From Deltaproteobacteria bacterium (lineage in GTDB: Bacteria > Desulfobacterota > Desulfobacteria > Desulfobacterales > Desulfobacteraceae), in NCBI GenBank assembly GCA_013151635.1, contig JAADHV010000070.1, forward strand, positions 1 to 64,000: a DNA stretch of 64,000 nucleotides, given 5' to 3'. The notes beneath the pieces were generated by a model that saw only the letters and a program-made list of their open reading frames with translations, was not told where the DNA came from and searched no databases. Of this stretch, positions 1 to 64,000 are shown one piece after another. The position numbers and the translations under genes were made by a program. Numbering within the stretch: the stretch's first letter is position 1; each line of letters begins with the position of its first letter.

Positions 1-9
1 TTTGCTCAT
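1..9 (-). CDS. 5' end of a gene running off the left edge
   Basis: Only the first three codons (Met-Ser-Lys) lie in the window. The support is a strong ribosome binding site, AGGAGG, whose complement is at 15-20, placed five bases before an ATG at position 9 on the minus strand. No function can be inferred. The gene would be transcribed divergently from the DHH-CBS gene at 357. Confidence 0.4.
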
Positions 10-356
10 CGGTTCCTCCTGTATGATTAAGATTGGAACCGAAAATATCATCCCCCGAAATTAAAAGCACGCAGGCTTACCAAAGGGACACTGCTGAAAA
101 ACTAAATCGCAAATGGATATGCTCAGATCTTGGCAAATTTGCCATCCACACCACCCGCAAGCGCATGATAGGTATACAACGTCAATTAAAATCAGAATCA
201 TTCCCGGCTACTTTTCAAGTTTACTTTGAGTGTTTGATTCGCAAAGTATGTGCCGGAGTTTAAAAAATATAGTTAAAATTTTGAAGTACCTGTAATATTG
301 AATAAATATCCTTTATGCTTATACTGAGGATAGTATCAATTAAAAAGAGGGGGCAT
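10..356. other. Intergenic region, no convincing gene
   Basis: This stretch separates two divergent genes and presumably holds both promoters. A 76-codon open frame at 33-263 has a weak start, no ribosome binding site and no recognisable protein character, so it is not called. No hairpin or repeat stood out. Confidence 0.5.
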
Positions 357-1655
357 ATGGTTATTATTACTACTCATAAAGGATCGGATTTTGATGCTTT
401 GGCATCACTTATCGCAGCAAGCGTGCTTTATCCCGGTGCCAAAGCTGTTTTGCCAACTTCAATCAATGCAAATTTAAAGGCATTTTTATCTATTCATAAA
501 GATCTGTTTGATTTTTACTCTCCCAGAGATATTACTCTTGAACATGTAAAAACCCTTGTTGTTGTGGATACGCATTCATGGAACCGCCTGGAAGGTGTGG
601 AAAAATTGAGGGGCAGGCAAGACCTTGAAATTATTGTGTGGGACCATCATTCTGAAGGCGATATTAAAGCTGATCTTCAAAACATCCGTGAAACAGGGGC
701 CACGGTTACCATGCTTGTAAAAGAGATTGAAAAACAAAGAAAGCTTATCACCCCTATACAGGCTACGCTTTTTTTGATGGGGCTTTATGAAGATACCGGC
801 AACCTTACGTTCCCGTCAACTTTGGCGGAGGATGCATATGCAGCAGGATTCCTTCTTGACAGGAAAGCAGATCTTCATATCCTTTCCACTTTTTTACGGC
901 AGGCATATGGGAAAAAACAGAAAGATATTCTCTTCCACATGATACAAAAAGCTGAAAGAAAAGAAGTTTCAGGGTTCTCCATCAGTGTTTCCAAGGTTAA
1001 TATAGACGGCCGGATCCAGAATCTTGCCATGGTTCTCCAGATGTACCGTGAAATTGTCAATGTGGATGCTGCATTTGGTATTTTCAAAGATGTTGAACGA
1101 AACAGGTGCATGGTCATAGGAAGAAGTAAAATAGATGAAATCAATATAGGCTTATTAATGAGAAGTATAGGCGGCGGCGGTCATCCGGGTGCAGGCTCTG
1201 CTCTTTTAAAGGCTGCCAACCCTGATACAATAGAAGAAATGCTCATTGAACTTATTGCAGGAAACCAGCATTCTTCTGTCATGCTGTCGGATATCATGTC
1301 CTACCCTGTTGTTAGTGTTGATGAGAACACAATGGTTGAAGAAGTTGCCATGATTTTAAGAGACATGGGTTGCACCGGGGTGCCTGTTGTAGATAAAGAC
1401 GAACATATCGTAGGAGTTGTCTCAAGGCGGGATTTTAAAAAAGTAAGAAAAGCAAATCACATGCAGTCTCCCATAAAGGCGTTCATGAGCAGGAAAGTTG
1501 TGACCATATCCCATGATAAAAGTGCCATAGAGGCTGCCAAATTAATGATAAAACATGATATCGGCCGTATTCCGGTCATGAAAGATGATAAAATTATAGG
1601 GATCATCACCCGGTCTGATGCAATGATGTATTTTTATGATTTGCTGCCGGATTGA
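357..1655 (+). CDS. DHH/DHHA1 phosphoesterase with a CBS pair
   Basis: This is probably a DHH-superfamily phosphoesterase acting on a small nucleotide or short oligonucleotide; the substrate is unknown. The N-terminus has the beta strand and SDFDALAS motif, followed by VVVDTHSW and the VWDHHSEGD (DHH) motif near residue 105. A DHHA1 domain with the glycine-rich GGGGHPGAGS motif lies near residue 280. Two CBS domains fill about residues 310-430. I chose ATG 357 because GAGGGGG sits just upstream; an ATG at 315 in the same frame has no such site. The layout matches the front half of the long bacterial DHH-CBS-CCA nucleotidyltransferase proteins, but the frame stops cleanly after the CBS pair. 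The CBS pair suggests control by an adenine nucleotide (inference). Confidence 0.8.
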   Translation: MVIITTHKGSDFDALASLIAASVLYPGAKAVLPTSINANLKAFLSIHKDLFDFYSPRDITLEHVKTLVVVDTHSWNRLEGVEKLRGRQDLEIIVWDHHSEGDIKADLQNIRETGATVTMLVKEIEKQRKLITPIQATLFLMGLYEDTGNLTFPSTLAEDAYAAGFLLDRKADLHILSTFLRQAYGKKQKDILFHMIQKAERKEVSGFSISVSKVNIDGRIQNLAMVLQMYREIVNVDAAFGIFKDVERNRCMVIGRSKIDEINIGLLMRSIGGGGHPGAGSALLKAANPDTIEEMLIELIAGNQHSSVMLSDIMSYPVVSVDENTMVEEVAMILRDMGCTGVPVVDKDEHIVGVVSRRDFKKVRKANHMQSPIKAFMSRKVVTISHDKSAIEAAKLMIKHDIGRIPVMKDDKIIGIITRSDAMMYFYDLLPD

Positions 1656-1664
1656 CATGGTTTG

Positions 1665-3314
1665 TTAAAATTTAAGTTTTCTTTTTGCTTTGACAGCAAG
1701 TTTTTCCCTGAATATTTTTGAATTGTGCCTGATGTCTACCGGAAAGGCTTTTTCAATAAAAATATGGTCTATGCCGGATGTCAGCGGGTTTGATTTGGCA
1801 AGGTCTGAAAGTTCTTTTAGAAAGGCTTTTCTGTCTTTTATTTTAACACATGGTTCGATGAATACGACCGGTATCTGCATGTTTTTCGGTCCTGCTCCTG
1901 CAAGGGCGCTTCTAAAGACTTTTTCATGATTATTGAAGATGGCTTCAACAGGGATTGTGAAAAGGGTTTCCTGCTTTGTGACAACCCTGTGGTTTTTCCT
2001 TCCGCAAAACCAGATTCTTCCCTTGGAGTCCTTCCATCCAAGGTCCCCCATCCTGTGCCATACTTTGCCGTCCGGATCAGGGATTTTGGCAAACAGGTCT
2101 GCTTCCCGGTTGTTAAAATAGTGTTCTGTCACAAGGTCAGCTTTTACAGTAATTTCCCCCACCTGTTTTTCAGGCAGCTTCAGCTTGTCATGGAGCTGGG
2201 TTATAGGATCATCATTGATTTTGATAATTTCAACCTTAGTGTTGCAGATGGGTCTGCCAATACACATTCCATAGCCCTGCTCTGAAAGTTTTTTAGTCTC
2301 TGCCAGGATTTCATTGGATGCAATGGAAATCACAGGAACAGACTCTGTTGCACCGTACGGGGTATGAATCTGGGCATGGCCGGACAGCATTGTGGAAAAC
2401 TGCTCAATATTGGCAGGTGTAACAGGTGCTCCTGCTGATACCACACGTCGCAGGGAGGGCAATTTTATATTGTTGTCCCTGCCGAATTTTCCCACCCGGT
2501 TTAAGAGAGCCGGGGATGCAAACATATTTGTGACACCTTGGTTTTCAACGGCTTCAATTATTTTTTTAGGATCAACCAGGGCCGGCTTGGTGGGATCCAT
2601 ATCAGGGATCACTGCTGTCATTCCAAGGACCGGATCAAAAAGGGCAAACAAAGGAAAGGTTGGCAAATCAATCTCATCGGGTTCAATCTGAAAATGGTCC
2701 CGGATCTGTTTGATCTGGGCATCAAAGTTACCATGGGTATATACTACACCCTTGGCAGGACCGGTTGATCCTGTGGTAAATACGATGGCTGCTGTTTCAT
2801 CACGGGTGGTATGGGCCTTTGGATAAGGGCCATTGGTATCTGCCATGAGCTGGTCAAGTGTATATCCTCCCCAGAACCATCTTCTGCCGATAGTTACCCA
2901 GTGCTTAACCGATTTAAAAAATCCTGGTTTCATTTTTCTTAAAACATGGGCTTTTTCAATACCGATAAAGGCTCTGGGTTTTCCCTGCTTTAAGCATTGA
3001 AGCATTCTTCCTATCCCCATGCCGGGATCAACAACAACAGGCACGGCACCGACTTTGAACATGGCAAATATGGTGATAAAAAATTCCATGCCCGGCGGCA
3101 CCATTAAAATCGTCCTTGTTCCCCTGATAATGCCGATTCTTTCAAGGCCAAAGGCAAGTTTGTCAGATTCCCTCTCAAGCTGGGTAAATGTCATCTGGCT
3201 ATAAAGAACCCGGCCTTTTTTGTCTCTGGAAAAAGGATAGACAACTGCTCTTTTATGTGGGTGCTTTTCTTGTGTTTTTTTTAGACCAAGTGAGATATTT
3301 GTATAAATAGTCAT
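1665..3314 (-). CDS. oleC: OleC-type AMP-dependent beta-lactone synthetase
   Basis: OleC adenylates a 2-alkyl-3-hydroxy acid and closes it to a beta-lactone in long-chain olefin synthesis. The protein has 549 residues, the usual length. The acyl-adenylate core motif TTGSTGPAKGVVYTHGN is near residues 180-197, and the later motifs YGATE and MGDLGW are present. It is the last gene of the pfaC-oleA-oleB-membrane protein-oleC operon. Its ATG overlaps the previous stop as ATGA (3311-3314), a sign of translational coupling. It could be another fatty acyl-CoA/AMP ligase, but the position beside OleA and OleB makes OleC the best call. No oleD reductase follows; the next gene is convergent. Confidence 0.88.
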   Translation of the reverse strand: MTIYTNISLGLKKTQEKHPHKRAVVYPFSRDKKGRVLYSQMTFTQLERESDKLAFGLERIGIIRGTRTILMVPPGMEFFITIFAMFKVGAVPVVVDPGMGIGRMLQCLKQGKPRAFIGIEKAHVLRKMKPGFFKSVKHWVTIGRRWFWGGYTLDQLMADTNGPYPKAHTTRDETAAIVFTTGSTGPAKGVVYTHGNFDAQIKQIRDHFQIEPDEIDLPTFPLFALFDPVLGMTAVIPDMDPTKPALVDPKKIIEAVENQGVTNMFASPALLNRVGKFGRDNNIKLPSLRRVVSAGAPVTPANIEQFSTMLSGHAQIHTPYGATESVPVISIASNEILAETKKLSEQGYGMCIGRPICNTKVEIIKINDDPITQLHDKLKLPEKQVGEITVKADLVTEHYFNNREADLFAKIPDPDGKVWHRMGDLGWKDSKGRIWFCGRKNHRVVTKQETLFTIPVEAIFNNHEKVFRSALAGAGPKNMQIPVVFIEPCVKIKDRKAFLKELSDLAKSNPLTSGIDHIFIEKAFPVDIRHNSKIFREKLAVKAKRKLKF

Positions 3315-4033
3315 AAAAATTTCTTTTTTAATCTGTAAATAGTTCCTTTAATAAATCCTTTGGGAACAACTTTATTTGATTTTATTTTTTGGGTCTGTTC
3401 CTTTGCAGGTACTAAAGCCGTGAGGGCGAGTTCTGTGAGTTCTTTTTGTTTTGATTTGATTTGAGCAAGCCCCTTTGCTTTATTCACGCGAAACAGAACA
3501 TAGGTTTCTTTAATGGGTTTTTCAATCTTCAGAAAGGCTTTCTGCAGGGTGTTTTTTGCTTTTTCCCAGGTTTTTTTTTCTTTATTGGCGATCTTTTTTT
3601 GATCCGGGTATTTTTTTGCAATGCTGTCTATTCTTTTAATCTCCCTGTCAAATAAATCCATTTCTCTGTTAAACGAGATCATTGCAACATAGAGATCGGG
3701 AAAATAGTCAAAACTGAACCTGATCATTTCTTCGGGGAGATTGGTATGTTTTAATTGGATTTTTTTATAGACAGCTTTTTTATCCCCAAAAGTTTTCGGG
3801 GCAAAATAAAGGGTGTGCACAATGTATGAAGATGCCCCCACGGCAACGAGAACAAGCAGAAAGATGAAAATAAGTTTTTTTGAAATCTTTTTCTTCTTTG
3901 GCTTCTTTTTTTCAGATGCATCCTGAATATCAGACTTGCCCTTGCTCTCTTTCTTTTTTTTAGCAAGGTCTTTTTTGGATGCTTTGGCTTCCTTTTTGTC
4001 TTGTTTTTTCTTTTTTTTACCAAATCCAAGCAT
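3311..4033 (-). CDS. Lysine-rich single-pass membrane protein in the ole operon
   Basis: I do not recognise this 240-residue family. Residues 5-53 are extremely rich in lysine, with many KKKK runs, and should be cytoplasmic and basic. One hydrophobic helix follows at about residues 54-78. The remaining 160 or so residues are mostly helical and charged, with a predicted coiled-coil feel. The start has GAGGT about 12 bases upstream. The gene sits between oleB and oleC and overlaps oleC by four bases, so it is made with the hydrocarbon enzymes. A role in tethering the enzymes to the membrane or to a partner is inference; the poly-lysine tail could contact acidic lipids or nucleic acid. Confidence 0.75.
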   Translation of the reverse strand: MLGFGKKKKKQDKKEAKASKKDLAKKKKESKGKSDIQDASEKKKPKKKKISKKLIFIFLLVLVAVGASSYIVHTLYFAPKTFGDKKAVYKKIQLKHTNLPEEMIRFSFDYFPDLYVAMISFNREMDLFDREIKRIDSIAKKYPDQKKIANKEKKTWEKAKNTLQKAFLKIEKPIKETYVLFRVNKAKGLAQIKSKQKELTELALTALVPAKEQTQKIKSNKVVPKGFIKGTIYRLKKKFL

Positions 4034-4097
4034 GGTTTGTTTTTTACCTCAAGCCCCGGCTAAATGTCAAAATAAAGATTCACTTTCTCTGTCTGCT

Positions 4098-5012
4098 TTA
4101 TTTATTTAAAAAGGCATCGATCAAATGGCTTGTTTCTTCTGGTTTGTCTTCAAACAGGTAATGGCCTGCATCATGAAAAACATGTGTGGCAGCCCTTGGG
4201 AACCGCCGCCGGAACTCATTTAAAAATTCCAGGTCAAACACAAAATCTCTTGCCCCCCATAAAAACATTAATGAGGATTCATCAAGTTTTTTGAGATTTT
4301 TATCCACGTGATCGACGATATTAAAGCTTTGATCTTTTTCACTTATCGGTATGTCCTGGACAAATTTTAAGGTTGCTATCCTGTTTTTCCATGAATTATA
4401 AGGTTCGATAAGGCCTTTTTTTACCTTTCCTGGCAATTTAGTCTCACACCCAAGATAAAGGGCGCCTTTTGCAAATACGTTTAGTCCGAGTACAGCCGGC
4501 ACAGCAAAGATTCTGATGTATTTTATCAGCCGTAAAAGGAAAGGAAATTGTTTTTTTTCTGGCAGGAAAAATCCTGAAGTATTGGTAATGATTATCTTGT
4601 CGATCCGGTCCGGGTGGTCTATAGCCCAGGCAAGGCCGATCATGCCGCCCCAGTCATGGAGAACCAGGCTTATTTTTTTATCAAGGTTTAAGCTTTCAAT
4701 CAGGGAATCAAGGTCATTTATCCTGGATTCAAGGGTGTAATTATAAATTTTTGGGCCTGGTTTATCCGAGAAACCGCACCCGATATGATCCAAAGCTATG
4801 GCACGGAAATTTTTTGAAAGACTTGAAATAAGATGCCTGTAATAAAACGACCATGTGGGATTGCCGTGAACCATGATGACAGGTTTGCCTTTCCCTTCAT
4901 CAATATAGTGAAGATCGTGCCCGTTAATATTCAAATAACTTGAATTAAACGGATATAGATTTTCAAAACCTTTTGTGGATGTAAGTTTTTTATTAATTAA
5001 TCTTTCTACCAT
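4098..5012 (-). CDS. oleB: OleB-type alpha/beta hydrolase (beta-lactone decarboxylase)
   Basis: OleB opens and decarboxylates the cis-beta-lactone made by OleC, giving a cis-alkene. It belongs to the haloalkane dehalogenase-like alpha/beta hydrolases. The 304 residues show HGNPTWSFYYRHLI near residue 50 (oxyanion and Trp region), the nucleophile elbow HDWGG with Asp near residue 120, and the C-terminal catalytic His in HDAGHYLFEDKPEE. The start overlaps the end of oleA. On sequence alone a haloalkane dehalogenase is possible; the operon with OleA and OleC favours OleB. Confidence 0.85.
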   Translation of the reverse strand: MVERLINKKLTSTKGFENLYPFNSSYLNINGHDLHYIDEGKGKPVIMVHGNPTWSFYYRHLISSLSKNFRAIALDHIGCGFSDKPGPKIYNYTLESRINDLDSLIESLNLDKKISLVLHDWGGMIGLAWAIDHPDRIDKIIITNTSGFFLPEKKQFPFLLRLIKYIRIFAVPAVLGLNVFAKGALYLGCETKLPGKVKKGLIEPYNSWKNRIATLKFVQDIPISEKDQSFNIVDHVDKNLKKLDESSLMFLWGARDFVFDLEFLNEFRRRFPRAATHVFHDAGHYLFEDKPEETSHLIDAFLNK

Positions 5013-6058
5013 TCAACACCAAGAATATAACAATTAAGTCCTGATCCTACGCCAATAAAGGCAACAAAGTCACCGGGCTGTAAAAAGCCTCTTTCATCTG
5101 CTATGGCAGCAGTGATGGGGAGTGAAACCGTTCCTATATTACCAAGAAAGGGAAATGTGGCAAAATCTTTTTTTATATCAACATTCAAGGCCTGGTAGAA
5201 TTTCTGGTGATGCAGGGCCCCGACCTGGTGGCCGATAAATTTATCCGGCTGGTCAACGGGAAGGTTAAATTCTTTTTTAAAGGCTTTAAATGTTTTTTTC
5301 GCAAGAACAATGCCATGTTCAAGAACCTCCTGGGCCCTGGTTCTCATGATGATTTTTGAATTTGTCGGCATTCCTTTTTTCTCAAATCCCCAGCTGCAGA
5401 GCCCGTGATGCTCAATGGCATTTCTTACCACCCCACCTTTCAGGGCATGTTTCCTGTTATCCGGGTTGCCAATGGTTCCGTCGGTTAAAAGCACGGCAAC
5501 AGCCCCTGAGCCGCCGGTCATCGTGGCCACGGCATCTTTATAAAACTCAAAGCTTTTATGGGCATTGAGTTCTTCAATTGTCGAGTCAACAATTTGTCTT
5601 GCTGTTTCACAGGAGACCACGAGACCTGCCTTAATATTGCCAAGTTCTATTTCATTTGCCATATGGACAATACCTGTCACAACACCTAGGCAGGCGCTTT
5701 TGACATCATAAATATGGGCATTGCCTCCAATATTCAGCTTATGGGCAACAGCGCATGATGTTGCAGGTTCAAATCCATCCTGGCCGACCCCGCAGAATGC
5801 AAGGGCTCCTATCTGGTCAGGGTTGATATCTGCTTCATCCAGGGCTCTTTGTCCTGCAACCGCAGCATGTTCAAAAAGGGTGTGATCTTCATCCCAGTAC
5901 CGCCTTTCTTTTATACCGGTTAGGGCTTCAATCTGCCCCGGTCCGAATCCCATTGCCCGGAAGAAAGGTGAAAGCCTTTCTTCCAGTTCATTTGTGGTTA
6001 CTATATTGGGTGCAAGCTCATATCCAAAGGATTCTATATAAACTTTTGAATATTTCAT
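5006..6058 (-). CDS. oleA: OleA-type thiolase, head-to-head acyl-CoA condensing enzyme
   Basis: OleA joins two acyl-CoA chains by non-decarboxylative Claisen condensation, giving a 2-alkyl-3-keto acid. The fold is that of ketoacyl-ACP synthase III. The active-site Cys lies in KSACLGVVTG near residue 123. A Glu in the DGFEPAT segment near residue 97 matches the OleA catalytic glutamate. I chose ATG 6058 because GGAG lies six bases upstream; the TTG 12 bases earlier overlaps this site. The start overlaps the pfaC-like stop as ATGA. The stop is TAG. A FabH-like enzyme is the alternative, but the neighbours OleB and OleC make OleA likely. Confidence 0.87.
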   Translation of the reverse strand: MKYSKVYIESFGYELAPNIVTTNELEERLSPFFRAMGFGPGQIEALTGIKERRYWDEDHTLFEHAAVAGQRALDEADINPDQIGALAFCGVGQDGFEPATSCAVAHKLNIGGNAHIYDVKSACLGVVTGIVHMANEIELGNIKAGLVVSCETARQIVDSTIEELNAHKSFEFYKDAVATMTGGSGAVAVLLTDGTIGNPDNRKHALKGGVVRNAIEHHGLCSWGFEKKGMPTNSKIIMRTRAQEVLEHGIVLAKKTFKAFKKEFNLPVDQPDKFIGHQVGALHHQKFYQALNVDIKKDFATFPFLGNIGTVSLPITAAIADERGFLQPGDFVAFIGVGSGLNCYILGVEW

Positions 6059-9000
6059 TTTTTTCTCCAAAAAGATTCCAGTTCGCTCTTTGTAAGGCCC
6101 ACAAGTTTTATTCCCATATTCTTGTAAAGGACAATTCTCAAATCATCTGAAAACATATGGGCATCTGCTATTACATATGGTTCAGGGGCATACCCCATTT
6201 TTTTAATTTCTATTTCATACCTGGCTTTTTTTGTGTCGGGAGTAACAGGGCCCCGGCATTTTAAATCACTTTCATTGCCAGGGATAACATCGTAAAAGAC
6301 ATCATCCCGGTCGCTTACCCAGCCCATCCTCTGGGTGAAAATCCTTAAGGCATGGGCGCAGCATTCATACATGAGTGTACCCGGCATGACCATGTCATCA
6401 ATAAAATGGCATTTTAAAAACCAGTCATCCGGGTGGATATCTGCCTGGGCAATAATGGAACCTGATCCAAACCTGCCGCCTTCCGGGTCAAACTCAAGAA
6501 CCCTGTCTATGAGGTGCATTCTTTTACCGGGAAGTTTTAAATGTTTTCCAAGCTTTATATGTCTGAAGTCCTTTCCAAAAGCAAGGTCAAGGCTGCCCCG
6601 CCTCATGGCCTGTATTTTTTCATCGGAAAATTTTTCTTTTTTAACCGGGATCAGCGGGGAAAACCTGAACCTAGGATTTACCTTTTCCAATTCTTTGGTT
6701 TTAAGGATAATACCGCCTGAATTTTCAACCTCTTTATCTGTAAAAAAACCTGCACAACCGTCCCTCATTGAAATCAGCAACCGGTCGTTAATATAACCTT
6801 TATAATGAAAAAAGAACAGGTATACATCGCCCTGTTTTAAAAACCTTTCAATCTCAATGTGGTATTCAATGGTTTCAAAAGGTTCTGGCAAGGTCCTGTG
6901 GAAGGTGACCCTGGCATCTAAAAGCCTGTATTTCCTGGTGCCTTTTACCACATGGTCGATCCCTAACCATGAGCATAAAAAAAGATCAGCCTGGCCTGCT
7001 TCAATGGAAATGGAAACAGGGGCTTTACCGCCGTCCAGGTACCAGGCATTCTCCTTGACATCGTGCTGGGTAATAATTTTACCAGAGGTTAAAGACAACA
7101 TCTTTCCCTGGATTTCCATGATCCTGTCCACCAGCATCAAGGGTTCATCAGGGAATCTTACCCTTACAGGATAGGTGTCAATGATTTCAAATTCCTTTCC
7201 AAGCACATTACCTGCCTTGCCAGCGGCATACTCAAGGCATTTTCCCCTGTCAAAGAGGGGGGGAGATACCTTATGTTTTGCCTCATCAGAATTGTCAAGG
7301 CTTTCCATATAAGGAAGCGTCTGGCTGTCAAAATCCTGCATGACCTTGTCTGCAAGCTGTGTCATGGTTTTAAACTGCTGTTCCATAAGGCGCATATTGT
7401 CTTTTGAAAGCTCAAGAAATTTCTCGTGGGCTCTGGATGTTGCAAGGCTGCCCCTTGCAATAAGGCCGGGATCAAGAAAGGATTTTTGATCTGGCAGATG
7501 TTTTTCATTTAACGACAGGTGTTCCTGGATTTTTAAAAGTGTTTCATCAAAAATTGTTCGTGTATTTGTTTTAATAACAAGGTCTTTTTCTGACCCGGCT
7601 CGGCTCAACGGCTGGGGTCTTTTCTTATCAAAAGAAAAGATATCCGGGTTTATCCCGTGGTCATGGTCTTTTTCTTCAAGAACTGCATGGGAACAGGTGC
7701 CATCCATGGTGATGGATGCAACAAAGGCCTTTCTTGTTTTTAGATTGTAAGGTTTTTTCCAACGTACAGGCTTGTCATTAATGCTAAACAGGTTTTTATC
7801 CAGCTGTTTGGCAAAGAAAGCGTTTGCCTTGTTTGAGGGCATTAATTTGTAATAAAGGCAAAGAGCTGTCTTGATAACCGAGAACAATGAGGATGCACCC
7901 TGCGTATTCCCGATGGTATCGGAAGTTGATGTGACATGGCAGCAGGATTTTTTATGCGTCTTTGAACAAAGCCTGTTTAACACATTTATTTCGGTTATGT
8001 CGTCTTGTTTTATCCCTGTAGAGCATGCTTCATAAAGGTCGATTTCCTTTAATGATGTTTTTGAATTTTTCAGGGCATTCTCAAGGGATCTTGTATAGAG
8101 GGTTTCAGATATTCCGGAATCCTGGTTATCTTCACCCGGGATGGTGCCGCAGCTTGTCCCTGCAACACCTTGGATAACGCCGTAAATCCTGTTCTTGTCT
8201 TCAACAGCCTGGTCAAGCCTTTTCAAGATAATGGCGCAGGCCCCCTCAGACGGCAGCACATTGCCTGTATGAGGTTTTGCAATGTCATTCAGTGCAGCCT
8301 GCCGGATGTCCCCTGCAAGGTCAACACAGCCGCAGATAAAGATATCTGTTTCCCCTGAGCTCAGGGAATGGACAGCAGTTTCAATAGCCTTGATGCCGGA
8401 CCCGGCCTCGGCAGACAGGGTAAAACACGGACCCCCAAGTTTGAATTCCCTTGCCACACGGGAGGCCACAATCCCGCCAAGGGCGCCCAGGGTCCGGTTA
8501 AAGGTCAGGGGTGGCGATATGGTGTCTTTTAGCTTATCATCAAGAAGGTTGATATTCCACCGGAGATTAAAATCAGTGGCGCCATAATCAAATTCAACCC
8601 CGACAGCGCAACCGATATTATGTCTCAAGGGTTCTTCTTCCTGCGGTCTTGTGTTGATTTCAGCGTCTTCCATTGCCCCTTTTACAGACTTCAGGAGAAT
8701 AAGATGCTGGGGCAGGATATCATCCATTTGATTGGGAGGGATGTGAAATTCGCCAAGCCGGACCGGAACACTGTTTAAATAAAATCCAGGGCATTCTTTA
8801 AAATTCCGGATCCCTTTTCTTTGCCACCTTGATCCTGGAAGTTCCGGGTTTAAAAAGGCTTTGTCAAATATAAGATCTTTAAACCGGGACAGACCGTTAC
8901 AGTCCTTTGCAATGGTTTCCATGCCTATAATAGCACATGGGACTTTTTTAAAGGTCTCTTTTTTTGCAATGTTTTTTACAAAATGTCTGGCCGGACTGTT

Positions 9001-10329
9001 TTTAAATTCTTCTATCAGAAGATGGGCATTTATGCCTCCAAAACCAAAAGCACTGATACCAGCCTTTCTTGTGGAGGATAAATTTTCAGGCTTCCAGTCT
9101 TCAACCCGGGTTTGAACTTTGATATGGCTGGTTTTAAGAAGGCTTCCGGAAGGCGGCGCAGAGTAGTTCAAGGAAGGCGGCAGAATTTTCTCGTTCATTG
9201 CAAGAATGGTTTTAATAAATCCGGCCGCACCTGCCGCGGTCAGAAGGTGGCCTGTCATTGATTTAACAGAACCAATGGAAAGGTGTTTGTCAGGGCAGCC
9301 AAATGACTCAAGCAGCGCCTTGATGCTGGCAAGCTCCACCTTATCTCCAACAGGTGTGCCAGAGCCATGGCACTCCATGTACTGGATGTCTCCGGGGGAC
9401 CATGAAGCCTGCCCATAGGCTTGGATCATGGCCCTTAACTGCCCTTCTGTTGCAGGGCCAACAAGGGTCCCTTCAATGTCATTGGATACACCCGCACCCG
9501 TTATGACAGCATGGATCTTATCACCTGCTTTTATGGCATCTTTAAGTCTTTTTAAAACCACAATGCCGGTTCCTTCTCCCACGACAAGCCCGTCGGCGGC
9601 CTTGTCAAAGGGCGAGCATTTTCCCGAGGGGGAAAGGGCCTGGAGCTGTGTGAACCCGATCTGGGTGTAAAGGGAATCCGGTCTTGAAACACCGCCGGCC
9701 ACCATTATGTCTGCTTTTTTTAAGTGAAGATGTTCACAGGCAAGCTTGATGGAATATAAAGATGAAGCACATGCTGCATCAAGTGTAAAGCTTGTACCTT
9801 CAAAACCCATGGCCCTGGCTAAAATTGCAGCCGGAAGCGAAACAACTCCGGCCCGTAAGAAATCTTTTGGAACAAGACCTTTAAAATTTTTATTGCACAG
9901 TATCTGCCGGGAAACAAGGGAAGATGAGTCAGTGGGAAGGGCGATGGCAGCCAGGATAACCCCGGTTCGTTTTTTATCCTCTTTTTTATGGGAACAACGT
10001 AAAAATGCTTTTCTTCCTGCCTCCAGAACAAGTTGGTGCAAAGGGTCGAGTCCTGATAAGAGATCCTTATCCACAAGAAAACCCTGGGGATCAAAATGAA
10101 AATTCTCGATAAGTCCGGCTTTGCTGGTAACAGCTTTGTCAGGCAGAGTATTATGCGAGATAAAATCGTTGACAGGCCCTATCCATCGATTATCAGGAAC
10201 ACTTATGACACAATCTTTTTTATGGATGATATTATCAAGAAATTGCCTGGTATCAAGGGCTTTAGGGAACACGCCTGCCATTGCGACAACTGCTGTCTTA
10301 TCCATCTTTCTTAGTGCATGGTTTTTCAT
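6055..10329 (-). CDS. pfaC: PfaC-like polyketide/PUFA synthase subunit (KS-CLF-DH-DH)
   Basis: The 1424-residue protein has the order typical of PfaC in secondary lipid/PUFA synthases. A complete ketosynthase spans about residues 10-430, with Cys in DAACASS near residue 187 and both His motifs (ECHGSGTPVGD and TGHLLTAAG). A second KS-like domain at about 465-900 has AEAGSG where the Cys motif should be, so it is a chain-length-factor type. Two FabA-like hotdog domains follow: one with WYLDGGKAPVSISIEAGQAD, and a second with CHFIDDMVMPGT carrying the likely catalytic His. There is no acyltransferase, ACP, ketoreductase or enoylreductase here, so the protein needs partners encoded elsewhere. 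It is the first gene of the ole operon. The start may be ATG 10329 or the internal Met nine codons in; neither has a strong ribosome binding site. Confidence 0.88.
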   Translation of the reverse strand: MKNHALRKMDKTAVVAMAGVFPKALDTRQFLDNIIHKKDCVISVPDNRWIGPVNDFISHNTLPDKAVTSKAGLIENFHFDPQGFLVDKDLLSGLDPLHQLVLEAGRKAFLRCSHKKEDKKRTGVILAAIALPTDSSSLVSRQILCNKNFKGLVPKDFLRAGVVSLPAAILARAMGFEGTSFTLDAACASSLYSIKLACEHLHLKKADIMVAGGVSRPDSLYTQIGFTQLQALSPSGKCSPFDKAADGLVVGEGTGIVVLKRLKDAIKAGDKIHAVITGAGVSNDIEGTLVGPATEGQLRAMIQAYGQASWSPGDIQYMECHGSGTPVGDKVELASIKALLESFGCPDKHLSIGSVKSMTGHLLTAAGAAGFIKTILAMNEKILPPSLNYSAPPSGSLLKTSHIKVQTRVEDWKPENLSSTRKAGISAFGFGGINAHLLIEEFKNSPARHFVKNIAKKETFKKVPCAIIGMETIAKDCNGLSRFKDLIFDKAFLNPELPGSRWQRKGIRNFKECPGFYLNSVPVRLGEFHIPPNQMDDILPQHLILLKSVKGAMEDAEINTRPQEEEPLRHNIGCAVGVEFDYGATDFNLRWNINLLDDKLKDTISPPLTFNRTLGALGGIVASRVAREFKLGGPCFTLSAEAGSGIKAIETAVHSLSSGETDIFICGCVDLAGDIRQAALNDIAKPHTGNVLPSEGACAIILKRLDQAVEDKNRIYGVIQGVAGTSCGTIPGEDNQDSGISETLYTRSLENALKNSKTSLKEIDLYEACSTGIKQDDITEINVLNRLCSKTHKKSCCHVTSTSDTIGNTQGASSLFSVIKTALCLYYKLMPSNKANAFFAKQLDKNLFSINDKPVRWKKPYNLKTRKAFVASITMDGTCSHAVLEEKDHDHGINPDIFSFDKKRPQPLSRAGSEKDLVIKTNTRTIFDETLLKIQEHLSLNEKHLPDQKSFLDPGLIARGSLATSRAHEKFLELSKDNMRLMEQQFKTMTQLADKVMQDFDSQTLPYMESLDNSDEAKHKVSPPLFDRGKCLEYAAGKAGNVLGKEFEIIDTYPVRVRFPDEPLMLVDRIMEIQGKMLSLTSGKIITQHDVKENAWYLDGGKAPVSISIEAGQADLFLCSWLGIDHVVKGTRKYRLLDARVTFHRTLPEPFETIEYHIEIERFLKQGDVYLFFFHYKGYINDRLLISMRDGCAGFFTDKEVENSGGIILKTKELEKVNPRFRFSPLIPVKKEKFSDEKIQAMRRGSLDLAFGKDFRHIKLGKHLKLPGKRMHLIDRVLEFDPEGGRFGSGSIIAQADIHPDDWFLKCHFIDDMVMPGTLMYECCAHALRIFTQRMGWVSDRDDVFYDVIPGNESDLKCRGPVTPDTKKARYEIEIKKMGYAPEPYVIADAHMFSDDLRIVLYKNMGIKLVGLTKSELESFWRKK

Positions 10330-10336
10330 AAAGGGT

Positions 10337-10365
10337 CATATAATTTAGAAGCCGGGCAATTTCAA
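10337..10365 (-). promoter_or_regulatory. Candidate promoter of the pfaC-ole operon
   Basis: Read on the minus strand, TTGAAA and TATATG are separated by 17 bases. The predicted RNA start falls at about 10330, almost on the annotated ATG. Translation would then be leaderless or begin at the inner Met (10305). The match is moderate and could be chance. Confidence 0.3.
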
Positions 10366-10498
10366 GAAAGCTTTGTAAAACTTGTGTAAATTCTATTTGT
10401 TTTTTATAATCTGCTGTGTTAGACAAACACATAACTTTAAAGGTATACATTCAAATTGCCACGCTACAGCCTTAATCCGGCAACTTAGGAAAAAATGC

Positions 10499-13186
10499 AT
10501 GCACATGCCAAAGTTTTTTAAAGTTTTCCAGTATTTTCAACCCAAATCCGTAAAATCAAAGTTTTTTGCTATTGTTTTACCGCCGGTTGTTATCAGTTTT
10601 TTATTAATATCAATAATTGCCGGGGTACTTTCCTACTATGATATGGAAAATGAGATTCTTCATTATGCTGAAAAGAATGCAAAAAGCTATGTCAAACCCC
10701 TTGGTCTGTCTTTATGGGATCTGAACCATGCTGTTATATATTCACAGATTAACTCTATATTGAACAATCCTGATATCTCAGGAGTAAAAGTAGTTGAAAA
10801 GTTAAGCGGCCGGGTATTCGAAGCAGGCGAAGTCCCTGATGATAAAAATTTTTCAAACTATATTGTCACAACAACTGATATTGTCTTTGTTGCCGTTAAT
10901 AAACCTCAAGTCCTGGGAAGTTTATCTCTTTATTCAAAAAAAAAACAGATTTTAAATGTGCTTTTAAAAAGGTTTCTAAGGGATTCTTTTTTGTTTTTGA
11001 TACTTGTCATTACTGTTATTGTAAGCGCTTTGTCTGCCAATCATAAAACCATTGTCGTCCCTTTGGAAAAACTTATAAAATCCATTCGCAGGTTTAACAA
11101 ACAAGAGTTCCAACCTGTGGAATGGACGGCGGATGATGAAATAGGAGAGGTGATCTCAGCCTATAACGGTCTGATTGTCAGCCTGGAGATGGGCAATTCC
11201 CAGATTAGGAACGCGCTTGAAAAGGCAAGGGATGCCAATAAAATAAAGAGTGAATTCCTGGCAAACATGAGCCATGAAATCAGAACCCCCTTAAATGGTG
11301 TCATGGGAATGGCAGAACTTGTGCTGGATACAGATCTTAGTCTTGAACAGCAGAACCTTGTCAAGACCATTAACATGGAATCGGAATCCTTAATGAATAT
11401 CATTAACGATATCCTGGATTTTTCCAAAATTGAGGCTGGAAAACTGGAACTTGAAGCTATCCCGTTTGATTTAAGAAATACCCTTGAAAATCTTTGTGCC
11501 TCCCTTGCTATCCATGTCGGCAGAAAAGAGATTGAGTTGATCCATTATTTTGAACCAAACGCCTGTACTGACTTGATCGGGGACCCAGGGCGATTGAGAC
11601 AGATACTTGTCAACCTTATCGGGAATGCAATAAAATTTACCCATGTGGGTGAAGTTTTCGTTAAGTGTGAGATGTTAAAGGATTCTTATCAAAAGGCTGT
11701 TTTCCTTTTCACGGTCAAAGACACGGGTGTTGGTATTCCGGAAGATAAACAGGAAAAAATTTTTAAAAGCTTTTCTCAGGCTGACGGGTCAACCACCAGA
11801 AGATTTGGTGGGACAGGACTTGGAACCACCATATCAAAGATGCTTGTTGAACAGATGGGCGGCAGGATAGGACTTAGAAGCAAACCCGGCAAAGGCAGTG
11901 AATTCTGGTTTGAACTGGAATTTTTAAAGCAAAAGGACCTTCCAAAACAAAAATCTGTCCCAGACACGGACTTTAAAGGATTAACCATGGTTTTGGTGGA
12001 TGATGTAAAAACAAATCTGGATGTTTTATCAAAGTATCTTAAGTCCTGGGGATGTATTCCCGTGACATCAACGTCCGGTATTCAGGCTTTGAGGCTTCTT
12101 GAAGAATTTCAAAAGGAAGAAAGAAAAGTTGATGTTGTTATAACAGATTATCAGATGCCCGGGATGAATGGCTTTGTTTTTACAAATAAAATACGTAAAA
12201 TGCCCTGTTATAAGGATACGCCTTTGATTATCCTGACATCCATGGGCATGGCCGGGGATGCTAAGGAGTGCCGGCAGATAGGGGTGAACGGGTATCTTAT
12301 TAAACCTGTCCGCAAAAGCGATCTTAAAATGTTTATCTCCTGTGTCCTGGGGCAGAGTATGAACCCTCGGGGTGCCGGTCAAAGCCTTGTGACAAGACAC
12401 ACCCTTTCTGAAGTGAAAAGGAAGAACATAAAGGTGCTCCTGGTTGAAGATTACGAGACAAACCAGAAACTTGTCACAAAACAATTGGAAAATGCAGGCT
12501 TTAATGTCACACTTGCAAAAAATGGCAAAGAAGCTGTGGATTATTTTTCGTGCCAGTCATTTAATGTCGTGTTAATGGACATACAGATGCCTGGAATGGA
12601 TGGCTATGAAGCAACCGGTCTTATCAGGAAAATGGAAAGGGGAAAAAAAAGGACTCCTGTTATTGCCATGACAGCCCATGCTATCCAGGGATACAGGGAA
12701 AAATGCCTTGAAGCGGGCATGGATGATTACGTTACAAAGCCACTGAAAAAGGAAATCCTTATATCCACTGTCACAAAGTGGATTCAAAACAAACCAGGGC
12801 AAACTAGTTCAAAAAAATTATATATGCGCCATCTGCAGGAAGAAGGGCCGGGACCAAAAGACGTGGTCCTTGATATTGAAAGGGCATTGGCCGAGTTTGA
12901 AAATGATGAGGATTTCTTTTATGAAGTTTATGAAGAATTTTTAGTCAATGTTGAGAATCAAATTGCCATTATCAAAAAGGCCCTTGATTCCAGTGATATT
13001 GAAACAATAAAGAAAGAATCCCACTCCATTAAGGGCGGGGCTGCAAATCTTGTTGCCATACCTTTGTCAAATGCTGCTTCTGAGCTTGAAGCTATTTGGG
13101 AAAATGGCGAACTTGATGTGGGAAAGAAAATTTTTAATAAATTATGCCATGAATTTTTAAGGCTTAAAGAATTTAGGAGTAAATGA
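10499..13186 (+). CDS. Membrane hybrid histidine kinase, HAMP-HisKA-HATPase-REC-REC-Hpt
   Basis: This is a phosphorelay sensor of about 895 residues. A membrane helix lies near residues 22-44, a periplasmic sensor of about 120 residues follows, then a second helix and a HAMP segment. The H-box reads MSHEIRTPLNGVMGM. The ATPase G-boxes include DTGVGIPEDKQEKIF and GTGLGTTISK. Two receivers follow, with aspartates in VVITDYQMPG and VVLMDIQMPG. A C-terminal Hpt domain carries HSIKGGAANL. I chose ATG 10499 because AGGA sits eight bases upstream; the upstream part of the frame looks non-coding. The catalytic half is clearly paralogous to the kinase at 48165. The gene ends in a 14-base convergent overlap with the rhomboid gene. 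The input signal is unknown. Confidence 0.88.
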   Translation: MHMPKFFKVFQYFQPKSVKSKFFAIVLPPVVISFLLISIIAGVLSYYDMENEILHYAEKNAKSYVKPLGLSLWDLNHAVIYSQINSILNNPDISGVKVVEKLSGRVFEAGEVPDDKNFSNYIVTTTDIVFVAVNKPQVLGSLSLYSKKKQILNVLLKRFLRDSFLFLILVITVIVSALSANHKTIVVPLEKLIKSIRRFNKQEFQPVEWTADDEIGEVISAYNGLIVSLEMGNSQIRNALEKARDANKIKSEFLANMSHEIRTPLNGVMGMAELVLDTDLSLEQQNLVKTINMESESLMNIINDILDFSKIEAGKLELEAIPFDLRNTLENLCASLAIHVGRKEIELIHYFEPNACTDLIGDPGRLRQILVNLIGNAIKFTHVGEVFVKCEMLKDSYQKAVFLFTVKDTGVGIPEDKQEKIFKSFSQADGSTTRRFGGTGLGTTISKMLVEQMGGRIGLRSKPGKGSEFWFELEFLKQKDLPKQKSVPDTDFKGLTMVLVDDVKTNLDVLSKYLKSWGCIPVTSTSGIQALRLLEEFQKEERKVDVVITDYQMPGMNGFVFTNKIRKMPCYKDTPLIILTSMGMAGDAKECRQIGVNGYLIKPVRKSDLKMFISCVLGQSMNPRGAGQSLVTRHTLSEVKRKNIKVLLVEDYETNQKLVTKQLENAGFNVTLAKNGKEAVDYFSCQSFNVVLMDIQMPGMDGYEATGLIRKMERGKKRTPVIAMTAHAIQGYREKCLEAGMDDYVTKPLKKEILISTVTKWIQNKPGQTSSKKLYMRHLQEEGPGPKDVVLDIERALAEFENDEDFFYEVYEEFLVNVENQIAIIKKALDSSDIETIKKESHSIKGGAANLVAIPLSNAASELEAIWENGELDVGKKIFNKLCHEFLRLKEFRSK

Positions 13187-13907
13187 GAAAAAAGCCCTGG
13201 ACAACTGATTTTGTGAGAAGCCACAGGGTTATGACAACAAAAAAAATGGCCAATGATTTATCAAAAAGATTTTCCTTTCTTTTTTCATTATATCCAAACA
13301 CCCAGGCAAAAAATATACCGGAAAACAATCCGCCGGCATGGCTCCAGTTATTGATGTTGGGCATTAGAAAACCGATCAGGACAAGGCTTACAACCCAGCC
13401 TGACGTCTGCTTGTAAACAAGCTGCCCCCATTGACCGCCACGTGATTTGCCAAAATATAAAGACGCTCCAATGAGGCCGCAAATCCCTGATGAAGCGCCG
13501 ATGGTAAGATAAACATTGCCGATATAGGACAATAAAAATCCTGCAATACCTGTAAGAGTATAAATGGAGAACATCCTGGACAGCCCGAATTCATGCATTA
13601 CAAGCGGGGCCACGGTTCTTAATGCCAGCATGTTGAAAAGGATGTGAAGCAGCCCTCCGTGAAGCCAGTTGGCTGTAATCAGGGACCACCATGCCTCAAA
13701 TTTAGCAATGGGAAGTCTGCCTGACGCACCAAGGAAATTTAATACATCCATGGACGGGGTAAATGCACGAAAAGGGTTAAAAGTCAGGGTCATGTTTTTG
13801 CCGCTGTAAATAAGGCTGATAATAAACATTATAATATTGGTATAAATCATTGCCTTTAGTGCAAATGCAGGAGTCAGGAGCGTATCGTGTGTTTTATTTG
13901 GTGTCAT
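13173..13907 (-). CDS. Rhomboid family intramembrane serine protease
   Basis: Rhomboids cut transmembrane substrates within the lipid bilayer. The 244-residue protein has six or so hydrophobic segments. The catalytic Ser lies in GASSGICGLIGA, the partner His in NWSHAGGLFSG, and the conserved HGGLLHILFNM motif marks the family. Its 3' end overlaps the 3' end of the hybrid kinase by 14 bases. No strong ribosome binding site is visible before ATG 13907. The substrate is unknown. Confidence 0.88.
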   Translation of the reverse strand: MTPNKTHDTLLTPAFALKAMIYTNIIMFIISLIYSGKNMTLTFNPFRAFTPSMDVLNFLGASGRLPIAKFEAWWSLITANWLHGGLLHILFNMLALRTVAPLVMHEFGLSRMFSIYTLTGIAGFLLSYIGNVYLTIGASSGICGLIGASLYFGKSRGGQWGQLVYKQTSGWVVSLVLIGFLMPNINNWSHAGGLFSGIFFAWVFGYNEKRKENLFDKSLAIFFVVITLWLLTKSVVQGFFLIYS

Positions 13908-14034
13908 AATAAACGGGCGTTATAAAGTATATCCTTGTTAAAGTCAATTTCAGGCTTTAAAATTTCCAGACTTGAAAATAAACAGTAATGATGTAAAATC
14001 AACTTTTTATATTGAACTATAATGAGGTGCTAAG

Positions 14035-14649
14035 ATGGACTTGATTTCAATTTTAAGTTTGGCCGCAGCATTATTTGTACTTGCTGCAACTCCTGGCCCG
14101 GGCGTATTTGCTACAGTTTCAAGATCCCTTGCATCGGGTTTTGTCCCTTCTCTTGCTGTTATTACAGGAATTGTTACAGGAGATGTGATTTTTCTTTTAT
14201 TTGCCATCCTTGGCATGTCATTTGTTGCCCAGGCCATGGGGCATTTTTTTATAGTGGTCAAGATTATTGGCGGGGGATACCTGATTTTTCTCGGTGTCAA
14301 GATCTGGAGATCCGGGCCCGTCCCGGCTCAAGAGCCAAATGTGAAAAAGAGTATGAAGTATGGTAATTATTTTACAGGTTTTCTTATTACTTTGTCAAAC
14401 CCCAAAGTCATTCTTTTTTATTGCGGTTTTTTACCAAGTTTCATGGATCTTGCTTCCCTCAGCCTGATTGATATCCTGGTTGTTGTGACAACAGTTTTAA
14501 TTGTTTTATCAAGTGTTCTTTCTTTTTATGCTTTTCTTGCCAACCGTGCCAGATCACTTTTTTTGAGCAAGCGCTCTGTCAAGCGGCTTAACAGGACTGC
14601 GGGCGGGGTCATGATTGCAACAGGGGTCGCCATTGCAGTCAAATCCTGA
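14035..14649 (+). CDS. LysE/RhtB family amino-acid exporter
   Basis: This 204-residue inner-membrane protein has about six hydrophobic helices. The N-terminal motif ATPGPGVFATVSRSLASG is typical of LysE/RhtB exporters, and the second half carries SNPKVILFYCGFLPSF, also typical. GAGGTG precedes the start. Amino acids or similar solutes are the expected cargo from the family; the actual substrate cannot be read from sequence. It is divergent from the rhomboid gene and stands alone. Confidence 0.85.
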   Translation: MDLISILSLAAALFVLAATPGPGVFATVSRSLASGFVPSLAVITGIVTGDVIFLLFAILGMSFVAQAMGHFFIVVKIIGGGYLIFLGVKIWRSGPVPAQEPNVKKSMKYGNYFTGFLITLSNPKVILFYCGFLPSFMDLASLSLIDILVVVTTVLIVLSSVLSFYAFLANRARSLFLSKRSVKRLNRTAGGVMIATGVAIAVKS

Positions 14650-14707
14650 TCCCGGCTCAATAACATCGGCCTTTAGCCAGGATTAGCTTTTCAGCTATGA
14701 TAAATAT

Positions 14708-15310
14708 TTAAAATACCAATGCCTTTTGAATGACTTCCTTCAGGGCCTGGTTGACAAACCGTTCAAGTTTTTCCCTTGTGAAGGTAAATTCTGTCCTTTC
14801 AAGGGTGAGAGAGACCGGTATGGTTTTTAAAGCATTTTTATCTGCCATGCCAAGGTATATGGTCAAGTCAATATCGAGAACCATGTCGGTTGTAGCGCCT
14901 TTTTTCTCTGCACGGCATTCAAACTTGTTAATTGTTCCTGTCACAATCTGTTTGAATCCCCCGGATGCTTTAATAACACCATCCGGTGTGAGTTCCCATG
15001 GGTCAATAGCGGTTGTTTCAAATCCGTTTTTTTCAAAATAGGTCCTGATTGTTTTTGTCAGGGTGGCTGCAAGATCCAGGCCCTTGACGAAATAGGTCTC
15101 CTGACTGTTGTCAAGCAATGTCCTGTAGCCTATGTAACCTTCACCCATGCCGGTTCTCTTGTCTTTAAAAGGCGCTATGCCGATCCGCCCGGTCTGTGTC
15201 CCTGCATGGTCTGCGAGATAGGTGATATCAATAAATTTCTGGCCGGGTGTGGCGCACCCTGAAAAAAATACAAGAATAAATCCTAAAAATATCAGTGATT
15301 GCTTTTTCAT
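14708..15310 (-). CDS. Predicted lipoprotein of unknown function
   Basis: A lipoprotein signal ends in the lipobox FFSGCA about 17 residues from the chosen Met. I chose ATG 15310 because AAGGAGA stands just upstream; a longer in-frame version starting at 15352 would bury the signal peptide. The mature part of about 180 residues contains TGRIGIAPFKDKRTG, which resembles envelope lipoproteins that start with a GNA1162/LptE-like strand, but I cannot name the family. It lies 19 bases after an unknown cytoplasmic gene and is probably cotranscribed with it. Confidence 0.75.
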   Translation of the reverse strand: MKKQSLIFLGFILVFFSGCATPGQKFIDITYLADHAGTQTGRIGIAPFKDKRTGMGEGYIGYRTLLDNSQETYFVKGLDLAATLTKTIRTYFEKNGFETTAIDPWELTPDGVIKASGGFKQIVTGTINKFECRAEKKGATTDMVLDIDLTIYLGMADKNALKTIPVSLTLERTEFTFTREKLERFVNQALKEVIQKALVF

Positions 15311-15329
15311 GGGAAGTCTCTCCTTTAAT

Positions 15330-15872
15330 TCAGTTGAGTTTGATATCATCAATTTTAACAGTATTTAAATATTCTTTAACCGCACCAAGGGTCAGGGTAA
15401 ACATTTTGGTGCCGGTTAAAATGGCAATGGCATTGTTTTGGCAATTGCATGCATCAGCAAATGCCGGGCCCATGATATCGGCAGGATTCCTGTTTTTGCC
15501 CGGATTTTCCTGCATACTTGCAAGATAAGTGTCGAGCCGTTGCTTTACGATTTGAAAATAATCAATACTTTGGCCGGTAGTGGTGTTAGTAAGAGTTGAT
15601 ATGTTCAGGGAAATTTCTTTTATTGATTCCCAGAATATTTGAGATACTGGTCCTTTGTTTTTATCAGTGGCAGACATGAAAAAGGATATGGCCCAGCCAA
15701 CACTCAGGATTTTTAAAATTTGAAGTTCATATTCAATGGTCGTAAGGTTTAAGTTGCTGTTTTCCGGTATGGTTGCTAAAAGTTTTTTTAAATCTGTTCT
15801 GTCAATGGCAAAGGTTGCCAGATCCCGGGCCAGTTTCTGTACGGTAAGGGTCTCTTGTTTCTCTTGTCCCAT
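15330..15872 (-). CDS. Hypothetical protein upstream of the lipoprotein gene
   Basis: I do not recognise this protein of about 180 residues. It is mostly helical and has one moderately hydrophobic stretch, ILKILSVGWAISFFM, and a short Cys pair in ADACNCQNN. I place the start at ATG 15872, with GGGAAAG just upstream; the longer frame uses TTG at 15905 without a ribosome site. It is the first gene of a two-gene unit with the lipoprotein and is divergent from the MoaD-like gene. A shared envelope role is inference only. Confidence 0.6.
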   Translation of the reverse strand: MGQEKQETLTVQKLARDLATFAIDRTDLKKLLATIPENSNLNLTTIEYELQILKILSVGWAISFFMSATDKNKGPVSQIFWESIKEISLNISTLTNTTTGQSIDYFQIVKQRLDTYLASMQENPGKNRNPADIMGPAFADACNCQNNAIAILTGTKMFTLTLGAVKEYLNTVKIDDIKLN

Positions 15873-15975
15873 TGCTTTCCCGTTTTTTATTAAATTCGTG
15901 TACAAAACAATTCATTTATGTCATATAATATATCATCTTAATAACAGCCATAACAAAAAGTGTAAACTTAAAATA

Positions 15976-16206
15976 ATGATTAAGATAGATTTAAAGCTGT
16001 TTGTAACATTGTCCAAATATCTTCCGGAAAGAAGTGACTATTTTGAAATCCAGGAAAAAACCACTGTGGATAAGCTTATTTCAGATCTTGGCATACCAGG
16101 TGAGCTTGTAAAATTGATTTTTATTAACGGGAAGAAGAAGGATAGTAAATATCAATTAAAAAATAATGACAGGGTCGGACTTTTTCCACCGGTTGGAGGT
16201 GGATAA
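15976..16206 (+). CDS. MoaD/ThiS-family sulfur carrier protein
   Basis: The 76-residue protein has a beta-grasp pattern and ends in GGG, the double-glycine tail that an E1-like enzyme adenylates and that then carries sulfur. The segment FPPVGGG matches MoaD. The gene directly precedes a ThiF/HesA-like E1 gene with a three-base gap, so the two almost certainly work together. MoaD (molybdopterin or tungstopterin cofactor) and ThiS (thiazole) cannot be told apart with certainty here, but the tail is closer to MoaD. Confidence 0.8.
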   Translation: MIKIDLKLFVTLSKYLPERSDYFEIQEKTTVDKLISDLGIPGELVKLIFINGKKKDSKYQLKNNDRVGLFPPVGGG

Positions 16207-16209
16207 ACA

Positions 16210-16917
16210 ATGGGAAATTTAAAATTTGAAGAACGGTATGACAGAAATTTTAATACGCTTTCTCCGGAAGAACAAAAAAATCTTGGTGCATCAAAAGTTG
16301 TTGTCATAGGCCTTGGCGGCCTTGGAGGAACTGTATGCGAGATGATGGCAAGGGTAGGGATCGGTCATTTAACTCTGATTGACGGGGACGTATTTGAGCC
16401 AAGCAATTTAAACCGCCAGCTTTTAAGCGAAGAACACCTGATGGGGTTCCCAAAGGCCAAGGCGGCAAAAAAAAGGGTAAATGCGATTAACTCCAGGGTC
16501 ATTGTCAATCATCTGGTTGAATACGTGGATGAATCCAACCTGTATGAACGGATAAAAGATACTGATGTGGTCATGGACTGCCTTGATTCCATAGATACTA
16601 GATTTAAATTACAGGATGCGGCAAAAAAAGCATTGGTTCCCATTGTTTCAGGTGCCATTGCGGGCGTTACAGGCCAGGTGACAACCATTATCCCGGGGGA
16701 TTCAGGGTATGAGTTGATATATGGTAAAAAAAGCCGGAAACAATCAAAAGGGGTTGAAACAAGAACCGGTAACATGGCTTATTGTGCATTTCTTGTCGCA
16801 GCTCTTCAATCATCTGAATGCCTGAAATTGTTGTTAGGCCGCGGGGATACACTCCATAATAAGCTTCTGATAGCTGAATTATGGACCAATACCTTTGAGA
16901 TCGTGGATTTGGTGTGA
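16210..16917 (+). CDS. ThiF/HesA/MoeB-family E1-like adenylyltransferase
   Basis: E1-like enzymes activate the C-terminal glycine of MoaD/ThiS carriers with ATP. The 235-residue protein shows the nucleotide loop VVVIGLGGLGG, the acidic LIDGDVFEPSNLNRQ segment with the catalytic Arg, and MDCLDSIDTRF. The zinc-binding CxxC pairs of classical MoeB are not visible, and no rhodanese domain is attached, so it is closer to the short HesA-type proteins. It is paired with the MoaD-like gene just upstream. Confidence 0.85.
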   Translation: MGNLKFEERYDRNFNTLSPEEQKNLGASKVVVIGLGGLGGTVCEMMARVGIGHLTLIDGDVFEPSNLNRQLLSEEHLMGFPKAKAAKKRVNAINSRVIVNHLVEYVDESNLYERIKDTDVVMDCLDSIDTRFKLQDAAKKALVPIVSGAIAGVTGQVTTIIPGDSGYELIYGKKSRKQSKGVETRTGNMAYCAFLVAALQSSECLKLLLGRGDTLHNKLLIAELWTNTFEIVDLV

Positions 16918-16940
16918 ATTTATTTTAGGATATATCTTTT

Positions 16941-17675
16941 ATGTATGCCAGGGCGGCACAAATCATAAAAACATCCAAACGGTGCATAGCTTTCACAGGC
17001 GCAGGTATTTCCGTTGAAAGCGGTATCCCGCCGTTCAGGGGTGAAAATGGTCTCTGGAACAAATATGACCCCGAGACCTTTGAGATTCAATATTTTTATG
17101 ATTATACCAGGCAGTCCTGGGAAGTTATCAGAAAAATTTTTTATGACCTGTTTGGAAAAGTTGTGCCCAATACCGCCCATTTTGCTTTAGCCGAACTTGA
17201 GGCAAGAAATCTTATAAGTGCTGTCATCACCCAGAATGTTGACAACCTGCACTATGATGCAGGAAGTAAAATTGTCCATGAATTTCACGGGTCCTTAAAG
17301 AGCCTTGTCTGCCTTAAATGCAGGGCAAAATATAAAATATCCAAAGTCGATCTTAATGTTCTGCCCCCTGTATGTGAAAAATGTAACGGGATTTTAAAAC
17401 CAAATGTGATCTTTTTTGGCGAATCCATTCCGGAACCTGCAAAAACAAATTCATTTAACGAGGCAGAAAAAGCAGACTGCTTTATTTTGATCGGTACCAC
17501 AGGGACTGTGGCGCCGGCAAATATGATTCCGTCCATAGCAAAATCAAACGGGGCAAAAATTATTGAGATAAATCCATGTGTGTCTGAATATACAGGTTCA
17601 GTCACAGATATTTTTTGTAAGGAAAAAGCAAGCATTGCAATGGAAAAATTAATGGAAGAAATCGATAAATTATAA
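16941..17675 (+). CDS. cobB: Sir2 family NAD-dependent protein deacylase
   Basis: Sirtuins remove acyl groups from lysine using NAD. The 244 residues contain the NAD motifs FTGAGISVESGIPPFRG and TQNVDNLHYDAGS, and the catalytic His in HEFHGSL. Four zinc cysteines occur in CLKCRAKY and CEKCNG. GGA lies upstream of the ATG. It follows the E1-like gene by 23 bases and precedes the HIT gene by 19, so the genes may share a transcript. Whether it prefers acetyl or longer acyl groups is not evident. Confidence 0.9.
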   Translation: MYARAAQIIKTSKRCIAFTGAGISVESGIPPFRGENGLWNKYDPETFEIQYFYDYTRQSWEVIRKIFYDLFGKVVPNTAHFALAELEARNLISAVITQNVDNLHYDAGSKIVHEFHGSLKSLVCLKCRAKYKISKVDLNVLPPVCEKCNGILKPNVIFFGESIPEPAKTNSFNEAEKADCFILIGTTGTVAPANMIPSIAKSNGAKIIEINPCVSEYTGSVTDIFCKEKASIAMEKLMEEIDKL

Positions 17676-17694
17676 TTGATAAAAGGAGTTTTTA

Positions 17695-18027
17695 ATGTCG
17701 GGTGACTGTCTTTTTTGTAAAATTATCAACCGGGAAGTTCCAAGTGAGTTTTTATATGAAGATGATGATTTTGTAGTGTTCAGGGACATTAACCCTGCAG
17801 CCCCTGTCCATCTGCTGCTGGTTCCCAAAAAGCACATCAGGAGCATGAATGATTTTAAAAATGAAGATAGTGCAATTATTTCAGGTCTTTTTGTCCTTGC
17901 CAGAGAAATGGCAAGACAGCAGGGTGTCGATAAGTCCGGGTATAAGCTTTTATTCAATGTTGAAAAAGGCGGCGGACAGGTGATTTTCCACATCCATCTT
18001 CATCTGATTGGAGGATGGGAAAAATAA
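17695..18027 (+). CDS. HIT family nucleotide hydrolase (HinT-like)
   Basis: HinT-like proteins hydrolyse adenosine phosphoramidates and acyl-adenylates. The 110-residue protein begins with CLFCKIINREVPSEF and ends with the histidine triad FHIHLHLIGGW. AAAAGGAG precedes the ATG. Its position after an adenylate-forming E1-like enzyme and a sirtuin is suggestive, but the family is a general housekeeping one. Confidence 0.9.
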   Translation: MSGDCLFCKIINREVPSEFLYEDDDFVVFRDINPAAPVHLLLVPKKHIRSMNDFKNEDSAIISGLFVLAREMARQQGVDKSGYKLLFNVEKGGGQVIFHIHLHLIGGWEK

Positions 18028-18053
18028 AATAAATTTAATCCAGGATGTTGTCC

Positions 18054-21000
18054 ATGGAAACACTGCCAAGTGTTACCCAATCTCCTGTTCCAGGAGAATC
18101 ACGGGTCATGTATTGCGGGGATTGTGCAAGGTTTACAATAACGCTTTCGACCGCGACAAAAGGTAGGGCCTTTGTCAGGACCAATCTTGGCTCTGCTGTG
18201 GTCGGACGAAAAGAGATCATCAACCGTGTGGAAAAAAACGAAATAAAACTTGATGAGGCCTGGTATGATATTGAAATGGAGCCTGAAAGCGATCTTGTTT
18301 TTACAATTGTTCTCCCATTGCACGAGACAGGATTTTTCCAGGCAAAGTGTTTTTTTGCACCGGAAAAAAGCCAGGTTCCTGTCTGGCCGCAGGGCAAGAA
18401 TTGTATTTTTAATGTGGAGCCTGCCGGCACATGCTGTGCTAATATTATTTACAATGCCTTTACAAGGCAGTTTGGCAGATCCAAGTCAGGATTGACCGAC
18501 CGAAGTGAGCTGTCGTCAATCATTAAAAGCCTTGATTCAAAGGGGTATGCCGTTATCCCGGAATCCGGAAAGTTCCGGGACCTTAAAAATGAAGTTGAGT
18601 TTATTTTTGCACGCCTTGGGTGCCGCGTCCTGCATTTGCTTCCAATACATCCCACCCCCACCACCTATGCCAGGATGGGGCGGTTTGGCAGTCCTTATGC
18701 GGCTTTAAATTTTACACAGGTTGATCCTGCCCTGGCTGAGTTTGATCCTGCCGCCACCCCACTTGAACAATTTATGGAACTTGTGGATACGGTCCATTTC
18801 CATAATGGTTACCTGTTTTTAGACATTGCCATTAACCATACCGGGTGGGCGGCTTCCATTCACGAAACAAACCCTGAATGGCTGGTAAGGGGTGAAGATG
18901 GCAAGATTGAGGCGCCCGGCGCCTGGGGTGTCGTGTGGGCCGATCTGACAAAACTGGATTATTCAAATATTGATCTTTGGAAATACATGGCGAATGTTTT
19001 CCTTTTGTGGTGCCACAGGGGTGTTGACGGGTTCAGGTGTGATGCAGGTTATATGGTTCCGGTGGAAGCCTGGGAGTATATTGTAGCCAAGGTGAGACTT
19101 GAATATCCTGAGGTTCTTTTCTTTTTAGAAGGGCTTGGCGGGCCAATTGCGACAACATGCGATATATTGAGCAAGGCGAATTTTAACTGGGCATATTCCG
19201 AGCTGTTTCAAAATTATACAAGAAAGGAAATATCACATTACCTGCCAATAGCAGATAAGATATCAAACGAGTGCGGGCATGCAATCCATTTTGCAGAAAC
19301 CCATGATAATAACCGCCTTGCGTCTTATTCAACTCTTTATTCAAAAATGCGGACATCTCTTTGCGCACTTTTTTCAATATGCGGCGGATATGGATTTGCC
19401 AACGGGGTGGAATGGTTTGCCACTCAAAAGATTGATGTCCATGAATCAGGCAGCCTTAACTGGGGCAATGCAGAAAACCAGGTGGATCATATTTCAAGAT
19501 TGAACCTTATATTGAAAAACCACCCTTGTTTTTTTTACCGGACAAGGCTTGAATTGATCCAGAAAAACCAATCCCAGTGCCTTGTCCTTTTACGGCATAA
19601 TAAGCAACAGGATAAAAGACTTTTAATTTTCGTCAATCTTGATTGCGAAAATATAAATGAGGCATCCTGGCAGCAGGAGGATGCCGGTATAAAAGAAATG
19701 GTCTTGTTTGATTTGATCTCAGGTTCACAGATAAAACCGCAGGTTGTTGATGATAATTGTATGATACGGCTGGTCCCGGGAGAAGTCCTGGCCCTGACAT
19801 CTGACCACGATGATATTAAATTCCTTGAGTCAAAGAGACAGACTGAAAGCCGGGTACCCGACCAGGTTTATTTACAGAAACTTATGGCAAAAGTATTGTC
19901 AATCCATGTCACGTTCAAAGGCCTGTGCAATGTAAAAGACGTCGATATCAAACACCAGGCATTGCAGTTGGCAGATAACCCTGTCGAATTTATCCGGTCT
20001 TTTAATACCGGCTCAGAGGAGAGCCGGGTGATTGTATTTGACTTTAAAAGGGATTTGAATCGGCAATTAATGGTTCCGCCGGGGTTTTTTCTTCTAGTGA
20101 AATGCAAAACCGGTTTCAGAGCGGAAATTATTGATGAAACAAGAGCTTGTAAAATATCACTGGGGTATGAGGAAGGGATTCCAGTACTTGGGGGGGGAAG
20201 CTTTTTTGCACTTTTTTTCCCAAAGCCTGTAAAAAAACAACATAAAACATATACCTTGAATATGAGGGTCTTTGGATCCTGCGGCACCAGGATTAAAAAA
20301 GCCATGTTATTATATCTTGCCCCTTTTGACACCCTGCATATGAGTTCGTCTTTTACAAGGAAAGAGATTGTCAGGACACCTTTTTTAAAACTATTGGGTA
20401 CGACCGGAAAAGGGGGTATGATGAGGGCGGCGGCATTTTGGGGCCGGATTGACAGCCGTTATGATGCACTGCTTGCGGCAAATATGAACAATATCATGCC
20501 CGAAGACAGGTGGATGGTGCTTTCAAGATACAGAATGTGGGCGGTTTTTCAGGGATATTCCAGGGAACTTGCATTGGATTGTCTTGAGAGATTCACGTTT
20601 TCCTATGATCACGGGGGAAAATGGCTTTTCCATGTTCCCACCTCTGAAGGTAATTATTATGCTCTGGAGCTTTATCTCGCCATTGATCCTGAAGATAATC
20701 GTGTCATGATGTCTGTATTAAGGGTAAACTCCCCTGAAAATAATGCATTGTTCTTAAATGATAATAAAGGTGTGACCATCATTATAAGGCCGGATATTGA
20801 AGACAGGAATTTCCATGAGACCGTTAAGGCCTTTAAAGGCCCGGAAAAAGAATGGCCAAAGGCAATCACTTCATTTGACAATGGATTTGATTTTTTGCTT
20901 TCAAAGGGAAAAATTTTTAATATTACCATATCAAAAGGTAAATTTGTACATGAACCTGAATGGCATTACATGATCAATCGCCCGTTGGAAGCTCAAAGAG

Positions 21001-22361
21001 GGCTTGATGCGGAATCCGACCTTTTCAGCCCTGGATATTTTATTGTTTCATGCCGGGGTGGTGAAAAAGTACAGGTCAATGCCGGGATAATTGAGAACAG
21101 ATCCCGGAAGAGCAGCCTGGAGAACAATATTAATATTTTGGAATCGAAAACCTTTGAAAAGGGCATGCTGCTGTCTGAAGCTGTTTACAAAAGCCTTGAT
21201 GCATTTATTGTGAACCGGGGCAGAGATAAGAGTGTCATAGCAGGCTATCCGTGGTTCCTGGACTGGGGAAGAGACAGCCTTATTTTTTGCAGGGGTCTGA
21301 TTGAACTTGGCAGGTGTACAGAAGCCAGGGCCATATTAAGATTGTTTGGCAGGTTTGAAAAAAACGGAACCCTGCCAAATATGATCTGCGGTGAGAATTC
21401 CGGGAATATTGAAACATCTGATGCTCCATTATGGTTTTTTGCATGTTGCAAAGACCTGGTTGAAAAAGAAAAAAGCCGGGGATTTTTAAACGAGGTTCTT
21501 GATAAAAGGACGGTAAAAGATATTCTCTTGTCCATTGCCCGTTCCAATATTAAAGGGGCAAGAACAGGAGTAAAGGCTGATCCCGAGACAATGCTTCTTT
21601 ACAGCCCTTCTCATTTTACATGGATGGATACAAATTTTCCTGCAGGATCTCCGCGTATGGGATATCCTGTTGAAATCCAGGCTTTATGGTATAATGCACT
21701 GGTTTTTCTTGAATCCATTGATACAGGTAATAAAAAAGAATGGAGGAAAAAAGCCCGGATTGTTCAAAAAGCGATTTTAAATTTATTCTATAACAAAGAA
21801 TCAGGTTTTTTTTCAGATTGTCTTCATTCGGATGGCCCTGCAGGGGCCCAAAATGCCGTTGCAGATGATGCCTTAAGGCCCAACCAGCTGTTTTTGTTTG
21901 CACTTGATGTGATAAGAGATAAAAAGATAGCACGGAAATGTCTTGAAACATGCATGCAGCTTCTTGTGCCGGGGGGGATCAGGAGTCTTGCCGATCAAAA
22001 ACTTGAACACCCGATCAATATTATTTATAATGGCAAGTTGATAAATGATCCCCATTTCCCTTACTCAGGAGAATATAAAGGGGATGAAGATACAAAAAGA
22101 AAACCTGCCTATCATAACGGGACCGCATGGACCTGGCAGTTTCCTGTGTTTTGTGAAGCATGGGCAAAGGTATTTGGCAAAAAAAGTTTTCCGACCTGCC
22201 TTGCCTGGCTTGGCAGTGTGGTCCTTTTAATGAGAAAAGGTGCGGCAGGGTATATCCCTGAAATTCTTGACGGTGATTTTCCCCATACGCCAAGGGGATG
22301 CGATGCCCAGGCATGGGGAACAAGCGAGTTTGCAAGGGTTATACATAAGTTGTCACAATAA
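18054..22361 (+). CDS. Bifunctional glycogen debranching enzyme (GH13-like plus amylo-1,6-glucosidase)
   Basis: The 1435-residue protein has the two-site plan of eukaryotic-type glycogen debranchers. The first third is a GH13 barrel for 4-alpha-glucan transfer: DIAINHTGWA, the nucleophile segment GVDGFRCDAGYM, the acid segment FFLEGLGG and AETHDNNRLASY. The last third is a GDE-C amylo-1,6-glucosidase toroid with WFLDWGRDSLIFCRG and NIETSDAPLWFF. I use ATG 18054 because AGGA ends eight bases before it; an ATG nine bases earlier overlaps that site. It opens a four-gene glycogen block and follows the HIT gene by 26 bases. Bacterial debranchers are usually the short GlgX or GDE-only forms, so this length is notable. 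Confidence 0.85.
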   Translation: METLPSVTQSPVPGESRVMYCGDCARFTITLSTATKGRAFVRTNLGSAVVGRKEIINRVEKNEIKLDEAWYDIEMEPESDLVFTIVLPLHETGFFQAKCFFAPEKSQVPVWPQGKNCIFNVEPAGTCCANIIYNAFTRQFGRSKSGLTDRSELSSIIKSLDSKGYAVIPESGKFRDLKNEVEFIFARLGCRVLHLLPIHPTPTTYARMGRFGSPYAALNFTQVDPALAEFDPAATPLEQFMELVDTVHFHNGYLFLDIAINHTGWAASIHETNPEWLVRGEDGKIEAPGAWGVVWADLTKLDYSNIDLWKYMANVFLLWCHRGVDGFRCDAGYMVPVEAWEYIVAKVRLEYPEVLFFLEGLGGPIATTCDILSKANFNWAYSELFQNYTRKEISHYLPIADKISNECGHAIHFAETHDNNRLASYSTLYSKMRTSLCALFSICGGYGFANGVEWFATQKIDVHESGSLNWGNAENQVDHISRLNLILKNHPCFFYRTRLELIQKNQSQCLVLLRHNKQQDKRLLIFVNLDCENINEASWQQEDAGIKEMVLFDLISGSQIKPQVVDDNCMIRLVPGEVLALTSDHDDIKFLESKRQTESRVPDQVYLQKLMAKVLSIHVTFKGLCNVKDVDIKHQALQLADNPVEFIRSFNTGSEESRVIVFDFKRDLNRQLMVPPGFFLLVKCKTGFRAEIIDETRACKISLGYEEGIPVLGGGSFFALFFPKPVKKQHKTYTLNMRVFGSCGTRIKKAMLLYLAPFDTLHMSSSFTRKEIVRTPFLKLLGTTGKGGMMRAAAFWGRIDSRYDALLAANMNNIMPEDRWMVLSRYRMWAVFQGYSRELALDCLERFTFSYDHGGKWLFHVPTSEGNYYALELYLAIDPEDNRVMMSVLRVNSPENNALFLNDNKGVTIIIRPDIEDRNFHETVKAFKGPEKEWPKAITSFDNGFDFLLSKGKIFNITISKGKFVHEPEWHYMINRPLEAQRGLDAESDLFSPGYFIVSCRGGEKVQVNAGIIENRSRKSSLENNINILESKTFEKGMLLSEAVYKSLDAFIVNRGRDKSVIAGYPWFLDWGRDSLIFCRGLIELGRCTEARAILRLFGRFEKNGTLPNMICGENSGNIETSDAPLWFFACCKDLVEKEKSRGFLNEVLDKRTVKDILLSIARSNIKGARTGVKADPETMLLYSPSHFTWMDTNFPAGSPRMGYPVEIQALWYNALVFLESIDTGNKKEWRKKARIVQKAILNLFYNKESGFFSDCLHSDGPAGAQNAVADDALRPNQLFLFALDVIRDKKIARKCLETCMQLLVPGGIRSLADQKLEHPINIIYNGKLINDPHFPYSGEYKGDEDTKRKPAYHNGTAWTWQFPVFCEAWAKVFGKKSFPTCLAWLGSVVLLMRKGAAGYIPEILDGDFPHTPRGCDAQAWGTSEFARVIHKLSQ

Positions 22362-22387
22362 TTTTTTTATAGGGAAGGGTTTAATAT

Positions 22388-24961
22388 ATGGAAGAAATGC
22401 AGATTTACAAGGTGTATCCTGCTATCCCGGAGCCATTGTCATTCCTGGATTATTTAGCCCGTAACCTGTGGTGGTGCTGGAATCATGAAGCCATTGAGCT
22501 GTTCCAGAGAATCAACCCTGTACAATGGGAGAAAGTCGGGAGAAATCCCGTGGCATTTCTTTCTTATATATCCCAAAGGCGGTTTGACGACCTTTCAAAA
22601 GATGAGAGTTTTTTAGGGCATCTTGGGCGGGTCAGGGCAAAATTTGAAAGCATGTTTTCCCTGGTGTCGAAAATCAAAGAATTTGATTTGGGCTCAAAAG
22701 AAACCATAGCCTATTTATCCATGGAATTCGGCCTTCATGAATCACTCCCGCTTTTTGCCGGTGGTCTGGGTGTCCTTGCCGGGGATCATTTAAAGGCTTC
22801 TTCTACCTTGGGCATCCCTTTAACCGGTATCGGGCTTTTGTTCCGTGAAGGATATTTCAAGCAGTTTCTTGACCATAATGGCTGGCAGCAGGAAACTTAC
22901 CCCGCAAATGATGTGTTTGACCTTCCTGTCCAGAAAGTAAGGGACGGTTCGGGATTTGAAGTAATGATAGAAATACCTGGGCCCAGGGGCACGATACAAG
23001 CCTGTGTCTGGCAATTAAAGGTAGGAAAAATTAAATTATTCCTGCTGGATACGAATATGCCGGAAAACCAGAAAAATATAAGGAGCATTACATCACGGCT
23101 ATATGCCAGCCATAGTGAGACAAGGGTTGCCCAGGAGATATTATTGGGGATAGGCGGAATCAAAGCTTTGAGTGCTCTTGACATGTTCCCCAATGTCTGT
23201 CACATGAACGAAGGCCATTGCTCCTTTGCAGGCCTGGAGCGAATTTCAATTGTTATGGACAAGCATAACCTGGATTTTCAAAGCGCATTCCAAATCTGTA
23301 AGAGAAGCTGTGTTTTTACAACTCATACCCCTGTGGCTGCCGGGCATGATGAATTTGAAAAAGAATTGATCCTCCCTTACATTCAACCTTATGCTGAAAA
23401 ATTCGCTATTTCGGATGATGAACTGCTCTCCTGGGGAGAACCCCCTGCCAGGGGGGACACGTCAAAATTTTCCATGTTTATTTTTGGCGCCTTTTTTTCA
23501 GGTTTTATCAACGGTGTCAGCCATCTTCACGGCCAGGTGGCACGCAGGATGTGGCAGTCTTTATGGCCAAGGCGGCATGTAGAAGAGATCCCTATTTCAC
23601 ATATCACCAACGGGGTGCATATCTGTTCTTATCTTTCCAGGCATAAAAATTCATTGTTTGAACGTTATTTGTCCTCTGACTGGTCCAACAGGCTTGCCAA
23701 CCCGAATCTTATTTCAAGGATAGACAATATTGAGGATGCAGACCTCTGGCACGTCCATGAAATGGACCGGTCCAATTTGATAAGAAAATGCAGGCAGCGG
23801 CTACTGGTACAGTATGAAAGGCGCAATGCTCCAAGGAACGTGCTGGATGAAGTCGTGAGTGTATTGGACCCCCAGGTGTTGACTATTTGTTTTGCAAGGC
23901 GTTTTGCAACTTATAAGAGGGCAGGTCTGTTATTAAAAGATATCCAGCGCCTGACAAGGCTGATCATAGATGAGGACAGGCCTGTCCAGCTTGTGTTTGC
24001 AGGCAAAGCCCATCCAAATGATAATGAAGGCAAGGAAATTATCAAACGGATTGTTGAATTTGCAAGGTTCCGTGATGTCAGGCACCGGGTGGTTTTTCTT
24101 GAAAATTATGATATTGATATTGCAAGATATATGGTCCAGGGATGTGATGTATGGCTCAATACGCCCAGAAGGCCCAATGAAGCATGCGGTACTTCAGGAA
24201 TGAAGGCTTCTGCAAACGGCGGGTTAAACCTTTCCATCCCTGACGGGTGGTGGTGCGAAGGGTTCAGGGAGACAAGGGGGTGGAGCATCGGGAACGGGGA
24301 TGTTTATGACAACCATGAATACCAGGATGAGGTTGAAAGCCAGGCCCTGTTTAATATTCTTGAAAATGATGTGATTTCAAGATTTTATGACAGGAAAAGA
24401 GGCAACCCGCCCGTAAAATGGATAAAAATGATGAAGGAAGCCATGAAAATGGCCATTATTGATTTTTCCAGCGATCGAATGGTAAGGGAGTATTCGTCAA
24501 GATTTTATATACCTGCATCAAGAAATTTTAAATTATTAACACATGATTCAGCCTGGAAAGCCAAGGAGCTTGCACTGACACAGTCAAGGCTCATATCCCT
24601 CTGGAGCGGCATAAGGTTATCAAGGCCCGAGCTTGCAACCAGGGAAGATTTTACTGTGGGGGATACGTTCAGGATCACTATTAATATTTTTCTTGGTGAA
24701 CTGACCCCGGAAGAGGTTGAGGTCCAGATTTATCATGGCAAACTAAGATCCCCGGAACATATGGAAGGCAGCAGGGCGGAAACCATGTGGCTGCAGGAGA
24801 CCATCGCAGAAGGAAGGCATATCTATGCCTGTACTGTCACCTGCTCTGATTCCGGGCGTTTCGGATATACGGCAAGGGTGGTTCCAAAAGGGGATGAGGT
24901 ATTAAGCAATACCCCCGGCCTTATAACCTGGGCCCATGGAGATGAGTTGAAAAAAACATAA
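22388..24961 (+). CDS. glgP: Alpha-glucan (glycogen) phosphorylase, GT35
   Basis: The enzyme releases glucose-1-phosphate from the ends of alpha-1,4-glucan. The 857-residue protein opens with the NLWWCWNHEA segment of the long bacterial phosphorylase subtype (DUF3417 N-terminal region). It contains MNEGHCSFAGLER, FTTHTPVAAGHDEFE, FARRFATYKRA and the PLP-site segment GTSGMKASANGGLN. GGGAAGGG precedes the start. It lies 26 bases after the debranching gene and 27 before glgA, so the genes look cotranscribed. Confidence 0.92.
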   Translation: MEEMQIYKVYPAIPEPLSFLDYLARNLWWCWNHEAIELFQRINPVQWEKVGRNPVAFLSYISQRRFDDLSKDESFLGHLGRVRAKFESMFSLVSKIKEFDLGSKETIAYLSMEFGLHESLPLFAGGLGVLAGDHLKASSTLGIPLTGIGLLFREGYFKQFLDHNGWQQETYPANDVFDLPVQKVRDGSGFEVMIEIPGPRGTIQACVWQLKVGKIKLFLLDTNMPENQKNIRSITSRLYASHSETRVAQEILLGIGGIKALSALDMFPNVCHMNEGHCSFAGLERISIVMDKHNLDFQSAFQICKRSCVFTTHTPVAAGHDEFEKELILPYIQPYAEKFAISDDELLSWGEPPARGDTSKFSMFIFGAFFSGFINGVSHLHGQVARRMWQSLWPRRHVEEIPISHITNGVHICSYLSRHKNSLFERYLSSDWSNRLANPNLISRIDNIEDADLWHVHEMDRSNLIRKCRQRLLVQYERRNAPRNVLDEVVSVLDPQVLTICFARRFATYKRAGLLLKDIQRLTRLIIDEDRPVQLVFAGKAHPNDNEGKEIIKRIVEFARFRDVRHRVVFLENYDIDIARYMVQGCDVWLNTPRRPNEACGTSGMKASANGGLNLSIPDGWWCEGFRETRGWSIGNGDVYDNHEYQDEVESQALFNILENDVISRFYDRKRGNPPVKWIKMMKEAMKMAIIDFSSDRMVREYSSRFYIPASRNFKLLTHDSAWKAKELALTQSRLISLWSGIRLSRPELATREDFTVGDTFRITINIFLGELTPEEVEVQIYHGKLRSPEHMEGSRAETMWLQETIAEGRHIYACTVTCSDSGRFGYTARVVPKGDEVLSNTPGLITWAHGDELKKT

Positions 24962-24988
24962 ATTCAAGCCGAACCTAAGGAAAAAAAT

Positions 24989-26488
24989 ATGGCACAAAAA
25001 CCCAGAATCCTGATTGTGACCCCGGAGGTGACCTATCTTCCCGAGGATATGGGGGAGCTGTCACACTATTCTGCCAAGGCAGGCGGCCTTGCCGATGTAT
25101 CTGCGGCATTGATCAGCGCATTGTTCGACCTTGGCTGTGACGTCCATGTGGCTTTGCCTGATTATCGTTCTATTTTTAACGGATTCACAACAAAGACACA
25201 CAACAGGGAACTTGCAAAAATCCGGAAACGCCTGAACGAGGAGAGGATTCACCTGGCAGCCGACCGGGCCTTTTATTATCTTAATAATGTCTATTCAGGG
25301 TATTCTGATAAAGACCTTAAAGTATCCCTTGCATTTCAAAGGGAAGTTATCAACAATATCATCCCCAGGGTTAAACCTGATATCATTCATTGCAATGACT
25401 GGATGACAGGCTTGATCCCCGCCATGGCAAGGCAAATTGAAATCCCCTGCCTTTTTACGATCCATAATATTCATACCATGACATCCACTATGGCGGAAAT
25501 AGAGGACAGGGGGATAGATGCGGCATCCTTCTGGCAATGGCTTTTTTTTAAAAAACCACCCTGCAACTATGAAGAAAGTCGGGACTGGAACCGGGTTGAT
25601 TTTTTAAGCTCGGGTGTGTTTGCAGCCCATTATGTGAATGTAGTAAGCCCGACCTTTTTAAAAGAAATAGTTGAAAATCGGCACCCTTTTGTTGAATATT
25701 GTTTAAAAAATGAGTTGAAAAATAAATATCATGCCGGATGTGCCACAGGAATTTTAAATGCACCTGAACCGGAATTCAACCCTGCTGTTGATGAGATGAT
25801 AAGGTATAATTACGGGCCTAAAAATCATAGAAAATTAAAGGTTAAAAACAAATTATACCTTCAGAAAATACTTGATCTGGACCAAGATGAAAATGCTGTC
25901 ATGTTTTTCTGGCCGTCACGGCTTGACCCTGTGCAGAAAGGATGCCAGCTTCTGGCCAGGATCATGTACGATATTGTTTCTCAATACTGGGATGCCAACC
26001 TGCAGATCGTCTCTGTTGCAAGTGGAGAATTCCAGAAACATTTTCATGATATTGTCAGGTTCCACGGGCTTGGACAAAGGATTGCCATTTGCGGGTTTAA
26101 CGAGGGCCTGTCCCACCAGGCATTTGCTTCCAGTGATTTTTTGTTTATGCCGTCTTCATTTGAGCCCTGCGGCCTTCCCCAGATGATGGGCTGTATTTAC
26201 GGGACTTTGCCCATTGTCCACGATACAGGGGGGTTGCATGATACCATCAGGCAGCTGGACCATGAAAAGAGCTTTGGAAACGGGTTTTTATTTAACACGC
26301 ATGATGCCAGCGGACTTAAATGGGCCATTGACAGGGCCATGGATTTTTATTTTCTTGATCCGGGGGTAAAAGAAGTACAGATTAACCGGATCATGATCGA
26401 GGGTGTACTTGAATTTAATCATAGCAAATGTGCGGAAGAGTATATAAATTTATATGGAAAAATGCTTAAACGGCCATTCCTTGTCTGA
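24989..26488 (+). CDS. glgA: Glycogen synthase, GT5
   Basis: The enzyme elongates alpha-1,4-glucan from ADP- or UDP-glucose. The 499 residues carry the substrate-binding KAGGLADVSAAL loop near residue 30, HCNDWMTGLIPA, and the C-terminal FMPSSFEPCGLPQMMG motif. GGAAAAA precedes the ATG. The 3' end overlaps the branching enzyme start by 35 bases. No glgC for ADP-glucose supply is present in the window. Confidence 0.9.
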   Translation: MAQKPRILIVTPEVTYLPEDMGELSHYSAKAGGLADVSAALISALFDLGCDVHVALPDYRSIFNGFTTKTHNRELAKIRKRLNEERIHLAADRAFYYLNNVYSGYSDKDLKVSLAFQREVINNIIPRVKPDIIHCNDWMTGLIPAMARQIEIPCLFTIHNIHTMTSTMAEIEDRGIDAASFWQWLFFKKPPCNYEESRDWNRVDFLSSGVFAAHYVNVVSPTFLKEIVENRHPFVEYCLKNELKNKYHAGCATGILNAPEPEFNPAVDEMIRYNYGPKNHRKLKVKNKLYLQKILDLDQDENAVMFFWPSRLDPVQKGCQLLARIMYDIVSQYWDANLQIVSVASGEFQKHFHDIVRFHGLGQRIAICGFNEGLSHQAFASSDFLFMPSSFEPCGLPQMMGCIYGTLPIVHDTGGLHDTIRQLDHEKSFGNGFLFNTHDASGLKWAIDRAMDFYFLDPGVKEVQINRIMIEGVLEFNHSKCAEEYINLYGKMLKRPFLV

Positions 26489-28487
26489 TCAGGAAATTTT
26501 AAATGACCCGTATCTCAGTCCCTATGCAGGTATTATAGCGTCAAGGCGGTCTTATGCCATTGCGCTTAAAGATAAAATCAAACAGGAAAATAACGGAACC
26601 TTATCATCTTTTGCGGATTACCATAAAGTTTTCGGTCTCCATTTTGAAAAGGGTTCCTGGGTTTTCAGGGAATGGGCACCCAATGCCTGCGAAATATTTA
26701 TTATTTGCGAAAAAACATCCTGGCAAAAAAATAAAGATTTTCAGCTCGAAAGAAAAAATAATCATATATTTGAAAGACGGTTTTCAAAAATGACCTTTTC
26801 CCACAAAGACCTTTTCAAGCTCAAGGTAGTCTGGCCCGGTGATGAAGGGGACAGAATACCCACGGCAGCTGCAAGGGTGGTCCAGGATCCTCGCACCCTT
26901 ATTTTCAATGCACAGGTCTGGCAGCCTGAAGAACAATATAAATGGGGGATAAAAAAGTTTTCACCTCCGGATGGACCGCTTTTAATATATGAAGCCCATG
27001 TCGGGATGGCGCAGGAAAAAGGCCAGGTGGGGACATATGCCGAATTTGAGCAGTATATCCTCCCCCGGATAGCCGAGTCCGGGTATAATGCCGTTCAATT
27101 GATGGCTGTCCAGGAACACCCTTACTACGGATCATTTGGCTATCATGTTGCAAATTTTTTTGCACCGTCATCAAGATTTGGAACCCCGGATGAGCTGAGA
27201 AGCCTTATTGATGCAGCCCACAAAAGAGGGTTAAGGGTGTTGATGGATATTATTCATTCCCATGCTGCAAATAATGAAGTTGAAGGCATTTCAAAATTTG
27301 ACGGCACCTGTCACCAGTTTTTTCACGGCGGCCCCAGGGGCCATCACAGGCTATGGGATTCAAGATGCTTTGATTACAGCAAGATCGAGGTATTAAAGTT
27401 TCTTTTATCCAATTTAAAATTCTGGATCCAGGAATTTAAAATTGACGGGTGCAGGTTTGACGGTGTTACAAGCATGCTGTTTGAAGACCACGGGCTTGGG
27501 AGGGCATTTACAAGCTACAAGGATTACTATGGAGATGATGTGGATGTGGATGCCTTGTCATATTTATACCTTGCAAATAATCTTGTTCATGATATAGCCC
27601 CGGGGTTTATAACCATTGCAGAAGATGTCAGCGGGTACCCCGGGCTTGCAGCTCCCATTTCAAAAGGGGGGACAGGGTTTGATTTCAGGTATTCAATGGG
27701 GATTGCCGATTTCTGGATTAAGCTGTTAAAAGAATTTAAAGATGAAAACTGGCCCCTTGGCACTCTCTGGTATGAGCTTACAACAAAAAGAAAAGAAGAA
27801 AGTACAATAAGTTATGCCGAGTCCCACGACCAGGCGCTGGTGGGTGATAAAACCCTTACGATGCATCTTATGGGAAGTCATATCTATACTTCCATGCAAA
27901 AGGATAATAAGAGTGTTAAAACCTTCAGGGCAGTGGCTCTGCACAAGATGATCCGCTTAATTACAATTGCCACGGCAGATTCAGGGTATCTCAATTTCAT
28001 GGGCAATGAATTCGGGCACCCTGAATGGGTGGACTTTCCTTCAGAAAAAAATAATTTTTCTTTTCATTATGCAAGACGTCAATGGTCATTAAAATATAAT
28101 AAGGACCTTTATTATTCCCGCCTTTTTGAGTTTGATAAAAAAATGATAGGCTTTGTTAAAACCCATGACCTTTTTTCTACACCTGAACTCAACCTTTTAT
28201 GCATCCACGAACATGACAAGATAATTGCTTTTGAAAGAAAAGATATTATTTTTATTTTTAATTTTCACCATTTAAACTCTTTTCCGGATTATATGTTTGG
28301 TGCAAGGCCAGGCAGGTATAAGATGGTTTTCAACTCTGATGAAACCCGATTCGGAGGTAAGGGCAGGCTCAAGAGCGGCCAGGTTCATTTTACCATTTTT
28401 GATCCCAAGAGATCTGGCAGACAGGATATGCTAAGTCTTTACCTGCCGAATAGGACGGCAATAGTGTTAAAAATTTTGCCCTCTTAG
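26454..28487 (+). CDS. glgB: 1,4-alpha-glucan branching enzyme, GH13
   Basis: The enzyme makes alpha-1,6 branches. The 677-residue protein has an N-terminal CBM48-like domain (HFEKGSWVFREWAPNA). The GH13 catalytic motifs are DIIHSHAANN, the nucleophile DGCRFDGVTSM, the acid ITIAEDVSG and YAESHDQALVG. The pattern and length resemble the eukaryotic/GH13_8 branching enzymes more than enterobacterial GlgB. The start lies inside the last codons of glgA and may be translationally coupled. The stop is TAG. Confidence 0.9.
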   Translation: MEKCLNGHSLSDQEILNDPYLSPYAGIIASRRSYAIALKDKIKQENNGTLSSFADYHKVFGLHFEKGSWVFREWAPNACEIFIICEKTSWQKNKDFQLERKNNHIFERRFSKMTFSHKDLFKLKVVWPGDEGDRIPTAAARVVQDPRTLIFNAQVWQPEEQYKWGIKKFSPPDGPLLIYEAHVGMAQEKGQVGTYAEFEQYILPRIAESGYNAVQLMAVQEHPYYGSFGYHVANFFAPSSRFGTPDELRSLIDAAHKRGLRVLMDIIHSHAANNEVEGISKFDGTCHQFFHGGPRGHHRLWDSRCFDYSKIEVLKFLLSNLKFWIQEFKIDGCRFDGVTSMLFEDHGLGRAFTSYKDYYGDDVDVDALSYLYLANNLVHDIAPGFITIAEDVSGYPGLAAPISKGGTGFDFRYSMGIADFWIKLLKEFKDENWPLGTLWYELTTKRKEESTISYAESHDQALVGDKTLTMHLMGSHIYTSMQKDNKSVKTFRAVALHKMIRLITIATADSGYLNFMGNEFGHPEWVDFPSEKNNFSFHYARRQWSLKYNKDLYYSRLFEFDKKMIGFVKTHDLFSTPELNLLCIHEHDKIIAFERKDIIFIFNFHHLNSFPDYMFGARPGRYKMVFNSDETRFGGKGRLKSGQVHFTIFDPKRSGRQDMLSLYLPNRTAIVLKILPS

Positions 28488-28604
28488 TTTTTAATGTTTT
28501 TTGTTTCTTTTGCAAGGTTTGTCAATCATACATTTTCCTTGCAATCCAAAGAGAAATTTTTTAGAAAACAGGAACGATTCTAATATTCACCATAGGGGGA
28601 GAAA

Positions 28605-31439
28605 ATGTTAAAAAATTTTAGCTTGGCGAAAAAGATTACCGGTGGATTTGTCATTATTCTTATCTTGTTGATTGCTCTTGCATTTGTCGGCCGTTTCGGA
28701 TTAACCAGGGTAGTTGAAAAAATGGATTCTGCAAATCATTTCCAGCTTCTGGTTGATCATATATTAAAGGCCAGGCAAAACGAGAAAAAATTCATTCTTA
28801 CCAATGACCCTGATGCCGTGAGTGTGGTTAAAGATGAAATCAGATCATTAAAAAATCAGACCAAGAGGATATTAGATGATGCCAAATCAAAGGACATAAA
28901 GAAACAGGCAGTCGAAATTATTAAAAAATCAGACACATATGGTAAGGCATTTAATGATTATGTGGCTTTTGCCGGTAAAAAAGATACTCTTATGAGTGAT
29001 ATGAATCATAAAGCCAGCCTTGCGCTTGAAATAACGGCTAAAATCCGTGATGAACAAAAAGCGAAATACAATCAATTAAGGGATGAAAGTGAAACAAAAA
29101 TTTCAAAGATGAGACTCAGAGTGAGCCTTGCCGGTAAAATCCATGATGCGTTTTTAAATGCAAAAGGATACAGGATGGTATTGGCAGAGTCAAATGAGCG
29201 TAATATCTCAATATATGAACAATGGAAAGGGAATCACAATAATTTAAAAATGGCTTCAGACCAGATTAAACCACTGCTGGTTGAAGAAAATTCGAAAAAG
29301 AGCCTTCAAGAACTTCTTTTAAGGCAGAAAGAATGCATGGATAAAGCCAATCTGTTTTTTGATGACAAAACCGATGACAATAACATCGCCGTCATAAAAG
29401 CTGTAAGAGAGTTTAGGAGGACTATTATTAGTTTCCAGCAGGAAATGCAGGAACAACTCGAGTTTTACGTTGAAGATGTCCAGACCTTTTCAGGGCAGAT
29501 GATGGAGCTTTCTTCAGGTGCGGACCAGATTGCAAAAATTCTCTTAAACACACGAATTCTGGAAAAAGATTTTATCAATACGGAAGACGATAAATTATTT
29601 AAGAAAATCATCCAAAACATTTAGTCCATAAAAAAGGTCATAAAAGAAGTCAAAGAGAATATAGATGATGAGAATAAAACAAAACCCCTGGATGGAATCC
29701 ATGAATCGGTTAAAAATTACCTTGGCTCATTTAAAAGTTATGCAAGTTTGATGAAAGGCCAGCAGACTGCCAAAGATGCCATGGAATCAAATGCAGCAAG
29801 CATTCAGAAGATATGTTTAAAAGCAAAAGATTTCCAGCGCACACAGATGCTGGCCCAGATTACCAAATCAACTGCTTTTATTACAATTGTAAGCCTTTGT
29901 GCGGTGATTTTCGGGATTTTAATCGCATTGCTTTTAATAAGGATTATTATTACTCCTATCAAGACAGTTGTCAGAGCATTAAAAGATATCTCCGAAGGAG
30001 AGGGGGATTTAACCCAGAGGATAGATATTGATACAAAAGATGAAATCGGGGAGCTTGCAAAATGTTTTAATGCTTTTATCGCCAGGTTAAATAATATTAT
30101 CGTAGAAATCGGCAGCAATTCCGAGACCGTGACCGCTTCATCAGGAGAGCTCTTATCTGTTTCAGAGCAAATGGCAGAAGATGCGGATGATCTGTCAGAA
30201 AAATCAAATTCCGTTGCAGCGGCAGCAGAAGAAATGAGTTCTAGCATGAACTCAGTTGCTGCTGCAAGTGAACAGGCTTCCACCAATCTTGGGATAGTTG
30301 CAAATGCAGCAGGGCAAATGAAACTGACCCTGGGGGAAGTCGCTTCCAATTGTGAAAAGGCAAGAGGAGTTTCAGATAATGCAGAAAAGAAAGTCAAAAA
30401 AGCCTCGGAAAGAGTGAAGTTGCTCGGCGCCTCTGCACGGGATATTAATAAAGTCACCGAAGTGATTACAGATATTGCGGAACAAACCAACCTGTTGGCT
30501 CTGAATGCGACCATTGAGGCTGCAAGGGCAGGAGAAGCAGGAAAAGGATTTGCAGTTGTGGCAAGTGAAATCAAAGGTCTGGCAAGCCAGACAGCAGAAG
30601 CTACCCTGGATATTAAAGATAAAATCAAGGGTATTCAAAATTCAACAGATGATACGGTAAAGGATGTTGAACAGATAAGACAAGTTATTTCGCAAGTGAC
30701 CGAAATTGTTTCTGCAATTGCCGCAGCCATTGAAGAACAGTCTGTTTCCGCCACGGAAGTCGCTGAAAATATTGAGCAGGCATCCACGGGCATAGGCGAT
30801 GTAAATGAGAATGTTGTCCAGAGTTCCCAAGTATCTTCAGAGATATCAGAAGATATTTCAAAGGTTAATGGAGTGGCTGTGGATATGACAGGAAGAAGCG
30901 GGCAGATGAAAAAGAGCGCCCGGGAATTATCCGATCTTTCTTCAAAGCTAAGGGATATGATTGGAGTATTCAAGGTTTCTATTGATGATGCTGATATTGA
31001 TTCTGGTTCTGATTTAAAACAAGGGGATACCCCACAACTTATGCCGTGGTCAAAAAAACTTGTCACCGGAATTAACCAGATTGATGAGCAGCACAAAGAA
31101 CTGGTCAAAATGATCAATGAACTTCACCTGGCCATGAAAATGAAAAAAGGTGCTAAAGAATCCGGACAGATTTTGGAAAGGCTGGCAGATTATACTGTGT
31201 ACCATTTCGGGCATGAGGAAAAATTGTTTGAAGAACATGTGTATCCTGGAAGAATGGACCACAAAGATATTCATGATAAGCTTGTTGCAAAGGTAATTGG
31301 ATTTAAAAATGATTTTGAACAAGGCAGGGCTGCGCTTTCCATGGATTTAATGGTCTTTCTTACAGACTGGCTGAAAACCCATATTATGAAAACAGACATG
31401 CAATATGTTTCTTTTTTAAAAGAAAAAGGGGTGAACTGA
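28605..31439 (+). pseudogene. Methyl-accepting chemotaxis protein with C-terminal hemerythrin, interrupted by in-frame TAG
   Basis: The frame encodes one receptor of about 944 residues but has a TAG at 29622-29624, near residue 340. Reading continues in the same frame without loss after the TAG ([17 protein letters not shown]). The first part has a membrane helix and a long helical sensor. After the TAG come the rest of the sensor, a second membrane helix, HAMP, and the signalling tip [19 protein letters not shown]. The final 130 residues are a bacteriohemerythrin, with His/Glu ligands in [27 protein letters not shown] and [10 protein letters not shown]. Hemerythrin implies O2 sensing, as in DcrH-type receptors. 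Either the gene is nonsense-mutated, or the TAG is read through; TAG is used as an ordinary stop by oleA, glgB and the biotin carboxylase here. Confidence 0.8.
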
Positions 31440-31449
31440 AATTTTTTTA

Positions 31450-31478
31450 TTGACAATAATTAAAATGGCCTGTATTTT
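31450..31478 (+). promoter_or_regulatory. Sigma-70-type promoter of the phe leader
   Basis: TTGACA at 31450-31455 and TATTTT at 31473-31478 are separated by 17 bases. RNA would start near 31485, about 20 bases before the leader-peptide ATG at 31505. The match to consensus is good at -35 and fair at -10. Confidence 0.65.
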
Positions 31479-31504
31479 GCTCAAAATAAGTCAGGTAAAA
31501 AATA

Positions 31505-31582
31505 ATGAATAAAACAAAACACATAAGCATATTTAATTTTGGACGCTTCTTTTTCTTTTTTAGAAGCGTTCATCCGGTGTGA
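31505..31582 (+). CDS. Phenylalanine-rich leader peptide of an attenuator
   Basis: This 25-residue open frame has seven phenylalanines, five of them consecutive (codons 15-19, at 31547-31561). It ends with TGA at 31580-31582. It lies between a good promoter and a strong terminator hairpin, upstream of a gene for phenylalanine synthesis. This is the layout of the E. coli pheL leader: stalling at Phe codons when Phe-tRNA is short controls transcription downstream. It is too short to be found by length alone, but the codon run plus context make it convincing. The ribosome site is weak (CAGGTA). Confidence 0.8.
   Translation: MNKTKHISIFNFGRFFFFFRSVHPV
31543..31577 (+). promoter_or_regulatory. 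Attenuator pause hairpin and antiterminator 5' arm
   Basis: ACGCTTCT (31543-31550) pairs perfectly with AGAAGCGT (31562-31569), forming a hairpin over the Phe codon run. The bases GTTCATCCGG at 31568-31577 can instead pair with CCGGGTGGAC at 31610-31619: ten pairs, two of them G-U. That structure removes the 3' part of the terminator's left arm. A ribosome stalled on the Phe codons would mask the first arm and favour this antiterminator. Confidence 0.7.
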
Positions 31583-31604
31583 CGTTTTATTTTTTAGTTA
31601 AATA

Positions 31605-31642
31605 AAGCCCCGGGTGGACATCATGCCACCCGGGGCTTTTTT
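31605..31642 (+). terminator. Attenuator terminator
   Basis: AAGCCCCGGGTGG (31605-31617) and CCACCCGGGGCTT (31626-31638) form a perfect 13-base-pair stem with an eight-base loop, followed by a T run to 31642. It lies 82 bases before aroF-pheA. Its left arm is shared with the antiterminator. Confidence 0.85.
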
Positions 31643-31648
31643 GGTTTC

Positions 31649-31681
31649 AGGCCCGGGGAATAATTTTTCCGGGCCTTTTTT
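31649..31681 (+). terminator. Second hairpin terminator in the phe leader
   Basis: AGGCCCGG (31649-31656) pairs with CCGGGCCT (31669-31676), followed by a T run to about 31681. It sits 43 bases before the gene start. It may reinforce the attenuator or be a second stop; no separate antiterminator arm for it was found. Confidence 0.65.
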
Positions 31682-31724
31682 ATTTCAGGGTAATTTTTAA
31701 ATTTTTTAACCAGGGAGAAAATCA

Positions 31725-33593
31725 ATGATTCTTGTACTTGAAAGCAAGATTAGTCAAAAGCAGAAGGATAAGATTAAAAACAGGCTTTCTGATGAGGGGT
31801 GCATTATACGTGAAATCATGGATGCAGGCAGAAATCTAATCGGGATCATAGGCAAACCTGAGAAAAGCCTGGATGAGCTTAAGCAAATGGATGGTGTCGC
31901 AGATGCTGTTCCTATCAAAACTTCCCATAAACTTGTGAGCCGGGAGTTTAAATCAGAAGATACCAGGGTTAAGATCGGTAATGTTGTGGTGGGTGGAGAC
32001 AGGATTGTCATTGTGGCAGGCCCTTGTGCCGTAGAAAGCCATGACCAGGCCATGTCCATTGCAAAAGAGGTGAAAAAGTATGGCGCGGTTCTTTTCCGGG
32101 GGGGCGCATACAAACCCAGGTCTTCACCATACTCTTTCCAGGGTCTGGAAGAAGAAGGTCTTAAAATTCTTGCCGATGTCAGGGAAAAGACAGGGCTCGG
32201 GGTAGTCACGGAAATCACATCGCCTTCTCAGGCAGATCTTATGATGAAATATGTTGATGTGGTCCAGGTAGGAGCTCGTAACATGCAGAATTTCGAGCTT
32301 TTAAAATGCGTCGGCCGCATGGAAAAACCGGTTGTGTTGAAAAGGGGGCTTGCCTCTACAATCCAGGAATGGCTGATGTCTGCTGAATACATTATGGCAG
32401 GGGGAAACAATAATGTTATCCTTTGTGAGAGAGGAATCAGAACCTTTGAACCATATACAAGAAATACCCTTGATTTATCAGCTATCCCGGTTTTGAAAAA
32501 ATTGACCCACCTGCCAATTATCATTGATCCAAGCCATGCTACAGGGATCAGGGAAAAAGTGAGCCCCATGGCACGGGCTGCCGTGGCTGCAGGGGCGGAT
32601 GCCCTAATGATCGAGGTCCATAATAACCCTGACAAGGCATTGTCGGACGGGCCCCAAAGCCTTTACCCGGAACAGTTCGGCCAGTTGGTCAGGGATATCT
32701 ATGTTATTGCGCCTGTAGTTGGCAAGCAGCTTGATTTTGATTATTTGAAAAAATCGGAAATCATTAACAATATAAAAGACGAAAATTCAAAAACAGCAGC
32801 TTTTATTGGCGAATACGGTGCCTACAGCCATAAGGCAAGTCTTGGTTATTTTGGTGAGGAAATAACTCCTTGTCCCATGAAAACATTTAAGGATATTTTC
32901 CAGGCTGTTCAAACCGGAATCTGCCAGTATGGGGTTATTCCACTGGAAAATTCCCTTTCCGGGTCAATCCATGAGAATTTTGACCTTCTCCAGGAATATG
33001 ACCTGAAAATCATAGGAGAAATAACCATAAGGGTAAAACATGCTTTGATTGCCCATGAAAATGTTTTAAAAAAGGATATTAAAAAAATTCTTGCTCCGCC
33101 ACCTGCGTTTTCCCAATGTAAAAACTACCTGGATCAATATCCTGAAATCGAACTTGTCCCTGTAAAGGCAACATCAAGTGCGGTAAGGCAGGTAAAAGAT
33201 TCAAATGATAAACATACTGCGGCCATAGGATCAACCATGGCGGCAGGGATCTTTAAGATGAATATTTTACAAGAGTCCATAGAAGACAATCCAAGAAATT
33301 ATACAAGGTTTGCCATTATAGCAAAAGAAATTAAAGGACATAAAAAGGTGGATAAAACATCTATTATTTTTTCCACAGGAAATAAACCGGGCGCTTTATT
33401 TGAAGTAATGAAAGTATTTTCCGAGCATAAGATAAACCTTGTTAAGTTAGAATCACGTCCCATGCTTGGAAAACCTTGGGAATACATGTTCTATGCAGAT
33501 CTTGAAGCTGATATTAAAGCTCCTGAACTTGCACCTGCCATGGAAAAATTAATTGAGAAATCGGAAAATTTCAGAATTATAGGAAGATATTAA
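31725..33593 (+). CDS. DAHP synthase fused to prephenate dehydratase with ACT domain
   Basis: The 622-residue protein combines the first step of the shikimate pathway with the committed phenylalanine step. Residues 1-80 resemble the ferredoxin-like regulatory domain of Thermotoga-type DAHP synthase. Residues 80-335 are the synthase barrel, with VAGPCAVESHDQA, LFRGGAYKPR and IDPSHATG. From about residue 350 comes prephenate dehydratase (GEYGAYSHKA, VIPLENSLSGSIHENFD, NYTRFAII with the catalytic Thr-Arg-Phe). An ACT domain with LESRPMLGKPWEY closes the protein and should bind Phe. No chorismate mutase domain is present. GGGAG precedes the ATG. The gene sits alone behind the phe attenuator. Confidence 0.88.
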   Translation: MILVLESKISQKQKDKIKNRLSDEGCIIREIMDAGRNLIGIIGKPEKSLDELKQMDGVADAVPIKTSHKLVSREFKSEDTRVKIGNVVVGGDRIVIVAGPCAVESHDQAMSIAKEVKKYGAVLFRGGAYKPRSSPYSFQGLEEEGLKILADVREKTGLGVVTEITSPSQADLMMKYVDVVQVGARNMQNFELLKCVGRMEKPVVLKRGLASTIQEWLMSAEYIMAGGNNNVILCERGIRTFEPYTRNTLDLSAIPVLKKLTHLPIIIDPSHATGIREKVSPMARAAVAAGADALMIEVHNNPDKALSDGPQSLYPEQFGQLVRDIYVIAPVVGKQLDFDYLKKSEIINNIKDENSKTAAFIGEYGAYSHKASLGYFGEEITPCPMKTFKDIFQAVQTGICQYGVIPLENSLSGSIHENFDLLQEYDLKIIGEITIRVKHALIAHENVLKKDIKKILAPPPAFSQCKNYLDQYPEIELVPVKATSSAVRQVKDSNDKHTAAIGSTMAAGIFKMNILQESIEDNPRNYTRFAIIAKEIKGHKKVDKTSIIFSTGNKPGALFEVMKVFSEHKINLVKLESRPMLGKPWEYMFYADLEADIKAPELAPAMEKLIEKSENFRIIGRY

Positions 33594-33599
33594 AAGCCT

Positions 33600-34274
33600 T
33601 TAAAAATCTTCCAGGGCAAAGGTATCGGAGCGCAACTTTTTCATGACACCGGCAAGAGTGGATTTGCTTTGCCGGGCATACGCTTCAATTGCCTGCGTTG
33701 CCTTTTCCCTGTCTTTGGAAATAAGGGCCTGATAGATTTTTATATGCTGCTGCAATAATTCATTCCATAAATTCGGGGCAAGATTTAAGGCATGCCGGTA
33801 TTTTATTGTCAAGTCGCTCAGGTTCTTGCACACACGAAAAAGAGATCTGCTTCTGGCAGCCTTATAGATTATGGTATGAAATGCGATATCAAGCTCGGTT
33901 ATTTTAAAATCCTCCCCTGATTTTATAGCAGCCTTGATCTGTTCTAAATTATCGTCCAGGCTTTTTAACTCTTCAACAGTGATGTTCTCAATTGCCTTTT
34001 GTATGGCGAGCTGTTCGATTTCCATCCTGGTTGTAAATAAATCCTGGATTTCATTATCTGACATATCTTCCACCATATAACCGGCTTTAGGAATTGCAGT
34101 TATAAGTTTTTCCTGTGCAAGCTTCTGCAAGGCTTCCCTTACCGGTGTCCTGCTGACATTCAGCGATTTGGCCACGGCAGTTTCCGTGATCCTTGTGCCC
34201 CCTGGAAGCTTGCCTGATACTATGTCAAAGCGAAGAGACTTGTAAACTTTTGTTTTTAAAGATTCTGTTTTCAT
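33600..34274 (-). CDS. GntR family (FCD/FadR-type) transcriptional regulator
   Basis: The 224-residue protein has an N-terminal winged helix with the typical GntR pattern (LPGGTRITETAVAKSLNVS and TPVREALQKL). It is followed by an all-helical FCD ligand domain containing ELDIAFHTIIYKAA with metal-type His. AGGAGG precedes the ATG. It is convergent with aroF-pheA, with six bases between the stops. A candidate self-operator lies upstream at 34307-34316. Ligand and targets are unknown; a link to aromatic metabolism is not shown. Confidence 0.87.
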   Translation of the reverse strand: MKTESLKTKVYKSLRFDIVSGKLPGGTRITETAVAKSLNVSRTPVREALQKLAQEKLITAIPKAGYMVEDMSDNEIQDLFTTRMEIEQLAIQKAIENITVEELKSLDDNLEQIKAAIKSGEDFKITELDIAFHTIIYKAARSRSLFRVCKNLSDLTIKYRHALNLAPNLWNELLQQHIKIYQALISKDREKATQAIEAYARQSKSTLAGVMKKLRSDTFALEDF

Positions 34275-34306
34275 AAGATTTACCTCCTATACTCTATAGA
34301 TATTTA

Positions 34307-34316
34307 TTGTATACAG
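34307..34316. promoter_or_regulatory. Candidate GntR operator
   Basis: TTGTATACAG fits the FadR-subfamily pattern TNGTNNACNA, with a palindromic TGTATACA core. It lies 33 bases upstream of the GntR start, where self-repression would be expected. Confidence 0.45.
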
Positions 34317-34504
34317 TATGTGTTTGTCAAGCATGGAGGTTTTTTTTATTTTTAAAGAATAATTCCGGTTTTTTTTAAAGATATTTGAGTTTGAGTATAT
34401 TTTAAGGAAAATAGTTTCATATTTTTTGTATCAATTAATGAACTCACCAAGGATGCAGTATTGTTATAAAAAATGGGTGATTTGATATTTTTTAAATCTA
34501 AAAT

Positions 34505-34559
34505 AGGTATACAAAATACCCAATACCTACCTTTTCTTTTGAATATTTACAAAAATCGT
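34505..34559 (+). promoter_or_regulatory. Upstream element shared by the two PAS regulator genes (copy A)
   Basis: The 407-base gap 34275-34681 is very AT-rich and has no gene. It holds an inverted repeat, TAGGTAT (34505-34511) and ATACCTA (34524-34530), then a 32-base stretch (34528-34559). That stretch matches 36029-36060 at 26 of 32 positions. Both copies are about 95-125 bases before a start codon. It looks like a common activator or operator site. Confidence 0.5.
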
Positions 34560-34681
34560 AGAATTATTAATATTATGTATTAAAAGCGATTAATAGATAA
34601 TTTATATGTTAGACTATGCTGTGCGTATGGTTATTTATAGCTGATATATATGATTATTGCAGGAGATGATTATACAAATAC

Positions 34682-36004
34682 ATGAAACATCATGACAAAC
34701 TTCCTTACCAGCATTCAAATGGATCATTATTTGATAAGTCTGTAACCAAACAGGCAGCTTCTTCAGATTACCGGGCTTTTTTTGATTTTAGTCATGATTT
34801 ATTCTGGATTCTGAATTTGCGCGGTAAAATAATAGATTTAAATTCTGCTTTAATACAAAGGCTTGGATATTCAAAACAGGAGTTAATAGGAAAATCAATT
34901 CTTTTAATTTTTCCTGAAAGATACCGTGAATCAGCCCTGCAAAAAATTCGATCCCCTGTTCAAAATAAGATTATTTTTTGTGATATCCCTTTGATTACCA
35001 ATCAAGGAGAACTTGTTGATGTCGAGACAACCATTGTTAAAGGGTGGTGGAATAATAAGCCGGCATTGTTCGGGTCAAGCAGGGATATTAATATCTTGAA
35101 AACCTTCAGGGAAAAATATTGCCAGGCCTTCCAGGTAAATCCTGCCATGGCAACCATAAGCAGGTTTGAAACTGGGGAGATGGTTGAAGTCAATAAAAGT
35201 GTTTACGATTTTTTAGGATATGAGCCTGAAGATTTTTTTGGGAAATCTGCTACAAGGATGACTATTATTGATGAAAAGACCAGATCATTAATGATGAAAG
35301 CATTTAAAAAACAAGGGAAACTCACAAATTGGGAAGCATCTGCCATTACCAGGCAGGGTGAGAAAATTCCATGCCTTTTCTCTGTTAACACCATTGAACA
35401 CGGGCATGAAAGATATCTTTATACGACTGCTTTGTCGATCAGGACATTAAAAGAGAAGCAGCAGGTATTAACCTGTCATCAAAGAAAGCTTGAACAAATT
35501 ATTGACGAGTATGGTGAAAAACTTGAACATGAAAGAATAAAAAGAAAATCCATTGAAAAGGAAATTTCAAAAAAAAATATTTTGCTGGCTGAAAAAAACA
35601 TTACCCTGAAGCAATTATTGGATCAGCGAGAAAAGGAAAAACAGGAAATCAGGGAAGATGTCAGTAAAAAAGTTCAAAATCTTATTCTTCCTTTGATCGG
35701 CAGAATCCAGGCTAACGGAACAGATTCCGATAAGAAATATTTAAAGGTATTGCTTGATAATTTAAAGGAAATAGTCTCTCCTTTAAATATTAAGGCAGGC
35801 AAAAAAATGTCTGTCCTTTCTTCAAGGCAGCTTGAAGTGTGTAATTTGATTATCCAGGGATGTAACTCAAAAGATATTGCTGAAATGTTATGCCTCTCCG
35901 TCCAGACCGTGAACACTCATCGAAAAAATATCAGGAAAAAACTGGGTATAAGTTCCAGAGGGGTTAACCTGGCAACCTATATCAAATTTGATGATCCCTT
36001 ATAA
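34682..36004 (+). CDS. PAS-PAS LuxR-type transcriptional regulator
   Basis: The 440-residue protein has two PAS domains (about residues 27-140 and 150-260), a long charged coiled coil (about 270-345) and a C-terminal LuxR helix-turn-helix. The helix-turn-helix motifs are LSSRQLEVCNLIIQGCNSKD and CLSVQTVNTHRKNIRKKLG. There is no receiver domain, so activation is by a PAS ligand or by protein contact. The following PAS histidine kinase gene lies 151 bases downstream and shares an upstream sequence element, which suggests coregulation. The ligand is unknown. Confidence 0.85.
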   Translation: MKHHDKLPYQHSNGSLFDKSVTKQAASSDYRAFFDFSHDLFWILNLRGKIIDLNSALIQRLGYSKQELIGKSILLIFPERYRESALQKIRSPVQNKIIFCDIPLITNQGELVDVETTIVKGWWNNKPALFGSSRDINILKTFREKYCQAFQVNPAMATISRFETGEMVEVNKSVYDFLGYEPEDFFGKSATRMTIIDEKTRSLMMKAFKKQGKLTNWEASAITRQGEKIPCLFSVNTIEHGHERYLYTTALSIRTLKEKQQVLTCHQRKLEQIIDEYGEKLEHERIKRKSIEKEISKKNILLAEKNITLKQLLDQREKEKQEIREDVSKKVQNLILPLIGRIQANGTDSDKKYLKVLLDNLKEIVSPLNIKAGKKMSVLSSRQLEVCNLIIQGCNSKDIAEMLCLSVQTVNTHRKNIRKKLGISSRGVNLATYIKFDDPL

Positions 36005-36009
36005 TTGGG

Positions 36010-36060
36010 TAGGCATCATACCTATTTTCTACCTTATTTTTTGATTATTTACAAAGTCCG
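36010..36060 (+). promoter_or_regulatory. Upstream element shared by the two PAS regulator genes (copy B)
   Basis: TAGGCAT (36010-36016) and ATACCTA (36018-36024) form a near-palindrome and are followed by the 32-base element at 36029-36060 shared with 34528-34559. The core TTGATTATTTACAAA is nearly identical between copies. It precedes the PAS kinase start at 36156. Confidence 0.5.
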
Positions 36061-36155
36061 GCCAAATGGTCTAAAAACCTTATAACTAAATTGTGTTATC
36101 CTATAATCATATGCATCTATTCTGTTGAATAATTTATAAAACAAAGAGATTTTGA

Positions 36156-37832
36156 ATGAATAAAGATTTGGCCTGGGAAAAATTGAAAAATCGATTCTTG
36201 GAAGTTGAAAAAAATATTTTTACAACCACCAGTGCTGATGAAAAATCAAGCCGGGACAATCTTGCAGGTTTTATCCTCCTGCTTCTTGACACACTGCCTG
36301 ATCTTTTCTGGGTTAAAGATATGAAAGACCGCTATGTTTTTGTCAATAAAGCTATCTGCAATAAGCTTCTCATGTGCGAAACTCTGGACCAGCCTTTGGG
36401 CAGGACAGATCTTTTTTTTGCCCAAAGGGAAAAGGAAAAAGGGTTTGAACATATTTTCGGACAGATTTGTGTTAACTCGGACAATGTGGTGAAAAAATCA
36501 AAAAAGCCGGAACGGTTTCTGGAAGATGGCCTTGTGCGGGGTAAATATCTTATGCTTGATGTATATAAAGCGCCTGTATTTGATTCTAAAGGCCGTATGA
36601 TTGCAACAATAGGCTGCGCCAGGGACGTAACAGAGGAAAAGGAAATTGAAAAGAACCTGGAACAGGCCAAAAAAAATGTTGCAGAACAGGAAAAAAATAT
36701 TCTCATAGGACAGGTGGCCGGTAAAATGGCCCATGATTTCAATAATATTCTCAGTGCGGTCATGGGCCTTTCAGAAATTGCCATGATGGATTGCCGCCAA
36801 CATGAGATAACCAAGTATCTTGGCTCCATATTAGAGCAGGCGGAGCGCGGCAGGGGCCTGACCCGGAATCTTGCCACTTTTGCAAGTGATAAAAAACCTG
36901 ACCGCAAATATTTTCCTGTTAAAGAAAAAATCGGGCAGGTTATTTCCATCATGAGAAAGGAGTTGGATGGTGTAGATTTGAAATTGGAGATTGAACCTTA
37001 TATGCCTGATTTGTTTGCAGATCCTGATATGATTGAAAACGTGCTTTTAAATCTGGTTGTCAATTCGATCCATGCCATGAGTAAATGCAAGAAGCCTGTT
37101 TTATCCATAAGAGCCTGTTTAAAGGATGTAAATATAATTATTGAGGTTGAAGATAACGGATGCGGTATTCCGGAAGGATTTACGAAAAAAATATTTCAAC
37201 CTTCTTTCACTCTTAAAGGGGGGAGGGATATAAATGGGTCCTATAAGGCCAATATCAAGGGGACAGGTTATGGACTTTCCACTGTGAAAAAGTTTATGGA
37301 TAAGCACAACGGAAATATTACGGTTAATTGTCCATCCGGGCCGGGAACAAAATTTATCCTTAGTTTGCCTCTTATCAGAAAAGGGCTGACAGCCAATAAG
37401 ATCGGCAACACGGGGAAAAAAGAAGTTTTAAAGCGAAAACAAATCCTTCTGGTAGAGGATGAAGAGGCGATTTCCCGGGTCCAGTCCAGGATACTCACGG
37501 ATGAGCCTTTCAGGCATTATGTTGATATTGCATATGACGGCCAGACGGCAATGGATTTTATCAACAAGAAAGGTTATGACCTGGTCAGCCTGGATTATAT
37601 GCTGCCTGGCAGCTATAATGGTATGGATGTATATCATTATATACGTGAACAAAATACTTTAATCCCTGTATTAGTTATTTCAGGCAATATTGAATTTATC
37701 GAATCCATTAATCATCTCATTGAAAATGACTGCTTAATCGCTCATGTTTCAAAACCATGCAGCAATATAGAATACGTCAGGCTTATTAATGATTTGTTAT
37801 TAAAAGCGGCTGGCTATCCCAAAAAAGTTTAA
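36156..37832 (+). CDS. PAS hybrid histidine kinase with C-terminal receiver
   Basis: The 558-residue soluble kinase has a PAS/PAC sensor (about residues 40-165; TIGCARDVTEEKEIEKN at the PAC end). The H-box is AGKMAHDFNNILSAVMGLSE, the ATPase motifs are VVNSIHAM, DNGCGIP and GTGYGLSTVKKF, and the receiver has Asp in LVSLDYMLPG. The HDFNNIL H-box is typical of the NtrB/PAS orphan kinases common in deltaproteobacteria. It may pair with the LuxR-type regulator just upstream, but that protein has no receiver. Confidence 0.87.
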   Translation: MNKDLAWEKLKNRFLEVEKNIFTTTSADEKSSRDNLAGFILLLLDTLPDLFWVKDMKDRYVFVNKAICNKLLMCETLDQPLGRTDLFFAQREKEKGFEHIFGQICVNSDNVVKKSKKPERFLEDGLVRGKYLMLDVYKAPVFDSKGRMIATIGCARDVTEEKEIEKNLEQAKKNVAEQEKNILIGQVAGKMAHDFNNILSAVMGLSEIAMMDCRQHEITKYLGSILEQAERGRGLTRNLATFASDKKPDRKYFPVKEKIGQVISIMRKELDGVDLKLEIEPYMPDLFADPDMIENVLLNLVVNSIHAMSKCKKPVLSIRACLKDVNIIIEVEDNGCGIPEGFTKKIFQPSFTLKGGRDINGSYKANIKGTGYGLSTVKKFMDKHNGNITVNCPSGPGTKFILSLPLIRKGLTANKIGNTGKKEVLKRKQILLVEDEEAISRVQSRILTDEPFRHYVDIAYDGQTAMDFINKKGYDLVSLDYMLPGSYNGMDVYHYIREQNTLIPVLVISGNIEFIESINHLIENDCLIAHVSKPCSNIEYVRLINDLLLKAAGYPKKV

Positions 37833-37981
37833 TTTTCTTTAACTGCTGCGGCCTGTGCTTTGATAATTAACAGGGAGTTTTAAAAAAAGGTTTACAAAAA
37901 ATGATAAAAACGTTTTATCTATGGAGAAATACCCAAAGGGCCGGAAGAAGAAAAAACAGGATTGGATGAAAGGAGCTGTTA

Positions 37982-38548
37982 ATGAAGATCACGATATTGC
38001 AGGGCAGTGCCAGGAAAAAAGGGAATACGGCCAGGGTCGCAGGCTGGGTTGAAGAAGAACTGGCAGCCCAGGGCCATGAAGTTGACCTTGTCTATTTGAA
38101 TTCCCATAACCTGAACGGATGCCTGGGATGCGCAAAATGCAAGGAAAAACCCGATACAATCGGCTGTGTTCAAAAAGACGACATATCTGAAATCCTGGAG
38201 AAAATGGTAAATTCCAAATTGGTTATCTTTGCCTCTCCATTATATTTCTGGGGTGTTACCTCCCAGATCAAAACAGTGATTGACAGAACTTACAGCTTGT
38301 ACACCAACTATCACCAGCCAGGCCATGCCTCCCTTATCGCCGGGCAGCGCCAGGCCCTTCTGGTTACGGGTGCGGGCCCCTATGAGAATAATGCAGAAGG
38401 CGTATTCACGGCTTTTAAGCGGATGCAGAATCCCCACATGGCGGTTAATGCAGGTGAACTTTATATTGGTTTGTGCACAACCCCTGATAACCTGGATGAA
38501 TCGGCTCAACATAAGGCTGTTGAATTTGCGAAAGAGATCGTTTCCTGA
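37982..38548 (+). CDS. NADPH-dependent FMN reductase / flavodoxin-fold protein
   Basis: The 188-residue protein has the flavodoxin-like FMN loop GSARKKGNTARVAGW near residue 8 and FASPLYFWGVTSQIKTVIDR in the middle. A cysteine cluster, CLGCAKC, follows the loop as in iron-sulfur flavoproteins and related reductases. GGAG precedes the ATG. It ends exactly where the convergent methyltransferase gene ends. The substrate is unknown. Confidence 0.82.
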   Translation: MKITILQGSARKKGNTARVAGWVEEELAAQGHEVDLVYLNSHNLNGCLGCAKCKEKPDTIGCVQKDDISEILEKMVNSKLVIFASPLYFWGVTSQIKTVIDRTYSLYTNYHQPGHASLIAGQRQALLVTGAGPYENNAEGVFTAFKRMQNPHMAVNAGELYIGLCTTPDNLDESAQHKAVEFAKEIVS

Positions 38549-39166
38549 TCACCTTGCAACGGCGGTACCCAGGTAATTAAAGCTTATCAGTTTTAAATTG
38601 CTCGTATACATCATGTCCAGGTTCTGGATTTTGAATCCGGCTTTTTTTAAAAGGCCGGGGACGGGCCTGTTCAGATGGCACCCGCCGCTCAGGCGTTTCC
38701 AGATCGGATTAAGCCTGTTTTGCCATTGGAGAATATGGGTATCAGGGGCCTTTCCATGTTCACAAAAAAGCAATTCTCCTCCTGGTTTTAAAACCCGGTT
38801 CATTTCATTCAGAGCTTTTAATACATCCGGGATTGAGCAAAGGGTATAGGTTACCACCACCGTGTCCGCACTGTTTTTTTCAAGCGGGATTTCTTCACCG
38901 GACAAACCAATGAAGTCAACCTTAAACAAGACATCAGCCGCTTTTTTTTCTGCAATTTTCCGCAATTGTTTTGAAGGGTCCAGCCCCCATAAAAAATCAA
39001 TCTTTTTTCGATCATAAAACGGTAAATTTAATCCTGATCCGATGCCGATTTCCAGAACTCTTCCACGGGCCAGGGGAATCACTTTTTTACGCTGATATGT
39101 GATATCTTTGTGGGAACAAACCCAGTGGGTCAGGTTTGGTAAAATGTAATGATTATAAAATTCCAT
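38549..39166 (-). CDS. Class I SAM-dependent methyltransferase
   Basis: The 205-residue protein contains the SAM motif I VLEIGIGSGLNLPFY near residue 35 and TVVVTYTLCSIPDVLKALNE and RVLKPGGELLFCEHG further on. This is the UbiE/phosphatidylethanolamine-methyltransferase-like type. A lipid or small molecule substrate is likely from the family but cannot be fixed. The mobile-element debris begins just upstream of its start. Confidence 0.85.
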   Translation of the reverse strand: MEFYNHYILPNLTHWVCSHKDITYQRKKVIPLARGRVLEIGIGSGLNLPFYDRKKIDFLWGLDPSKQLRKIAEKKAADVLFKVDFIGLSGEEIPLEKNSADTVVVTYTLCSIPDVLKALNEMNRVLKPGGELLFCEHGKAPDTHILQWQNRLNPIWKRLSGGCHLNRPVPGLLKKAGFKIQNLDMMYTSNLKLISFNYLGTAVAR

Positions 39167-39246
39167 TTTGCATACTGCCTTTAGATGGTTGATTTATATT
39201 TCCCCATTTGATTCCCTCTTTACAACCATGAGGAAGGGAATAATAA

Positions 39247-39351
39247 ATGAGCCGACAGGTTGTTACAGAACTAAAAAAGGTTTTATTAGAACCATACTAT
39301 ATGGCAATCAACCCCTTGATAGCAACCATATGTTGTGGTCATATTTGTTGA
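39247..39351 (+). other. Short open frame next to IS debris
   Basis: A 34-codon frame with AGGAAGGG upstream of its ATG ends at TGA just before the IS200-type remnant. It may be the 5' end of the transposase-like gene whose remainder is at 39838-40347, but no sequence continuity can be shown. The 18 bases CGACAGG...CAGAA near 39253 recur inverted at 39359-39376 with two mismatches. Confidence 0.25.
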
Positions 39352-39725
39352 GCTTTGCATTCCGTAACAGCCTGTCGACCAACTGTTGATGCAAAGTAAC
39401 CTCTGGCCCCAAAATTTTGACCTGTAAAATTGTGCCGTCGTCCTGCATGCTTTCTGGCAATATGTATTGCACTTTTCCCTTTAATACAACCTACAACCTG
39501 AAATACTGCATATTTTGGAGGAATTGATATTAACAGATGGACATGATTTCCCATCAGATGCCCTTCTATTATATTTGATTCCTTTTGCAATGCCAATTCT
39601 CTCAAAATCTCACCTAAATATTGTCTTAGAGTGCCGTATATCAACTTCTTCCGATATTTCGGAATTTAAATCAGATGGTACTTGCAATCCCATGTCGTAT
39701 GGTTTAATTTATTATAGTTATTCAC
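39339..39725 (-). pseudogene. tnpA: IS200-type TnpA transposase, inactivated
   Basis: TnpA is a small single-strand DNA transposase of the HUH/Y1 class, normally about 130-150 residues. From a GTG at 39725, with AAGGAG upstream, the frame reads NKLNHTTWDCKYHLI, then TAA (39666-39668), then IPKYRKKLIYGTLRQYLGEI. The HUH site GNHVHLLISIPPKY and GKSAIHIARKH are intact. At the C-terminus the expected catalytic-Tyr helix is replaced by a short tail containing TECKAQQ with Cys. The stop codon and the lost Tyr both argue that it is dead. Confidence 0.8.
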
Positions 39726-39881
39726 CGAAAGTCTCCTTTTCTGTGATCTTTGAGCGGTTCACATTTTTGGAGACTTTCTTATATCCCCGGAATCGTCAAA
39801 CTCTGGGAGTCTCCCCGGCAAAGCCGGGGGCTTACCCAATATTAAGAGTATCGCTGAAAAAGTAAGGTTATTCCGTAACAG
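39359..39881. mobile_element. IS200/IS605-type remnant bounded by a 12-base direct repeat
   Basis: The segment holds a decayed Y1 transposase gene and a subterminal hairpin. The sequence ATTCCGTAACAG occurs at 39359-39370 and again at 39870-39881. IS200/IS605 elements do not normally duplicate their target, so the repeat may be older or come from a rearrangement. Reading to the right of the hairpin, a transposase-like frame resumes (SIAEKVRLFRNRV), which suggests the element landed in another mobile gene. Confidence 0.55.
39812..39830. repeat. Subterminal hairpin of the IS200-type element
   Basis: CCCCGGC and GCCGGGG flank an AAA loop, a seven-base-pair stem of the sort recognised by TnpA near element ends. 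It lies beyond the 5' end of tnpA. A second inverted repeat, GAAAGTCTCC with GGAGACTTTC, spans 39727-39778. Confidence 0.55.
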
Positions 39882-39885
39882 AGTA

Positions 39886-40347
39886 ATGACCGATAAAAAA
39901 CAGTCTCAAATAAAATCATATCAAAAGATGATCAAACAAATTGATAAGTACTGGGATAAACTTTTTGCCGATCCAATTACTGTAGAGACTTCAAGCGGTC
40001 AAATCACGCTCCAGCCCCAGCGTACAAATAATATGCTTGAGCGATTTTTCAGGGATTTGAAACGTAGAAATCGGAAAAAAAGTGGCACAATATCCTTGAA
40101 CAAAAGGCTCAAATCGATGCTTGCTGACACGCCATTAATCAAAAATCTCGACAACCCTGATTATATGCAGATAATTCTTGATGGAAACGACACCTTGGAA
40201 GAGAGATTTAAAAAAATTGACGGCTGTATGGTGACAAAAAAATTAAAGCTGGAACAAAAAACATATGAAAGGATCAGCCCTGAAATGAGAAAAATTATTC
40301 AATGTCCTGATTTGCCGGAGAAGTTGTCATTGTTATTAGCAGCGTAG
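39886..40347 (+). pseudogene. C-terminal part of a transposase-like protein
   Basis: The frame encodes 153 residues from an internal Met, but it stays open and protein-like upstream to about 39838, at the edge of the IS200-type element. The segment RTNNMLERFFRDLKRRNRKKSG, shortened here to its key residues NNMLERFFRDLKRR, resembles the ends of DDE-type transposase-like proteins seen in deltaproteobacteria. No catalytic core is present. I am sure only that it is a fragment of a basic, mobile-element-like protein. Confidence 0.4.
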
Positions 40348-40390
40348 AAGCAAAATTTACGCCAACCGTTATTTGCTGTCATAGGTTAAT

Positions 40391-40639
40391 GTGTTTGAAA
40401 ACTTAAGTGTATTTGAGAATATGGCACTTTCATATTTCAGAAAAAAAGAAAACAAATCGTTTTTTGCTGGCATGTTCTTATCTACTTCCCGCTGTGCAGA
40501 AAAACAAAAAGGGGCAGAAAAAAGAACATTTTTGGAGAAGGCAGCGCAATATTATAAAAAAATGAAAACTATTCCCAAAGCGTCCCGGGAAAATCTGGAT
40601 AAAATTGAAGCGTTTCTAAAGAAAAGTTCAAGTTCATAA
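40391..40639 (+). CDS. Small uncharacterised protein, possibly a fragment
   Basis: I do not recognise this 82-residue frame with confidence. The first 15 residues (LSVFENMALSYFRKK) resemble the Q-loop region of ABC transporter ATPases of the TrpX type, while the rest is lysine-rich and helical. The region around it is full of broken genes, so it may be debris. It lies 31 bases upstream of a decayed lipoprotein gene. Confidence 0.3.
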   Translation: MFENLSVFENMALSYFRKKENKSFFAGMFLSTSRCAEKQKGAEKRTFLEKAAQYYKKMKTIPKASRENLDKIEAFLKKSSSS

Positions 40640-40670
40640 AAAATAATTAACTTAAAGGAGGTACAATAGG

Positions 40671-41130
40671 ATGCAAAAATTAATTTTCGTGGGGTTAGCT
40701 GTCCTGTTTTTTGTATCCAGCGGATGTTCATCATAAACTGCGGATGAAGCGAACAATAAAACACCGGTTCAAAAAAAACAGGCTGTCGTGGAAAAAAAAG
40801 CAGCTGATCCATTGTTGACAAAAAAGGGATTGGAAAAAAAATTGGCTTTGGGGTTACAGCGTACCCCAACGCTGAGTTTGAAAAAATTAAATCCGGTGAC
40901 GATGAATATACGATTTCTTATAATTTGTCGGATCTGAGCCAGGCCAGTAATGACGATGTGAATAAACATTATGAAAAAATATATAAAAACTGATGGATGA
41001 CGGCTGGAAAAGATTTGATGAAATCCATGCGATATTTTCCAAACATAAACAAATGATCCGGTTCACCCATATGTATAAGCCGAAGTTAAAGATGCATAAG
41101 ATATTTACAACTTACGGTCTCATGGAATAA
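40671..41130 (+). pseudogene. Decayed lipoprotein gene
   Basis: A strong AAAGGAGG precedes an ATG and a lipoprotein signal with lipobox SSGCSS. A TAA follows directly at 40734-40736. The same frame goes on as TADEANNKTPVQKKQAVVEK until an A-run near 40835, where the sense moves to another frame (GFGVTAYPNAEFEKIKSGDD). A second shift near 40990 leads to MDDGWKRFDEIHAIFSKHK and a stop at 41130. One nonsense codon and two frame breaks argue for a pseudogene. The family is unknown. Confidence 0.65.
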
Positions 41131-41161
41131 AAAAATATTGCCCGGCAGTTAAAAGAGGATA

Positions 41162-41800
41162 TTAATCAAATCCAAAGTGTGACTCAATCCGGTCAAGATC
41201 AAGTTCATTCTCCCTGACCATGTGCGTATAGCGCCTTATTTGAGATCGATTTTTTTTAATATCCTCTTCTATGGAACGGATTTCTCTTAAGATTTTTTTT
41301 CTTTCATTGCTTTTAATACCGTCTTTGACCAGTTCATCTTCCTTATCTGAAATTTTTTCTTTATTGTTTTGAATATCCGTCTTAAGGTTTTCTATCTTTC
41401 TTTGAGAAGTTTTAATATCCTTCTTGATCTGATAAACGGTCTTTCCCTGGTGATAGGCTTCCAGAAATGAATCTTTCATATCATCCGGACAAACCTCATT
41501 GTAGCGATATCCTTTTCCCCCCAGGCGGTAACCGTTTTGCGGGGTACAATATTTTTCCAACCCTTTTTGCCGTCCGCTTTCATATTCCTGGTAATCGGGT
41601 GTCACTCCATATTTTTTACAGGCGTTTCTATGGTTACTGATTTGTGTGGCATGATATCCTCTTGCACCGTCCTCATACCCAATCCCAAACCAGTCCCCCT
41701 GCCGGCAATCAGCTTTATCCAGGCTGGCACAGCCAAAAATAAAAATCAAAAAAATAGTTGATAGAATACAATATAACATTCCATTTTTTGGGGTTATCAT
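41162..41800 (-). CDS. DUF2799-type lipoprotein with C-terminal coiled coil
   Basis: The protein of about 212 residues has a lipoprotein signal with lipobox IFGCAS. A domain follows with DWFGIGYEDGARGY, YQEYESGRQKGLEKYC and YRLGGKGY, the repeated G-x-x-D/G patterns of DUF2799. The last 80 residues are a charged coiled coil. I chose ATG 41800, with GGAG upstream, because the longer frame would put 14 charged residues before the signal and would overlap the remnant at 41833. Function unknown; likely periplasmic or outer-membrane anchored. Confidence 0.7.
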   Translation of the reverse strand: MITPKNGMLYCILSTIFLIFIFGCASLDKADCRQGDWFGIGYEDGARGYHATQISNHRNACKKYGVTPDYQEYESGRQKGLEKYCTPQNGYRLGGKGYRYNEVCPDDMKDSFLEAYHQGKTVYQIKKDIKTSQRKIENLKTDIQNNKEKISDKEDELVKDGIKSNERKKILREIRSIEEDIKKNRSQIRRYTHMVRENELDLDRIESHFGFD

Positions 41801-41832
41801 CGCTTTTTTACTCCATTTTTCTTCAATCATGA

Positions 41833-42096
41833 TCAAACACATATCACGGATCGCCGACTGATGAAATAGATTGGTTTCTTCGGTTTTCTTTTTTTCCTGT
41901 TATCTTCATACCAGGTCTTTTTTTTAATCAGCCTTTCAAGTCTTAACAAAAATTCTTCCAGGTCAAAGGGTTTTGCTAAATAATCATCCACACCGTATCG
42001 AAGGTCCCCTAGTAGGATTAGTAAATGCTTTTTGTCAAGAAATATATGAAACAAAAAATATATTTCTGATTTTGACCGTGAGGTTAAAAAGCTCAT
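41833..42096 (-). pseudogene. Remnant of a response-regulator receiver domain
   Basis: Only the last third of a receiver is recognisable: GVDDYLAKPFDLEEFLLRLE, with the conserved Lys-Pro. The phospho-acceptor Asp and the first strands are missing; the sequence before it (FLDKKHLLILLGD) does not match a receiver. No output domain follows. It lies in the decay zone and is probably not functional. Confidence 0.55.
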
Positions 42097-42253
42097 GGGG
42101 AAAATAAAATTTTCTTTGAAATTATATTGCTTTGTCCTATAATAAATAAAAAAAATGTTGCAATTTTTTTTAAATTCATATATTTAGTTTCGTTCGTTCA
42201 AATAAACTTAAGATTGTATCAAATGAAAAATAAAATATTTCTACTAACTGCCA

Positions 42254-42331
42254 CGGGCAGACCTGGTATTTCACCAGAGTTTGCCCGCAACAAAACATGA
42301 AAGTCCTGATTTGGATTGCAAAGACTTTCAT
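42254..42331 (+). promoter_or_regulatory. Two tandem hairpins in the 5' leader of the SLOG-like gene
   Basis: Hairpin 1 (42254-42287) pairs CGGGCA with TGCCCG and, inside it, CTGGT with ACCAG. Hairpin 2 (42297-42331) pairs ATGAAAGTC with GACTTTCAT, nine perfect pairs. Neither is followed by a T run, so they are not simple terminators. They lie 41-118 bases before the ATG and could be a structured leader RNA. The rest of the gap 42097-42371 is AT-rich with nothing clear. Confidence 0.5.
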
Positions 42332-42371
42332 ATAAAGATAGCAGTCTATAAAAAAGGGAGACATAATAACC

Positions 42372-42920
42372 ATGAGTAAGAAAGAATACAGTCTGTACAG
42401 CGGCGGGCTTAGGGGTGCGGAAGAGACGTTTGGTGAATGTGCGGAAGCACATGGTATAAATGAAATAAATTTTTCATTTAACGGGCATAAGTGCTCACGG
42501 GGAAAAAATATTACCCTGCTGGATGATGAGGAACTGAAGAAAGGCAATATCAGTATGGAGATAGTTTCTGCACGAATGGGCAGGAGATATGCACAAGCCG
42601 ATAAAATCAGAAAAGTGTTTCAGATAATTTTCCATATGGTCAACAAAGGGTATCAGGTTTTTGCCATAGGCTGGATACAGTCTGATAAGACAGTTAAGGG
42701 CGGAACCGGCTGGGGTGTTGAGCTTGCCAAATTTTTTAACAGACCTGTAAGTGTTTTTGATCAAGATACAAACAAATGGTATACGTGGGAAAAAGATGAC
42801 TGGGTAGAAGATGAACCTGTAATTTTACATAGAACTTTTTGCGGAACCGGCACCAGGAATCTTTCGGATGAAGGTAAAAAGGCGATTGAAGATCTTTTCA
42901 ATCGCTCGTTTGCATTATAA
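42372..42920 (+). CDS. SLOG-like Rossmann-fold protein
   Basis: The 182-residue protein has features of the SLOG superfamily of nucleotide-binding proteins. There is an early glycine motif YSGGLRGAEETFGE, a central hydrophobic strand QVFAIGWIQ, the second loop KGGTGWGVELAKFFNRPVSV, and a C-terminal FCGTGTRNLSDEGKKAIEDL. Some SLOG proteins sense or make nucleotide ligands in defence systems, while others are of unknown role; no effector domain is attached here. GGGAG precedes the ATG. It stands alone between decayed genes and a convergent transporter gene, behind a structured leader, so it may be a recent arrival. The family assignment is moderately sure; the function is not. Confidence 0.6.
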   Translation: MSKKEYSLYSGGLRGAEETFGECAEAHGINEINFSFNGHKCSRGKNITLLDDEELKKGNISMEIVSARMGRRYAQADKIRKVFQIIFHMVNKGYQVFAIGWIQSDKTVKGGTGWGVELAKFFNRPVSVFDQDTNKWYTWEKDDWVEDEPVILHRTFCGTGTRNLSDEGKKAIEDLFNRSFAL

Positions 42921-42951
42921 TTGCAATCCGGCCCGGCTAACCTGGGAAAGT

Positions 42952-43827
42952 TCAACTTTCTTTTGCCTGGGTCATTATCCCTGCAAAAAGGGTTGTCCCG
43001 ATAATGATCAAACCGCCTGTAAGAGTTCTTGTCCCTGGTATTTCATTTAGCATGAAAAAAGCAAGAATGATTCCGTAGACCGGTTCGAGTCCTGCAATGA
43101 CTGCTGCGGTCTGCGCCCTGATAATTGACAGGGATTTTATAAAAAGGGTATGGGCAAGGGCTGTGCAGACAACGCCTAAAAATATGAGAGAAGGAAGGTC
43201 AATGAGCTGGGGGCTTTTAACCCTCATTAAGGCGATTGGCAAAAGAAGAAATACAGCGGCAAAAAAATTTTGATAAAATGCCACGGTCACAGGGTCTGCA
43301 ATCCTTGCATTTTTTCTGTTAACAAGGGCTAAGACTGCAAAGGTAAAGCCTGAAATGATCCCGAAAAATCCGCCTTTTGTGATATTGTTTGAAAAATCAA
43401 AATCCGGGATAACAAGAAGAATGCCGATAAAAACAATGCCTGCTGTAAAAACATCAATAATTTTGAGTTTTTCTTTGAAAACAGGGGGTTCTATGAATGT
43501 CACAAATAATGGGAATGTGGAAAAGGTTATAAGTCCTATGGCCACACTTGAAACTTGAATGGAATAAAAAAAAGTAAACCAGTGGACCGCAAGAAGGATT
43601 CCCTGGAGAATGAAAAAGAAAAGCTTTTTTTTTTCAAAGATAAAAAAGCTTGTTCTTGAAAAAAAATGTGCATGCAAAAACAGCGCAATAGAGGCAAAAA
43701 CAGTTCTTCCAAGGACAATATAAAGAGGGCTACAGGACAGAAATTTTCCAAAAAGACCTGCAAATCCGAAAAGTAAGACAGCAATATGGATTTGTGCAAC
43801 CCCTTTATTTAATATTGATTCTTTCAA
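42952..43827 (-). CDS. EamA/DMT family membrane transporter
   Basis: The 291-residue protein has about ten hydrophobic helices in two EamA repeats. Telling segments are GFAGLFGKFLSCSPLYIVLGR near the N-terminus, shortened here to LYIVLGRTVFASIALF, and VIAGLEPVYGIILAFFMLNE near the C-terminus. It is the last gene of the helicase-RidA-EttA-EamA unit, ten bases after ettA. Metabolite export is usual for the family; the substrate is unknown. Confidence 0.85.
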   Translation of the reverse strand: MKESILNKGVAQIHIAVLLFGFAGLFGKFLSCSPLYIVLGRTVFASIALFLHAHFFSRTSFFIFEKKKLFFFILQGILLAVHWFTFFYSIQVSSVAIGLITFSTFPLFVTFIEPPVFKEKLKIIDVFTAGIVFIGILLVIPDFDFSNNITKGGFFGIISGFTFAVLALVNRKNARIADPVTVAFYQNFFAAVFLLLPIALMRVKSPQLIDLPSLIFLGVVCTALAHTLFIKSLSIIRAQTAAVIAGLEPVYGIILAFFMLNEIPGTRTLTGGLIIIGTTLFAGIMTQAKES

Positions 43828-43837
43828 ATCAAACCCA

Positions 43838-45520
43838 TTACCTTATGAGCTGCCGGTATTTTATCCGGGTTGGCTTACCAGCCTTTATCCCCAGTCTTTT
43901 TTTCCTGTCTTTTTCATAATCAGAATAGGAACCTTCAAAAAATATGGCCTTACTGTCTCCCTCAAAAGCCAGGATATGGGTGGCTATCCTGTCTAAAAAC
44001 CACCTGTCATGGCTGATAATCACGGCACACCCTGCAAAGGTTTCCAGGGCTTGTTCCAATGCTCTGAGTGTATTGACATCCAGGTCATTGGTGGGCTCGT
44101 CCAATAGTAAGAGATTGGCTTCCTGTTTCAGCATGGTTGCCAGGTGGACCCGGTTTCTTTCACCTCCCGATATATTTTTTACTTTTTTTTGCTGGTCAGA
44201 ACCTGAAAAGTTGAATTTTGCCACATAAGCCCTTGAGTTCAATTCCCTGCCGTTGATCAGCATTCTATCATTCCCGCCGGAGATTACTTCAAAAATTGTT
44301 TTTTCAGGGTCAAGACTGTCTCTTTTCTGATCAACATAGGCAAGCCTGACACTCTGGCCAAGCTCAATGGTTCCGGTATCAGGTTTTTCTCTTGCCGTGA
44401 TCATGTCGAAAAGAGTTGTTTTGCCGGCCCCGTTGGGGCCTACAACCCCTACGATGGCTCCGGGCGGGATGATAAAGCTCATGTCTTCCACCAGAAGTTT
44501 GTCGTCAAATGCCTTGGAAATATTTTTGGCTTCAATGACTTTGTCCCCAAGCCTTGGTCCAGGTGGAATGAATATTTCCATATCTTGTTCCTGGTCTTTG
44601 ACATTTTTTTTCAAAAGGTCGTCATAGGCTTTTATCCTGGCCTTTGACCTGGATCTTCTTCCTTTGGGAGACATATTGATCCATTCAAGCTCCCTTTGAA
44701 GGGTCTTGTGACGCTTTGATTCGGATTTCTGCTCTTTTGCAAGCCTTTTTTGTTTTTGATCAAGCCATGAAGAATAGTTGCCTTTCCACGGGATTCCTTC
44801 TCCGCGGTCCAGCTCAAGAATCCATTCAGCCACGTTGTCAAGGAAATACCGGTCATGGGTGACGGCAATAACGGTTCCCTCATACCGGCTTAAATGCTCT
44901 TCAAGCCATGACACGGATTCAGCATCCAGGTGGTTGGTGGGCTCGTCCAGCAAAAGGATGTCAGGCTTCTGCAATAACAGCCTGCAAAGGGCAACCCGTC
45001 TTTTTTCACCACCTGAAATTATATTGACCGGCGTGTCGCCGGGAGGGCACCTTAGCGCATCCATGGCCATTTTCAGTTTGGAGTCAAGATCCCAGGCACC
45101 TATGTGGTCAAGTTTTTCCTGGATCATGCCCTGGTCTTCAAGAAGCTTTTCCATTTCATCGTCAGACATGGGATCGGCAAATTTTTCCGAAATTTTTTCA
45201 TATTCATTTAAAAGCTCAATGGTTTCTTCAACCCCTTGTTCAACAACCTGCCTGACCGTTTTTTTACTGTCAACAAGGGGCTCTTGTTCAAGTAAGCCCA
45301 CTTTTAATCCCCTGGATAGTATTGTCTCCCCGGAAAATTCAAGATCTGTCCCGGCAAGGATTTTTAATAACGAACTCTTACCTGAACCATTTAATCCCAA
45401 GACCCCAATTTTTGCCCCGTAAAAATATGACAGGGAAATGTTTTTGAGTACCTTTTTGGGACCATGGGATTTACTGACATTGACCATGGAATAGATTATT
45501 TTTTTTGTGTCCTGCGTCAT
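43838..45520 (-). CDS. ettA: ABC-F protein EttA, energy-dependent translational throttle
   Basis: EttA binds the ribosomal E site and gates the first elongation steps according to the ATP/ADP ratio. The 560-residue soluble protein has two ABC domains with Walker A GLNGSGKSSLLKILAG and GPNGAGKTTLFDMITA, signature motifs ISGGEKRRVALCRLL and ISGGERNRVHLATML, and Walker B LLLDEPTNHLD and LLLDEPTNDLD. The EttA-type arm and linker (ELEWINMSPKGRRSRSKAR) are present. The length matches EttA. Confidence 0.92.
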   Translation of the reverse strand: MTQDTKKIIYSMVNVSKSHGPKKVLKNISLSYFYGAKIGVLGLNGSGKSSLLKILAGTDLEFSGETILSRGLKVGLLEQEPLVDSKKTVRQVVEQGVEETIELLNEYEKISEKFADPMSDDEMEKLLEDQGMIQEKLDHIGAWDLDSKLKMAMDALRCPPGDTPVNIISGGEKRRVALCRLLLQKPDILLLDEPTNHLDAESVSWLEEHLSRYEGTVIAVTHDRYFLDNVAEWILELDRGEGIPWKGNYSSWLDQKQKRLAKEQKSESKRHKTLQRELEWINMSPKGRRSRSKARIKAYDDLLKKNVKDQEQDMEIFIPPGPRLGDKVIEAKNISKAFDDKLLVEDMSFIIPPGAIVGVVGPNGAGKTTLFDMITAREKPDTGTIELGQSVRLAYVDQKRDSLDPEKTIFEVISGGNDRMLINGRELNSRAYVAKFNFSGSDQQKKVKNISGGERNRVHLATMLKQEANLLLLDEPTNDLDVNTLRALEQALETFAGCAVIISHDRWFLDRIATHILAFEGDSKAIFFEGSYSDYEKDRKKRLGIKAGKPTRIKYRQLIR

Positions 45521-45533
45521 GTTTTATAATCCC

Positions 45534-45911
45534 TTATTCAATCACGGCAATGCATTCGATTTCAACAAGAGCATCTTTTGGCAGCCTTCCCGCTTCAAAT
45601 GCCGATCTTGCAGGTTTATGGCCTTTAAGACATTCTTCATAGACTTTGTTCATACCCGTAAAATCATCCATGGTATCAAGGAATATGGTTGTTTTTACGA
45701 TTTTACTCAAACTTGTGCCGACTTCGGATAATACGGTTTCGATATTTTTCATGACCCGGGATGTCTGGTCTTCAATATTGCCCCCAACAATCTCCATGGT
45801 TTCCGGATCAAGGGGGATCTGGCCTGAGCAGAAAACCATGTTGTCATGGACAATCGCATGGCAGTAGGGCCCAATTGCGGCAGGGGCTTTTTTTGAAAAA
45901 ATCTGTTTCAT
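45534..45911 (-). CDS. ridA: RidA family enamine/imine deaminase
   Basis: RidA hydrolyses reactive enamine and imine intermediates from PLP enzymes. The 125 residues show AIGPYCHAIVHDNMVFCSGQ, the conserved Arg segment KPARSAFEAGRLPKDALVEI and a C-terminal EIECIAV strand. The ATG overlaps the helicase stop as TAATG, with GGAG upstream, so translation is coupled. Confidence 0.9.
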   Translation of the reverse strand: MKQIFSKKAPAAIGPYCHAIVHDNMVFCSGQIPLDPETMEIVGGNIEDQTSRVMKNIETVLSEVGTSLSKIVKTTIFLDTMDDFTGMNKVYEECLKGHKPARSAFEAGRLPKDALVEIECIAVIE

Positions 45912-48070
45912 TATATTCTCCTTTTATTTTTGTTAAGGTTTGTGGTGTCAGTGGAAAAGGTTACAACCGGTTCTTTTAATATAAGGTTCACTGCATCTTT
46001 TGCAGTTTTTGCGATAATTGGAAAGGCTTCATCAAGTTTTGATATCTGCCTTAGGTTTTCACCGGTTCTTAAAATTAACCTGGCAAAATCGCCCTGGGCA
46101 AAACCCGAGCCTGTGACAATATCTTCAAATGGTTCGTCGTGGGCCCACAAATAGAGGAGCAGGCTTGGCTGAATAAACAGGTTGGGTGCATGAAAGCCAT
46201 GTTGTATCAGTTTAACGGCAAACGGTTTCAACCCTTTTCTTGCATTAAGAAAGGCTTCTTTCAAGCGCTTGGGAAGAGCCTTGTTGTATAATGGGTCATC
46301 TGTAAATTCTTTTTCATTTACAAAAGAGCCGATAATGGCAGCCAGCAATGCAGGATCAGTCTCAGGCAATAGATTTTCCCTGATGCTCTGGGCCACTAAA
46401 AGCGGGGAGTCAAGCCTGAGTTTGGAAGCCCATAGACCGTCATCAGTGAGTTTCCCGTCACGGGTAACAAAATTTTCCTTTGCCAGAAATTCCATATGGT
46501 CAATAAAATCAAGCCAAAGGTATTTAAGGGCCGGGCCAAATTTTTTCCTTGCTCTTTTTCCTCTTTTTTTCCCTGACATGAGTTGATGGGAGGCAAATGA
46601 TTTTTCAAGAAGCATTTTTATCTGGTCTGGTGTGTGGGAAAGCAAAAGGTTTAAAACCATGGAAAAGTTGATGGTTATCTGGCTGTCTATGTCCGAGGGC
46701 GGGGTGTTGTTTAAGCCTGCAATATATTTTAAATCCATGAATTTACCGGGTAAAATAATTGAAAATCCAATATTATCCATTCCCCTTCTTCCGGCCCTGC
46801 CGGACATTTGCTGGAATTCACCAGGGGTTAATGGGATAAACTCAACGCCGTTAAACCTGTCCGAATTCAGGATGACAACGGATCGTGCAGGAAAATTTAC
46901 CCCTGCCGCCACTGTGGAGGTTGCAAACATAGCATCTAAAAACCCCTGGGACATAAGTTGCTCAACAACCACCTTCCATGCAGGAAGATGGCCGCTGTGA
47001 TGGGAAGCTGTGGCAGTTAGTTCAAGGTATTCCCGCTGGTGGTGGTTTTCAAGGTGGGGATTTCCTGACACAAGTTCATTGATTTTGCAGGACAGGGCTT
47101 TTTTCCTTCCAGGACTTTTTAACAGCAAATTTGAATTACAAAGTTTTATGGCCTGGTCGCATTCTGCCCTTGATTTTAAAAAAAAAATTGCCGGCAGCAG
47201 ATGGTACCTGTCCAGGATATTGAGGATGTCGGAAAACCGGGGAAGTTTTCCAGGCGGGGCAAGCAGGGGCTTTTTTTTCGCATTATTAAATTTAAATACT
47301 TTTTTATGGAGTTTTTGTTTTTTACCTTTTTGTGTTTTCTGCATCAACGGGAAAAGGGTGCCGGAAGGGTGCAAAAAAAGTGGGAAAAGAGGGACAGGCC
47401 TGTCGTGCTTTTCTATGACATGACAATTTTTCCCCCTGATGGATTCAAGCCATTTTGCAATCTGGAAAGGGTTTCCAATGGTTGCAGACAATAAAAGCAA
47501 AGGGATTCTGCAAGGAAGATAGATCATGATTTCTTCCCATACAACACCACGCTGTTCATCCCCAAGAAAATGGACTTCATCCAGAATTATTAAGTCACAG
47601 GTTAAGTTTTCACCAGTATACATGGCATCATAAAGCTGATTTCGTAAAATTTCCGTAGTGCCGATAACAATTGCAGCATCAGGGTTGTTCTTTATATCAC
47701 CGGTAAGAATTCCCACATTGTCTTTACCGAACAGCTCTGAAAACCTGGTATGTATGGAATTGGTTAAAGCTTTTAAGGGCGTGGCATACCAGGTTTTTCC
47801 TTTTTCATGCATTATTTTTTTTGCTACCTGTTCTGCAATCCATGTCTTTCCTGCACCTGTGGGAGCTGCAACAAGGCAGTCGGATTTTTTTATGGCTTCT
47901 ATTGCCTGGATTTGAAAAGGGTCGGGTGTGAAATCTTTTCCATCCGGGGTTCCGATTTTTTTAAACACATTTTTTAAAGACTTATCAGAACCAGGCTGCA
48001 TGTTTTTTTTTGCCGGAGGGTTTCCTGATTGTTTATAGGGTTTTTTTGAAGAATAAAATCTTTTTTTCAT
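45911..48070 (-). CDS. Ski2-like DEAD/DEAH superfamily 2 helicase
   Basis: The 719-residue protein has the SF2 motifs APTGAGKTWIAE (Walker A), TPLKALTN, LDEVHFLGDEQRG (DEVH), LLLSATIGNP (SAT), FATSTVAAGVNFPAR and QMSGRAGRRG. The RGVVWEE and RAGRRGMD segments place it with Ski2/Mtr4-like helicases, which unwind RNA or DNA. The first 40 residues are basic and disordered. It leads a unit with RidA, EttA and an exporter. The long C-terminal part (after about residue 430) is helical and of the Ski2 type. An RNA-turnover role would fit the EttA neighbour but is inference. Confidence 0.87.
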   Translation of the reverse strand: MKKRFYSSKKPYKQSGNPPAKKNMQPGSDKSLKNVFKKIGTPDGKDFTPDPFQIQAIEAIKKSDCLVAAPTGAGKTWIAEQVAKKIMHEKGKTWYATPLKALTNSIHTRFSELFGKDNVGILTGDIKNNPDAAIVIGTTEILRNQLYDAMYTGENLTCDLIILDEVHFLGDEQRGVVWEEIMIYLPCRIPLLLLSATIGNPFQIAKWLESIRGKNCHVIEKHDRPVPLFPLFLHPSGTLFPLMQKTQKGKKQKLHKKVFKFNNAKKKPLLAPPGKLPRFSDILNILDRYHLLPAIFFLKSRAECDQAIKLCNSNLLLKSPGRKKALSCKINELVSGNPHLENHHQREYLELTATASHHSGHLPAWKVVVEQLMSQGFLDAMFATSTVAAGVNFPARSVVILNSDRFNGVEFIPLTPGEFQQMSGRAGRRGMDNIGFSIILPGKFMDLKYIAGLNNTPPSDIDSQITINFSMVLNLLLSHTPDQIKMLLEKSFASHQLMSGKKRGKRARKKFGPALKYLWLDFIDHMEFLAKENFVTRDGKLTDDGLWASKLRLDSPLLVAQSIRENLLPETDPALLAAIIGSFVNEKEFTDDPLYNKALPKRLKEAFLNARKGLKPFAVKLIQHGFHAPNLFIQPSLLLYLWAHDEPFEDIVTGSGFAQGDFARLILRTGENLRQISKLDEAFPIIAKTAKDAVNLILKEPVVTFSTDTTNLNKNKRRI

Positions 48071-48164
48071 GGCATTGATAAATCATAAAAACTAATATTA
48101 TGCAACTCTTTACTCCATGTGCTTATGCTGATAATATGATATTAAATCTTTTTCTGGTGACTGA

Positions 48165-51100
48165 ATGAATAAAGCTGCCGTATCCCGACCATCCAAATTT
48201 CGTGACGCAGATAAAACCATCCGGGTTTTATTTGAGATTTCAAACGCTGTCAATAATACTTTTAATATTGATGAATTATATAAAGCCATTCATCAGATAC
48301 TTGGAAAAATTCTTAATGTTGATAATTTTTTTATTGCGATCCACAACAAAGAAAAAAATTCTATTTTGTTCCCCTATTTTGTTGATGAAATGGATAAGGA
48401 TTTACTTGAGGTGTTGGAAATCAGCAAAAAAAATTCTTTAACAGCAAGGGTGATCAATGAAAAAAGGCCCCTGCTGGTCCGGAAAGAAGAATTAGAAAGT
48501 ATTATGGCGCAGACAACCGGGGCAACGATCGGGTCTCCCAGCAAAGTCTGGGCCGGGGTCCCCCTGAAAGTTAAAAATGAGGTTTTAGGGGCGATTGTCC
48601 TTCAAAGTTATACATCCGAAGATATGTATAAGGAAAGTGATCTTGAACTTTTAAACTCGGTGTCTGAATTTTTGGCCCTTGCTATTGAGCGAAAACAGGC
48701 CGAAGATAATATCCGGCAGAACGAAAAAGTAACTAAGACACTTTATTCGATTGCCAATGCAGTGAATATCACAGATAATTTAAATGACCTTTATGAATCT
48801 ATTTATGATTCCCTGAACAGGTTGATGGCTCTTCCCAATTTTTTTATTGCCATTTTAAATGGTGATAATAATTCACTTCATTTCTCCTTTTATCTTGATG
48901 AGTACGATTCAGAAGAAACTATTTCTTCATTTACTATCAATAATATCTATGAAACCAATCTTATTACCAAAGATGTGCTTAAATCCAAAAAGCCCCTGTT
49001 TTTATCCCGGGAAATGGTGAAAAAAAGAAGGGCAGAGGGTAAAATATCAGGGACACTGCCTTTGATCTGGCTTGGGGTGCCCTTGATTGTGAGGGATGAT
49101 GTGATTGGTGTCATGGTGGTTCAGCATTATCATGATCCTGAGTATTTTACGCAAAAAGATATGGACCTTCTTGTTGCAATTTCCGACCAGGTGGCCCTTG
49201 CAATTGACCGCACAAGAGCCCAGGAAATGATCCTGGCAAGGGAAAAACAGATCAGGAACCTGTCCCGTCAGACTCAGGAATTTTCCCTTGTGGCAGCATC
49301 CATTATTTCCCAGAAAGACGAGAACCAATTGTTTAAGGACATAAGCCGTGCCATTGTAAAATATTCTGATTATAATCGATTAATTATGTCCTATTTTATG
49401 GAGGAGCCGCCATACCGGCAGATCATAGGATTTGAGGGAATTGATGAGAATAAAATCAAGGCTATCAAGTCAAAAGATGCACCAAAACTATATTATGAGA
49501 ATATTTTCAACGCCGGGATAAAACTTGGTAAGCTGTCATGCTATTTGTCCCGGAAAGAAAGTGAAATCATAGGGAATGAACTTCCGGTTTTTAAGAACCG
49601 GGAAAAACCCTGCCCGCACCATACCTGGCACCCCGATGACATGCTGTTTATCAGGATGAATGATGCAGACGGCAATCTTATGGGGGTTATCTCGGTTGAT
49701 GATTCTAAATCCGGGAAAAGACCGACTGATGAAACAGTAGGCCCTTTAGAAGTTTTTGCCAGTCTTATTTCCCAGATTATTATTTTCCGGAAAATTCAAA
49801 ATGAACTCAAGGAACATAAAGAAAATCTTGAACATATGGTTGCCGGGCGGACCCGTGAATTAACAACTGAAATTTCCGAGCGGGTTCAAATCGAAAAAAA
49901 GCTTAAAAAGGCAAAATTGGATGCTGAGGCTGCATCCCGGGCAAAAGGGGAGTTCCTGGCCAACATGAGCCATGAAATCCGTACCCCCATAAACGGAATC
50001 ATGGGTATGGCTGAACTTGCTTTGGAACAGGTACAAAACAAAGAGTTAAAAAAAATTATCCAGACCATAGATTCGGAAGCAAATGCATTGTTGACCATCA
50101 TTAACGAAGTCCTGGATTTTTCAAAAATCGAGGCGGGTAAATTTGAAATCGAAAATATTTCTTTTGATATCAGGCATACATTTGAACAGGCCTGCTCAAG
50201 TCTTGCCATGGGAATAAATGACAAGGATATAGAGTTTATATCGTTTTTATCTCCTGATATCCCAAATTGTTTAAAGGGTGATCCGGGCCGTTTCAGGCAA
50301 ATTCTTGTGAACCTTGCATCCAATGCATTGAAATTTACAAATAAAGGTGAAATCCTTATTCAAGGGGAAGTTCTCAAGGATTTTAAAACATCAGTTGAAT
50401 TAAAATTTATCGTTAAAGACACCGGGATCGGCATTCCCCTGGAAAAACAGGCGGATATTTTTAAAAGTTTCAGCCAGGCAGATGGATCAACAACCAGGAA
50501 ATATGGTGGAACAGGACTTGGGACAACTATTTCCAAACAACTGGTGGAGTTGATGGGTGGAAAAATAGGCCTTGAAAGCAAAGAAGGAAAAGGAAGCGTT
50601 TTCTGGTTCACCATCATGTTTGAAAAATCAGGAGAACCAGATAAGGCGGCAATAATTCATACAGGACTTAAAGATAAAACCATCCTGGTTATTGAAGATA
50701 ATAAAACAAGCGCCAATGTGTTAACCTCATATCTGAATTCTTTTGGTTGCCGCGTCTTTGTTTCAGGCACCGGAGCAAAGGCCGTGTCATTTCTTGAGAA
50801 GAATTTCCTGGAAAATAAAATTTTGGATGTAATTCTTGTGAGCTTTCAATTGCCTGATATGGACGGGTTCCGGCTTGCCCGTATTGTAAGAGGAAAAGAG
50901 AAATTAAAGACCATCCCCATTGTCATGTTGACATCCTCGGGCAGGCCTGGTGACGGCAGGCTCTGTAAAGAGGTCGGAATCAACGGGTATCTTTTAAAAC
51001 CCCTGAAGCAGGAGGAACTTAAACTTGCCATTGGTACGGTTATTGGGAATTTTAAATATTTGTTGAACGATGAAAAAAGACTGGTCACACGGCACAGTAT

Positions 51101-51917
51101 TGCCGAGCAAATGGCAAAAAATACTAAAGTCCTGCTTGTTGAAGATTATCCTACCAACCAGCAGATCGCCATGAAATATTTAACAAAGGCGGGCTACAAT
51201 GCTACTTTGGCGGAAAACGGAAAGATTGCCGTCAGGTATTTTAAACAAAAACAATTTGATTTGATTCTCATGGATATCCAGATGCCGGAAATGGACGGAT
51301 ACGAGGCAACCTTTCACATCAGGAATCATGAAAAAAAGATCAATAAACTTTGTGCCGCACCGGTCAGAATTCCGATTATTGCTTTAACGGCACATGCATT
51401 GGAAGGTTACAGGGAACAATGCCTTGAAGCGGATATGGACGATTATATGACCAAACCTTTAAAGCGGGACCTTTTTTTGTCAATTATACATAAATGGATT
51501 TCAAAAACACACACAGGCAATATTTATAAAAAGCAGATTGATCAGGATAAAGCTCAAATAAAAAAACACAATAACAAGAGGACAAAAGATTATCCCATGG
51601 ATTACAGGAGAGCTTTGGACGAATTTGAAGATGATGATGAGTTTTTAAAAGAAGTAATAGAGGAGTTCCTGGGAAATGTGGAAGATCAATTGCCTGCTAT
51701 TGAGAAGGCCATGAAAGAAAACGATTATGAAACAGTTTCAAAAGAATCCCATGCCATAAAAGGCGGTGCGGCAAACCTGACAGCAATGGCGCTTTCTAAA
51801 AAAGCACACGATCTGGAATTGATCGGCAAAAAAAAAGAACCATGTGGCGGGATGAATGCTGTTGAGGAATTAAAAAAAGAATTTAAGGCTTTAAAGGCTT
51901 TTTTAAAGGAAGAATGA
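48165..51917 (+). CDS. GAF hybrid histidine kinase, HisKA-HATPase-REC-REC-Hpt
   Basis: The 1250-residue soluble sensor starts with two clear GAF domains (about residues 17-175 and 195-350) and a third GAF-like region to about 550. A short coiled coil leads to HisKA (MSHEIRTPINGIMGMAEL), HATPase (DTGIGIPLEKQADIF, GTGLGTTISK), two receivers and an Hpt (HAIKGGAANLTAM). The second receiver is intact (LILMDIQMPEMDG). The first reads VILVSFQLPDMDG, with Ser in place of the phospho-acceptor Asp. The catalytic half is paralogous to the kinase at 10499. The signal is unknown. Confidence 0.87.
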   Translation: MNKAAVSRPSKFRDADKTIRVLFEISNAVNNTFNIDELYKAIHQILGKILNVDNFFIAIHNKEKNSILFPYFVDEMDKDLLEVLEISKKNSLTARVINEKRPLLVRKEELESIMAQTTGATIGSPSKVWAGVPLKVKNEVLGAIVLQSYTSEDMYKESDLELLNSVSEFLALAIERKQAEDNIRQNEKVTKTLYSIANAVNITDNLNDLYESIYDSLNRLMALPNFFIAILNGDNNSLHFSFYLDEYDSEETISSFTINNIYETNLITKDVLKSKKPLFLSREMVKKRRAEGKISGTLPLIWLGVPLIVRDDVIGVMVVQHYHDPEYFTQKDMDLLVAISDQVALAIDRTRAQEMILAREKQIRNLSRQTQEFSLVAASIISQKDENQLFKDISRAIVKYSDYNRLIMSYFMEEPPYRQIIGFEGIDENKIKAIKSKDAPKLYYENIFNAGIKLGKLSCYLSRKESEIIGNELPVFKNREKPCPHHTWHPDDMLFIRMNDADGNLMGVISVDDSKSGKRPTDETVGPLEVFASLISQIIIFRKIQNELKEHKENLEHMVAGRTRELTTEISERVQIEKKLKKAKLDAEAASRAKGEFLANMSHEIRTPINGIMGMAELALEQVQNKELKKIIQTIDSEANALLTIINEVLDFSKIEAGKFEIENISFDIRHTFEQACSSLAMGINDKDIEFISFLSPDIPNCLKGDPGRFRQILVNLASNALKFTNKGEILIQGEVLKDFKTSVELKFIVKDTGIGIPLEKQADIFKSFSQADGSTTRKYGGTGLGTTISKQLVELMGGKIGLESKEGKGSVFWFTIMFEKSGEPDKAAIIHTGLKDKTILVIEDNKTSANVLTSYLNSFGCRVFVSGTGAKAVSFLEKNFLENKILDVILVSFQLPDMDGFRLARIVRGKEKLKTIPIVMLTSSGRPGDGRLCKEVGINGYLLKPLKQEELKLAIGTVIGNFKYLLNDEKRLVTRHSIAEQMAKNTKVLLVEDYPTNQQIAMKYLTKAGYNATLAENGKIAVRYFKQKQFDLILMDIQMPEMDGYEATFHIRNHEKKINKLCAAPVRIPIIALTAHALEGYREQCLEADMDDYMTKPLKRDLFLSIIHKWISKTHTGNIYKKQIDQDKAQIKKHNNKRTKDYPMDYRRALDEFEDDDEFLKEVIEEFLGNVEDQLPAIEKAMKENDYETVSKESHAIKGGAANLTAMALSKKAHDLELIGKKKEPCGGMNAVEELKKEFKALKAFLKEE

Positions 51918-51961
51918 CCGGAGCAGAGGCAAATAGTTTGCCCTTGAATGGTCATTCTTCC
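51908..51961. terminator. Nested-hairpin, probably bidirectional terminator
   Basis: GGAAGAATGACC (51908-51919) and GGTCATTCTTCC (51950-51961) pair perfectly over 12 bases. A second perfect stem, GGCAAA with TTTGCC (51928-51942), lies inside. The structure spans the kinase stop and the 63-base gap to the convergent dehydrogenase gene. T runs are weak, so it could instead stabilise mRNA ends. Confidence 0.55.
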
Positions 51962-51980
51962 AAATTTATCTTAAATTTTA

Positions 51981-53684
51981 TTAAGGTTTCATTTCATAGG
52001 AATCTTTTAATGAAATAACATGATGTTCCCATATCCTTGAGAATCTTTCCATATCAGTTGCCGGTTTTTTAATGATTTTCCGGCAATAATCCATCTGGGA
52101 ATCTTTTGTGTCAGTTTTTGAATAAAGTTTTAATGCATATTCTGAAAAATCCCTGATCATAAAGTCAAAGATCTGTTCCAGAAGGTCTTCTTCAAATTGG
52201 TCCATATTAAATTTTTCAATGATCAACTGCCCGTAGGCCACGAGTGTGAACATTTCACCAAGATACAAAAGAAAGTCCATGTTCCCGGCCTGTTTTTTAT
52301 CAGGACTTGCTTTTAAGAGCATTTCTTGCAACAGCTTTATCTGGTCTTTGAAAATATTGACATTTGGCAGATTCACGCTGTTGTATGCAATATTGAAATC
52401 ATGAAATTGTATTTTCCCAAGGCCTTTGGTAACTCCCTGGTCAAACAGAAATTCATCGCAGCAGGCATCGTCCCTTTTTTGAATTTCAGGAAATTTGCCA
52501 GGGTTGAAAAAGTAATTGGCCATGAATTTAATGATCAATGCCATGTTTACATGAACGGTCCCTTCCAGTTTGGGGAGCGCCCGGATATCTGTGGCTGCCA
52601 TTTCAAAATAGACATCTTTTTCAAATCCCCTTGCAGCAATCACATCCCATATCAGGTTGATCACAGTCTCGCCCTGGGATGGAACTTTCATTTTGACCAT
52701 GGGGTTGAATAAAAGATACCTTCTGTCATTTTCTGACGCACTTCTAAAATAATCGGCGGCACGCTGTGAAAAGAGTTTCATGGCAACAAGCCTTGTGTAA
52801 GCATCAACAAACATCTGTTTTATGTGTGGGAAATCTGTGACCCATTTACCATAAAGATTCCTGTTTGCTGCATGGTTCAGGCCCTCATAAAAGGCATGGG
52901 TGCAGATGCCGATGGATGCCCAGCCAAGATTGAACTTCCCAACATTAATGGTGTTTAATGCACAATCCCAGGCATCCTGTCCTGTTGAAAGGATGTCCTC
53001 TTTAGCCACCGGATACCCGTTTAAGGCATATTCTGCCACATATCCTTCCCAGTCAACCACGTTCTGGACAAGATCATAGTTTTCATGTTCCGGATCCACT
53101 GCAAAAAAGACATATTCACCGGTTTCAGTATTTTTTCCAAAGGTGGAAACAATGCCGGCTTTATTGGCGTTACCGATATAGTATTTCCCGCCATCAGCCA
53201 CATATCGGCCTTTACCGAGCGGTGTTAAGGACATATCAGAGGAATAAAGATCTGCACCATGGGTTTTTTCCGACAAGCCAAAAGCAAAAATATGCCCGTC
53301 TTTTAATAAGCCGGCGGTTTTGTTTTTGATTTTTTCATTGTGACTCATCCAGATGGGCCCAAGACCCAGGATGGAAACCTGCCAGGTATACCAGTAAGAC
53401 AGGTTGTAAAACCCCAAGATTTCATTGAAATCACAGATTCTTCTTGTGTCCCATCTTGCATCAGGGTTGTCTCCTGCATACTTTGAGGGGGTAAGAAGAG
53501 TTGAAAAAATCCGGTTTTCTTTTAAAAATTCAATAAAATCATCATACCATATCCTTTCATGGTAATCTGTTTTCAACCTTTTTTTCCCTCGGCTTTCAAA
53601 AAATTCAATGGTTTTTTTCATGATTTTTTTTGATTCAGGATCAAGGTGACTAAATTTTTCTGTTTCAGGATTTAATAAATGCAT
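51981..53684 (-). CDS. Acyl-CoA dehydrogenase family protein, long form
   Basis: The protein has 567 residues against about 380-400 for ordinary acyl-CoA dehydrogenases, with an extra helical C-terminal part. Family signs are FAFGLSEKTHGADLYSSD in the middle beta domain, GKYYIGNANKAGIVSTFGKN, and LPKLEGTVHVNMALI where the YEGT catalytic Glu would fall. It lies 40 bases after a MarR regulator and is probably its target. The acyl substrate is unknown. Confidence 0.8.
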   Translation of the reverse strand: MHLLNPETEKFSHLDPESKKIMKKTIEFFESRGKKRLKTDYHERIWYDDFIEFLKENRIFSTLLTPSKYAGDNPDARWDTRRICDFNEILGFYNLSYWYTWQVSILGLGPIWMSHNEKIKNKTAGLLKDGHIFAFGLSEKTHGADLYSSDMSLTPLGKGRYVADGGKYYIGNANKAGIVSTFGKNTETGEYVFFAVDPEHENYDLVQNVVDWEGYVAEYALNGYPVAKEDILSTGQDAWDCALNTINVGKFNLGWASIGICTHAFYEGLNHAANRNLYGKWVTDFPHIKQMFVDAYTRLVAMKLFSQRAADYFRSASENDRRYLLFNPMVKMKVPSQGETVINLIWDVIAARGFEKDVYFEMAATDIRALPKLEGTVHVNMALIIKFMANYFFNPGKFPEIQKRDDACCDEFLFDQGVTKGLGKIQFHDFNIAYNSVNLPNVNIFKDQIKLLQEMLLKASPDKKQAGNMDFLLYLGEMFTLVAYGQLIIEKFNMDQFEEDLLEQIFDFMIRDFSEYALKLYSKTDTKDSQMDYCRKIIKKPATDMERFSRIWEHHVISLKDSYEMKP

Positions 53685-53724
53685 AAATTTTTCCCTTATT
53701 AATATGGTTAGTACTCAAACTTAT

Positions 53725-54156
53725 TTACCCACCATTGATGACATCGGTGAGAAATCGTTTGAATAAAATTTTCTCTTCAATGGAAAAGCCCTGTAATATT
53801 TCCTGGTTGGCCTTTTGCCGTTCTTTTGTCAGGTCGTTTTTCAGGTTATCTGCCTTTGGGGAGGTATAAATGGACAAAAGCCTTTTATCTTTTTTATTTA
53901 TTTGTTTTTTAATCCACCCGCCTTTGACCATTCTTTCCAGGACACCGGATAGCGTGGCCTTGTCAAGAATCAGAAATTTGCCAAGTTGTGCTGCTGTCAT
54001 CCCCTGTTTGTACCATAGGCCTTCCAGTACCAGGTGCTGCAAATTTGTAAGGCCGTATGGGATCAGTTGTTTTTTGAAATCTGCATGGGCTTTCTGATAT
54101 GCCTTGGCCAGAAGGAAAACCATGCAGTCAGGAACATCATCCGGTAATTTTGTCAT
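53725..54156 (-). CDS. MarR family transcriptional regulator
   Basis: The 143-residue protein has the winged-helix pattern GLTNLQHLVLEGLWYKQG, LGKFLILDKATLSGVLERM and the wing KKQINKKDKRLLSIY. GGAG precedes the ATG. A perfect palindrome just upstream is a likely self-operator. It is followed by an acyl-CoA dehydrogenase gene, so an acyl-CoA or aromatic-CoA ligand is plausible (inference). Confidence 0.88.
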   Translation of the reverse strand: MTKLPDDVPDCMVFLLAKAYQKAHADFKKQLIPYGLTNLQHLVLEGLWYKQGMTAAQLGKFLILDKATLSGVLERMVKGGWIKKQINKKDKRLLSIYTSPKADNLKNDLTKERQKANQEILQGFSIEEKILFKRFLTDVINGG

Positions 54157-54166
54157 CTTAAACTCC

Positions 54167-54178
54167 TTCGTATACGAA
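54167..54178. promoter_or_regulatory. Palindromic candidate MarR operator
   Basis: TTCGTATACGAA is a perfect 12-base palindrome directly upstream of the marR ribosome site, and it lies between marR and a divergent lipoprotein gene. Binding here would block marR transcription. Confidence 0.55.
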
Positions 54179-54247
54179 CTATATAAATGATGGATTCCAG
54201 CTTGTCAATATAATGGTTTTTTTTTATTTTTTAGTCTGAGGGAAAAT

Positions 54248-54463
54248 ATGAAATATTTAAAGATGGTTCTAATAATTTTAACCGGTCTGTTTTTCCTTTC
54301 AGGCTGCAACACATTAAGAATAGGTATACAGAGGACAGGAGCAATCCCACCTGAGTATTGGAATCAATATCCTGGACCTCTTTTTATAAGTTCATCTGCC
54401 ACGACCAGTCGTCTAATATCCGATGTCCCTGCTCCTATTTCCATCAGCTTTGCATCTCTGTAA
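54248..54463 (+). pseudogene. Truncated lipoprotein gene
   Basis: GAGGGA precedes an ATG and a good lipoprotein signal with lipobox LSGCNT. After RTGAIPPEYWNQYPG the frame runs into the 3' end of the convergent acyl-CoA dehydrogenase gene and becomes low-complexity (SSSATTSRL) for 30 codons to a stop. The 100-base antisense overlap suggests a junction near 54363 where other DNA joined and cut off the gene. A very short intact lipoprotein is the alternative. Confidence 0.45.
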
Positions 54464-55536
54464 AAGCGATTGATGGGGTATTCTGTCGTGTAACCATACC
54501 CGCCATGGAGTTGAAGCGATTCGTTTGCCGCCCGGTTTGCAGCTTCACCGGCAAACAGAATTGCCGCTGCAGCAAGTTTGTGGATCTCAGTGCCCTTTCC
54601 GCCACGATCAGCCTGATCCGCAACAAGAGCTGCCCGATATATAAGACCGCGTGCAGCTTCAATCTCCGTATACATATTGGCCAGTTTGGCTTTAACCATT
54701 TGGAAATCACTAATGGGCTGGTTGAATTGATGCCTGGCTTTGGCATATTTAAGCCCCAGCTCCAGTGCCGTCTCTCCTATTCCCAAAGACAGGCCTGCAA
54801 CGGCCACTCGTTCTGTATCAAGACCTGTCATCATGACATTAATACCAGCATCTAATTCGCCTACTATATTTTCTACTGGTACCCGGCAGTCATTGAAAAT
54901 CAGCTCACTGGTCGGGGAACATCGATGCCCCATCTTGTCAATCTTCGGACCTGCTGAAAAACCAGGCATCCCTTTTTCAACAATAAACGCAGTTATACCC
55001 CATGCTTTTTTCTCCATGTTGGTTTTGGTGTAAATCAGAGCAATGTCTGCTATTGGGGCGTTCGTAATAAACATTTTGCTACCGTTAATCACAAAATGAT
55101 TCCCATCCCTTTCTGCTGTGGTCTGAATACCTACAGCATCAGAGCCTGCACCGGGTTCTGTTAATCCCAGGCATCCGATTCTGTCGCCGCTGCAGAGTCC
55201 AGGCAAATATTTTTGTTTTTGTGCCTCGGAAGCGTTATGTTCAATGTTGTGGGCACAAAGGTTGGAGTGGGCAACATACGAAAGGGCAAGTCCGGGACAG
55301 ATCCGTGCGATTTGTTCCACCACCAGTGTAAATGTAAACTTGTCCATACCGGAACCATCGTATTCCTCTGGTATCCCAAGCCCTAAAAGTCCAAGGTCGC
55401 CAAAGGTCTGCCATATCCCTTCCGGCAGGTGGCATTCCCGGTCTAGCTCCTCTGCTATTGGGGCGATTTCTTTTTTCATGAATTCTTTAACATTTTTTTG
55501 AATCATTTTTTGTTCGCGGGTGAGTTCAAAATCCAT
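54364..55536 (-). CDS. ivd: Isovaleryl-CoA dehydrogenase-type acyl-CoA dehydrogenase
   Basis: The 390-residue flavoprotein would oxidise isovaleryl-CoA, or a similar branched acyl-CoA, to the enoyl-CoA. It has LTEPGAGSDAVGIQT in the middle domain and LALSYVAHSNLC, as in isovaleryl-CoA dehydrogenases. The usual catalytic Glu site reads IGAGTSDIRR (no Glu), while TGLDTERVAVAG carries a Glu at the alternative position used by isovaleryl-CoA dehydrogenase. It is the last gene of the carboxylase operon, 15 bases after the carboxyltransferase. Short- or branched-chain acyl-CoA dehydrogenases are alternatives. Confidence 0.75.
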   Translation of the reverse strand: MDFELTREQKMIQKNVKEFMKKEIAPIAEELDRECHLPEGIWQTFGDLGLLGLGIPEEYDGSGMDKFTFTLVVEQIARICPGLALSYVAHSNLCAHNIEHNASEAQKQKYLPGLCSGDRIGCLGLTEPGAGSDAVGIQTTAERDGNHFVINGSKMFITNAPIADIALIYTKTNMEKKAWGITAFIVEKGMPGFSAGPKIDKMGHRCSPTSELIFNDCRVPVENIVGELDAGINVMMTGLDTERVAVAGLSLGIGETALELGLKYAKARHQFNQPISDFQMVKAKLANMYTEIEAARGLIYRAALVADQADRGGKGTEIHKLAAAAILFAGEAANRAANESLQLHGGYGYTTEYPINRFYRDAKLMEIGAGTSDIRRLVVADELIKRGPGY

Positions 55537-55551
55537 AGGTTTGATCCCTCC

Positions 55552-57159
55552 TCATATTCTTAATACCCCATTGGGGGTTTCGGTAAATTCACGATTAAGT
55601 GCCACTGACAAAGAAATTCCCAATACCTTACGGGTATCTGCGAGGTCGATGATGCCGTCATCCCACAACTCTGAAGTAGAATAATACGCACTGCTCTTTT
55701 CCATATAATCCTGGGCAATACTGTCATGGATTTTTTGGGCCTCTTCATCTTGCAAACTCTTGCCCTGCCGTTGCAGGGCCTTGATCCTGATTTGGGTCAA
55801 GGTTTTTGCGGCCTGCTCCATTCCCATGACGGAAATCTGTGAGTTGGGCCATGTGAAAAGGAACCGGGCATCAAAAGCACGGCCGCACATGGCGTAGTTT
55901 CCGGCACCAAAACTGCCGTTTGTCATGATGGTCAGTTTCGGTATATCGAGATTTGCCTGTACCATCAACATTTTAGAACCGTCCTTGGTGATGCCGCCAT
56001 GTTCATAAGACTTGCCTATCATAAATCCGGTAATGTTCTGCAGGAAAACAAGAGGTATGCGGTCCCGATTGCAGAGCTGCATAAACTGGGTGCATTTTTG
56101 GGCACTGTCAGAAAATAACACGCCGTTGTTGCCAATGATCCCTACTTTCCAGCCATACAAAAAGGCAAAGCCGCATATCACAGTGGTGCCGTATCCGGGT
56201 TTAAATTCGTGAAAACGGCTGCCGTCGAAGATCCGGGCAATGACCTCTCGCATATCAAATTGTTTTTTTACATCATCGGGAATAATCCCGTAAAGTTCCC
56301 TGGGGTCGTAGTAAGGTTCCTCGGATTCCCGTCTCTCTACTGCTGCTTTGATTTCCCGCGGGAAAGTACCCACAATCTCCCTCACAAGAGCAAGACCCTC
56401 CTGCTCGGAATTCACTGCATAATCTGCAGTACCGCTTATGCTGCCGTGTACATCCGCACCACCCAGTTCATCCGCGCTCACCTCTTCTCCGGTGGCGGCC
56501 TTGACCAGGGGAGGTCCGCCCAGAAAAACCCCACCAGTGCCCCTTACCATTACAGAGTAATCACATAAAGTCGGCACGTATGCACCACCGGCAGTGCTGT
56601 GGCCGAGTACGAGCGCAACCTGCTTGACCCCCATGGCGCTTAAAACACATTGATTTCTAAACATTCGACCTGCCATATACCTGTCCGGGAACAGCCCTGA
56701 CTGCAAAGGTAAAAACGCACCTGCGGCATCCACCAGATGGATCATGGGTAAATGGTTTTCAATGGCAATATCAAGTGTCCGAACCATTTTTTTTACGGTA
56801 AGGGGATACCAGGCGCCTCCCTTGATGGAACTGTCACTGGCCATCACCAGAACCTCCCGGCCATTGACAATACCAATACCCGATACCACGCCGGCTGATG
56901 GGACAGTGCCTTCATAGGCAGTATTGGCAGCCAGGGTAGAGAGTTCTAAAAAGGGTGTTCCCGGATCAAGAAGCAGGTCAATGCGTTCCCGAACTAATAA
57001 TTTTTTTTGTCTGCGGAGCCTTTTAATATCTCGTTGAGGTCTATCGAAACGGACTTTTTGCTGACGCGCGTGAAGCGTGGCCATTAGTTTTTTATTGTGC
57101 TTTTCAAAAGTACGGAATTCAACAGATTGAGTATCCACATTTGATTTTATGCAACGCAT
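55552..57159 (-). CDS. mccB: Acyl-CoA carboxylase carboxyltransferase subunit (methylcrotonyl-CoA type)
   Basis: The 535-residue protein transfers CO2 from carboxybiotin to an acyl-CoA. Motifs are GGAWYPLTVKKMVR, VLGHSTAGGAYVPTL, FLGGPPLVKAATGEEVSADE and GADVHGSISG in the N-terminal half. SFGAGNYAMCGRAFDARFLF and the C-terminal LWDDGIIDLADTRKVLGISL follow. These match the methylcrotonyl- or geranyl-CoA carboxylase beta subunit. I place the start at ATG 57159, one base after the biotin-carrier stop, with AAGAGGA upstream; a longer frame would overlap that gene by 91 bases. The ivd neighbour favours leucine breakdown. Confidence 0.82.
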   Translation of the reverse strand: MRCIKSNVDTQSVEFRTFEKHNKKLMATLHARQQKVRFDRPQRDIKRLRRQKKLLVRERIDLLLDPGTPFLELSTLAANTAYEGTVPSAGVVSGIGIVNGREVLVMASDSSIKGGAWYPLTVKKMVRTLDIAIENHLPMIHLVDAAGAFLPLQSGLFPDRYMAGRMFRNQCVLSAMGVKQVALVLGHSTAGGAYVPTLCDYSVMVRGTGGVFLGGPPLVKAATGEEVSADELGGADVHGSISGTADYAVNSEQEGLALVREIVGTFPREIKAAVERRESEEPYYDPRELYGIIPDDVKKQFDMREVIARIFDGSRFHEFKPGYGTTVICGFAFLYGWKVGIIGNNGVLFSDSAQKCTQFMQLCNRDRIPLVFLQNITGFMIGKSYEHGGITKDGSKMLMVQANLDIPKLTIMTNGSFGAGNYAMCGRAFDARFLFTWPNSQISVMGMEQAAKTLTQIRIKALQRQGKSLQDEEAQKIHDSIAQDYMEKSSAYYSTSELWDDGIIDLADTRKVLGISLSVALNREFTETPNGVLRI

Positions 57160-57160
57160 T

Positions 57161-57493
57161 TCAGGTTTCCTCTTCTTTTTTAAGCGTGACCAGTGATGCG
57201 TTCTTATCAAAGGTATCCCCGGATTTAAGATGGACCATGGACACCTCACCATCCCTGGGTGATATAATCACGGTCAGAATTTTCATACTCTCAATGGTAA
57301 TCATGGGTTGACCTTTTGTAAGCGTTTCACCTTCAGACACCAGGATTTCCACTACCATACCGGGCATGGGAGCCCGGGCAGTGTCGCTTCCTGTGCCGGT
57401 CTCCTGTGCAGCCTGTTCCACCGGGTTAACAATGTGCAGGGTGAATGTGCGGCCAAATGCCCGGATATAGGCTGTTTCCCCTTTGACAGCCAT
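57161..57493 (-). CDS. Biotin carboxyl carrier protein of the acyl-CoA carboxylase
   Basis: The 110-residue protein carries the biotin that shuttles CO2 between the two catalytic subunits. The biotin-acceptor Lys is in the ESMKI motif, preceded by APMPGMVVEILVSEG. The first 35 residues (GETAYIRAFGRTFTLHIV) look like the last strands of the BT bridging domain that usually precedes the carrier in one polypeptide. Here it is separate from the biotin carboxylase and lies 16 bases after a 48-codon gene. Confidence 0.85.
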   Translation of the reverse strand: MAVKGETAYIRAFGRTFTLHIVNPVEQAAQETGTGSDTARAPMPGMVVEILVSEGETLTKGQPMITIESMKILTVIISPRDGEVSMVHLKSGDTFDKNASLVTLKKEEET

Positions 57494-57509
57494 TTGTATA
57501 TCTGCCTGT

Positions 57510-57656
57510 TTATTGAATCATGCGACGATTTTTTCCCTTGACTGTCAGTGCTACAGGTTGGGGCTCGGATGTCTCCACTTGAAGGAGCTGCTCATCAAGG
57601 CGGCTTAAAATAGTTATCGAATAGTGTTTGTCTAACAAATCAATTCGTCGTTGCAT
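57510..57656 (-). CDS. 48-residue protein between biotin carboxylase and biotin carrier
   Basis: A 48-codon frame begins one base after the biotin carboxylase stop (TAGTATG), with GGAGGA just upstream, so it is almost certainly translated. Its sequence (HYSITILSRLDEQLLQVETS and VALTVKGKNRR) alternates like beta strands. It looks like the first half of the BT domain, whose second half starts the next gene. It may be a tiny subunit that completes the bridge between biotin carboxylase and carboxyltransferase. I find no named family for it. Confidence 0.65.
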   Translation of the reverse strand: MQRRIDLLDKHYSITILSRLDEQLLQVETSEPQPVALTVKGKNRRMIQ

Positions 57657-57657
57657 A

Positions 57658-59136
57658 CTAGTTCCTCCAGTTTCCCAAAAAAGCATAGGGTTCCGGTATA
57701 TTGAAGGCCGGATTGATAAATTCCCGACTGCTCAATGCGGCTGTGGCCAGAAGCATGTTGCGTTCTTCTTCGCTAAGCTGCTTTGGTTTGAGATCCTGTT
57801 CATGCAATGGAATAAAACCGGTATGTATCTGCGCAGCCGAATAAGCAGGATGGGAGAGAATTTGTTTAAGGTAATCCGCATTGGTGGTTACACCCAATAC
57901 CAGCGTTTCCTCCAAAGCCTTTACTCCTTGTTCAATCGCCTGTTTTCTATCCTTACCGTGGACGATCAGTTTGGCCAGCATTGGATCAAAGGCTGAAGAA
58001 ATCGTCATACCTTCGGTAAATCCATTTTCAACCCGAACGGCTTCACCCGTTGGCATCTGATAAACCAGTAATGGCCCTGTGGCAGGCAGAAAGTCGTTTT
58101 CAGGGTCTTCAGCATACAGACGAAGCTCGATGGCATGTCCCTTGATCTGAATCTGCTCCTGGTCTATCGATAAAGGTTCGCCCCGGGCTATTCGAATCTG
58201 CAATTCCACAAGATCCAAACCTGTAACCATTTCGGTAACCGGGTGTTCCACCTGGAGCCGAGTGTTCATTTCCAAAAAAAAGAACTCACCGTCCGGGGCT
58301 AAAATGAACTCAACAGTACCGGCATTGTGATAGCCTGTCTTGCGCGTTATTTCCACTGCAGTATTGCAGATACGCCCACGAAGTTCCGGCGACAGGGCCG
58401 GAGCGGGGCTCTCCTCGATAATTTTTTGATAGCGGCGCTGGATGGAGCAATCACGCTCACCCAGATGCAGTACTTTGCCATGCTGATCAGCCAGCACTTG
58501 CACTTCTATGTGGCGCGGATTTTCAACATAACGTTCAGCGTATACCTCGTCGTTACCAAAAGAGCGTTTTGCCTCACCTTTTGCCAATTGAACCGCTTTT
58601 TTCAGCTCATCCGGATCCCGGACAATATGCATGCCTTTTCCGCCGCCGCCGGCTGCCGCTTTGATCAGCAAAGGCACCCCTATCTCTATCGCGGATTCTA
58701 TAAAGGTTTTACCGGCGTCCTCCTCAATTACAGAAGGCGCCAGTGGCAAATTGTTCTCGATACAGAATGCACGGGCTGCCACTTTATTCCCCATTAATTC
58801 TATGGTTTCCGGCAAGGGACCTATAAATGTGATACCTTCTTTTGCAAGCTGTCTGGCAAATTGAGCATTTTCCGCCAGAAAACCAAAACCTGGATGGACT
58901 GCGTCAGCCCCGGTCTGCCTGCAAACTTTGATAATCTGCTCCATATCAAGATAGGCGGATACCGGAGTAGGGCCATGGATTTCTATACTCTCGGCTGCCT
59001 GATGGACTGCCGGAGAGTCTTCATCTACAGCATGGTACACCACCACACCGGGAATATCCATGCGATTCAATGTCCCTAAAATCCGGCAGGCAATCTCTCC
59101 TCGGTTTGGAATTAATATTTTTGTGATATTGTTCAT
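57658..59136 (-). CDS. Biotin carboxylase subunit of an acyl-CoA carboxylase
   Basis: The 492-residue ATP-grasp enzyme carboxylates biotin with bicarbonate. It has the N-terminal KILIPNRGEIACRI, the glycine loop KAAAGGGGKGMHIV, the ERDCSIQRRYQKIIEE motif, and EMNTRLQVEHPVTEMVTGLD with the catalytic Glu and Arg. The protein ends soon after the biotin carboxylase C-domain, so the BT and carrier domains of a fused alpha subunit are encoded separately downstream. The stop is TAG. It follows the TIGR03084-like gene by 11 bases. Confidence 0.9.
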   Translation of the reverse strand: MNNITKILIPNRGEIACRILGTLNRMDIPGVVVYHAVDEDSPAVHQAAESIEIHGPTPVSAYLDMEQIIKVCRQTGADAVHPGFGFLAENAQFARQLAKEGITFIGPLPETIELMGNKVAARAFCIENNLPLAPSVIEEDAGKTFIESAIEIGVPLLIKAAAGGGGKGMHIVRDPDELKKAVQLAKGEAKRSFGNDEVYAERYVENPRHIEVQVLADQHGKVLHLGERDCSIQRRYQKIIEESPAPALSPELRGRICNTAVEITRKTGYHNAGTVEFILAPDGEFFFLEMNTRLQVEHPVTEMVTGLDLVELQIRIARGEPLSIDQEQIQIKGHAIELRLYAEDPENDFLPATGPLLVYQMPTGEAVRVENGFTEGMTISSAFDPMLAKLIVHGKDRKQAIEQGVKALEETLVLGVTTNADYLKQILSHPAYSAAQIHTGFIPLHEQDLKPKQLSEEERNMLLATAALSSREFINPAFNIPEPYAFLGNWRN

Positions 59137-59147
59137 GGTACCCTTTC

Positions 59148-60014
59148 TTATACTCTGTCCTGGACTTTATTGGATTTGTAATCAACCACACGAACTCCGG
59201 GTAAGGGGGGGGCCTGAAGACCGCCGGCAAATGCCTGGGCCATGGCAAGCCATTTTGTAACATTTTTCCCCTGGTATTTCAGCCGGGTGTCTTTAAGGTT
59301 GCGCCTTTGGGTAACGACCAGGCAAAATTCTTCTGCACAGCCCCAGACCTTTTCCGTTGCACCAGGCCTACCCCATTCCCACAGCTCACCGGACGGTCCT
59401 TTTAATTCCACTCTCAAAGTGATATTGGGGACCTTTTGTTTTCGAATGATAAAGCTCCAGTTGAAAGTGGTTACCCCCATATGTGCCACATGTTTTAACC
59501 TGGCATGGTTTTTCCGGCGTATGCAAAGGGCATCAAAAATATCTTGGGCATGGCTCCAGGTTTCCATCAAGCGCGCTGTAGCAAAGGAGCGAGCGTTCAT
59601 ATCAGGCCCATACCAGGAAATTCGATTCTCAGGAGACATCTTGTTTAATCGGGCAATCAGATGCATGCGGAGATGACGCCAATACGTCAGCAATTTTGAT
59701 GGTTTTTTGATACCCAACAGAGAATTGGTGTGATTTTTCATGCTTTTATCAGACGCGATGATTCTCATTACGTCTCTGGCGCGGCCTTTGAATCTTTCCG
59801 GCTCATCAATGGCCATCAGCGCCTCATGATCAAAAAAGACAATATGGGCGACCTGGTCAAATATCGTCCACCGATAGAAAGGTGTCTTGAGTTGCCACAA
59901 TTTTTCATCCACCCTGGATACCAGGTCATCGAATTCCTGATACTGTTCTTCAAGATCTGAGCATAAATGTTTCATGTCCTTTTGATATTCCTTTTTTGGT
60001 GTTGCTTCCATCAT
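59148..60014 (-). CDS. TIGR03084-like protein, DinB/maleylpyruvate isomerase fold
   Basis: The 288-residue protein has an N-terminal four-helix DinB-like domain with RWTIFDQVAHIVFFDHEAL and METWSHAQDIFDAL, whose histidines suggest a metal site. A mixed C-terminal domain contains TLRVELKGPSGELWEWG. This matches the TIGR03084 group found with acyl-CoA genes; no reaction is established that I know of. The start has no clear ribosome site; the ATG at 59975, with AAGGA nearby, is an alternative. It is inside the carboxylase operon. Confidence 0.7.
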   Translation of the reverse strand: MMEATPKKEYQKDMKHLCSDLEEQYQEFDDLVSRVDEKLWQLKTPFYRWTIFDQVAHIVFFDHEALMAIDEPERFKGRARDVMRIIASDKSMKNHTNSLLGIKKPSKLLTYWRHLRMHLIARLNKMSPENRISWYGPDMNARSFATARLMETWSHAQDIFDALCIRRKNHARLKHVAHMGVTTFNWSFIIRKQKVPNITLRVELKGPSGELWEWGRPGATEKVWGCAEEFCLVVTQRRNLKDTRLKYQGKNVTKWLAMAQAFAGGLQAPPLPGVRVVDYKSNKVQDRV

Positions 60015-60024
60015 AAAATATAAA

Positions 60025-60060
60025 TAGCCGGTTAAACATATTTTCTGCTTAAACCGGCTA
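60025..60060. promoter_or_regulatory. Hairpin in the leader of the TIGR03084-like gene
   Basis: TAGCCGGTT (60025-60033) and AACCGGCTA (60052-60060) form a nine-base-pair perfect stem with an 18-base loop, just upstream of the start at 60014 and downstream of the zinc-ribbon gene. No T run follows in the minus direction, so it is more likely an operator or RNA element than a terminator. Confidence 0.4.
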
Positions 60061-60130
60061 TCTTGTGTAGCTCTAAAATTTGCTGAACGGGCGCTCTCAG
60101 ACGCTCTGTTTCGATGATCACCGTGTGTTG

Positions 60131-60349
60131 TTATTGATCTCTAATGATGCAAATCTTTTTACACTTGGGGCATCTCGTTTCTATTCTAATTATTTTTCCT
60201 TTCATCAGAAGTCTCTTACATACGGGGCAACGATATTCTTTTTCCATATCAAAACAGTTCTTTTTATTTGCAGCATTTGAGTTTGCATGAACAATATCAT
60301 TCGTCATTTTCTTATTTTGAGGAGTATTCATTTGCATTGGTTTTTCCAT
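60131..60349 (-). CDS. Com-like small zinc-ribbon protein
   Basis: The 72-residue protein ends in a zinc ribbon, RCPVCKRLLMKGK then IETRCPKCKKI, close to the Mu-phage Com pattern (CxxC, KLL, IE.KCPRC). Com binds mRNA to activate translation in phage Mu; relatives in bacterial genomes are uncharacterised. The first 30 residues are polar and may not be translated, as a later Met (MEKEYRCPVC) could be the start. It lies seven bases after the tandem TetR gene and looks cotranscribed. Confidence 0.6.
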   Translation of the reverse strand: MEKPMQMNTPQNKKMTNDIVHANSNAANKKNCFDMEKEYRCPVCKRLLMKGKIIRIETRCPKCKKICIIRDQ

Positions 60350-60356
60350 CTTTTAT

Positions 60357-61520
60357 TTATACTTTAATCGCATTGATAAAAAGATCAGACACTTCTTCTC
60401 CAACCTCTCTCAAGTTATATTGTCTGTTAAAAATGATCATTGGAATCATGATGTGATCCAAGGTTCCAAATAAAAGATTTCGGCAAATATTCATATCCAG
60501 ATCTTTTTTAAAAATATTTTTTGCTTGTCCTTTTACGATTTCATTTTCAACGATTTTAAACAATTTTTCTATTATTTTATTGCTTTCAGACTCATGAAAT
60601 TTTTTATTGGTCCTAAGCATTAGGACAAGAATGGTAGAATACCCTTTTTCTTTATAATAAAATTCAAAAATACTTGAAATTGTATTTTTAATCTTCATCT
60701 CGGGAGAATGTCCACTTAGATTATCATAGAGATTGTTAAGTTTTTCAGAAGGAATGCTTATGAGCAATTTTTCCTTGTTGCCAAAATATTCATAAACTGT
60801 TCCTTCTGCAACCCTCGATTTTTTGGCAATTTCCAGCATACTGGTGCCATTAAAGCCTTTTTCTGCAAAAATACTGATGGCTGAATTAATAATTCTTTCT
60901 CTCTTTTCAGCCTTTTTATCCCGATGAACTTCCCTTGTTTGAACCGGCTGAACAGCTTGCATAATAGTGTCATAAATCTTCTCCGACTGGTCCAGAGAAT
61001 TGGTTTCATTTTTTAACGTCCAGTTTATTGCAATATGATCGACCGTTCCGAAAATTAAGTCCCTTAGCATCATGGGGGAGGTCAACCCCCTGAAAGAGCC
61101 ATCCAGCATTCCTTCCTGAATGACATTGGTAAAGAACTTGGCATATTGTTTTAAGGCAGTATAGGCAGTTGATTTGTAAAATTGAGGGTATGATCTTGCC
61201 TCCAGAACTATTTTGATTTCTTTTTTATTGCCTGAATATGATTTGCAGTGGAACCAGATGGCTTTTCTAAGTTTGTTTTCAGCTCCTTGTATCCCTTGAA
61301 GATGATCTGCCAACCCCTCGCAGCTCTTTGTTAAAAAGTTCCCGATAATTTTAAAAAGAAGGTCTTCCTTGTTCTTATAATATAAATAAATACCGGAGCT
61401 TGTAAGACCAGCTCTCTTTGCTATTTCAGAAATCGTGGCATAGGTGAATCCTTTTTTTGAAAAGACTTCTGTGGCGGATTCAATTATTTTATGCTTCTTT
61501 TTTTTAGAGATGTTCATCAT
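60357..61520 (-). CDS. Tandem TetR-TetR transcriptional regulator
   Basis: The 387-residue protein contains two complete TetR units in one chain. The first helix-turn-helix is near residues 12-56 (TISEIAKRAGLTSSGIYLYY) and the second near 207-255 (SMLEIAKKSRVAEGTVYEYF). Each is followed by a helical ligand domain; both share the phrase NLLFGTLDHI or DLIFGTVDHI. The protein could act as a built-in dimer. It heads the minus-strand block of carboxylase and dehydrogenase genes and probably controls it in response to an acyl-CoA (inference). Confidence 0.85.
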   Translation of the reverse strand: MMNISKKKKHKIIESATEVFSKKGFTYATISEIAKRAGLTSSGIYLYYKNKEDLLFKIIGNFLTKSCEGLADHLQGIQGAENKLRKAIWFHCKSYSGNKKEIKIVLEARSYPQFYKSTAYTALKQYAKFFTNVIQEGMLDGSFRGLTSPMMLRDLIFGTVDHIAINWTLKNETNSLDQSEKIYDTIMQAVQPVQTREVHRDKKAEKRERIINSAISIFAEKGFNGTSMLEIAKKSRVAEGTVYEYFGNKEKLLISIPSEKLNNLYDNLSGHSPEMKIKNTISSIFEFYYKEKGYSTILVLMLRTNKKFHESESNKIIEKLFKIVENEIVKGQAKNIFKKDLDMNICRNLLFGTLDHIMIPMIIFNRQYNLREVGEEVSDLFINAIKV

Positions 61521-61744
61521 AGCAATATTTTATAGAATAGTCCTCAAAATATATTTATTTTATGAGGAGCATATTAATTTTTTATAAAAGCAAAGTCAAT
61601 AGAAATATATTTGCGATCACCCTGGCAGGATAATATTGTATTAGCACAAATATTATGGCATAGTATTAGAGTGGCAGCCTTTTAAAAGATTTGAATGAGA
61701 TTTTGTAGCTGAACAAAGATGATGAGTGATATAAAAAGGACAAT

Positions 61745-62971
61745 ATGAATCTTCAGGGTGATTTTGAAGGATTAACTCTGGCAAGTATTCTTCAGCTTCT
61801 TTGCAATGATCAGAAAACAGGGGTACTCAGTGTTACCTGTGATGACGAGGAAAGCCGGGTTTTTTTTGAGCAGGGCACCATTGTCTATGCATCTGCTTCC
61901 TTAAAAGAGGCAAGATTGGGTTTTCTTTTGCGGACTGACGGCATTATTTCGGTGCAGCAGCTTCAAAAATGCCTTGCCTTTGCCAGGGAAGAAAAGCTGC
62001 ACCTTGGCAAAATCCTTGTTGAAAAAGGATATATTTCCCTTGATACCCTGAAAAAGTATAATACCAAGCAGGTTGAAGCTATTTTATATAATCTTCTTTT
62101 CTGGAAAAAGGGCCGGTTTGAATATAAAGATGCAAGATTGAATCTAAAGGGCATGATTGTAACACAGCTAAATCCCATGAAGCTGATCCTTGAGGCTTCC
62201 AGGCGGATTGATGAATTGTCTGTACTTAAAAAATTTATTCCCAGTGACAAATTTGTATTTAAAATGTCAGGAAAAGTGCAAAGCAAGGAAGAAATCAAAC
62301 TGAACGCAAATGAATGGCGTATCCTTTCTTTGATTGACGGTACCCGTACTGTCCGGCAGGTTATCAATGAAAGCGGGTATGATGAATTTGCAGTCTATAA
62401 GATATTTTTTTCCGTGATTTCCTCTGGTTTGATTGAGCAGAAAGAAGAAATCCGACTGGATGACCAGGATGGGGAAAATGATTATTCCGCCATCCTGACG
62501 GTTTTCAATGACATACTTACATCCATTAAAAAAAATATTACAGATGAATTAGGTGACAGAAGTTATTCCCTGTTTGAAGAGATTAAACCCGGTCTCTCCA
62601 TTGAATTTAAAGAAGTGATGAAGGATTATCACCCTGATAACCATAAAAATTCAAACCTCCAGACCATTACTTCAGCCCTGGATAAAATTGAGCTTATTCA
62701 AGACCCAAAGGAATTTTTAATCACGGGATTCACTGAATATTGTGCCCACGTATTAAAAAAGGTCGGTGATATTTTAGGCTCCCAACCTTTGAAAAAAATC
62801 CTTGATGACATTGAAAAAGTATTGGGGTATGTAAAAAAATACCAGGCTGGCTCAAAAGAAAAGAGCAAGATCGTCAATGATATGCAAAATGTCATTGCCA
62901 AGATCCTTTCTGAATTTAAAATTGGTAAAAAAAGTGGTTCAAAAGGCGGTATTTTTTCTTTTTTTTCCTGA
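61745..62971 (+). CDS. DUF4388 domain protein
   Basis: The 408-residue protein starts with a DUF4388/PatA-type domain (LQGDFEGLTLASILQLLCND, then GVLSV and FFEQGTIVYAS). This is common in deltaproteobacterial signalling and gliding proteins. The middle, LGKILVEKGYISLDTL, matches the short helical repeat found with type IV pilus and GspE proteins. The rest is helical, ending in a Lys/Gly/Ser tail. AAAGGA is just upstream. It is divergent from the TetR gene. Role unknown; a link with the roadblock-like proteins just downstream is plausible. Confidence 0.75.
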   Translation: MNLQGDFEGLTLASILQLLCNDQKTGVLSVTCDDEESRVFFEQGTIVYASASLKEARLGFLLRTDGIISVQQLQKCLAFAREEKLHLGKILVEKGYISLDTLKKYNTKQVEAILYNLLFWKKGRFEYKDARLNLKGMIVTQLNPMKLILEASRRIDELSVLKKFIPSDKFVFKMSGKVQSKEEIKLNANEWRILSLIDGTRTVRQVINESGYDEFAVYKIFFSVISSGLIEQKEEIRLDDQDGENDYSAILTVFNDILTSIKKNITDELGDRSYSLFEEIKPGLSIEFKEVMKDYHPDNHKNSNLQTITSALDKIELIQDPKEFLITGFTEYCAHVLKKVGDILGSQPLKKILDDIEKVLGYVKKYQAGSKEKSKIVNDMQNVIAKILSEFKIGKKSGSKGGIFSFFS

Positions 62972-62986
62972 TAAGGAGACCTTTCT

Positions 62987-63262
62987 CTATGAGTCTGCCA
63001 CTTTTGCCCCGCCATATGCCAAAAACGCAAGAGCGGCTGTCCTGAATAATGCCTTAATGGTTTCAAGAACATCGGTATCAATAAATCTGTCAAAAATTAC
63101 GACGTAATCTGCAATAAACAGGAGACAGACCGTCACAAGGATCAGGTTGATAACTTTTCCGACTTTCCCCCCTGCATATTTTATCCTGGCTTTATTGAAA
63201 ACAAATATAATAATGAGATATATTACCAGGGTGAAAATCAGAATAATGGTTTGTGCTGTCAT
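62987..63262 (-). CDS. Small hypothetical membrane protein
   Basis: The 91-residue protein has two strong hydrophobic helices (about residues 4-21 and 38-57) and a third weaker one near the C-terminus. AAAAGGAGG is upstream of the ATG. I do not recognise a family. It is the last gene of a minus-strand run with the two roadblock-like genes. Confidence 0.6.
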   Translation of the reverse strand: MTAQTIILIFTLVIYLIIIFVFNKARIKYAGGKVGKVINLILVTVCLLFIADYVVIFDRFIDTDVLETIKALFRTAALAFLAYGGAKVADS

Positions 63263-63296
63263 AAATACCTCCTTTTATGTACTGAACCTTATTTTT

Positions 63297-63617
63297 TTAA
63301 AGAAGACCTTTTAGAAATTTTATTATATTGTCTGCCATGGCGATATTATTAATACTTTTTTGTTTTACCACTCCAAGATAATAATTGCCAATAGGAAAAA
63401 TAAAAATATTTTTTTTGTTTTCCCTTGAAAATACGACATATTCAAGTCTGGTTTTACCAATTGCAAATGAATTTTTACCGCATGAAGAAACCATGGCGGA
63501 AGCCTTTTGAGGGTTTTTAATATCATGGGCAAGAAGTTTCCCGTTTTGATCGACTATGATGTATTGATCAACACCTTTTACCCTTGAAATTTGTTTTAAT
63601 TCTTCAATTTCTGCCAT
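63297..63617 (-). CDS. Roadblock/LC7-like protein
   Basis: The protein of about 106 residues fits the roadblock fold: ELKQISRVKGVDQYIIVDQNGKLLAH, shortened here to GVDQYIIVDQNGKLL, then strands EYVVFSRENKKNIFIF and YYLGVV, and a terminal helix. Roadblock proteins work with small GTPases in bacterial polarity and motility. I place the start at ATG 63617, five bases after the upstream stop, because the longer frame would overlap the neighbouring gene by 82 bases. Confidence 0.55.
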   Translation of the reverse strand: MAEIEELKQISRVKGVDQYIIVDQNGKLLAHDIKNPQKASAMVSSCGKNSFAIGKTRLEYVVFSRENKKNIFIFPIGNYYLGVVKQKSINNIAMADNIIKFLKGLL

Positions 63618-63622
63618 ATTGA

Positions 63623-64000
63623 TTATAATTCTTGTGCCTTGTGATTTGAAGTCAAGTACAATAACTGGTCTGTAATTTGCTTTGATAAAGGGTAGGTTTT
63701 GCATACAATGATGAGAGCTAAATCAGGGCCAATCATTTTTAAAACTATATTTTTTTTATAGATGATTAATACCATCTTATTTGCATCCGGGTAGCAAGAT
63801 CGACCCGCAGAGAAGCTTTGGGTGAGAATATTTCCCAGGAACTCAAGATCCTTTTCTTTTAAAAGCCCGGGCATATTATTTTTTAATATCCCCTTTTTTT
63901 TGTGGAAAAGAAAACCTCCTATGATTTCAGGAAAGGTTTGAATCCTTTTTAAACAAGTCCGGGCCTTTTTAACCTGTGTTTTGTTTATCGAATTAATAGC
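63623..64000 (-). CDS. Partial gene running off the right edge, roadblock-like
   Basis: The frame is open from the right edge to a TAA at 63623-63625. An ATG at 63874 has only a distant AAGGGG, and the upstream codons (NKTQVKKARTCLKRIQTF) read like protein, so the true start is probably outside the window. The visible 125 residues include KMVLIIYKKNIVLKMIGPDLALIIV, of which the strand pattern VLKMIGPDLALIIV resembles roadblock proteins. It precedes a second roadblock-like gene by five bases, suggesting a pair. Confidence 0.55.
   Translation of the reverse strand, partial: AINSINKTQVKKARTCLKRIQTFPEIIGGFLFHKKKGILKNNMPGLLKEKDLEFLGNILTQSFSAGRSCYPDANKMVLIIYKKNIVLKMIGPDLALIIVCKTYPLSKQITDQLLYLTSNHKAQEL

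Follow-up and report, generated by a model that had tools for sequence, protein, structure and literature searches.

Leader-peptide attenuation is the textbook system of enteric bacteria. In enterobacteria, pheL precedes pheA; it is a short Phe-rich leader with competing 2:3 and 3:4 stems, and its target is phenylalanine biosynthesis. The following accounts come from portions of the papers cited. The his attenuator of enteric bacteria has been described as two sets of stems, AB, CD, and EF versus BC and DE (PMC10989985). For Desulfovibrio vulgaris, a putative attenuator of the aroA'-aroB'-aroQ-pheA-aroF-tyrA-trp supraoperon was named in 2005 from the Merino site (PMC1173090, Table 7). Tandem attenuators are known from the Salmonella mgtCBR virulence operon, whose long leader contains two short ORFs (PMC3641672). 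A survey that relied on the four amino acid leader families in Rfam at the time suggested that such leaders arose in gamma-proteobacteria, with few transfers (PMC3766115). We searched titles and the beginnings of abstracts in the open-access literature, a scope that most subscription journals fall outside, and found no Phe attenuator or tandem-terminator relay in Desulfobacteria; a term search of PMC2965389 returned no Desulfobacteria Phe attenuator.

Here we analyzed a stretch of 64,000 nucleotides of DNA from a sulfate-reducing member of the Desulfobacteria, which we call the window. Upstream of an aroF-pheA fusion gene it carries what is, in our judgment, likely a six-segment relay attenuator resembling that of his. 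It would sense charged tRNA-Phe through a run of Phe codons, and its first hairpin, H1, would also act as a terminator in some lineages, including that of the window.

The leader and its target gene

The gene in question had been annotated initially as a fused aroF-pheA, and a Pfam search agrees. DAHP_snth_FXD, DAHP_synth_1, PDT, and ACT are found in one polypeptide, which is a DAHP synthase with an N-terminal ferredoxin-like domain joined to a prephenate dehydratase and an ACT domain. The protein is closest to Desulfobacula records, with 90% at best, and the genome of the window (G000) measures 4.21 Mb. Convergent with the fusion gene, a gene for a GntR/FCD-type regulator lies at positions 33600-34274 on the minus strand. 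Upstream of the leader, at positions 29748-31439, there is a gene for a chemoreceptor that has HAMP and MCP signal domains and, at its C terminus, a hemerythrin domain. Since the chemoreceptor gene adjoins aroF-pheA in just 8 of the 63 loci with at least 1,000 upstream bases, the Phe leader element travels with aroF-pheA.

Table 1. Features of the leader and its target gene, in window positions
Feature	Position	Strand	Details	Basis
Promoter-like site	31450..31478	+	TTGACA-17-TATTTT	10/12 matches
Weak AGG 5' of leader ORF	31493-31495			By eye
Leader peptide ORF	31505..31582	+	MNKTKHISIFNFGRFFFFFRSVHPV; 25 codons plus TGA	Sequence read
Hairpin 1:2, presumed pause hairpin	31540..31572	+	11 pairs, 31540-31550 with 31562-31572	Folding and alignment
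Phe codons, presumed stall site	31547..31561	+	Five consecutive	Sequence read
Segment 2	31568..31577	+	5' half of antiterminator 2:3	
Stop codon of leader ORF	31580-31582	+		
Antiterminator 2:3	31568-31577 with 31610-31619		Ten pairs, including two G-U	
Hairpin H1 (segments 3:4)	31604..31639	+	14 pairs; terminator-like, with U run here	
Portion of segment 3 engaged in 2:3	31610-31619			
Segment 4	31626-31639			
Portion of segment 4 able to pair with segment 5	31629..31638	+	Nine pairs around one G.G mismatch	
Portion of segment 5 able to pair with segment 4	31649..31658	+		
Hairpin H2 (segments 5:6)	31649..31681	+	12 pairs, 31649-31676, plus U run	
aroF-pheA fusion gene	31725..33593	+	622 aa, one polypeptide	Pfam search

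Nearly all of the initial annotation of this leader stands. The promoter, the 25-codon ORF with five consecutive Phe codons, and the ten-pair antiterminator are all present as they had been described (Table 1); the peptide has seven Phe in total, five of them in the one run. The pause hairpin was placed at 31543-31569 and a 13-pair terminator at 31605-31638. Both are real hairpins, the latter with its U run, but each is the inner part of a longer helix. The region 31490-31690 folds at −77.7 kcal/mol versus a shuffle mean of −43.6 (z = −9.2). The search for terminator-like hairpins gave two, H1 and H2, both GC-rich and with U runs, versus a shuffle mean of 0.6. We rejected a chance structure, since none of the 200 shuffles folded as low and the same layout recurs in relatives. 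We also scanned 110 bases upstream of 59 aligned leaders, counting the window; one of the 60 leaders of the alignment had too little upstream sequence. The best promoter-like match has an exact TTGACA in 45 of the 59. The mean best score was 9.10 versus 8.12 for shuffled sequence, and 18 of the 59 leaders reached at least 10 of 12. From the sequence we infer the transcription start, translation of the leader, the order of folding, and the response to phenylalanine.

No Rfam family reached its gathering cut-off anywhere in the 64,000-nt window. The cis-regulatory family scoring highest on the leader was the trpB motif, RF04312 (31.7 bits, E = 0.011), below its cut-off of 59; His_leader, RF00514, scored 26 bits (E = 0.03) versus a cut-off of 49, and Phe_leader, RF01859, scored 17.8 bits (E = 1.8) versus a cut-off of 55. 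Membership in each of the three was therefore rejected. The leader had been called pheL-type, and this holds for the principle but not for the Rfam family.

Conservation and pairing across relatives

Scanning one genome per species, we obtained at least 564 protein relatives and took the best 80 of these. The gene start is covered in 78; L037 and L073 do not cover it and were dropped from the leader count. A Phe leader lies 5' of the gene in 71 of the 78 relatives, as judged by a first screen and by eye. The first screen covered 79 upstream regions, with the window counted, and 61 of them showed a Phe-rich leader; inspection of up to 700 bases in the other 18 regions added 11 Phe leaders. Among the 71, three (L019, L039, and L067) have lost the first codons of the leader at a contig end. 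Inspection of up to 700 bases upstream of the gene revealed no leader at L060, L070, L074, and L084; the upstream sequences of L060, L070, and L074 are alike. The upstream regions of L069 and L080 are cut by a contig end, with H1 and H2 still visible at L080, and at L041 part of the leader stretch reads N. L044 and L051 retain the leader and H1, without a recognizable H2. The alignment (A1), the covariance model built on it (R1), and all pairing statistics comprise 60 leaders, including the window; L044, which has no recognizable H2, and the 11 leaders found by eye were left out. The aligned leaders have 4 to 9 Phe in their last 18 residues, and over the whole predicted ORFs of the 60 they use TTT 304 times and TTC 105 times.

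Of the 18 loci excluded from R1, the model matched 13 in the correct orientation, including L044 and, in part, L080. It gave no match in L041, L060, L070, L074, and L084; L069 is outside this set. At an E value of 1e-10 or below, R1 matched 162 of 389 genomes of the class, some of which are its training set. At the same threshold it matched 84 of the 201 genomes with completeness of 90% or more and contamination of 5% or less, and 56 of 148 genera. At 1e-4, matches were found in 56 of 395 genomes of the phylum, a set that overlaps with that of the class. At 0.01 the count for the class rises to 268 of 389; some of the weaker matches are leaders of other kinds, and some are clearly not leaders. 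Where R1 also gave weak matches to the opposite strand of a matched site, we attribute them to the hairpins, which are self-complementary.

We then considered whether the helices are maintained by compensatory change. Across the 60 leaders of A1, 91.8% of the cells in the terminator-state helices (1:2, 3:4, and 5:6) are paired. Changes on both sides occur in 18 of the 31 pairs of these helices, amounting to 134 cells versus 34.9 in shuffles that ignore the relatedness of the leaders (0/500). Helix 5:6 is paired in 97.2% of cells. Helix 1:2 is paired in 84.7%, with double changes in 6 of 9 pairs; in some rows, L057 and L064 for example, segment 1 is misaligned. Read by eye, L007 and L030 both have a C-to-T change in segment 1 that a G-to-A change in segment 2 compensates, and the peptide there carries Asn instead of Ser as a result. 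The antiterminator 2:3 is paired in 96.3% of cells; three of its pairs are doubly changed, a number that 14 of 500 shuffles reach. The initial annotation had staked its reading on conservation of the Phe run and the competing stems in relatives, and both are indeed conserved. Comparison of the loci shows the predicted leader, the predicted helices 1:2, 2:3, 3:4, and 5:6, and a locus-specific complementarity between segments 4 and 5. The locus has a short, apparently translatable ORF with a run of codons for the amino acid being produced, and its mutually exclusive antiterminator and terminator stems show covariation; these are features of a ribosome-mediated attenuator.

A relay to the second hairpin

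The two hairpins differ in their U runs. H2 is followed by at least 5 U of 8 in all 60 aligned leaders. After H1 the run varies, with at least 6 U of 8 in 31 leaders, 4 to 5 in 15, and at most 3 in 14; L057 and L062 are examples of loci that have no U run there. Because the U run of H2 is found in every leader, while 14 lack one after H1, we take H2 as the predicted constant terminator of the family, and H1 as a hairpin that is kept whether it would terminate or not. The initial annotation had noted a second terminator; it is present, as the constant terminator rather than an extra one. The H1 of the window, with its own U run, probably terminates too. In the 14 leaders with at most 3 U after H1, H2 is likely the only terminator, so Phe control would reach H2 only through the 4:5 pairing. 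On a tree of AroF-PheA with a midpoint root, the U-run label of H1 needs 9 changes (at least 6 U) or 5 (at most 3 U).

The proposed relay would work as follows. With ample phenylalanine, the ribosome would pass the Phe codons and arrive at the stop codon, covering segment 2. Segments 3:4 (H1) would then form, which would occupy segment 4 and allow 5:6 (H2) to form and terminate transcription. When phenylalanine is short, the ribosome would stall in the Phe run over segment 1, and segment 2 would stay free. This would let 2:3 form and release segment 4, which would pair with segment 5 ahead of the synthesis of segment 6. With 2:3 and 4:5 in place, neither terminator would form, and aroF-pheA would be transcribed.

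A ribosome shields about 14 bases downstream of its A site. By this measure, a ribosome at the stop codon, 31580-31582, would cover segment 2, 31568-31577. One on the first two or three Phe codons would cover segment 1 and leave segment 2 free, and one stalled on the last Phe codons would cover segment 2 partly. Mean energies favor 3:4 (−28.9) over 2:3 (−21.3) and 5:6 (−22.9) over 4:5 (−18.2). Since 3:4 with 5:6 beats 2:3 with 4:5 at equilibrium, the switch needs the early stem to form first, by kinetic trapping. The same order of events is held for other attenuators. We folded the leaders in stages with each earlier stem held fixed, so that trapping was imposed and not simulated. With segment 2 free, 2:3 formed with at least 6 pairs in 59 of the 60 loci and 4:5 with at least 5 pairs in 59, the exception being L047, and at least 5 pairs of 5:6 were kept in none of the 60. 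With segment 2 masked, 3:4 and 5:6 formed with at least 7 pairs in all 60.

The link on which the relay would depend is the pairing of segments 4 and 5. Across the 60 leaders, the 4:5 duplexes average −18.24 kcal/mol with their own partners versus −16.74 with permuted partners (0/5000). Were H2 a mere copy of H1, the mirror pairing 3:6 would be expected to be equally locus specific; it averages −16.26 kcal/mol versus −16.10 permuted (943/5000). When the leaders are thinned by protein identity, the 4:5 excess holds with 47 leaders (0/5000), 24 leaders (2/5000), and 8 leaders (59/5000), and by the same permutation test it is gone with 3 representatives (1636/5000). The 3:6 pairing shows no excess at any thinning step (2077, 2413, 3905, and 5000 of 5000). 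Against shuffled segments 5, the 4:5 duplex beats 95% of shuffles in 55 of 60 loci, versus 45 of 60 for the 3:6 control, and in 42 of 60 loci 4:5 is the stronger pairing of the two. In the window, the 4:5 duplex has −17.8 kcal/mol, which 1% of shuffled segments 5 equal; it includes the G.G mismatch, and the window alone of the 60 carries G in that column. On A1, 85.2% of the 4:5 cells are paired versus 82.5% in shuffles (0/500). Doubly changed cells are in excess (19 versus 11.1 shuffled, 2/500), but doubly changed pairs are not (4 versus 3.8, 363/500). At only 37 of 60 loci does segment 4 pair better with its own segment 5 than with swapped ones on average; by U class of H1 these are 8 of 14, 9 of 15, and 20 of 31. 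We regard the relay as probable, not proven, and 4:5 is its weakest link.

Could a simpler arrangement account for these leaders? The window would also fit a classical four-segment Phe attenuator (1:2, 2:3, and 3:4), since H1 by itself has the complete attenuator layout there; H2 would then be an independent, unregulated terminator that merely lowers expression. The lack of an excess of doubly changed 4:5 pairs speaks for such an arrangement. The 14 of 60 leaders that have H1 with at most 3 U argue against it, for their sole likely terminator, H2, would be left without control, as does the finding that 4:5 is locus specific and 3:6 is not. A four-segment model leaves the second terminator uncontrolled, and the 4:5 pairing would close this gap. 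We consider the four-segment arrangement unlikely.

Another possibility is that the leader acts on translation, on stability, or through Rho and not by intrinsic termination, in keeping with the missing U run after H1 in those 14 leaders. Such modes of action are quite improbable. The U run of H2 is there in 60 of 60, and the distance from H2 to the gene ranges from about 20 to about 200 bases; such variable spacing is easier to reconcile with termination than with masking of the ribosome site. The hairpins also lie 165 to 237 bases past the stop codon of the chemoreceptor gene and might be its terminators, with the Phe ORF as a by-product. A promoter-like site lies in between, 71 of 78 loci have the leader but only 8 of 63 the upstream gene, and both the leader ORF and 2:3 would be left unexplained. 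We rejected H1 and H2 as terminators of the chemoreceptor gene on the count of upstream genes, and this reading is scarcely credible.

Related leaders and known attenuators

R1 was also searched against 8 genomes, and we read 15 loci; ten were amino acid leaders, including two strong Phe leaders. The other five (L126, L131, L134, L137, and L139) were non-leaders, and L134 and L137 resemble tRNA and 5S rRNA genes. Weak R1 matches therefore provide no count of leaders. Gene names in this wider family, for which 19 loci were re-read in the right orientation, were all assigned by eye; L148 and L151, whose sequences were read out of register, revealed no leader. In the window's own genome, L125 (G000:C78:57831-57940) has a Tyr-rich leader, MNFCLTDRLYFYFEYYYNISLPVLR, before a 345-residue DAHP synthase, with one terminator-like hairpin seen; it is likely a Tyr attenuator. 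In other genomes of the class, Tyr leaders with two tandem hairpins each, judged by eye, precede DAHP synthase-like genes at L120 and L129 and, at L122 and L123, proteins of 265 to 266 residues taken for aroA'-type synthases. A Trp leader, MKTAINTYKNQNWWWYWHFTGVSPVLL, with two hairpins precedes a TrpE-like protein at L124 (G185:C1:2360668-2360802). Phe leaders lie before an ACT-like gene at L116/L152 and before separate DAHP synthase-like and AroQ-PheA-like genes at L121 and L154. At L130 and L138/L153 they lie before phenylacetate-CoA ligase-like genes, followed in L153 by an ACT-like protein and ABC-transporter-like genes. The ligase-like and ACT-like targets hint at a supply of phenylalanine from aryl acids rather than at breakdown.

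On balance, we give an even chance to the broader proposal that aromatic genes of Desulfobacteria, for Phe, Tyr, Trp, and phenylacetate-CoA ligases possibly salvaging aryl acids toward Phe, share one family of relay attenuators. The relay hairpin would have repeatedly gained or lost its terminator function, so that a few bases of a U run would change the number of terminators in series and the depth of repression. The natural series of leaders with one or two terminator-like hairpins, otherwise alike, lends itself to testing how terminators in series determine an attenuator's range and whether a his-type relay had more than one origin. The leaders also help to predict genes of Phe, Tyr, and Trp supply in uncultured sulfate reducers. 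The strong conservation of a Phe leader in Desulfobacteria suggests that the view of a gamma-proteobacterial origin reflects the models that were available.

The leaders of trp, phe, and his work on the same principle as the one proposed here. The Desulfobacteria leader shares with the phe attenuators of enterobacteria a short Phe-rich leader, the competition of 2:3 with 3:4, and a target in phenylalanine biosynthesis; it differs in its aroF-pheA fusion target, its second hairpin H2, and the 4:5 pairing. The initial annotation considered such a leader notable outside the enterobacteria, and it is less exceptional than that, since the D. vulgaris attenuator had already been named (PMC1173090). 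That case is alike in its aromatic amino acid genes, its host, a former delta-proteobacterium, and its predicted attenuation. It concerns a different operon, and the accessible portion of PMC1173090 describes no structure or leader for it. The mgtCBR leader, as far as it is covered in the accessible portion of PMC3641672, similarly combines leader ORFs with attenuators in tandem, but it serves a virulence operon, with no amino acid biosynthesis relay. In layout the leader resembles the his attenuator, which also has six segments, two alternative stem sets, and a last stem that is the terminator (PMC10989985, accessible portion). The alternative pairings B:C and D:E have their counterparts here in 2:3 and the less well supported 4:5. 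A last hairpin as sole terminator, as in his, would fit the 14 of 60 leaders with at most 3 U after H1 but not, by its sequence, the window. Unlike his, the family uses Phe codons in place of His codons, and H1 has at least 6 U of 8 in 31 of its 60 leaders. The mechanism is thus already known, and what this family adds is probably H2 as a constant terminator that is reached through the relay.
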